Part shown: in pieces, positions 1 through 28,606 of the stretch
Layout: each line of letters begins with the position of its first letter
Position numbering within the stretch: position 1 is the first letter of the stretch
Origin: a virus
Virus record (IMG/VR): IMGVR_UViG_3300006947_000061
Coordinates: 1 to 28,606 of that record
DNA length: 28,606 nt
Reading direction: 5' to 3' (one strand)
The notes under the pieces: generated by a model
Told to the model about the DNA's origin: nothing
The model's database searches: none
The model's input: only the letters and a program-made list of their open reading frames with translations
Position numbers and translations under genes: made by a program

Positions 1-509
1 ACATTATTCAACCGTACATCGTGATTTCTCAGGAACGCGAGATTATGCCCATCCTAGGTCAAGCACTAACGGATAAGATTAGCAGTTTAATTAAAGAAGC
101 GACAATTGATGCTGCGGAGAACGTCCATTACAAAACCCTTCTGGACGAGTACATTATCCCATCCTTAATTCAGTTCGCATTTATTGAAGTTATATACGTT
201 ATGCGCTTGAGGTTTTCAAATAACTCAATTACAATTCCAGACAGTACGCAAGGACCTAGTGCTTCAATGCAGGACATTAAATCAGTTATTGACAGAACGC
301 AGGACATCGCTATGTTTTACAGGCAGCGGCTTATTGATTTCATGTTGTTCAACGTAACAAACTATCCGGAATACACGGCTAATCAGTATCCAAAACTAGG
401 CCCTACACAAAGAAATTATTTCCAAAATCTAAATGTCTACCCCGCGCTACCGCCAACAAACCGAACAGTCCGAATCCTCGAAGGCATCGGTTTCCAAGGG
501 ACGCTTTAA
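1..509 (+). CDS. Head-tail connector-like protein, 5' end cut by the window
   Basis: The frame is open from base 3, so the gene starts outside the window; the GTG at 21 is only an internal codon. The visible 168 residues are mostly helical, with the segments PILGQALTDKI and YKTLLDEYIIPSLIQF, then a short Pro/Asn-rich tail. This pattern of a helical N-terminal half with 'PILG..L' and 'L...YI.P.L' resembles the head-tail adaptor/connector family encoded near capsid and portal genes in Bacteroidetes phages. Such proteins bridge portal and tail. The truncated portal at the other end of the window fits a head-completion neighbourhood. The family call rests on remembered pattern, not a search. Confidence 0.6.
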   Translation, partial: IIQPYIVISQEREIMPILGQALTDKISSLIKEATIDAAENVHYKTLLDEYIIPSLIQFAFIEVIYVMRLRFSNNSITIPDSTQGPSASMQDIKSVIDRTQDIAMFYRQRLIDFMLFNVTNYPEYTANQYPKLGPTQRNYFQNLNVYPALPPTNRTVRILEGIGFQGTL

Positions 510-579
510 GAACAAGCAATTACTTGCTGAATATATCGATAAATGGCAATCCAAAGACTCACAGATAAAACCGCGTTAG
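433..579 (+). CDS. Small basic protein, overlapping both neighbours (tentative)
   Basis: A 48-codon frame starts at ATG 433 inside the connector gene and ends at TAG 577-579 inside the fibre gene. The product is hydrophilic and Lys/Arg/Gln-rich, with the segment KGRFKNKQLLAEYIDKWQ that would form a helix. It spans the only gap (510-542) between two otherwise tightly packed genes, which is the main reason to list it. It has no recognised family. It could be a chance frame. Confidence 0.3.
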   Translation: MSTPRYRQQTEQSESSKASVSKGRFKNKQLLAEYIDKWQSKDSQIKPR

Positions 580-2042
580 GAGCAACACCTGCAAGCGATG
601 ACTTGCTTATGATTGTGGATGTAAGCGACACAACGGGAAGCCCTGAAGGGACATCAAAAAAGATAACTGTTGCTAATTTAGGAACTGGTGGTGGTGGTAG
701 TGGAACGGTTACAAGTGTAGCTGTTAGCGTACCTTCTGCTTTAAGTATTACAGGGTCACCAATTACGACCTCTGGAACGATTGCAATTGCAGGAGCAGGA
801 GCAGTAACGGATTACATTGACGGAACAGGGGCTTTACAAACTTTCCCTGCTATACCTGCGGGAACGGTTACGAGTGTGACGGGGGTTTCTCCGATTGACT
901 CGACTGGAGGTGCTACTCCTGCTATATCAATTACTAACGCTACCACATCTTTATCGGGTGCAATGTCAGCAACCGACAAAACGAAACTTGATGGTATAGC
1001 GACGGGTGCAGAAGTTAACACGGTTGACGATGTAACTGGAGGAACCGGATTAACCGCAAGCCCTACAACCGGAAGCGTAGTGGTAAACCTAGATAGTACC
1101 GCAGTAACGGCAGGGGCGTATACAAACACTAATCTTACCGTAGATGCTCAAGGCAGAATAACAACGGCATCCAGTGGAAGCGGCTCAGGTATCGCAGCCG
1201 TAGTAGATGATACAACGCCACAACTTGGAGGAAACCTTGATGTTCAAGCATTTGAAATTGACACGTCAGTAACTAACGGAAGCATCGTAATCGCTCCTAA
1301 AGGGACGGGTGTGCTAGAAGTAAAAGGAGGAACGGCTAGCGCGGCAATCCAACTTAACTGCGAAATCAATACTCACGGAGTAAAAATACAAGGGCCTCCC
1401 CATAGTGCTACGGCAAACTATACGCTTGTACTTCCTAACGACACGGGTACAAATGGACAAGTATTAACTACTAACGGTTCAGGTACTTTATCCTTTACAA
1501 CTGTTAGTGGAGGAGGAGGAGGTACGGTCACATCCGTAACAGGTACAACCCCAATCGTGTCAAGCGGAGGCAACACGCCTGCCATTAGCATTACAGCAGC
1601 GACAGCAAGCGCGGCAGGTTCTATGTCAGCAGCGGACAAAACGAAGTTGAACAACATCACAACCAACTACGAGGAGGACGAACTGAACACGGGACAGAAC
1701 ATTCTGATGAATACTTCTGTTGGTGTAGCTTCCAATAAAATTGTGGACATAATGGGGGATGCATTGGCCGACACAAGTAACGCCAACAGCAAGAAGTTCA
1801 TAGGCTTTCATACAGGTAGTGGTGTTTGCGTATTGCAAGGAATGGTGGATGCGGTTTCTGCGATTAACAGCGCAACAGCAGGCGGCCCTTTATGGATTGG
1901 TGCAAGTGGTGTATTTAGTGCAACCGCACCCACGACTACAAACTACTACTCAAGAGTGGTCGGTTACTTTGTAGGTACAGGACAAGGTGGTGAAGTTATT
2001 TGTTACTTCGACCCATCGAAAGATTGGGTTCAAATTAGTTAA
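543..2042 (+). CDS. Tail/head fibre-like structural protein with GTVTSV repeats
   Basis: A 499-residue, Gly/Thr/Ser-rich, low-charge protein of the type found in phage fibres. Three copies of a GTVTSV-containing beta repeat begin near residues 54, 107 and 329. The last two are followed by P-I-(D/V)-S-(T/S)-GG-x-TPAISIT and then MSA.DKTKL. A middle part reads VDDTTPQLGGNLD and later LPNDTGTNGQVLTT, both common in marine phage fibre proteins. The C-terminal ~130 residues differ and could form the tip. It starts at ATG 543, 33 bases after the connector, and is followed two bases later by a receptor-binding-like gene. Likely role: virion appendage for host contact. Confidence 0.75.
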   Translation: MAIQRLTDKTALGATPASDDLLMIVDVSDTTGSPEGTSKKITVANLGTGGGGSGTVTSVAVSVPSALSITGSPITTSGTIAIAGAGAVTDYIDGTGALQTFPAIPAGTVTSVTGVSPIDSTGGATPAISITNATTSLSGAMSATDKTKLDGIATGAEVNTVDDVTGGTGLTASPTTGSVVVNLDSTAVTAGAYTNTNLTVDAQGRITTASSGSGSGIAAVVDDTTPQLGGNLDVQAFEIDTSVTNGSIVIAPKGTGVLEVKGGTASAAIQLNCEINTHGVKIQGPPHSATANYTLVLPNDTGTNGQVLTTNGSGTLSFTTVSGGGGGTVTSVTGTTPIVSSGGNTPAISITAATASAAGSMSAADKTKLNNITTNYEEDELNTGQNILMNTSVGVASNKIVDIMGDALADTSNANSKKFIGFHTGSGVCVLQGMVDAVSAINSATAGGPLWIGASGVFSATAPTTTNYYSRVVGYFVGTGQGGEVICYFDPSKDWVQIS

Positions 2043-2044
2043 TC

Positions 2045-2857
2045 ATGGCAGAAATTTCAGGAGTTCCAACGGCTGACATAGATAACGTAGACGGGTTCTT
2101 TACTACGCAGGGAGGAGGTGGTACTGCTACGACTACGCCAACCATAACAGCGTTAGCAGATACCTACGGAGTTGGTTCTTTAGTGGTTGGTAATTTCGCG
2201 TCATACACGAGTGTCACATTTCAATGTGAAGTATATGTAGGAGCAACTCTCATAGAGGGCAATTCGAAAACGATAAAAAACGGTGCAAATATAACGTGGT
2301 CAGACACGTCCAACTTATCGGGTACGCGAACCGTGAAGCTAAGAGCGCAAGAGTTTGGCGACTTTATCCAATCCGCCGAAGTGACAGATACCTACGATAA
2401 ACTTGCTACTAGCTTTAGGTATTTTAGAGTTCAAGGTGTGGATGTCAACGGGGCTGCGGTCAGTTTACATCAGGGTGTAAGAGATTTCAGGTACTATTCT
2501 GCGGCAATTTTTGGCGGTACGGAATATCCTACCGACATGACCACGGACTCATTGCCTACGCCATTTGTCGCATCGGGTTTCTTCTTTAGTTCATATAGCC
2601 CTTTTAAGGGTTTCGATAATAGCTCAAACACTTGGTGGTGGTCATTAACCAATAGTACCGCGTCATTGAATCATCTTACAATTGACATGGGCGCACAGAC
2701 CACGATGCTATCGGGTAGGATAAAGTTTTATAGCGGTCAGAGTTTACGGTATTTTTCCATCATGGCATCAAATACAGGGGCCTTTTCAGGTGAGGAAGTC
2801 TATTTAAATACGGCAATCGCTTGCGACATGGCAAATCAATATCAAACGATAATGTAA
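2045..2857 (+). CDS. Receptor-binding-like protein with F5/8C (discoidin)-like domain
   Basis: A 270-residue protein. The N-terminal part is a Gly/Thr-rich beta domain. The C-terminal half, from about residue 128 (FRYFRVQG), has the order of features of discoidin folds: FRYFRV, then KGFDNSSNTWWWS, then LTIDMG, then a paired strand GRIKFYSGQ and RYFSIMASN. Such domains bind sugars on cell surfaces. It follows the fibre gene by two bases, so it is probably co-translated and part of the adsorption apparatus. The C-terminus ends soon after VYLNTAIACDMANQY and may be slightly shorter than a complete domain. Confidence 0.6.
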   Translation: MAEISGVPTADIDNVDGFFTTQGGGGTATTTPTITALADTYGVGSLVVGNFASYTSVTFQCEVYVGATLIEGNSKTIKNGANITWSDTSNLSGTRTVKLRAQEFGDFIQSAEVTDTYDKLATSFRYFRVQGVDVNGAAVSLHQGVRDFRYYSAAIFGGTEYPTDMTTDSLPTPFVASGFFFSSYSPFKGFDNSSNTWWWSLTNSTASLNHLTIDMGAQTTMLSGRIKFYSGQSLRYFSIMASNTGAFSGEEVYLNTAIACDMANQYQTIM

Positions 2858-3036
2858 TGGAATACACGCAAGAACAAATTAACGCGGTGGTAGCAATTAC
2901 GGGTGCTGAATTATTTATCAATCATGTCCTTGGTCTATATGCGGACGCGGTAGTGGTTGGGATGCAACTTAGCCATAACGAAAACGGTCAGCTAACGCAG
3001 GAGGATATAGAAGCTATACAATCATTGATGCCATGA
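2857..3036 (+). CDS. Small acidic protein of unknown function
   Basis: 59 residues starting METYTQ-like (MEYTQEQ). The start at 2857 overlaps the stop of the previous gene as TAATG, preferred over an upstream in-frame ATG at 2821 that would overlap more. Contains an amphipathic helix around residues 5-35 and a Gln/Glu-rich end. No known family recognised. Position between receptor-binding and lysis genes is all that hints at a role. Confidence 0.6.
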   Translation: MEYTQEQINAVVAITGAELFINHVLGLYADAVVVGMQLSHNENGQLTQEDIEAIQSLMP

Positions 3037-3239
3037 ACTACGAGTTTCTCGGTATGCTATTGGGTTCTGCGGGGGGTATACTTGCTACGTGGGTCAAGAT
3101 GACTAACGATGTAACCAAAATAAAGGCAAGGCTATACGCGTTGGAGAAGACCGAAACCAAGGCACAACAAACGCTGGAAGTATTGGTGGAAGGGGTAAAC
3201 GAAATCAAATTGCTACTAGCTAAAAAAGGAATCGAATGA
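3033..3239 (+). CDS. One-helix membrane protein with coiled coil (lysis region)
   Basis: 68 residues. A hydrophobic stretch at about residues 5-22 (FLGMLLGSAGGILATWV) is followed by a charged heptad-like helix to the end. This architecture, membrane anchor plus coiled coil, is typical of small phage holin-associated or XhlA-like proteins. It overlaps the previous gene by 4 bases and the next by 4 bases. Its last codons (LAKKGIE and stop) lie in a 23-base sequence that recurs exactly before the gene at 3522. Confidence 0.6.
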   Translation: MNYEFLGMLLGSAGGILATWVKMTNDVTKIKARLYALEKTETKAQQTLEVLVEGVNEIKLLLAKKGIE

Positions 3240-3525
3240 AATACGAATTTGCAAGAAAGCGGTACTATGTAGAGATGTTCAACTACGTGTGGTCAATGAC
3301 CGAATTTGATTTTGAGCAACTATTACTAGACGGAGCAAGCGGGGGTATTCACGATGATTGGGAGAGTTATTATAATGCTAAACTACTTAGCGGAATGAAA
3401 CGTGGCTGGCAGTCTGAAAGAAGAAATATATTTACATTGCTTGATGCGAAACGTGAAGATTTTGAGTATGCACTTCATGACTTTAATAGCGGCTTTTTTT
3501 CATAGCTAAAAAAGGAATCGAATGA
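3217..3525 (+). repeat. Pair of identical 23-base direct repeats bracketing one gene
   Basis: Bases 3217-3239 and 3503-3525 are identical (TAGCTAAAAAAGGAATCG then AATGA). In the first copy the sequence encodes the last residues and stop of the gene at 3033 and holds the ATG of the gene at 3236. In the second copy it is non-coding leader plus the ATG of the gene at 3522. The repeats therefore frame the gene at 3236 as a cassette 286 bases long. Confidence 0.95.
3236..3505 (+). CDS. Unknown protein, aromatic and acidic
   Basis: 89 residues, rich in Tyr, Phe, Trp and Asp/Glu; two probable helices separated by DGASGGIHDDWESYY. No recognised domain. Starts as ATGA overlapping the previous stop. 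Its stop codon TAG (3503-3505) is the first triplet of the second copy of a 23-base direct repeat, so the end of this gene may have been set by a duplication or insertion event. Confidence 0.55.
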   Translation: MKYEFARKRYYVEMFNYVWSMTEFDFEQLLLDGASGGIHDDWESYYNAKLLSGMKRGWQSERRNIFTLLDAKREDFEYALHDFNSGFFS

Positions 3526-3734
3526 GAGAAGACGTAATGATTCGAAAGAATGGCGGACGCTGGCGGTTCCGATACCTTAACGAATATATCAATTGGTTTG
3601 AGGATACCGTTTTTACCTCAAAGTGGGTTGACCCTGTAGAACACGGGGCAAAAATGATTCGCGCTATGGATTCCGGACAGGACAGCAGAAGGATGTTAAA
3701 TACGTTTGTGGTTACTTTAGAAACAAAAGGGTGA
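3522..3734 (+). CDS. Unknown small basic protein
   Basis: 70 residues, Arg/Lys-rich, with aromatic segments RWRFRYLNEYINWFED. No family recognised. The start lies in the second copy of the 23-base repeat. Its end overlaps the GTG start of the amidase by 4 bases, so it is probably translated together with the lysis cassette. Confidence 0.55.
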   Translation: MREDVMIRKNGGRWRFRYLNEYINWFEDTVFTSKWVDPVEHGAKMIRAMDSGQDSRRMLNTFVVTLETKG

Positions 3735-4147
3735 GGGATTTAAAGCGAGTCATTTTGCATTGTTCAGCAACTCCCGAAGGTCGAAAGGTTAGTGTGGATA
3801 CTATAAGGGGATGGCACATGGACATGGGGTGGAATGACATTGGTTACCATTACTGTATTCTTTCTGATGGAACTATTGAAAAGGGTCGGGATATTGATAA
3901 GATAGGAAGTCACACCTATTCGCATAACGCAGACTCAATTGGCATTTGCTATATCGGGGGCTTAGACAAAGGGATGGATTACAAGGATACTATGACGGCT
4001 CAACAAGAGGTTTCGTTTATTCAGTTAGTATGGTCCCTTCGCATGGTCTTTGGTAAATTATCGGTTCACGGGCATAATGAATTTTCAAATAAATCATGTC
4101 CTTCGTTCAAGGTGAACGAGAAATTCAAATTTTTAAACGAAGAATAA
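3731..4147 (+). CDS. N-acetylmuramoyl-L-alanine amidase (T7 lysozyme type endolysin)
   Basis: 138 residues, close to the 150 of T7 lysozyme. Cleaves the amide bond between muramic acid and L-Ala in peptidoglycan, using zinc. Zinc ligands are placed as in T7 lysozyme: His10 (LHCSAT), His115 (VHGHNE) and Cys123 (KSCPSF). The catalytic Tyr39 (GYHY) and Lys121 are also present, with the same spacing as in T7. There is no signal peptide, so release needs a holin. It uses GTG as start, overlapping the previous stop (GTGA), and is followed directly by a one-helix holin-like gene. Confidence 0.93.
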   Translation: MRDLKRVILHCSATPEGRKVSVDTIRGWHMDMGWNDIGYHYCILSDGTIEKGRDIDKIGSHTYSHNADSIGICYIGGLDKGMDYKDTMTAQQEVSFIQLVWSLRMVFGKLSVHGHNEFSNKSCPSFKVNEKFKFLNEE

Positions 4148-4309
4148 ATGGAATTTATTATTGCAAACTGGGCAACCCTTTCGTTGGCCGCAATTACTTT
4201 TTTAGGAAGCTATACGGCTTTGACTGAAACTAAGAAAGACGACAGAATTGTTAACGTGTTATCTAGAATACTTCAAGCGGTGGTTTTTGGAAAGAGCCGT
4301 AAGAAGTAA
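4148..4309 (+). CDS. Holin-like small membrane protein
   Basis: A 53-residue protein starting at the base after the amidase stop (TAA then ATG). Residues 4-24 (IIANWATLSLAAITFLGSY) form one membrane segment; the rest is charged, TKKDDRIVNVLSRIL and a basic end KSRKK. This layout matches the small one-helix holin-like proteins found beside amidases in Bacteroidetes phages. Likely role: pore formation that frees the endolysin. It is the last gene before a terminator, closing the late lysis transcript. Confidence 0.7.
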   Translation: MEFIIANWATLSLAAITFLGSYTALTETKKDDRIVNVLSRILQAVVFGKSRKK

Positions 4310-4324
4310 AAAAGCGTTGTGTTA

Positions 4325-4340
4325 CCACCTGAAACGGTGG
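4325..4340 (+). other. Short hairpin with TGAAAC loop upstream of terminator
   Basis: CCACC (4325-4329) pairs with GGTGG (4336-4340) around the loop TGAAAC. It lies 15 bases after the holin stop and has no T-run, so it is unlikely to terminate alone. Nine bases, CCTGAAACG (4328-4336), recur in the terminator hairpin at 4354-4362. Confidence 0.6.
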
Positions 4341-4347
4341 GCTGAAT

Positions 4348-4379
4348 ACCTCTCCTGAAACGTCGGGAGGGGTTTTTTT
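4348..4379 (+). terminator. Strong intrinsic terminator after the lysis cassette
   Basis: ACCTCTCC (4348-4355) pairs with GGAGGGGT (4366-4373), one G-U pair. Inner bases TGA/TCG extend the stem to 11 pairs around the tetraloop AACG. A run of seven T (4373-4379) follows. It separates the late lysis genes from the early region. Confidence 0.9.
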
Positions 4380-4389
4380 GTGCAATAAG

Positions 4390-4420
4390 TTTGTTTATTG
4401 GGAATAAATGACTATATTGA
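4390..4420 (+). promoter_or_regulatory. Candidate Bacteroidetes-type promoter for the early region
   Basis: TTTG at 4390-4393 is followed after 19 bases by TATATTGA (4413-4420), close to the known -33 TTTG and -7 TAnnTTTG consensus with its 19-21 base spacer. It sits just after a terminator and before the first early gene. The predicted start of transcription is about at the ATG (4424), which suggests a leaderless or nearly leaderless message. Confidence 0.55.
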
Positions 4421-4423
4421 GGT

Positions 4424-4702
4424 ATGGAAAATACAGAATATAAAACCTTCAACGTCACGCAGAATGACTTTGATATAGACGAGCAATGTTGTTTGTGCGG
4501 TAAAGACGTGAAACACAAAGAGGTTGAACTTAGAGTACATACTTACGGAGGGGGAGAAATCATTCACCCAAAGGATGACGGTATAAACGATGATAGCACC
4601 TACACCGGTACTTATTTAATCGGGTCGTCGTGCGCTAAGAAACTACCTAAAGATTACATCGTAACTCACAACAATAAAACAGGAGCATGGACAAACGCAT
4701 AA
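4424..4702 (+). CDS. Small zinc-binding-like phage protein
   Basis: 92 residues. An N-terminal C-x2-C (Cys22/Cys25 within QCCLCGKDV) and a later conserved-looking IGSSCAKKLP suggest one bound zinc. This layout (CxLCG near the start, GSxCAKKLP near the end) is common among small phage proteins of unknown function. First gene of the early unit, right behind the candidate promoter. Function unknown; protein or nucleic acid binding is possible. Confidence 0.65.
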   Translation: MENTEYKTFNVTQNDFDIDEQCCLCGKDVKHKEVELRVHTYGGGEIIHPKDDGINDDSTYTGTYLIGSSCAKKLPKDYIVTHNNKTGAWTNA

Positions 4703-4887
4703 TGACAACGCCTGAGAAGATGAACTACTTAGAGAAGAAGTTTAACGCACCAATGGACATCATAATGCAAGCAATAAGGCATTGTGAGGACGAGGGTATA
4801 GATGTAACACAAATACAAATGCACGAGAACAATGATGACTTTAAAAGACAGAGAGGACGAGCAGTTTTGGATGAACTCAGCGATTGA
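4702..4887 (+). CDS. Unknown small early protein
   Basis: 61 residues from ATG 4702, which overlaps the previous stop as TAATG; an in-frame ATG at 4687 would add five residues (MDKRI). Helical and hydrophilic, ends DELSD. No family recognised. Overlaps the next gene by about 56 bases. Confidence 0.55.
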   Translation: MTTPEKMNYLEKKFNAPMDIIMQAIRHCEDEGIDVTQIQMHENNDDFKRQRGRAVLDELSD

Positions 4888-5092
4888 GTTAGCTTCATTA
4901 GTTTCAGATATGGAGGATAGACAGCCAGAGGATTTTTTAGAAGATATGTTCCAAAAAGGAACGAGGTCATTATTAGAAATGGCTGAATCTAAAATACAGG
5001 TATACTCAAGTATGAGAAAGAGTAAGGGTAATAAAGTTTTAAATGCTGCTTTAGATATGCAGGTCACCATTAAGAAATGGATTGAAGGATAA
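4832..5092 (+). CDS. Unknown acidic early protein
   Basis: 86 residues; two adjacent ATGs (4832, 4835) are possible starts. Mostly helical with an acidic first half (SDMEDRQPEDFLEDMF) and a basic second half. It overlaps the previous gene by 56 bases and ends as TAATG with the next. No domain recognised. Confidence 0.55.
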   Translation: MMTLKDREDEQFWMNSAIELASLVSDMEDRQPEDFLEDMFQKGTRSLLEMAESKIQVYSSMRKSKGNKVLNAALDMQVTIKKWIEG

Positions 5093-5289
5093 TGGGAAAA
5101 TTAAAAGAACACGCAATGGGTGAATTAGATTCGCGCCCTCAAGTTATGAGTACGGCTTACCCGCCAGAACCAAAAGACATTCTCTGTCTTATTGAAATGC
5201 GAGTCAGAAACGCAAAACAACGAATTGATTATGAACTTGAGGACTTAGAGAAAGACCTCGTAAATATCGTCAGCAATGCCATTCTTTGA
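5092..5289 (+). CDS. Unknown small early protein with coiled-coil end
   Basis: 65 residues. The second half (IEMRVRNAKQRIDYELEDLEKDLVNIV) has heptad-like spacing of hydrophobic residues, suggesting a coiled coil. Start overlaps the previous stop (TAATG); the end overlaps the next gene by 14 bases. Function unknown. Confidence 0.55.
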   Translation: MGKLKEHAMGELDSRPQVMSTAYPPEPKDILCLIEMRVRNAKQRIDYELEDLEKDLVNIVSNAIL

Positions 5290-5518
5290 AATAGAACTAC
5301 AAGACCACACTATGCTTGTCGTGTATCGAATATTAGAGGGCATGACCTCCACGGATTACGACGTTCCAGACGACGAGTATATGCTAGAACACGAAGAAAC
5401 AACCATTGTTGATGAAGACGGAAACGAGGTAAATGAATTGAGTGAGGCGTTGAAAGCTGAGGTACAGAAGATAGACTTAGACGATAAAATTTTTAGACAT
5501 TATCAAATAAATTACTAA
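5276..5518 (+). CDS. Unknown acidic early protein
   Basis: 80 residues, strongly acidic in the middle (DYDVPDDEYMLEHEETTIVDEDGNE). Probable beta strands at the start, then an acidic loop. No family recognised. Overlaps the previous gene by 14 bases; TAATG junction with the next. Confidence 0.55.
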   Translation: MPFFEIELQDHTMLVVYRILEGMTSTDYDVPDDEYMLEHEETTIVDEDGNEVNELSEALKAEVQKIDLDDKIFRHYQINY

Positions 5519-5955
5519 TGGAAAAGAAACAAGGAAAAATAAAAGACATTGACAAGATGGACAATGACCCATGGACGTTAAATGGTAAAACGTATTATGA
5601 TTTTTACGTAAAAATGGAGGAAGAGGGAGAGGAAGGCAGGGCTTCATCTTTAACTGAGTCAGCACCCCCGTATAAAGTTGGAGATGATGTTGAGTATACA
5701 ATGACTTCGAACCATCATGGAACACGCTTGAAAATTAAGAAGCTAAGGCCAGAAGGCAGTTATGAAGCAAAAGCTGGTTATGAAGCAAATTTTTCTAAAG
5801 GCACAGGCGAGAGCATTAAAACTCAATGGGCAATAGGAAGGGCCGTTGAGTTAACGATAGCTGAAATGCCATCAAATGGAAACCTTTTGGACATGGATAG
5901 TTTAGAAGCAACAGCGAAAGAAATTTTAGAAATTCATAAACGATTGATGTCATGA
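5518..5955 (+). CDS. OB-fold-like, possible single-stranded DNA-binding early protein
   Basis: 145 residues. The N-terminal ~75 residues alternate strands and turns (KQGKIKDIDKM, NGKTYYDFYVKMEE, YKVGDDVEYTMTSN, TRLKIKKLRP) in a manner like an OB fold. The C-terminal helix region holds IKTQWAIGRAVEL. Small phage proteins of this shape often bind single-stranded DNA or nucleotides. Next to HTH and replication genes. The fold is inferred from the pattern of strands only. Confidence 0.45.
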   Translation: MEKKQGKIKDIDKMDNDPWTLNGKTYYDFYVKMEEEGEEGRASSLTESAPPYKVGDDVEYTMTSNHHGTRLKIKKLRPEGSYEAKAGYEANFSKGTGESIKTQWAIGRAVELTIAEMPSNGNLLDMDSLEATAKEILEIHKRLMS

Positions 5956-6182
5956 TTACGTTAGAAGCATGGATTAAGGTGAACTTTGGTTCACAGAAAG
6001 GAATGGAGGAAGACTTAGGTTTAGCGAAGAAGACTATAAATAGGTGGTCTAACTCTAACCCAACTAGGTTCTACTCTATACTCCCTCAGTTGATGGAACG
6101 AACGGGGACGGAAGCGGTAGACATTATCAAAATGGTAAAACAGAGAGAAGTTGATGTCATGGCTATTGAGGGCAAGCGATAA
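5952..6182 (+). CDS. Small Cro-like helix-turn-helix protein
   Basis: 76 residues. The segment FGSQKGMEEDLGLAKKTINRWSNSNPTRFYS looks like a helix-turn-helix of the Cro/XRE type: a polar first helix, Gly turn, and a recognition helix with K-T-I-N-R-W. It probably binds DNA and may control the early region, or act at a replication origin. ATGA overlap with the previous gene. No operator was identified. Confidence 0.55.
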   Translation: MITLEAWIKVNFGSQKGMEEDLGLAKKTINRWSNSNPTRFYSILPQLMERTGTEAVDIIKMVKQREVDVMAIEGKR

Positions 6183-6330
6183 AGAGTTACATAGGCTTCG
6201 TAGGTTTTTGTTGTTTCGTCACATAGAGGAAACGGAAACAAAAAAAAAATACCTTATAGCAGAAGAACTTCATAAAATTGGACATGAATTAAATAAACGA
6301 TGCAACACAACGAAATACCTTCCTCGGTAA
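6154..6330 (+). CDS. Small basic unknown protein filling the gap before the replication gene
   Basis: 58 codons from ATG 6154 to TAA 6328-6330. The product is helical and basic (LHRLRRFLLFRHIEETETKKKYLIAEELHKIGHELNKR). It overlaps the HTH gene by 29 bases and the replication gene by 31, filling the 117-base gap between them, in keeping with the packing elsewhere. It includes an A10 run (6240-6249). No family recognised. Confidence 0.5.
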   Translation: MSWLLRASDKELHRLRRFLLFRHIEETETKKKYLIAEELHKIGHELNKRCNTTKYLPR

Positions 6331-6938
6331 GGCAGTTCAAAGGGCTTTGGATACCGGTTGAAATTTTAGAGATGAACATAGCCTTAGCTTCTAAAATGCT
6401 ATGGGCTGACATAAACTCTTTTACGGGTAGAAATAGCACATTCTGGAAATCGAATGCAACCGTATCGGAAGAGTACGGAGTAAGTGCTAGAACCATAACC
6501 CGATGTGTAAGTGAATTGTTATCACACGGTTTGATAGAAGAGGTTTCATGGAACGGAAGAACGCGACATTTGCGAAGCAGCGTAGACATTGTGTCTATGC
6601 AGCCTAGACAAGTTGACGAGTCAGTATCGCCAGATTGTCTAACAAGTAAACAAGAGAGTTTACAATCTAAAAAACAATCTAAGTTTATGCGACCTACTCA
6701 AGAATTGATTACTCAATACTTTTACGAAATAAACTCAACGGAATCAGAAGCAGTAAAGTTTCACGATTACTACACCGCTAACGGTTGGATTCAAGGAGCA
6801 AACAAAAAAATTAAAGACTGGAAAGCAGCGGCTCGCAATTGGAAAAGAAACGCCACACAATATGCAAAAGGAAATAAAGGCTTTAAAGCAGACAACTTCG
6901 ACGTTAACTCCGCAGTCGCTTTCGTTACTAACGGGTGA
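6300..6938 (+). CDS. Replication initiator-like protein
   Basis: 212 residues. The N-terminal part (about 10-95) is a winged helix typical of phage replication initiators: FKGLWIPVEIL, ALASKMLWADINSF, VSEEYGVSARTITRCVSELLSHGLIEE. A variable linker follows. The C-terminal ~50 residues (FHDYYTANGWIQGANKKIKDWKAAARNWKRN) match the DnaT-like/lambda O-associated segment seen at the ends of such proteins. It likely binds the origin and recruits a helicase loader; the next gene may be that partner. No iterons were found by eye. Confidence 0.7.
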   Translation: MQHNEIPSSVRQFKGLWIPVEILEMNIALASKMLWADINSFTGRNSTFWKSNATVSEEYGVSARTITRCVSELLSHGLIEEVSWNGRTRHLRSSVDIVSMQPRQVDESVSPDCLTSKQESLQSKKQSKFMRPTQELITQYFYEINSTESEAVKFHDYYTANGWIQGANKKIKDWKAAARNWKRNATQYAKGNKGFKADNFDVNSAVAFVTNG

Positions 6939-7452
6939 GTTCAAAAGCGGATTACAAGCGAAGGAAGCATGGACGCAAGGAACGAATATCGTTAGCGCGG
7001 TTAAGGAACACCCCAAGGAAACAAGGTGGTGGATATACCAAGAGGTAGCAAAGTTGGTAAAAGAGATAGACGCAAATAAAACCTTATCTTCAAATGAAGA
7101 GATAGAGTTTTGTTGCCGTTCTATTATTGAGGAACACCCAACCTTAAAACTCGATGAGATTTACGTAGCGTTTAACATGATTCGCCAAGGTAAGTTTGGC
7201 AAACTATATGAACGTTTAAAATCCGCTGAAATCCTTGACTGTCTTAGGCGTTACGAAAGTGATGTGCGCTCACCGATATTAGAGAGAGATGCAGAAATGA
7301 AAAGAAAAGAGTTTCTGCAATCTTCCGATTATAGTCAGGTTGTTCTAGAGCCATTAGGATTAGCAGGAATATTTGACAACTTAGCCAAATCAGAGACAGA
7401 GGTAAAAGGCGAAGGGATTGGTTCAAGGCTAAGAAAGAAGAATGAATGGTAG
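6862..7452 (+). CDS. Conserved phage protein, likely replication partner
   Basis: 196 residues, helical. It holds a well-spaced segment EEHPTLKLDEIYVAFNMIRQGKFGKLYERL, split here only by position (around residues 92-120), which I recall from proteins located right after initiators in Bacteroidetes phages. It lacks a Walker A motif, so it is not a classical DnaC-type loader. The start overlaps the initiator gene by 77 bases, suggesting coupled translation. Last gene of the early transcript. Confidence 0.55.
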   Translation: MQKEIKALKQTTSTLTPQSLSLLTGEFKSGLQAKEAWTQGTNIVSAVKEHPKETRWWIYQEVAKLVKEIDANKTLSSNEEIEFCCRSIIEEHPTLKLDEIYVAFNMIRQGKFGKLYERLKSAEILDCLRRYESDVRSPILERDAEMKRKEFLQSSDYSQVVLEPLGLAGIFDNLAKSETEVKGEGIGSRLRKKNEW

Positions 7453-7460
7453 TATATTTG
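7453..7460 (+). promoter_or_regulatory. Candidate -7 box TATATTTG
   Basis: An exact match to the Bacteroidetes -7 consensus TAnnTTTG, starting right after the previous stop codon. No TTTG with the usual 19-21 base spacer was seen, so strength is uncertain. A terminator follows only about 45 bases later, so it might drive a small RNA or support read-through into the next unit. Confidence 0.35.
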
Positions 7461-7500
7461 TATCTACTCGTCGTTGTGGTGAGTTTTTCCAATTCTGCGG

Positions 7501-7540
7501 GAGAGGGGGCGTTTAATTATGCCCCCTTTTCTTTTTAACT
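7501..7540 (+). terminator. Intrinsic terminator at the end of the early region
   Basis: AGGGGGC (7504-7510) pairs with GCCCCCT (7521-7527) around the loop GTTTAATTAT. Flanking G-U and A-T pairs can extend the stem. The tail is TTTTCTTTTT. It lies between the early genes and the NinG-like gene. Confidence 0.85.
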
Positions 7541-7551
7541 AACTTGCTGTC

Positions 7552-7935
7552 ATGACTTGGCTCAAAGAGGTAAAGAAATTAGACGCGGTATTTAGCAGAT
7601 ACATTCGTTTAAGTCGTGCTGACGAAAATGGAATAGCGACTTGTATCACGTGTGGCTGTAAGAAACCGTGGAAAGAACAGCAATGCGGTCACTTCATGTC
7701 GCGCTCTCATTACTCTGTTAGGTTTGACGAGTTAAATTGCGATGTGCAATGTGTCAAGTGTAATATGTTTAGGCAGGGAGAGGGTTATATATTCTCAATT
7801 CGATTAGACGAGAAGCACGGAGAAGGGACGGCTGAAATGCTTTATCAGAAATCCAAGCAAAGCCATAAAATACCAAAGGAAGAGTTGATTGAAATGCGTA
7901 AGGAATATCAAAAGAAATTTGATGGACTGCATTGA
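7552..7935 (+). CDS. ninG: NinG/Rap-like recombination nuclease
   Basis: 127 residues. Cys31/Cys34 (CITC), Cys45-x-His47 (CGH), Cys63, Cys67 and Cys70 (CVKC) form the zinc ligands seen in lambda NinG (Rap), a branched-DNA/Holliday-junction endonuclease family related to HNH proteins. GHFMSRSHYSVRFDELN is the conserved centre. The family usually is longer (about 200 residues in lambda); the shorter form is common in Bacteroidetes phages. First gene after the terminator. Overlaps the sigma-like gene by 14 bases if that starts at 7922. Confidence 0.8.
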   Translation: MTWLKEVKKLDAVFSRYIRLSRADENGIATCITCGCKKPWKEQQCGHFMSRSHYSVRFDELNCDVQCVKCNMFRQGEGYIFSIRLDEKHGEGTAEMLYQKSKQSHKIPKEELIEMRKEYQKKFDGLH

Positions 7936-8566
7936 TAGGTTTTTCATAAAGGAACGAGAGCAACTCGTGTTAGTCGCGTCAAAGTATGTTCGTCAAAACG
8001 GAAGCGACTTAGTGCAAGACGTAATCGTTCAAATCTATTCCGATAAAGACAAGTATTTTAAAATCTGTGAACGCGGGGAGTTGTTCTTTTACCTTATCCG
8101 TATTTTTAGATTAGCAGGGTTCAGTAAAACGAGCCAATATTATTACAAGTATAGAAGACACGAAGACAGACATCGACCTTTAAACGAGGGGGCGTTAGCT
8201 TTCGATGAACCATCCGAAGATTGGATGGAGCGTGAAGTTCAATTAGACCTTTGGACCGCTAAAATGATGGCGAGTGTAGAACATGTGTTGACCGATTTGA
8301 ATTGGTTTGAGAGTCAACTATTTAAAATATACTACCTTCATAATCACACAATAACAACATTGAGTAATGACACAGGAATCGCAAGAACAACAATTAACAG
8401 AAGTATCCGTAAAACCAAAGCGTACCTACAAAAAACGTACTCCGAAAAAGAAGCCGACTGGGATAGGGGATACGGTGGAGAAAATAGCGGAATTGACAGG
8501 GGTAAAAGCAATAGTAAATTTGATTACGGACGACTGCGGTTGCGAGGACCGAAAGAAGAAACTTAA
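7922..8566 (+). CDS. Sigma-70 family (ECF-like) RNA polymerase sigma factor
   Basis: 214 residues from ATG 7922; an upstream ATG at 7889 would add 11 residues inside the NinG gene. Region 2-like helices lie at about residues 10-75 (LVQDVIVQIYS, ELFFYLIRIFRLAG). Region 4-like HTH lies at about 125-170, with LFKIYYLHNHTITTLSNDTGIARTTINRSIRKTK. It would redirect host RNA polymerase to phage late promoters. The last ~65 codons (from 8367) overlap the next gene in another frame; the last ~43 of these, past the HTH, are Gly/Arg-rich and look unconserved. Confidence 0.7.
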   Translation: MDCIDRFFIKEREQLVLVASKYVRQNGSDLVQDVIVQIYSDKDKYFKICERGELFFYLIRIFRLAGFSKTSQYYYKYRRHEDRHRPLNEGALAFDEPSEDWMEREVQLDLWTAKMMASVEHVLTDLNWFESQLFKIYYLHNHTITTLSNDTGIARTTINRSIRKTKAYLQKTYSEKEADWDRGYGGENSGIDRGKSNSKFDYGRLRLRGPKEET

Positions 8567-8801
8567 CGCTATGTTCCCATACGAGACAGTCAGTATGTCA
8601 AGTAAGGACAAACTGCTATGGGAGACTTATGTAAAACCTGCATGGGATAGGGGTCGAATGAAAGCAGGTGAACAGCATTCAATGATAAAAATTTATGAGA
8701 ATGTATTCCCACAAGTTAAGAGAAAGTTAGTAAATTGCGGTGGGTGTATCACAACGGCACTTAAAAAACTTCAAGCGGTTTACGACAATTCATGCGAGTA
8801 A
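8367..8801 (+). CDS. Conserved phage protein with CGC motif
   Basis: 144 residues. A Lys-rich start (KPKRTYKKRTPKKK) is followed by GIGDTVEKIAELTGVK, then DCGCEDRKKKLNAMFPY, and two more cysteines (NCGGC) near the C-terminus. I recall the GIGDT...CGC..RK.KLN..FPY order from Bacteroidetes phage proteins of unknown function. Four or more cysteines suggest zinc. It shares 200 bases with the sigma gene in a different frame; because the motif begins at about residue 32, the overlap includes real coding sequence for it. Confidence 0.7.
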   Translation: MTQESQEQQLTEVSVKPKRTYKKRTPKKKPTGIGDTVEKIAELTGVKAIVNLITDDCGCEDRKKKLNAMFPYETVSMSSKDKLLWETYVKPAWDRGRMKAGEQHSMIKIYENVFPQVKRKLVNCGGCITTALKKLQAVYDNSCE

Positions 8802-9157
8802 TTACAGTAGCATCCCTTGACGGATATTCTAGACGAAAAGACAAGAGCGTCTCTTTGCGATTTATAACGCAAGAGAAGACCTCTGAAGAGATTAAGCAAA
8901 TCGACGAGTTATGCGACACGTTCGGAGTTCTCTATTACAAAGGTGAAAGCAGCCTGAACAAAGAAGAGATTGCAGATTTAGATAATGTAGGTCTGGACCT
9001 ATACGACAAGAAGAAAACACAGAGCCAAAGATTACGCAGCGTGTTGTTTAAAGTTCACGAGATGAACGGAGGAGGTAAGTCAGGATTTGCAGACTGGTAT
9101 AAGGTAGAAACGGAAAAGATTATTAACCACTATAAACAGAAGCTAGACAATGAGTAA
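8792..9157 (+). CDS. Conserved phage protein of unknown function
   Basis: 121 residues. Starts with strand residues MRVITVASLDGYSRRKDKSVSLRF, then helices; the end has KTQSQRLRSVLFKVHE and YKVETEKIINHYKQKL. This ending (S-Q-R-L-R-x-V-L and K-I-I-x-H-Y-K-x-K-L) recurs in Bacteroidetes phage proteins near the terminase. Function unknown. Overlaps both neighbours by 8-10 bases. Confidence 0.6.
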   Translation: MRVITVASLDGYSRRKDKSVSLRFITQEKTSEEIKQIDELCDTFGVLYYKGESSLNKEEIADLDNVGLDLYDKKKTQSQRLRSVLFKVHEMNGGGKSGFADWYKVETEKIINHYKQKLDNE

Positions 9158-9347
9158 GGATTTAACAGTAAGATTTGAGCATCTAAACAAGCAGTCAATT
9201 GAAGGGCAACTTCTTATGTCAGCTTGCATATTGCACACAAACAGCACGGAAATAGATAGAATGGATGAATACCTTGCGCAACTTCAGGAAGTTCATGATG
9301 AGTTGTGTTTTACGAAGGAACTTATTAAAGTAATAAAAGATGTCTAA
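9150..9347 (+). CDS. Unknown small protein
   Basis: 65 residues, helical, hydrophilic, with a hydrophobic stripe (GQLLMSACILH). Overlaps neighbours by 8 bases on each side; its start shares the bases ATGAGTAA with the previous stop. No family recognised. Confidence 0.5.
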   Translation: MSKDLTVRFEHLNKQSIEGQLLMSACILHTNSTEIDRMDEYLAQLQEVHDELCFTKELIKVIKDV

Positions 9348-9594
9348 AGACACACACCAAACGAGACTGTTGAATTACTTTGAAAAGCACAACTCAATTA
9401 CGTCGCTTGAAGCAATTCGTGACTTAGGTAACACACGGTTAGCAGCTACGGTTTGTGACCTTAGAAAGAAGGGGCATGATATAGCATCTACAAGCGTAGA
9501 GGTCATGAACAGATTCGGAGGGACAACGAACGTAGCGAAATACACTTTTCAAAAGGAAGTGAAGAGAGCAGGGGATTGGTTCCCTAAATGGTAA
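9340..9594 (+). CDS. Winged-helix protein, HTH_39-like
   Basis: 84 residues. THQTRLLNYFEKHNSITSLEAIRDLG, then RLAATVCDLRKKGHDI, is the order of helices of the small HTH_39-type domain that is frequent in phages: helix, S/T-LEA-helix, and a recognition helix L-x-x-x-V-x-x-L-R-K-x-G. The last part forms a beta wing. It likely binds DNA, as a regulator or in packaging given the nearby terminase. Confidence 0.7.
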   Translation: MSKDTHQTRLLNYFEKHNSITSLEAIRDLGNTRLAATVCDLRKKGHDIASTSVEVMNRFGGTTNVAKYTFQKEVKRAGDWFPKW

Positions 9595-9624
9595 CCCCTG
9601 AAAATAACAGGCAAATACAGAACA

Positions 9625-9735
9625 ATGGAAGAACTACTAAGCACTTGTTGCGGCGCACCGAAATATGGAGACTGGGATTTATGCGGTGAATGTTTAGAAC
9701 ACGCAGACTTTAGCACGGACGAAGATGAAGTATAA
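9625..9735 (+). CDS. Tiny zinc-ribbon-like protein
   Basis: 36 residues with Cys8, Cys9 and a second pair Cys20/Cys23 in the order CCGAPKYG..LCGECLEHADF, ending in acidic residues. Small phage proteins with CCGAP...C..C.EHADF are widespread; function unknown. Its start follows the HTH gene by 30 bases and its end overlaps the terminase small subunit gene by 11 bases, which supports it as real. Confidence 0.7.
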   Translation: MEELLSTCCGAPKYGDWDLCGECLEHADFSTDEDEV

Positions 9736-10060
9736 GAAAGGAGAGTCAGGCAACCTAAGCGGAAGGCCCAAAGGAGTGCCTAACAAGGTCACAGACGAGG
9801 CTAGGGGCATCTTCGTTGACGTGATGGAGGGTGAGGTACAAAACATCAAAGACTCCCTTCAGTTGCTTCGTGAGGAGTCAACAGAGAAATACCTCAAAGC
9901 CCTAAGTTCCCTGTTCCCTTACTTCATGCCAAAGCAATCGGAAGCAAGCGTTACGTTGATTGAGTCAAATATGGAGCCGGCATGGTTTCAAGACGTAATA
10001 GAAAGAACAGACCAGAAGGATGAATTCCTTACTAATGACGCAGCCAAAGACGTACTATGA
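9725..10060 (+). CDS. Terminase small subunit-like protein
   Basis: 111 residues. The start KYKKGESGNLSGRPKGVPNKVTDEAR matches the KGESGNPxGRPKGxxNK pattern of DUF5681-like proteins that lie before large terminases. The C-terminal half is helical. It would recognise phage DNA and feed it to the large subunit. Overlaps the large subunit gene by 41 bases (26 if that starts at 10035). Confidence 0.7.
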   Translation: MKYKKGESGNLSGRPKGVPNKVTDEARGIFVDVMEGEVQNIKDSLQLLREESTEKYLKALSSLFPYFMPKQSEASVTLIESNMEPAWFQDVIERTDQKDEFLTNDAAKDVL

Positions 10061-11189
10061 TGTAAAAGGATGTAAGAAGCGCATCCAAATCCATCAAGGA
10101 GGCACAAGAAGCGGAAAGAGTTTCTCAATTACGCAGGCGTTAATTGAACACGCATATAAGAATCAAAACGCTAACCTCATTATTTCGATGGTGCGTAAGA
10201 CCTACCCTTCATTGAGGAGTTCGGTTATGCGTGACTTCATGGAAATCCTACTAAAGGCAGGCTGGTATCATGAAAGGTATCACAACAAGACAGAGAACAC
10301 GTATCAACTATTCGGTAACACGTTTGAGTTCTTTTCTTGCGACAACCCTTTAAGATTACGTGGAAAAAAAAGAGACATACTCTGGCTTTGTGAGGCGAAC
10401 GAACTCTCGTACGAAGACTTTTTCCAACTCAATATCCGAACAACAACAGGTCCTGTAATATTAGACTTCAACCCATCAGATGAGTTTTCATACATCTATG
10501 ATTTACTCGACAGGGAAGACTCTGCATTCTTTAGGACCACCTACAAAGACAACCCGTTTTTAAGTAAAATACAGATTGAAGAAATTGAACGCCTAAAAAC
10601 AAATGGTGACTCCAATTACTGGAGAGTGTATGGGTTAGGCTTAAGAGGTATAAGTCGAGAAACAATCTTTGAGACGCAGACATACAAAACACTTCCTGAA
10701 GGGGCGAAGCGTTTAGCGATTGGTTTAGACTGGGGTTACTCGGTAGACCCAACGTCCATTGTCGATGTTTACCTTCACGGTCAAGAGATTTATATCCGTC
10801 AAATGCTTTACTCAGGTGGCTATACCAACGATGACATTGGAAGGTTTTTAAAAGAGCAGGGGCTAGAACGACACACCGAAATAGTCGCTGACTCAGCAGA
10901 ACCAAAATCAATTGAGACTTTACATCGACTAGGGCATAACGTCAAAGGGGCCAAAAAAGGACCAGATAGCGTTCGCGCTGGGATTGACATCATGAAGAGG
11001 TACACCTTAAAAATTCACGAGTCGTCGTCAGACGTGATTAAAGAGTTCCGCAATTACAAATGGTCAACAGATAAAGACGGAAGGATGTTACCAAAACCAG
11101 TAGGTATGAACGACCACAGTATAGACGCTGTTCGCTATGTTTGCCTTAATAAACTACGCCCAAATTCAGGGCAATATTTCGTCGCATGA
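10020..11189 (+). CDS. Terminase large subunit (PBSX type)
   Basis: 389 residues; powers DNA packaging into the prohead and cuts it. Walker A GGTRSGKS at residues 27-34. Walker B-like DILWLCEANE near 119-128. The RNase H-like nuclease has Asp near 237 (GLDWGY), Asp near 291 (VADSAEP) and a C-terminal acidic NDHSIDAVRY near 363. Length fits the roughly 400-residue members of the PBSX family. A second ATG at 10035 (MTQPKT) is an alternative start. It ends ATGA into the tail chaperone gene. Confidence 0.95.
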   Translation: MNSLLMTQPKTYYDVKGCKKRIQIHQGGTRSGKSFSITQALIEHAYKNQNANLIISMVRKTYPSLRSSVMRDFMEILLKAGWYHERYHNKTENTYQLFGNTFEFFSCDNPLRLRGKKRDILWLCEANELSYEDFFQLNIRTTTGPVILDFNPSDEFSYIYDLLDREDSAFFRTTYKDNPFLSKIQIEEIERLKTNGDSNYWRVYGLGLRGISRETIFETQTYKTLPEGAKRLAIGLDWGYSVDPTSIVDVYLHGQEIYIRQMLYSGGYTNDDIGRFLKEQGLERHTEIVADSAEPKSIETLHRLGHNVKGAKKGPDSVRAGIDIMKRYTLKIHESSSDVIKEFRNYKWSTDKDGRMLPKPVGMNDHSIDAVRYVCLNKLRPNSGQYFVA

Positions 11190-11761
11190 AAGTTAAGATT
11201 ACAATCCCAGAATCATTTGCTGACATTACGATTGGTACTTACGTCGAAATGATAAAAGCGTGGGAATCTCATGAAGACGCAAAGGACAAAGTAAAAGCAG
11301 CGGTTAGCATCCTCTGTAAAATGAGCGTGTCAGATTTAGACAGGATGACCGTTGAGAGTTACAACGATGTTTCAAAAGCGTTGGTGAAATTCATGGGTAC
11401 ACCTAACACTAAATCCTCTCCCACCCCTAGGTTTGATTTACACGGGGTTCGATACGGACTCATCCCTAACTGGAACAAACTATCACTTGGGGAGTTTGCC
11501 GACTTAGAGCATTACGCTTCGAAGGGATTTTTTGAATGCCTTCATGAAGTTATGTCTGTGATATACAGACCGATTATAGACGAGGGTAAGGGTTGGTACA
11601 CCATAGAAGGGTACAATCAAACCGAGGCAAAAAAAGAGGTCATGCTCGATATGCCAATGGATGTTGCTTTAAAGGCGATGGTTTTTTTTTACAATATCGG
11701 AACGAAACTATCGAAAGATTTGGAATCCTCTTTGACGACCCACCCGAACGCGAAGACGTAA
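11186..11761 (+). CDS. Tail assembly chaperone, short (zero-frame) form
   Basis: 191 residues. Contains a helical core with FDLHGVRYGLIPNWNKLSLGEFADLE, a pattern of tail chaperone-like proteins of Bacteroidetes phages. The role is to hold the tape measure protein before tail tube polymerisation (lambda gpG analogue). A T9 run (11682-11690) lies at residues 166-169; beyond it the frame goes on only 24 codons with a low-information end (LESSLTTHPNAKT). A -1 shift in the run leads to a long, sensible extension, as for gpGT. It lies 6 kb before the tape measure gene. Confidence 0.6.
   Translation: MKVKITIPESFADITIGTYVEMIKAWESHEDAKDKVKAAVSILCKMSVSDLDRMTVESYNDVSKALVKFMGTPNTKSSPTPRFDLHGVRYGLIPNWNKLSLGEFADLEHYASKGFFECLHEVMSVIYRPIIDEGKGWYTIEGYNQTEAKKEVMLDMPMDVALKAMVFFYNIGTKLSKDLESSLTTHPNAKT
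11682..11690 (+). other. Slippery T9 run, probable programmed -1 frameshift site
   Basis: Nine T in a row. Zero-frame codons are GTT TTT TTT TAC. The heptamer T TTT TTT (11683-11689) lets both tRNAs slip back one base. Reading then goes on with TTA CAA TAT CGG in the frame that ends at 11955. No strong downstream stem was found by eye. Confidence 0.65.
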
Positions 11762-11955
11762 CAGACGAGGGAAAGCAGGAGTTAAAGAAGAATCAAACCA
11801 TAGCTTCTAAGTGGGGATGGTATAGAGTAATGTACGCTTTAGCGATGGGCGACGTAACTAAAATGGGTGCGGTAGAACTTATATCTATAAATGAAGCATT
11901 CACGTTTCTTTCTTATGAGACGGACGTAAACCTTAGCAAAGCAATGAAGATATGA
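11689..11955 (+). CDS. Tail chaperone frameshift extension (gpT-like part)
   Basis: The -1 frame after the T9 run adds 88 residues, giving a fused product of about 256 residues (168 + 88). The extension includes ASKWGWYRVMYALAMGDVTKM and ISINEAFTFLSYETDVNLSKAM, a pattern that I recall from Bacteroidetes phage proteins ahead of tail genes. The frame has an upstream ATG at 11593, but that part (HHRRVQSNRGKKRGHARYANG) looks like a shadow of the zero frame, so the domain is best explained as a shifted extension. Ends ATGATG into the next gene. Confidence 0.6.
   Translation, partial: LQYRNETIERFGILFDDPPEREDVTDEGKQELKKNQTIASKWGWYRVMYALAMGDVTKMGAVELISINEAFTFLSYETDVNLSKAMKI
11879..11892 (+). promoter_or_regulatory. 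TTATATCTATAAAT box, copy 1 (inside chaperone extension)
   Basis: The 14 bases TTATATCTATAAAT recur before the protease gene (19619) and the portal unit (26627). Here they encode part of the chaperone extension and lie 60 bases before the next tail gene. Being in coding sequence it may be chance, but a promoter for the tail genes would fit. Confidence 0.35.
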
Positions 11956-12419
11956 TGTACACCGTAAAGGATATAAACGAGGTTTTCCAAGGAATTGTCA
12001 CGAACCATTTGCAACTAAAATCCTTCTACACAAACACAGAGAAGGAACTGGACATCAATAAAATTACAGTCAATCTTTTTCCCTTGCTCTATGCTCAGGT
12101 AACCGGAGCAGAAGTGAATGACGGGTTTACGACATACACGTACGAGGTAAACGTCGCAGACCTTTTGATTGAGGAACAGACCGATACAATCATTGACGTA
12201 TATCAAAACACATTTCTAATTATGCAGGATATAATTGCCTTGTTCCGATTGGACCAGAGCAATGCTTTTCCAAACGTAGGAAATCAATCATGGGGTATCG
12301 ATGTACCTATTCGTTGTACTCCATTCACATCTCAATACGACAACCTTTTAACGGGGTGGAGTTGTGAGTTCTCTATTCGGGTTCCGAATCCGTTAAACCT
12401 TTGCGTAGCCTTATTCTAA
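11952..12419 (+). CDS. Tail terminator/completion-like protein
   Basis: 155 residues. Strand-rich, with FTTYTYEVNVADLLIEEQTDTIIDVYQNT and a C-terminal TPFTSQYDNLLTGWSCEFSIRVPNPLNLC. The order of motifs (Y-x-V-x-V-A-D-L, then T-P-F-x-x-x-x-D-x-L-x-G-W, then P-N-P-x-x-x-C) is seen in short tail completion proteins of Bacteroidetes phages. Probable role: caps the tail tube at the head end. A second ATG (11955) is possible. Overlaps the next start by one base (TAATG). Confidence 0.5.
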   Translation: MMYTVKDINEVFQGIVTNHLQLKSFYTNTEKELDINKITVNLFPLLYAQVTGAEVNDGFTTYTYEVNVADLLIEEQTDTIIDVYQNTFLIMQDIIALFRLDQSNAFPNVGNQSWGIDVPIRCTPFTSQYDNLLTGWSCEFSIRVPNPLNLCVALF

Positions 12420-13105
12420 TGGGATTAAAAATAATCGTAAAAGGATTTAAAGGAGAAGACCGCATCAAACTAAAAGAGGTTGAGGACGAGATTGATGACT
12501 GGGGCGATTGGATTTTAGTCAAGGCCAGACAGAATTTAGCGAGAGGCACAGCGGAACACGGAAGTAAAAACTCAACCGGCAACCTTTCGGAATCTCTAAC
12601 TTACGAGGTGGGTCAAGATTCAAGTCAGAATATTATAATGACTTTTCCAATGGTCCCTTATGGTATTTACGTTGAGGAAGGTGTGAAGGGAGCAACGAGT
12701 TCACAAAAGGCCCCAAACTCTCCTTTTCAATTTGGAAGAAAGTCAGGCGCAAAAGGGGGGTTACGTAAAGGGATTCGCAAGTGGATTGAAGACAAGCCTA
12801 TTCGAAATTCAAAATGGAAGAATAAGAACGGTCAATTCATGTCGTATGACCAGATGGCTTTTGCCATTTCAAGGTCTGTCTACAATAAAGGCATTACCCC
12901 ATTCCCTTTTATTGAACCCGCTATTGAAGATAGTTGGCACACGTTTCACAAGAGGGTTGAAATTGCGCTAGAGGAGGACATCCAAAGATTTTTATTAAAT
13001 AAGTTGCCAGAATATAAAATGGAGTATGTTGTAAATATTCCAACAGAAGAAACGTACACCCCTCAACCAAGAGATTCAAGAGGACGATTTATTAAGCGAA
13101 CATGA
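12419..13105 (+). CDS. HK97 gp10-like neck/tail completion protein
   Basis: 228 residues from ATG 12419 (TAATG with the previous stop); an upstream ATG at 12401 would add six. It has YGIYVEEGVKGA near residue 80 and ITPFPFIEPAIEDSW near 165, the two hallmarks of the gp10-like family (E-x-G and (T/P)-x-P-F-(I/L)-x-P-A). Such proteins join tail to head. The final basic segment is QPRDSRGRFIKR. Overlaps the next gene by 4 bases. Confidence 0.65.
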   Translation: MGLKIIVKGFKGEDRIKLKEVEDEIDDWGDWILVKARQNLARGTAEHGSKNSTGNLSESLTYEVGQDSSQNIIMTFPMVPYGIYVEEGVKGATSSQKAPNSPFQFGRKSGAKGGLRKGIRKWIEDKPIRNSKWKNKNGQFMSYDQMAFAISRSVYNKGITPFPFIEPAIEDSWHTFHKRVEIALEEDIQRFLLNKLPEYKMEYVVNIPTEETYTPQPRDSRGRFIKRT

Positions 13106-14466
13106 GTTACTCTATAAAAAAAGCATTGCCAGAAATGGCTGGAGCGTTTGACCCAATTATCTTCTCAAATTACGAGACGACTTACGCTACGATAGGGTTT
13201 AAGTTTCGGTACATCTATAAAGTATCGGTATACTCTGGCTCCGGAGTTTTATTTAACGACATTACGACAATACGTAAATTCCCAAATAACCAAGGCGTTG
13301 GAATTGTCGATATATCTAGAACGGTTCAACCTTACGTAAAAGGAGAAAGCCCAACAGACCCCACGTATACAAGTTCTGTAATTGCGTCACCGGTAAACAC
13401 GTACGCATGGGTTAAATTATACGCAGGATTTGAGTATGCAACAACTGAATTTGGCGAGGTTACCGAATACTTTCAAGGCTCGGCTTTTGAATGCCTTTGC
13501 GTAAACGGAACTTTCTTCGCTCAAAACAAAGACCTATCAAGCAATTACTTACTAAGTAAAATGTGTCTAGCGTCAAACGCGGATAGGACATCAAATTGGA
13601 TTCCTTCTGCAATTGGGATGAGAGAAGACAAGGCTTTAGAAAGCAGGTTACCCGTTCGATTGACTCAAGGCGGCTCGGTGGGTTTATTCAATGTCAACTT
13701 TACGTCAGCGGATTTAACGAGAGACGCGCTTTACATCAATGTAGGTTTTTATAACGATAGCATTTTAGATGCAGAGGTGTCAATCCTGCTTTCAGACATA
13801 GGCGTGTCTACTGCCGTAAACACATTTAGTGCGGGAGGCTCGCCTGTTTATCAATTGTTTATTTATCCTTCGGCTTTAGAGAGTTCAGGTAATAGTGCTT
13901 TAAACCCCAGTAGTTACCCCAACTCGACACGGTACGAGGTGAGATTCAGCATAGGTGAAAACACACAATTCGTTTCTCGCAGCTATTGGTTCGACATTAA
14001 ACAAAACACCAATTGCCAACGAGGTATGTATGTCCGATGGTTAAACCAGTTCGGCACTTGGGACTACTTCTTTTTTGATGGTCAAGTCAGCGAGTCTCAG
14101 TCTATCATTAGGAGTAACTATGAAACGGTGAGGGGTAATTGGTTTGATTCTGACGGTACAAATTTCAATATGCTTGCATCAGAACGCGGTTCGGTTTCTA
14201 TGGTCGAGAGGATAGAAGACAAGTTTAAAATGACATCGGGTTGGCTTTCGGATAACCAATCTGATATGTTGCGCTCTATGCTACGCTCTAAAAACGTAGA
14301 AGCCTTTTGGTTTGAGACTGAGGCTACCCCATATTCAGGCACGCAGTTATACTATCCAGTTGTAATTACTACCTCCTCTATGCAATACAAGAAGACCTAT
14401 CCAAACAAACTGTTTTCTTATGACATCGAATTTAAGTACGCCAACGCTCAAAGAACAACCTACTGA
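13102..14466 (+). CDS. Structural tail protein, strand-rich
   Basis: 454 residues. Rich in aromatic, Ser, Thr and Asn; long alternating strand patterns. Contains CQRGMYVRWLNQFGTWDYFFFDG near residues 305-330, split here in words: a Y-V-R-W-L-N-x-x-G-x-W-D-Y-x-x-F core as in Bacteroidetes phage tail proteins. Probably a distal tail or baseplate component; it lies between the tail completion genes and the largest tail protein. No enzymatic motif seen. Ends TGATG into the next gene. Confidence 0.55.
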   Translation: MSYSIKKALPEMAGAFDPIIFSNYETTYATIGFKFRYIYKVSVYSGSGVLFNDITTIRKFPNNQGVGIVDISRTVQPYVKGESPTDPTYTSSVIASPVNTYAWVKLYAGFEYATTEFGEVTEYFQGSAFECLCVNGTFFAQNKDLSSNYLLSKMCLASNADRTSNWIPSAIGMREDKALESRLPVRLTQGGSVGLFNVNFTSADLTRDALYINVGFYNDSILDAEVSILLSDIGVSTAVNTFSAGGSPVYQLFIYPSALESSGNSALNPSSYPNSTRYEVRFSIGENTQFVSRSYWFDIKQNTNCQRGMYVRWLNQFGTWDYFFFDGQVSESQSIIRSNYETVRGNWFDSDGTNFNMLASERGSVSMVERIEDKFKMTSGWLSDNQSDMLRSMLRSKNVEAFWFETEATPYSGTQLYYPVVITTSSMQYKKTYPNKLFSYDIEFKYANAQRTTY

Positions 14467-17400
14467 TGCTTGAATTAGCCGTTCGTAACCAAACGTCCGA
14501 GTCGTGGTATATGCTCGACACTTTGGGAATCAACATGGAACTTGTCTTTGCGATTGGTGAAGTAGCAGATTTTACAAAACGTACAAGCCCACATAGTCTA
14601 TCGTTTGACCTTCCGATGTCTCCAATTAACAATAAGTTTTTTGGGTTAGATGCCGACATCGATGCGTCTATGACTCTATTCGATTGGACCAAAGAAACGT
14701 CTGGTGAAATACTAGACGCAGGTGTGCCTATTCTAACGGGAACACTTCAGGTTGTTTCGTTTGACTTAAACCTACGGGTATATCAATGTATGTTCTACGG
14801 AGAGAACGCAGACGTTTATTTAAGGTGGCAGGGCAGGACATGGAGGGATGTGTTTACAGATACTAACGATGTAATAACCACAGACTTAAACCACATTTTA
14901 AGCGCACAAAATGTTGTCCTAAGTTGGACTGGAGACATTACGTTAGGTCAAATAGGAAGCGGTGTTGTAATCTATCCTCTGTTAGATAGAGGATTAACGA
15001 ACACAGATTACGAGCAATTTTCTGGCTTTTACGGAGCAGGCGGCCAATACAACACGGGCATATTTAATAGTCATGCTCAACAAAGCAGTCCGGAACAACT
15101 AGATGGTTTTTTAATGGTGCAGACCTTACGTCCTGCTATTCAATTAAAATACCTCTTTAATCAATTAGCCAATTACGCAGGTTACAACATTACGTCAGGT
15201 GGATTTCTAGATGGGTACAGCGCGGATAAGTTGTACATGACTTTAGGAACAGACAAGGAATTACAGGGGTCAGTCGTAGCGGGATTTTATGTTGCTTTAG
15301 AAGGGACATACACCAACCTTTCAGGACCAAATATTGGGGCTGCATGGTTTACGGATTTACTATTTAGTGACCAAGGTTGCGTTAATTGTTATGACCCCGC
15401 TGACTGGATGAGCGCGGGGCAATTTGCACCAACAGAATCAGGTTATTACAATTTCGGTTACGGCATTGAGATTAATTCAGGAGGAACGGCTACCTCTATT
15501 GAGACGACGCTTTTATTTGAATGGTATTTAAACGGGGAGTTGTACAACACGATACCATTAACGTACGTCGTGGGAGGTGGAGTGCAGACGTTTGGAGAAC
15601 AGAATTATCTCTCAAACTCCATGCAGGTAAATTTCGGGGACGTAGTTTCTTGGCGACTTGTAGGTTATAACACCTCAGCGCACCCGTTAAGCGTTGTCAA
15701 TTCGGGTACTTATATAATCCTTCAGTACGACGACACGAATTACCCGCAAGCAATTAACACGATTGCCATGTTCGACGACGGGACCGTTGACGATTGGATA
15801 GCTTCAATTTTCGAGGAGTTCAACCTAATAATGACGAGCGACCCCCTTCGAAAAGAACTGACAATCTTAACGTATGACGACTATATGGACGCAGGGGGCA
15901 GCCCTGTTGACTGGACACAGAAACTAGATATAAGCAAGGGGTTTACCGTAAAACCAATGACGGATTTTTTAACCCGTCAGGTTATGTTCAAGGACAAACA
16001 AGGAAAAGATATAGCTAACAATTGGTGGGCGGTAAACATCAATAAAGTCATTGGTCAGTTTTCTTATGACGCTTCAACTAGCGCATTTTTAAGGGAAGAA
16101 AAAACCATTGGTAATAATTTCATTCCGTTTAGGAACTCGTATATACCAACAGCGTTTAACGGTAGTTACATCCCCGTCGATTCGTCTGGTTGGTCAAACA
16201 TACGGGTCATGCGTATGTGGAATGAATACACGAGCAGCGGGGTTAGAGACAGCCAAAACACGGCTTCGCTTTTCTTTTTTCATGGAACACAGCCAACGCG
16301 AGACTATGCGGGCAATCCAATTTCGTACTACTTGCGCAATGTCTCGTGGTACACTAACGTAACATCAACAAACAGACATCCAAGTACAGATGTATTGTCG
16401 AACACATCGGACGACGAGAATAGCGGATATATGCTTACGTGGAAGGGGCGTATAGTTCACGACGACAAGCAAGGCAAAACGAAAGGTCTTTACGAGCAGT
16501 TTTATCAGGGCATGATAGTAGAGCGTTATCATTTAGACGCTAAGGTTGCTGAATGCACGATGTACTTAACTCCCGATGACGTTCGAGAAATCCAGTACAA
16601 CAAACGAGTTTTTGTTCAAGGCACCTATTGGTATGTAGAGCGTATATCAAATTATAGGGTAGGCTCAAATAATCCATGCCGTGTTGTGTTACGTAAGTTT
16701 CTAGGCGAGGCTTCGTCTTTCCCAAACGTTACAAGGAACTGTAATTTAACTCCCGTTATCAATAAAGGGGGACAGGTCTTTTTTACAGACGGGGTGACGA
16801 GTTCAGCAGGGAATTCAAGTTGTTGTTTAGAGAATGACTACTACTGGGACAACACTACTCAAACATGTTGGTGGAATTGGAACGGAGGCAACGACGGAGG
16901 GGTAGGTGACCACGGTGACCCCAAAGACCATGACGTTAATGCAGTTGCCCAAAATGCATGGGTTCAACCTTTGTTGACGGGAGACGCTCACAGAACTATA
17001 CTTCGTCAGTATCAAACAGAACTGCCCGTAGAAACGCAGACGTTTGAAATGAACGCTATTACAAATGCGGCACAAACGGTCAACGCGACTTCATTGGGTG
17101 GTGTCACAGAATTGCGTTTGCTTCCAGATGCTCAATACAACCTAGAGATATTTATAACTGCTCGAAGCGCGAGAACGGGTGGAACGTCTACGCCTTTACT
17201 TGATAATGTAAAGTATGTGCAATCCATTTTCACAACGGGTATGGCTACTCAATCTTCAACAGTTGGTGCAGACGTTTTTAAAGATGACAACAGTTCTGGT
17301 CTTACCGTATCGGTTGCGTCGGGTACGGGTTTAGATGGTCAGCCTAAATTTCAAGTGAGGTGTTCAGACGCTTTTACTATTACAGGTGAGAAGTCGTGGA

Positions 17401-17537
17401 CTCTTAGGATAGAGGCTACAATTTCACCAACGCAAGCAAGAACGTCATTACCCGCCCCAACGATTGCAAACGCTCAATATCAAGATTTTAACTTCATCGG
17501 TTTCCAAGATGGAAACGCTTTAGAATGGAACTCATGA
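14466..17537 (+). CDS. Large distal tail/baseplate-like protein
   Basis: 1023 residues, the longest in the window. N-terminal region (to about 120) resembles tail-tip proteins: ESWYMLDTLGINMELVFAIGEVADFTKR. The middle is beta-rich. Near residues 757-825 is a Cys/Trp-rich insert with CCLENDYYWDNTTQTCWWNW followed by a Gly/Asp/His-rich turn (GDHGDPKDHD), perhaps a disulphide or metal-stabilised module. The C-terminal ~150 residues form a jelly-roll-like domain. Likely contacts the cell surface. ATGA overlap with the next gene. Confidence 0.6.
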   Translation: MLELAVRNQTSESWYMLDTLGINMELVFAIGEVADFTKRTSPHSLSFDLPMSPINNKFFGLDADIDASMTLFDWTKETSGEILDAGVPILTGTLQVVSFDLNLRVYQCMFYGENADVYLRWQGRTWRDVFTDTNDVITTDLNHILSAQNVVLSWTGDITLGQIGSGVVIYPLLDRGLTNTDYEQFSGFYGAGGQYNTGIFNSHAQQSSPEQLDGFLMVQTLRPAIQLKYLFNQLANYAGYNITSGGFLDGYSADKLYMTLGTDKELQGSVVAGFYVALEGTYTNLSGPNIGAAWFTDLLFSDQGCVNCYDPADWMSAGQFAPTESGYYNFGYGIEINSGGTATSIETTLLFEWYLNGELYNTIPLTYVVGGGVQTFGEQNYLSNSMQVNFGDVVSWRLVGYNTSAHPLSVVNSGTYIILQYDDTNYPQAINTIAMFDDGTVDDWIASIFEEFNLIMTSDPLRKELTILTYDDYMDAGGSPVDWTQKLDISKGFTVKPMTDFLTRQVMFKDKQGKDIANNWWAVNINKVIGQFSYDASTSAFLREEKTIGNNFIPFRNSYIPTAFNGSYIPVDSSGWSNIRVMRMWNEYTSSGVRDSQNTASLFFFHGTQPTRDYAGNPISYYLRNVSWYTNVTSTNRHPSTDVLSNTSDDENSGYMLTWKGRIVHDDKQGKTKGLYEQFYQGMIVERYHLDAKVAECTMYLTPDDVREIQYNKRVFVQGTYWYVERISNYRVGSNNPCRVVLRKFLGEASSFPNVTRNCNLTPVINKGGQVFFTDGVTSSAGNSSCCLENDYYWDNTTQTCWWNWNGGNDGGVGDHGDPKDHDVNAVAQNAWVQPLLTGDAHRTILRQYQTELPVETQTFEMNAITNAAQTVNATSLGGVTELRLLPDAQYNLEIFITARSARTGGTSTPLLDNVKYVQSIFTTGMATQSSTVGADVFKDDNSSGLTVSVASGTGLDGQPKFQVRCSDAFTITGEKSWTLRIEATISPTQARTSLPAPTIANAQYQDFNFIGFQDGNALEWNS

Positions 17538-17707
17538 AAAACTTTATAAACACTTCCGGAAGGATGTTAATTAGCACTTTGCAATTGACCAACGACAACC
17601 CAGTTAAAGGAAACGCAGATGCGTATTTATGGAATGGTTGGAATGACTTAGACGTAGGGGCATTCGCTCGAATTAAAATGATTATCCAGAATGGCACAAG
17701 AAATTGA
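17534..17707 (+). CDS. Small structural-region protein
   Basis: 57 residues from ATG 17534, which overlaps the previous stop (ATGA); an in-frame ATG three codons upstream also exists. Sequence NFINTSGRMLISTLQLTNDNPVKG has no known match. Overlaps the tape measure start by 17 bases. Probably real because of exact coupling at both ends. Confidence 0.5.
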   Translation: MKNFINTSGRMLISTLQLTNDNPVKGNADAYLWNGWNDLDVGAFARIKMIIQNGTRN

Positions 17708-19601
17708 AGTAACGCTAGTAGTTCAAACGCAAGATGCCGTTGCGCAACTTGAAGCATTTGCTGAAGAATTAAATAAGACGGAAAAAAAGATTACAAAAAG
17801 CGCGGAGAAATCTACAAAAGGATATAAAGAACTTGGCAATGTGTTCACGCGGTTATTGCCACGTTCTATGCAAAGCCTAGTCAGGAACTTTACTCAGACT
17901 AAAAGGAGTATTGATAGGGCTTCTAAAAGCGTAAAGTTATTTTCTAAGGCTTGGATTGCAACGGGTTTTGGTGCAATTGTGGTTGTCTTAGGAGAGATTA
18001 TTTCTAACTGGGATTCTATTTCTGAAGCGATAGGGCTGACGAATAAAGAAATGGATGATGCTCTGGCACTTCAAGAAAAGATTACCTCAGCGCAAAATAG
18101 GTTTACACAAACGTCTATACCCTACGTAGATATTTTAGAGGACACGACATCTACACTAAACCAAAGAGTTACCGCAACTGACGAGTTAGTTAAACTGATG
18201 CCAGAGTTAAACGGCTTAGATTTAGACAGCGAGGCAGGTACGTTGGCGTTGAATTTGGCTCTTACAGAAAACAATCGTTTAATAGGGTTACGAATTGAAC
18301 TCGAAGAGTTACAGCAAAAACTATCGGATGCCAATAAAAAATCTCGAAGCACAGAATTAACTTTTTACCAAAAAGCTAAAATGGCTATTGTTGCTTCTGT
18401 GAGTGGCGCGAGGGCGGCTCACGAGGGCGCGTTATCTGTATTAGAGAATCAAACCGAGGGAACGGAAGAATACAATCGACTGCTTGAAGAGTACAACGCA
18501 TTGATTCTAGAGTCCTCAGAAATTGAAGGTAAGAGAGCAGAAACAGCAAGGAAATCCAAAGAAGGCGCAGAAACTGACAGGGAGTCTTTAAGGATTCAAA
18601 CAGCACAGTTAAAAATTACTAGGGACCAAGCACGCGCGTTAGAAATACTAAACATCGAGAGGTCTGATGGGGCTGCAATAGATTTACAAGTAGCAGAACA
18701 AAGGCTTTTGTATCAACAAGAAGACCAACTGGCTGCAATGTCGTTGCAAGGGGCAACCGATGAGCAGTTAGAGACACAACGAAAGTTGCACGTATTCGCG
18801 ATGGAGGACTTGTATAACGACTGGTTAGTAGGTGAGTTAAAGGACTACGAAGCATACGCAACAGCACTTGAGGAAGAGGTAAACAGAAGCAACAAAGCGA
18901 TTAAAGACAGCCGAACAAAACTATTGACAGGCGAGGGTCAGGAAGGGATGTCGGCTGAAGAGAAAGAATACCAATCGATTTTTGATAAATACACTAAGCA
19001 ACTAAATTTAGAAAAAGATTTTTCGGCTGAGTATTGGGAGGTGTATGACGCAAGAGAGCGAGAATTGACTAGGATTACAGATAAATACGCTGACAAAAGG
19101 GTAAAAACCAAACAGGACGAGAACCAACAATTGTTTTCCGCTGCTAAAGATTTTACTGGCGGGTTAGCGGATATGTATGGTACTCTATCCGACTTGTCTG
19201 AAGAAAATGAAGAAAAAGCAAAGCAATACGCGATTACGGAAATCGCTTTAAATTCAGCGGTGGCATTAGCTAACGCTATCGCAGGAGCAGCAATAGCAGC
19301 AAAGGACAAAGGTGCTGCTGCCCCTTTCGTTTTGGGCGCATACATCATTTCTATGTTTGCAACGATTATGAATGCTCAAAAACAGATTAGCGGAATCATG
19401 AATGGCGCAGGTGCAGGAGGAGGCGGTGGTGACGTAGCGATACCTCAACCCGTAGTCCCTAACGTTAGCGATGACTTTATGCTGAACGAATTTACGGGTC
19501 AAGGTGACCGGTCTTTTAGGGCCTATGTAGTTGAGTCGGATATTCAAGGAGCAATTAGCAATGCGACTCTAGTTGACTCAAGAGCCAGTTTAGGGGGTTA
19601 A
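17691..19601 (+). CDS. Tail tape measure protein
   Basis: 636 residues; sets tail length and passes into the host membrane on DNA entry. Long helical charged segments alternate with Gln/Glu-rich coiled coil (about 200-480). Hydrophobic segments occur near residues 88-106 (WIATGFGAIVVVLGEII) and 525-565 (ALANAIAGAAIAAK, FVLGAYIISMFATIM). A Gly-rich hinge GAGAGGGGGD leads to a C-terminal domain with FRAYVVESDIQGAISNA, common at the end of such proteins in Bacteroidetes phages. At about 1.5 angstrom per residue the length predicts a tail near 95 nm. Confidence 0.88.
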   Translation: MAQEIEVTLVVQTQDAVAQLEAFAEELNKTEKKITKSAEKSTKGYKELGNVFTRLLPRSMQSLVRNFTQTKRSIDRASKSVKLFSKAWIATGFGAIVVVLGEIISNWDSISEAIGLTNKEMDDALALQEKITSAQNRFTQTSIPYVDILEDTTSTLNQRVTATDELVKLMPELNGLDLDSEAGTLALNLALTENNRLIGLRIELEELQQKLSDANKKSRSTELTFYQKAKMAIVASVSGARAAHEGALSVLENQTEGTEEYNRLLEEYNALILESSEIEGKRAETARKSKEGAETDRESLRIQTAQLKITRDQARALEILNIERSDGAAIDLQVAEQRLLYQQEDQLAAMSLQGATDEQLETQRKLHVFAMEDLYNDWLVGELKDYEAYATALEEEVNRSNKAIKDSRTKLLTGEGQEGMSAEEKEYQSIFDKYTKQLNLEKDFSAEYWEVYDARERELTRITDKYADKRVKTKQDENQQLFSAAKDFTGGLADMYGTLSDLSEENEEKAKQYAITEIALNSAVALANAIAGAAIAAKDKGAAAPFVLGAYIISMFATIMNAQKQISGIMNGAGAGGGGGDVAIPQPVVPNVSDDFMLNEFTGQGDRSFRAYVVESDIQGAISNATLVDSRASLGG

Positions 19602-19618
19602 ATAAAAAATGGCACACC

Positions 19619-19633
19619 TTTATATCTATAAAT
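19619..19633 (+). promoter_or_regulatory. TTTATATCTATAAAT box, copy 2 (before protease)
   Basis: Fifteen bases identical to those at 26627-26641. The box ends right at the ATG of the protease gene. If it holds a -7 element, transcription would start about at the ATG, giving a leaderless message. It opens the head module. Confidence 0.5.
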
Positions 19634-20599
19634 ATGGAACGTAAACTCGTGGAACTTTTAATTCTGGAGGACGGAAATTATGGCGTTGATGCCGTGAGTT
19701 TGGTTAAGCACCCTGCTATTGAGAGTAATTGGATTTATATGTCGAAAGACGATAGGAAACAATTCATTTCTCTAGCTATGATTGACGAAGAAAAGCGAAC
19801 CGTTATCGGGGCTGCTTTAATTCCAGACAAGCATATACCACGGTACGATAAGTCAACGGACGAAGAGTATGACGTATACTTCTCTGCTGAGACTGTACTT
19901 AGGGCGAGTGAGTTGTTCTTGCAAAATAATTACGTGAATAGCGCAACGCTTGAACACGTAGAAAATACTAAGGGTGTCTCTGTTGTTGAGTCATGGATTG
20001 TAAGTGACCCAGACAACGACAAGTCCCGTGTTTTTGGTTTAGACGTACCGGTAGGTACTTGGATGATTCGCGCGAGAATTGACTCTGACGAAGTGTGGGA
20101 AAGTGTTAAGTCAGGAGAATATCAAGGATTTAGTATAGAAGGCTTTTTCGCAGATTCAATTCAAAAAATGAAAGCAGAACCAAAACTCAGCCTTGAAAGC
20201 ATGGTGCGTAAACTGTACAATACACTTGTGAAACGTAAGTTTTACGTTGAGGCAAAACTTAATGACGGTTCTGTAATTGCATCGGAGTCGGGGGAGTTCT
20301 CAGCAGGGGTAGAAGTTTATAAAATTGGCGTAGAGGGATTACCCGTTGAAATTGATAACGGTCAATACGAAACTACTGGAGGCGTAAAGTTTGAGGTCTT
20401 CAATAACGTACTGATTGAGTACGACGGAGAGGTCCAAGCGGTGGAAGAAAAGGAAGCGGAAGCGGGTGAAACACCTATTGAGATTGACATGAGCGCAATG
20501 AGGGTTAAGTATTACGCTCACCTAATGAGAAATAAATACGCCAAGAAGTTAGAGAAAGTAGAATTAAGTCGTATATTGAGGGAAAGCGTTACACACTAA
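19634..20599 (+). CDS. Prohead protease, XkdF-like
   Basis: 321 residues. The N-terminal strand ELLILEDGNYGVDAVSLVKHPAIE matches the G-V-x-A-x-S-L-V-x-x-P-A-I opening of XkdF-like phage proteases. His108 (ATLEHVE) and Ser167 (GFSIEGF) are the likely catalytic pair, with VVESWIV and PVGTWMIRARI between them as in the family. It matures the prohead by cutting scaffold and capsid proteins. The C-terminal ~140 residues carry an added beta domain with an acidic linker (VEEKEAEAGE) and a basic end. A TTTATATCTATAAAT box lies before its ATG. Confidence 0.8.
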   Translation: MERKLVELLILEDGNYGVDAVSLVKHPAIESNWIYMSKDDRKQFISLAMIDEEKRTVIGAALIPDKHIPRYDKSTDEEYDVYFSAETVLRASELFLQNNYVNSATLEHVENTKGVSVVESWIVSDPDNDKSRVFGLDVPVGTWMIRARIDSDEVWESVKSGEYQGFSIEGFFADSIQKMKAEPKLSLESMVRKLYNTLVKRKFYVEAKLNDGSVIASESGEFSAGVEVYKIGVEGLPVEIDNGQYETTGGVKFEVFNNVLIEYDGEVQAVEEKEAEAGETPIEIDMSAMRVKYYAHLMRNKYAKKLEKVELSRILRESVTH

Positions 20600-20610
20600 C
20601 CAACAGAGAT

Positions 20611-20775
20611 ATGAGAGATAGCGAAGAAGTTAGAAGCACGATTGCGGATGCAGTTTTGGCAATTGATAAATATTTGGATAGGAACGCTGAGTTCATGAGC
20701 AATGAAGATTACAGAACTTGCGAAGAATTTGTCTTTGCGGCAGGTGATGCTCGACGCGCATTAAAGGGCTACTAA
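20611..20775 (+). CDS. Small acidic array protein 1
   Basis: 54 residues, mostly helical (RSTIADAVLAIDKYLDRNAEF, then CEEFVFAAGDARRALKGY). Net acidic. First gene after the protease and first to carry the 11-base linker. No family recognised; the linker makes it a real member of the array. Confidence 0.7.
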   Translation: MRDSEEVRSTIADAVLAIDKYLDRNAEFMSNEDYRTCEEFVFAAGDARRALKGY

Positions 20776-20786
20776 ACAACAGAGAC

Positions 20787-21005
20787 ATGAGAAGTTATAT
20801 TTTTGTAGAAGGCGCAGGCAAAGCTGAAATTATGAATGCGATGCTTGATGAAGGTTACACCATATTAGAGTGGTCTTTTATTGTTTTTGACGCAGTAGAA
20901 GTTTCAGGAGGTACTGAATTACATTGCGAATTTGACAATAGCGTAAACGCGCAAGACTTTATATTCGAGTTAGAGAGAGCAGGCTTTTATGTTGAGGGAA
21001 AATAA
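20787..21005 (+). CDS. Small acidic array protein 2
   Basis: 72 residues with the order strand, helix (GKAEIMNAMLDEGY), strands (SFIVFDAVEV, TELHCEF), helix (NAQDFIFELERAGF) and strand. The same order is visible in array proteins 3 and 5, which suggests a distant common origin. Net acidic. Linker variant ends GAC. Confidence 0.7.
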   Translation: MRSYIFVEGAGKAEIMNAMLDEGYTILEWSFIVFDAVEVSGGTELHCEFDNSVNAQDFIFELERAGFYVEGK

Positions 21006-21016
21006 ACAACAGAGAT

Positions 21017-21259
21017 ATGAAATTATTTGATTTAGTAAATGACTTTCGTGATGAAGTTCGTGATAGCGATATTACTTGGTGGGATGATTATTTAGGATGT
21101 ACTATATATATCCCTCGAATAAATGACCGAGATTATTACGCTATAATTGATTTCGCAGATGAGTTACGGGACATGGGACACAAGGTTGATTTAATGCAAA
21201 ACCTTGACGACGATTACGACGAATTGGAATCGGTTGAAATGGACGTTTACCCAAACTAA
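21017..21259 (+). CDS. Small acidic array protein 3
   Basis: 80 residues with 23 Asp/Glu against 7 Lys/Arg, a net charge near -16, and an end of LDDDYDELESVEMD. Such charge and many surface Tyr/Trp resemble DNA-mimic proteins. Order helix-strand-strand-helix-strand as in array proteins 2 and 5. No family recognised. Confidence 0.72.
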   Translation: MKLFDLVNDFRDEVRDSDITWWDDYLGCTIYIPRINDRDYYAIIDFADELRDMGHKVDLMQNLDDDYDELESVEMDVYPN

Positions 21260-21270
21260 ACAACAGAGAT

Positions 21271-22077
21271 ATGGCATTTAAATATTACTCAGCTTTAAAC
21301 GCTGCTAGTGGTGACCAAACGTTACCGCTTCCGATGACTTTGCACAACAACAACGCTGCAACCGTTAGCATTGAAGTTACCCCAGAAGGGGGTGGTTTAA
21401 TCTTTCAACCTTTTGGAACAACTCCTAATGTTCTTTCAAGTATGGTAAAGCTACCGACTTTAAAAGCTGCTCAAGCCGCAACTACGTATGATACCACAAC
21501 AGATAGTCAAGGTTTGGGAGCCACAGTTTCAATTACCACGACTAATGTAGGTAACGGTAAATTTGCTGCTTTCCCTGCATCCTCTACTTTAACAGCATCA
21601 GGTGCAGCAATAACACCATCAACGACTTACATACCTTCTAGTAATGGTACAGGTGGAGGCTTTGAAGTTACTTTTACGCAGGCAACAACGGGTGCTTTTG
21701 CTCCAACTGATGTATCAATTGTTAAGGCAGGCTCAGGATACGCTATAGGCGATGTGTTAGAGTTTGACGTAGGAGGGGTAACCGTAACTGCTATTGTAAC
21801 CGTAGATTGTTTTACTGCTCTTTTTCAACCAACGGCTGCCACTATTGTTAGTAGTGGTGACAATTACAGGGCGGGCGATATCTTAAACGTAGTTATGACG
21901 GAAACAGTAGCGGATGTCGTTTACAATTATCCAGTAACGTTTAATGTGGAAGGGGCTGCTTTGGTTTCTACGTTCATAACGTATAGCTTACTTACCGGAG
22001 AGACAACGCCAATGCGAGCGTCTATTTTTAAAGTGCTAGGAACAGACGCACGAAGCATTCTAGCCAACTCAAACTAA
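21271..22077 (+). CDS. Beta-rich virion-like protein inside the array
   Basis: 268 residues, Thr/Ala/Gly-rich, with little charge, unlike its neighbours. Two related beta hairpins, IVKAGSGYAIGDVLEFDVGG and IVSSGDNYRAGDILNVVM, follow a GGFEVTF strand. The G-x-G-Y-x-x-G-D pattern occurs in phage structural and decoration proteins. Carries the standard linker. It could be a capsid decoration or fibre protein. The contrast suggests either a structural gene around which the array grew, or one that joined it. Confidence 0.6.
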   Translation: MAFKYYSALNAASGDQTLPLPMTLHNNNAATVSIEVTPEGGGLIFQPFGTTPNVLSSMVKLPTLKAAQAATTYDTTTDSQGLGATVSITTTNVGNGKFAAFPASSTLTASGAAITPSTTYIPSSNGTGGGFEVTFTQATTGAFAPTDVSIVKAGSGYAIGDVLEFDVGGVTVTAIVTVDCFTALFQPTAATIVSSGDNYRAGDILNVVMTETVADVVYNYPVTFNVEGAALVSTFITYSLLTGETTPMRASIFKVLGTDARSILANSN

Positions 22078-22088
22078 ACAATAGAGAT

Positions 22089-22328
22089 ATGAACGTAACA
22101 GAAAGAGAATTAGATGCCTTTATTGACGAAGTAGAACGTCTAGGTTATGTTGTGGAATACGGAAGTATTCTGTCGTATGGAACTGCTGAAGTAGTAATCC
22201 ATAGAAACGGAGCGCGTGACCCATACGAATTTGGGTATGACATTAGACAAATTGTATCGGATTTAGGGTTTCGAGATTTTGATATGCACAGCGAGTCGAT
22301 GGAAACTATTGTCATAGAATTATTCTAA
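22089..22328 (+). CDS. Small acidic array protein 5
   Basis: 79 residues. Helix (ERELDAFIDEVERLGYVVEY), two strands (SILSYGTAEVVIHR), helix (YEFGYDIRQIVSDLGF), strand. Looks like array protein 3 (DFRDEVRD.. / DFADELRDMGH) and protein 2. Net acidic. Linker variant ACAATAGAGAT. Function unknown. Confidence 0.7.
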   Translation: MNVTERELDAFIDEVERLGYVVEYGSILSYGTAEVVIHRNGARDPYEFGYDIRQIVSDLGFRDFDMHSESMETIVIELF

Positions 22329-22339
22329 ACAACAGAGAT

Positions 22340-22558
22340 ATGAGAGGTGAAAGTAACGCAGACTACGAACTGAATCTAATTAAAAAACAAGCACAAGATT
22401 TAACGTCTACGCTTGAAATTTTATTGGAACACTTTTATACTGAAGTTGATAGAGGGGCTGGATATGAAGCTGAACAAGCAGCGGAAGGCATAGAAGAATT
22501 AATTGAACAGACTGAAGGCATACACGAGCAAGCCCGATATTACTACCGCTCATTTTAA
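22340..22558 (+). CDS. Small acidic helical array protein 6
   Basis: 72 residues, all helix, rich in Glu and Gln (LTSTLEILLEHFYTEVD, then EQAAEGIEELIEQTEGIHEQARYYYRSF). Probably a helical hairpin or dimer. No strands, so it is a different fold from proteins 2, 3 and 5. Exact consensus linker. Confidence 0.7.
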   Translation: MRGESNADYELNLIKKQAQDLTSTLEILLEHFYTEVDRGAGYEAEQAAEGIEELIEQTEGIHEQARYYYRSF

Positions 22559-22569
22559 ACAACAGAGAT

Positions 22570-22848
22570 ATGGAATTTGATTACGATATTTTTTTAGATG
22601 AAATAAATGAATTCATTTATACGGTAGAGTCAATGGGGTTTTCTTTAGGGTATTGGGACGAAGACGATAAAAAGATAAACTTCACGGTAACTGATTTCTA
22701 TATGATGGGTCTAGGGACTGATGAGCAGATTCGGTTTTTAGAAAAGGCAGCCGAAGACGTTTGGGGGCGCAAACAATTTATTACTGAGGCACGTTCACTA
22801 GGTTCCACCAATGAGATAGTAGTTCAGTATACCGATTGGTATATGTAA
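22570..22848 (+). CDS. Small acidic array protein 7
   Basis: 92 residues. Acidic and aromatic: FDYDIFLDEINEFIYTVESMGF, then YWDEDDKKINFTVTDFYMM, then a helix and a final strand. The start resembles the helix-G-strand opening of array protein 5. Exact consensus linker before it; after its stop there are eight extra bases before the next linker core. Confidence 0.7.
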   Translation: MEFDYDIFLDEINEFIYTVESMGFSLGYWDEDDKKINFTVTDFYMMGLGTDEQIRFLEKAAEDVWGRKQFITEARSLGSTNEIVVQYTDWYM

Positions 22849-22867
22849 ATTATCAAACAACAGAGAT

Positions 22868-23101
22868 ATGATTACAAAAGACCAATGGTTGTCAACTGCT
22901 CGTGATATGGAAGGAGCCGTTTTAGAGTTTATCGTAGTTGATACGGGCGAGGTAATTGAGGTACGTGAGGAGAATGGCAATTGGGAGCGTTCAGACGGTT
23001 ACGGTGGTCGTATGGGTCACGTTCAAGTGTATGAAATTCGAGACGATTTAGAAGATGAGTACGGGGAAGTCGTTTTAGATTACATTAGTTACAGCTACTA
23101 A
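22868..23101 (+). CDS. Small acidic array protein 8
   Basis: 77 residues. Beta-rich centre (GAVLEFIVVDTGEVIEVREENG), Gly-rich loop (SDGYGGRMG), acidic end (IRDDLEDEYGEVVLDYISYSY). Tyr/Asp/Glu-rich tail could mimic DNA charge. No family recognised. Its linker core is preserved although the upstream stop is not adjacent. Confidence 0.7.
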   Translation: MITKDQWLSTARDMEGAVLEFIVVDTGEVIEVREENGNWERSDGYGGRMGHVQVYEIRDDLEDEYGEVVLDYISYSY

Positions 23102-23110
23102 ACAATAGAG

Positions 23111-23389
23111 ATGAGAACAAACCTATATATCAGTAAGGAAAGGAAGTACGATTTACTTTCGGCTTTGCTCTTAGAATATGGCAAAGACCCGTCTATTGGT
23201 CAAGATAGGTTTGAGTTCATAGAACTCCTCGCTGAAATTACAGCGTCGTTTTTTTCTGATGAAGGGATGTCTGCACTAGAAGCTATTGACTACGTGGAAG
23301 ACAGCGTTAGTTATATGGGCATAGGATTTGGCCGAGAGGATTATATTGACGATTTCCTATCGGATTTGGATTACATAAGAAGAGCATAA
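23111..23389 (+). CDS. Small acidic array protein 9
   Basis: 92 residues, helical. The C-terminal half is strongly acidic (EAIDYVEDSVSYMG, REDYIDDFLSDLDYIRRA). Linker is the shortened ACAATAGAG, which abuts ATG. Last gene with a clear linker. Function unknown. Confidence 0.7.
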   Translation: MRTNLYISKERKYDLLSALLLEYGKDPSIGQDRFEFIELLAEITASFFSDEGMSALEAIDYVEDSVSYMGIGFGREDYIDDFLSDLDYIRRA

Positions 23390-23393
23390 CGAT

Positions 23394-23567
23394 ATGATTT
23401 CATTTGACGGATACGAAGACAGAGGAACGACTTACATTGAGTTGTTCAACATTGAGATATACCAGCCAAGCGGCACAAACTATTGGGTTGTTCCTGACAA
23501 ACGAGGTGGGTCGGTTTGGGAATTTGATAATTTAGCGGATGCGTTAAACAAGGCAGAAACACTATAA
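23394..23567 (+). CDS. Small beta-rich protein next to ArdA
   Basis: 57 residues. Strands SFDGYEDRGTTYIELFNIEIY and a Trp-containing NYWVVPDKRGG, then a short helix (NLADALNKAETL). Similar in outline to small phage proteins with G-T-x-Y-x-x-x and L-x-D-A-L-x-x-A ends. The junction is TAACGATATG, only the last six bases of the linker kept. Followed two bases later by the ArdA-like gene. Confidence 0.65.
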   Translation: MISFDGYEDRGTTYIELFNIEIYQPSGTNYWVVPDKRGGSVWEFDNLADALNKAETL

Positions 23568-23569
23568 AA

Positions 23570-24316
23570 ATGAGTTTAAACGATATTTATCTTTACATGG
23601 AACCCTATGATTACGATTACCGTGGTCAAGGTTTTTACGTGCATCCCTATCGGGATTTTTCAAATTATAGAGAGTTTGAAAAACAAATGCTTGAGAACAT
23701 TAACATGTTCGGCCCCACGGTTGAGGAGTGGGAGGTCGTCGATACCGACGGAGGTAAAATGGTTTGGGATGCAGCTACGGACAACTACGGGTTAAACGAA
23801 GAAGCCTATGACGCTATCAAAGAGTTTTTCTCGTGGTGCGCTAACAACAAAGTAAGCACAGATGCAGTTAGTGAATTTGTAGATTTAAGAGGTCACGATG
23901 TAACAGATGACATTGAAAATTTCTTAGACGACAATTACAGAGGTCAATTCGATTCTATGTTAGAGTATGCGTATGAACTTATTGATAGCATTGGAATTAG
24001 CAAAGAACTCGCTGAAAATTACTTTGGATTTGACACGTTAGGAAACGCGCTAAAAGCTAGCGGGGATTTGGATATGCTTATAATGGACGAGTGGGAAGAC
24101 CGTTATGACACACACGCGGAGGCGCAAGCCGTTTACGATGAGATGTACGATATGCGTGATTCCGATTTAGGCGAATGGTATGTCTACGATTTAATTGGTG
24201 ACTTAGATTCGGCTCTTGGAGACAGAGTAAGTGACTATTTTGATTATCAGAAATTCGCGCGTGATTTAGCATACGATTACGATTATATCGACGGAACCAT
24301 TTGGAGCAACTATTAA
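23570..24316 (+). CDS. ardA: ArdA-like antirestriction protein
   Basis: 248 residues, very acidic. ArdA proteins mimic bent B-DNA and block type I restriction enzymes. The N-terminal part has the IYLYMEPYDYD..G opening and EEWEVVDTDGG (compare W-x-I-x-D-x-E in ArdA). The middle has DDNYRGQFDSMLEYAYELIDSIG, cited here by its words NYRG, FDS and YAYEL. The C-terminal YFDYQKFARDL is the ArdA signature (Y-I-D-Y-x-x-x-x-R-D-L). Usual length is about 165-200, so an extended form. It ends the acidic array and lies right before the scaffold gene. Confidence 0.78.
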   Translation: MSLNDIYLYMEPYDYDYRGQGFYVHPYRDFSNYREFEKQMLENINMFGPTVEEWEVVDTDGGKMVWDAATDNYGLNEEAYDAIKEFFSWCANNKVSTDAVSEFVDLRGHDVTDDIENFLDDNYRGQFDSMLEYAYELIDSIGISKELAENYFGFDTLGNALKASGDLDMLIMDEWEDRYDTHAEAQAVYDEMYDMRDSDLGEWYVYDLIGDLDSALGDRVSDYFDYQKFARDLAYDYDYIDGTIWSNY

Positions 24317-24326
24317 CCAATACAAG

Positions 24327-24920
24327 ATGTTTAGAAAACGAAAGTTAGCAGAAGAGGAGTACGTTGAAGAAACAACAACGGAAACCACAGAGACAGAAGA
24401 ATCTACCCCCGATTCTATGGAACAATTTATTAACCTATTAGTAGACATGGGTCTGTCTGCTGAACAAGCCGAAGCGGTACATACAATGGCAATGGAACTT
24501 GTCGATGTATCTGGAGGCGAAACCATTACTGAAGAAGTGAAGGAAGAAACAAAAGTAGAGGCATCGCGTCAAGAACGCGGTAGTCGTCGAAGTCCTCGTC
24601 GGGAATTTTCTCGTCGTGGCACAACAGGTCGTCCATCGCGTCAAATGCGTAACGAAGAACCAGCTCACGGTCGTCGAGCAATGAGCGAACAGCGTAGCGA
24701 ACGAACAAGCCCAACCCAACGGTTGGAAGTTCAATTGCGTCGCCAACGTCGTGAAATGGCTGAGATGCGAAAGCAGTTGATTGAGTTAGGAGCGCAGCCC
24801 GCTACACGCGGCTTGAATAACGCACCACAACGTAGGGAAGTTAGCGGTTCAGTCCCCACACCTTCAGCAGAAGGGAGTATTCAGGACCGCGTTAATGCAA
24901 TGCTAAAAAATGTACGATAA
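24327..24920 (+). CDS. Scaffold-like head assembly protein
   Basis: 197 residues. Acidic, Thr-rich start (EEYVEETTTETTETEE), a central UBA-like helix pair (INLLVDMGLSAEQAEAVHTMA), then a long Arg-rich part (about 88-150) and a coiled coil (LEVQLRRQRREMAEMRKQL). Position between protease and major capsid and the charge-segregated, coiled-coil make-up fit a scaffold removed by the protease. The Arg-rich part could bind DNA or the capsid interior. TAATG junction with the capsid gene. Confidence 0.65.
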   Translation: MFRKRKLAEEEYVEETTTETTETEESTPDSMEQFINLLVDMGLSAEQAEAVHTMAMELVDVSGGETITEEVKEETKVEASRQERGSRRSPRREFSRRGTTGRPSRQMRNEEPAHGRRAMSEQRSERTSPTQRLEVQLRRQRREMAEMRKQLIELGAQPATRGLNNAPQRREVSGSVPTPSAEGSIQDRVNAMLKNVR

Positions 24921-25987
24921 TGAATAATCGTTATAATTCTTTGCCTTCACGCAGAAGCCGTCGTGAGTTATCCAACAACCCTCAAGGGTTGCCGGGAACT
25001 TATGCGGGCGTGTTGTCAACCCCTTTCATCGCTCCTGCGTTGAAAACAGCGGATACTCTTGTAAAGGGATATGTCCGACAAATTGATGGGATTTCTTTTA
25101 AAGCCGTCCTTTCTGCTACGTCAATTGCTGACGATGTGATTCAAGTAGGGGGGGCTAGTAACTGTGCTTTTGATGACGGTAATAGTGTCACGCTTTCGGA
25201 AAGCATTCTGACATTGACTGATTTAAAAGTCAACGAGGAACTTTGCCGAGCGACTATGTTAAACTCTTGGCAGGAACAACTCGGCCCACGAAATACGGCT
25301 GACTGGTCCTCACCTGAATACCGTAATTTTGTTATGGGTCAAGTGGCAGCTAAAACCGCAGCAGGAGTTGAGAATGCTATCTGGAAAGGTTCCAATGGAG
25401 TTTTCGCAAATGGTTTCTTGTCTAGCGACGGAGTTTTTGATGATGATGGACTGGCAGCTTCTTCTTTAGCCAATGCAACAACGCAAGCTATTGCCGCTAT
25501 GACTGCTGCAAACGTGTTGCAACAAATCGGTTTGGTTTACAATAAAGCAGCAACCGATAAAAGCGCAATTTTGTCTAAGCCTGACTTGAAGTTCTTTGTA
25601 AGCAATAAGACTGCTGCATTGTACCGTCAAGCTATCGCAACTGCTGGAGGTGGCATTGCTTTTGACACGGCAGGACTAGCTTCTGGTGCAGCTACTACAA
25701 CAACGGGTCAGGGTTACAACAACATGGTAACGAACCAAGCCTTTGGAGCATTGAACTTTTTGGGTATTGAAATTGCTGAATGTCCCGGAATGTTTGACGA
25801 CGCTATCGTTTTGGCTCAAACAGAAAATTTGATTGTCGGCAGCAATCTTTCAACTGATTATACAGAGGCTTCATATATTCAAACATACTTGTATGATGGC
25901 TCAGATAATGTTCGTGTAACTATGAGATTTGGATTGGGTACAGTTGCAGGTATTGCGGCTGATGCCATCGTGGGTAAAACGTTTTAA
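24920..25987 (+). CDS. Major capsid protein
   Basis: 355 residues, in the size range of HK97-fold capsid proteins. Basic N-terminal arm (RYNSLPSRRSRRELS), likely cut by the protease. Then a core with GISFKAVLSATSIADDVIQVGG, helices EYRNFVMGQVAAKTAAGVENAIW, and LKFFVSNKTAALYRQAI; C-terminal part holds FLGIEIAECPGMFDDAIVLAQTENLIVG, a frequent ending of phage capsid proteins (G-I-x-I, then D-x-x-x-x-x-x-x-x-N-L). Context between scaffold and tail-tube-like gene agrees. Family placement is from pattern. Confidence 0.8.
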   Translation: MNNRYNSLPSRRSRRELSNNPQGLPGTYAGVLSTPFIAPALKTADTLVKGYVRQIDGISFKAVLSATSIADDVIQVGGASNCAFDDGNSVTLSESILTLTDLKVNEELCRATMLNSWQEQLGPRNTADWSSPEYRNFVMGQVAAKTAAGVENAIWKGSNGVFANGFLSSDGVFDDDGLAASSLANATTQAIAAMTAANVLQQIGLVYNKAATDKSAILSKPDLKFFVSNKTAALYRQAIATAGGGIAFDTAGLASGAATTTTGQGYNNMVTNQAFGALNFLGIEIAECPGMFDDAIVLAQTENLIVGSNLSTDYTEASYIQTYLYDGSDNVRVTMRFGLGTVAGIAADAIVGKTF

Positions 25988-25997
25988 TCTTTAGAAA

Positions 25998-26573
25998 ATG
26001 AGTTGCGATATTTCAACTGGACGCGCGGTATCCTGCAAGGATGCTACGGGTGGAATACTTACAGTATTCATTAGCAACTACGTTTCTCCCCTTGACCAAT
26101 ACGCAGGCTTTGCGCAAACAGCTAATGTCATTTCGGCATTAGGAACTGTTGATTCACCGTATGTTGTTTTTAAGTTCGAATTGCGTCGTGAGATGGCTTC
26201 ATTTACAAGCGCGGTGAACAGCAGCCCAGAAAACGGAACCACGTTTTTTGAGCAGACGTTAACCATGAATCTAAATAAGTTTTCTCAGACAGACGCAGAC
26301 GCTTTGCGTGTGTTAGCGTATGGTCGTCCACAAATCATTGTTCAAGACAACCAAGACAATCTAATTGTTATGGGGGCTGAGAACGGATGTGATGTAACGA
26401 CTGGGCAGGTTACAACGGGACAAATGTTTGGTGACCGAAATGGAGTAGAGATGACCTTCACGGCTCGTGAAACGTTAGCTTTCTACACTATGACTCCTCC
26501 GTTAGCCGGAGGAGCAGCAGGAGCAGGACCATATCCTTTCACGGAATTCGAATTTATTACGGTAACCCCGTAA
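25998..26573 (+). CDS. Tail-tube-like structural protein
   Basis: 191 residues. Begins MSCDISTGRAVSCKDATGGI with three cysteines and has FFEQTLTMNLNKFSQTDAD, then LAYGRPQIIVQDNQDN and EMTFTARETLAFY. I recall this order (C-D-(I/L)-T-x-G-R, G-T-x-x-F-x-Q-x-L-x-x-x-L, then Y-G-R-P-x-x-(I/V)-V-x-D) in the putative tail tube/major tail protein of Bacteroidetes phages. Ten bases after the capsid gene and followed by a strong terminator. Would be a second very abundant virion protein. Confidence 0.55.
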   Translation: MSCDISTGRAVSCKDATGGILTVFISNYVSPLDQYAGFAQTANVISALGTVDSPYVVFKFELRREMASFTSAVNSSPENGTTFFEQTLTMNLNKFSQTDADALRVLAYGRPQIIVQDNQDNLIVMGAENGCDVTTGQVTTGQMFGDRNGVEMTFTARETLAFYTMTPPLAGGAAGAGPYPFTEFEFITVTP

Positions 26574-26598
26574 GGGAAGGGTTTAATCTAAATTAGAG

Positions 26599-26629
26599 AA
26601 AAGGGGCAGCATAGGGTTGCCCCTTTTTT
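26599..26629 (+). terminator. Strong intrinsic terminator after capsid and tube genes
   Basis: AAAAGGGGCA (26599-26608) pairs perfectly with TGCCCCTTTT (26618-26627) around the loop GCATAGGGT; T-run 26624-26629. The run merges with the TTTATATCTATAAAT box that starts at 26627. It limits read-through from the highly expressed capsid unit into the portal. Confidence 0.92.
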
Positions 26630-26641
26630 ATATCTATAAAT
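26627..26641 (+). promoter_or_regulatory. TTTATATCTATAAAT box, copy 3 (before portal unit)
   Basis: Identical over 15 bases to the box at 19619. It starts within the T-run of the terminator and ends three bases before the ATG at 26645. As a terminator stands just before it, this is the most natural place for a promoter for the portal unit. No TTTG at -33 was seen, so a non-housekeeping sigma factor is possible. Confidence 0.55.
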
Positions 26642-26644
26642 GAG

Positions 26645-26992
26645 ATGCTACAATTAAACAAAGCGATAGGCAACACGGTTTACGTTCACTTAGGTTCAGA
26701 ACCCATAGTATCAGGTGCTAAAATCTCTATCATTGCAACGTCAGTAATGACTAACGTGACTGTTACGGCTTTGTTTACAGTTGCTACATCCACGGAAAGG
26801 GCGACGACAATAACAATTGATGCTTCAACCTTTGCGCTTGGGATGTATCTTGTAACCATCAAAAACGAGGCCGAGACAGTTACATATACCGAACTACTTG
26901 CTTATGTGTCAAGCAGTACGGGTGTACCTTTACCTGAGCCGACTTACGATGAGTATTCACAACAAGTAACCGCAGTAGTCTATGGAGGATAA
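26645..26992 (+). CDS. Small structural-like protein before portal
   Basis: 115 residues. Immunoglobulin-like alternation of strands (VYVHLGSEP, AKISIIATSV, TVTALFTVATST, TTITIDASTF, MYLVTIKNEAE, ELLAYVSS). The order L-x-x-G-x-Y-x-V-x-I-x-x and a linker ending in YDEYSQQV suggest a head or tail surface protein. Overlaps the portal gene by 11 bases. Function unknown. Confidence 0.55.
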   Translation: MLQLNKAIGNTVYVHLGSEPIVSGAKISIIATSVMTNVTVTALFTVATSTERATTITIDASTFALGMYLVTIKNEAETVTYTELLAYVSSSTGVPLPEPTYDEYSQQVTAVVYGG

Positions 26993-28606
26993 GAAAAAAT
27001 ACGACTTTTCAGTCGTTGACTATCAGTACACCAACGTACCTCAATATCGAGAAAACCAGAACCAAGACTGGGTAACGCTAGGTGAAGACAACCTTTACCC
27101 GTATTTCATTCAAGACCTTTTAACGGGGTCGTCTATGCATAACGCGATTGTTCGTGGTTGTACGGATATGATTTATGGTAAGGGACTAGATGCGCATAAT
27201 AAAGACTCGCATGTTGAGCAATGGCTCAAACTTAATAAATTGTTTGGAGACGGAGAAGCGTTAAAGCGTGTGGCTTTTGATTACAAGCTATACGGCAACG
27301 CTTATTTAAATGTTATTTGGTCCACGGATAGAACGCATATCGCGGAAGTAAATCATGTCCCGTCTGCTTATATCCGAGCAGGAAAAGCGGACGATACAGA
27401 CAAAATCCCTTTGTACTATCATTCGACAGACTGGGCTTCTGTTGGTAATGGGGTGTATAGTAATGGTCAGGAGGTGGCAGAACCGTACGCTATACCTGCG
27501 TTTAGTTCAACAGACAGAACAGCAGCCAGTCAGATTTTACACATAAAACAATACAATCCTATATCCTTCTTTTACGGAATAAGCGACTGGATTGGTGGGA
27601 CACGTTGGATTGACCTAGACCGCCAAGTAGCTGAATTTCATAGTTCAAATTTACAAAGCGGCCTGTTCCCTTCTATGGTCATTAGCATGAACAATGGCGT
27701 ACCGACGGATGAAGAGCGCAGGCGTATTGAGCAATTGATTTACGAGAAGTTTTCAGGGGCTCAAAATGCGGGTAAGTTTTTAATGTTTTTTAATGACAAC
27801 GCAGCAGACGCGCCTACCATCGAAGCGTTTCAACCGACAGACCCACAGAAGACGTATCAGTTTTTTAGCGATGAAATTGCCTTACGAATTCTGCAAGCTA
27901 ACCGCGTAACAAGTCCAATTTTATTTGGGCTACGTGGCGAAGGGGGGTTAGGAAACAACGCAGACGAATTACGCGATGCTTACGATTTGTTTTATCATAG
28001 CGTAATCTCACCTATGCAGGACCAAATCCTAAAATGCATACACCCTCTTTTGTCTGTCAATGGAATTACTTTAGATATATTTTTTAAGAAGTTAACTCCC
28101 GCTTCGTTCTTGAATTTAGAAGATGTTAAGGAAAACATCGAAGAGGTAAAAGAGCAGGCTAAAGAGTCTGAGGTTTCGTTTAGTGACGTAAAAAAAAAAG
28201 ACTCTGATTTAAAGAAGCGAATGCGCTTAGTTGACTCAAGACTTACGGACAGTCATTATTTGGTTCGTTCTGAGATAGTCGAGGAGGGTGACGTTGATGA
28301 AATGCTTCACCGTAAAAAGCACAAGTTTTACGAGGAGTATTCAAATAAAGACGACGTTTCAGATTTCGGAGACATTATAGGAAGGGACGGTTATTTGTTT
28401 TCTGTTCGATACGTTTATGCGGAGACAGCGACTACACCGCCAGAGAACCCTAACTACGAGAGTCGAGACTTTTGTGTGGACATGATGGACCTAAGCGATG
28501 ACGGTGTGATATACCGTTACGAGGACATTGAAGATATGTATTATGAAAACCCTGAATTCAATCATCCCGGAAAAAACGGATTCGACAAGTTCACCCTAAA
28601 AGGAGG
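26982..28606 (+). CDS. Portal protein, 3' end cut by the window
   Basis: Open for 541 codons from ATG 26982 to the window end, overlapping the previous stop. The portal forms the DNA entry ring of the head. Core motifs: SSMHNAIVRGCTDMIYG, YKLYGNAYLNVIW, a helix DEERRRIEQLIYEKF, FFSDEIALRILQANRVTSPILFG and an NNADELRDAYDLFY helix, typical of the Phage_portal family. At about residue 403-406 lies KKK from an A10 run (28190-28199). After it follows an added domain ending SRDFCVDMM...YRYEDI, which I recall as a conserved C-terminal element in head proteins of Bacteroidetes phages. Confidence 0.85.
   Translation, partial: MEDKKKYDFSVVDYQYTNVPQYRENQNQDWVTLGEDNLYPYFIQDLLTGSSMHNAIVRGCTDMIYGKGLDAHNKDSHVEQWLKLNKLFGDGEALKRVAFDYKLYGNAYLNVIWSTDRTHIAEVNHVPSAYIRAGKADDTDKIPLYYHSTDWASVGNGVYSNGQEVAEPYAIPAFSSTDRTAASQILHIKQYNPISFFYGISDWIGGTRWIDLDRQVAEFHSSNLQSGLFPSMVISMNNGVPTDEERRRIEQLIYEKFSGAQNAGKFLMFFNDNAADAPTIEAFQPTDPQKTYQFFSDEIALRILQANRVTSPILFGLRGEGGLGNNADELRDAYDLFYHSVISPMQDQILKCIHPLLSVNGITLDIFFKKLTPASFLNLEDVKENIEEVKEQAKESEVSFSDVKKKDSDLKKRMRLVDSRLTDSHYLVRSEIVEEGDVDEMLHRKKHKFYEEYSNKDDVSDFGDIIGRDGYLFSVRYVYAETATTPPENPNYESRDFCVDMMDLSDDGVIYRYEDIEDMYYENPEFNHPGKNGFDKFTLKG
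28190..28199 (+). other. A10 run in portal gene, possible slip site
   Basis: Zero-frame reads GTA AAA AAA AAA GAC. A -1 slip meets TGA at 28205-28207, a +1 slip TAA at 28210-28212. Either would yield a portal of about 408 residues without the added C-terminal domain. Two forms are therefore possible, but nothing else supports programmed slipping. Confidence 0.3.

Follow-up and report, generated by a model that had tools for sequence, protein, structure and literature searches.

A 13-nucleotide linker as probable start leader and exchange seam in a modular phage cassette array

The DNA analyzed here (the window, the whole 28,606-base virus record IMGVR_UViG_3300006947_000061, positions 1 to 28,606) contains nine consecutive genes, between 20611 and 23389, each preceded by (TA)AACAACAGAGAT-ATG. 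In related phages this linker is conserved in sequence, strand and spacing, the genes behind it are shuffled and pass between distantly related phages, and the breakpoints fall at its edges. We consider it probable that the linker is a leader for ribosome loading and at the same time a micro-homology exchange seam in a modular array of small gene cassettes.

Linker copies in the window

The nine copies comprise five exact ones, three with one change and a short form that is two bases shorter (Table 1). ACAACAGAGATATG occurs exactly at 21006, 21260, 22329, 22559 and 22857 and with one mismatch at 20600, 20776 and 22078, and the shortened linker, ACAATAGAG-ATG, stands at 23102. This mismatch scan confirms an earlier sequence-only reading, which had described nine genes with near-identical linkers, five of them exact and the last shortened. 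At up to three mismatches the window holds 12 matches against 3.5 expected, a count reached by none of 100 shuffles; at up to one mismatch there are eight matches on the forward strand, none on the reverse and none for a backward-read control, which excludes chance. At the latter threshold no linker precedes any further gene of the window, bearing out another claim of that reading. We write the linker as AAACAACAGAGAT-ATG, a 13-nt leader whose two opening A's normally close the upstream TAA, and this consensus is, as had been proposed, unlike a Shine-Dalgarno (SD) site. The core was also said to be kept at 22857 with the stop 8 bases upstream; the stop (TAA, 22846–22848) does end 8 bases before the 11-mer there, with the distance to the ATG unchanged.

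The suggestion that copies past 23110 are decaying holds in part. The junction TAACGATATG, at about 23387–23396, looks truncated, two other contigs (L091 and L165) reading TAACAACAGAGATATG past the same gene end. The short form at 23102, by contrast, is not simply a product of decay, because AAACAACAGAG-ATG recurs in five relatives (G005, G008, G009, G012 and G015), before homologous and other genes.

The prohead protease gene to the left of the array has no linker in the window and is itself linker-started in relatives; its start possibly lies 24 bases further upstream, where position 19610 opens an in-frame ATG (window 19610–19634). F5, the largest cassette gene, is probably a head gene. An ArdA-like gene forms the right edge of the array, between the cassettes and the scaffold gene. 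An ArdA homologue is also found in L226 (17653–18372), and ArdA is present in G012.

Table 1. Linker copies, cassette genes and flanking genes (window coordinates)
Feature	Position	Strand	Remarks
XkdF-like prohead protease	19634..20599	+	Pfam Peptidase_S78_2, E=1.9e-17; left neighbour of array
Linker copy 1 (AACCAACAGAGAT)	20598..20610	+	Upstream stop TAA 20597-20599
Cassette gene F23, 54 aa	20611..20775	+	
Linker copy 2 (AAACAACAGAGAC)	20774..20786	+	
Cassette gene F79, 72 aa	20787..21005	+	
Linker copy 3, exact	21004..21016	+	
Cassette gene F51, 80 aa	21017..21259	+	
Linker copy 4, exact	21258..21270	+	
Cassette gene F5, 268 aa	21271..22077	+	Many relatives have F5, with or without linker
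Linker copy 5 (AAACAATAGAGAT)	22076..22088	+	
Cassette gene F10, 79 aa	22089..22328	+	AlphaFold2 alpha-beta-beta-alpha-beta-beta model, pLDDT 93
Linker copy 6, exact	22327..22339	+	
Cassette gene F4, 72 aa	22340..22558	+	96% identical in G001 (TerL 54%)
Linker copy 7, exact	22557..22569	+	
Cassette gene F27, 92 aa	22570..22848	+	
Linker copy 8, exact	22855..22867	+	Upstream stop ends 6 bases before 13-mer; start spacing unchanged
Cassette gene F52, 77 aa	22868..23101	+	
Linker copy 9, short form (AAACAATAGAG-ATG)	23100..23110	+	
Cassette gene, 92 aa	23111..23389	+	G005, G012, G015 homologues likewise with short linker
Truncated linker TAACGATATG	23387..23396	+	Compare TAACAACAGAGATATG in L091, L165
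F46 homologue, 57 aa	23394..23567	+	Full linker in L022, L146
ArdA-like antirestriction gene, 248 aa	23570..24316	+	PF07275, E=6.4e-10, 40.3 bits against cut-off 27

Related phages and features of the leader

A scan for exact TAAACAACAGAGATATG returned 66 stretches from among 2.9 million viral contigs; genomes of bacteria and archaea yielded 34. Arrays of 2–11 copies (at least two near-exact copies each) lie in 48 contigs besides the window, so that the search of related phages proposed earlier does find the same linker around different genes. Single-copy 14-mer matches in viral contigs were treated as chance, and the bacterial and archaeal matches are single chance ones only. The one record of the genome collection with an array, L190, is a 4,977-bp contig binned with a metagenome-assembled genome and carrying the same phage genes, which makes the array a phage trait. 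Chimeric assembly is conceivable in principle, but several arrays are found in identical form in separate records (L069/L167/L190, L021/L132 and L141/L145).

For comparison we used the window and twenty relatives (21 genomes), the latter all metagenome contigs picked by the exact linker. Where the region is present, terminase and tape measure are followed by the protease and array and then by scaffold and capsid, with the array always between the tail tape-measure and scaffold/capsid genes. Terminases of the relatives are 54–60% identical to that of the window, except in G011 (100%). Three contigs have end repeats of 123–127 bases and are probably complete at 28–31 kb. The nearest terminases are those of Bacteroides and Phocaeicola phages (about 38%), the nearest protease among cultured relatives is that of the marine Nonlabens phage P12024S (39%), and an SD-like motif is present at only 5% of other gene starts; from these we infer a Bacteroidota host, probably marine. 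The linker array is absent from P12024S, and no cultured phage matching the major capsid protein (MCP) or any cassette tested was found.

All 135 copies of the 13-mer in the 21 genomes lie on the coding strand, 124 of them directly before an ATG and eight as the short form AAACAACAGAG-ATG; since the relatives were recruited via the linker, its conservation is somewhat overestimated. Spacing to the start is fixed, while the upstream stop can be displaced, as at 22857 in the window, or missing. Linkers of diverged family members are still 82–90% identical at divergences that saturate third codon positions (about 0.47), a conservation that may reflect either constraint or homogenisation by exchange, which these data cannot separate. 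Cassettes use TAA in 255 of 262 cases, against 278 of 478 elsewhere, a bias that fits the A's of the stop belonging to the leader and is partly built into the definition of the linker.

The composition of the leader resembles that of SD-independent start sites. In F. johnsoniae, A at −6, −12, −13 and −3 stimulates initiation, A at −3 being the best-known determinant in Bacteroidota (PMC6847099). The leader carries A's at −13/−12/−11, −9/−8 and −6, those at −12, −8 and −6 each present in 185 of 186 unique junctions; it thus shares the A's at −6, −12 and −13 and the lack of an SD, but has G rather than A at −3 (182 of 186). Regions around linker starts are slightly more open than those around other starts (0.61 versus 0.56 unpaired). 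Position and the match to these determinants make it likely that the linker is an SD-free Bacteroidota translation leader, one of the functions that the sequence-only reading had put forward.

Promoter-like sequence adjoins some arrays. TTG-N19-TATATTTG stands 5 bases before the linker in L049, L055 and G002, whose first cassettes differ, and L138 and L055 have a promoter-like region in common up to the linker, followed by different first genes. Two such regions ending in TATATTTG lie before linkers (one in L049, L055 and L138, the other in L021, L132, L056 and L147). A scan with the promoter consensus gave 39 sites, only three of them, all homologous, before linkers; because these may be chance, the promoter assignment is only suggestive.

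Exchange at linker edges

We located breakpoints in gene pairs of at least 90% nucleotide identity with different upstream neighbours (67 pairs; 63 for downstream neighbours). The pairs are not all independent, and collapse at 85% identity or more to 44 combinations in 18 families. Across the 67 pairs identity is 0.97–0.98 in the gene and 0.94 in the linker and falls to the chance level of 0.27–0.31 immediately upstream, conservation ending with the T of TAA at position −14. A mirror-image drop is seen downstream. L164 and L055, for example, have F23 and F34 in common and differ between them, with a break at the linker on both sides, and in L104/L131 and L021/L056 the break is at the linker on at least one side. 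In the cases read, no short remnants of the former neighbour are found at the breaks.

Cassettes are also common to phages that are otherwise far apart. Pairs whose terminases are only 54–62% identical nevertheless have cassettes in common at 88–100% identity, for instance F4 at 96% with TerL at 54%, F6 at 99% with TerL at 60% and MCP at 45%, and F24 at 100% with TerL at 59%. Close relatives, conversely, differ in their arrays: G004, G005 and G012, with terminases 95–98% identical, have 2–3 of about ten cassettes in common and 9–13 other small genes, and more generally phages with TerL 93–99% identical have only 1–3 linker genes but most other small genes in common. The next gene is kept across 4–5% of linkers, compared with 39% for small genes without a linker and 61% for all genes without one. 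Judged by sequence, whole genes are swapped between phages with breaks at linker edges. These breaks, the massive turnover of cassettes and their horizontal sharing strongly support the recombination seam that had been among the earlier proposals; the linker itself would cause the shuffling.

In the explanation that we favour, each unit would be an ORF that lacks a promoter and carries a 13-nt leader directly 5′ of the ATG. The opening bases of this leader are usually the two A's of the TAA stop ahead of it. The leader would most likely be the standard ribosome-loading sequence of this phage group, in a Bacteroidota host that starts translation without SD pairing. Because every unit carries the same leader, each junction would supply 13–17 identical bases, and recombination between co-infecting phages could then join any cassette to any other, in register and translatable. 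These phages encode NinG/Rap and an exonuclease-like phosphoesterase; NinG/Rap, a DNA-junction endonuclease (window 7552–7935; Pfam E=1.3e-15) conserved across the group, is a candidate helper of cassette exchange. Against this explanation stand the G at −3 and the length of 13–17 bp, short for RecA, and no annealing protein is recognised. Recombination alone could maintain the linker, the position of the breaks between genes could come from random recombination with selection acting afterwards, low synteny may partly reflect dispensable genes, and the promoter-like site is limited to its three homologous cases.

The most serious rival holds that the linker is purely a translation or mRNA leader under selection, with random illegitimate recombination occurring everywhere and only joints between genes surviving. 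It would account for the fixed spacing to the ATG, the restriction to one strand, the retention of the linker where stop or gene is missing upstream and its conservation at saturated divergence. However, non-linker junctions of small genes in the same genomes keep far more synteny (39% against 4–5%), and the breaks lie at linker edges with no former-neighbour remnants in the cases read. We regard it as unlikely.

Integron cassettes are single genes without promoters that have a short site in common and form ordered arrays with rapid turnover; a tyrosine integrase, IntI, is encoded with the array, and an attC site with inverted repeats lies downstream of each ORF. Were the linker an analogous site, cut and joined by a dedicated recombinase, this would explain the exchangeable promoterless single-ORF cassettes, the short identical sequence and the variable order, and some genomes do have arrays behind promoter-like sequence. 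Yet Pfam matches among 69 proteins, all but a few of those encoded by two circular genomes (the exceptions mainly homologues of window genes), include no integrase or other tyrosine or serine recombinase and no transposase. The linker is moreover asymmetric, without the inverted repeat or fold of an attC site, and its place is at the 5′ end of the ORF, directly against the start codon. Its variants follow neither neighbour consistently (3 of 66 and 0 of 36), a comparison that proved uninformative for locating the crossover. Such a system is improbable, and, no site-specific recombinase having been found in the proteins scanned, homology-driven annealing is the preferred route.

About equally improbable is an mRNA or DNA binding site through which a phage or host regulator switches all cassettes together, a role suggested for other repeats close to starts; a regulator site was also raised by the sequence-only reading. 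The identical sequence beside the starts of a defined gene set would suit it, as would the sigma-factor-like protein of the phage (window 7922–8566; PHROG 1740, E=9.5e-6), which is conserved in many relatives and could drive late transcription, including that of the array. But there is no palindrome, no Rfam match in the window and no known binding motif; nothing supports a dedicated site, and exchange would be left unexplained.

Cassette families, known systems and cargo

At up to two mismatches, 263 linker copies start genes, and the 274 linker-started ORFs sort into 89 protein families arranged in 42 distinct orders. The proteins are small, with a median length of 78 aa, and acidic: their median pI is 4.05, and 98% of them lie below pI 5 versus 47% of other genes. 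Comparison with Pfam, PHROG and PADLOC gives almost no matches. AlphaFold models are ferredoxin-like for F3 and alpha-beta for F10, and neither matches the PDB at an E of 0.001 or better. Profile comparison of 40 families, in which one of 780 pairs reaches 50% probability, indicates that the families are mutually unrelated, as the view that the encoded proteins differ and are not recent tandem duplicates of whole genes had implied. Since the linkers of relatives also flank different genes, slow divergence from a single duplicated ancestor, which would have undone that view, does not describe these genes. A linker left as the residue of tandem duplication of one ancestral gene would fit the likeness of the proteins in size and acidity, but is rejected on the profile comparison as scarcely credible, and the protease and the 268-aa F5 are found as linker-started members too.

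The array shuffles in the manner of integrons or of the PeSL elements of T4-like phages and resembles the start-associated sequences (SAS) of cluster K mycobacteriophages, but lacks defining features of each and belongs to none of them. SAS are 13-bp asymmetric sequences, 11–19 per genome, that stand a few bases before start codons in the non-structural half, nearly all in one orientation, and are practically absent from the host; they have the SD core GGGATAGGAGCCC, about half have an extra inverted repeat, the upstream stop may fall inside, and a role in translation is suspected (PMC3203893). The linker is likewise short, near starts, in one orientation and absent from the host. Unlike SAS, its consensus lacks the core GGGATAGGAGCCC, its arrays are contiguous and lie between tape measure and capsid genes, a separate copy accompanies every cassette, and the breakpoints of exchange map to its edges. 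As cited in PMC4503421 (Arbiol 2010, Comeau 2014), PeSL elements stand between small accessory genes and give each unit a promoter and a stem-loop. Compared with what is described there, the repeated element among small accessory genes and the modular shuffling are alike, whereas the linker is a short leader overlapping the stop, with no inverted repeat at the junctions, no common stem-loop in folds and no room for a promoter between genes, and the cassette units would share upstream transcription. In archaeal viruses, unrelated small anti-defence genes have one conserved upstream regulatory sequence, from which anti-defence genes were predicted (PMC11065993); that sequence is an early-gene promoter region, whereas the linker is an intercistronic leader and its operon lies among structural genes. 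We found no described equivalent of the linker array in the literature searched.

The neighbourhood of the array bears on its cargo. ArdA is an antirestriction DNA mimic, and because small, acidic, unrelated and rapidly replaced proteins adjoin it here, the array suggests an anti-defence island. In L076 and L097 a 544-aa ORF fuses an ArdA-like domain (27% identity to the window ArdA, E=1e-8) to the prohead protease, and in L148 a 400-aa ORF fuses an 80-aa cassette protein to it, which may hint that such proteins are packaged in the prohead. A more speculative picture, which we hold only tentatively, is that one 13-nt leader serves as both ribosome-loading and exchange site and rotates a large common pool of small acidic anti-defence proteins, in 89 or more families, which the head operon would produce and which would possibly be packaged and injected with the DNA; for this last step the evidence is the head-region location, the adjoining ArdA and the two kinds of protease fusion.

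Phage mosaicism is usually explained as random recombination followed by selection, together with a handful of known boundary elements. In this array nearly all exchange points have one tiny element that likely serves a second function, which makes the question of built-in seams directly testable. As a motif, AAACAACAGAGAT-ATG also gives access to dozens of small, uncharacterised families whose members are rapidly replaced beside ArdA and are candidates for anti-defence genes, and it informs our picture of an efficient SD-free leader in Bacteroidota. With it, these phages seem to rebuild their gene kit without spoiling its expression.
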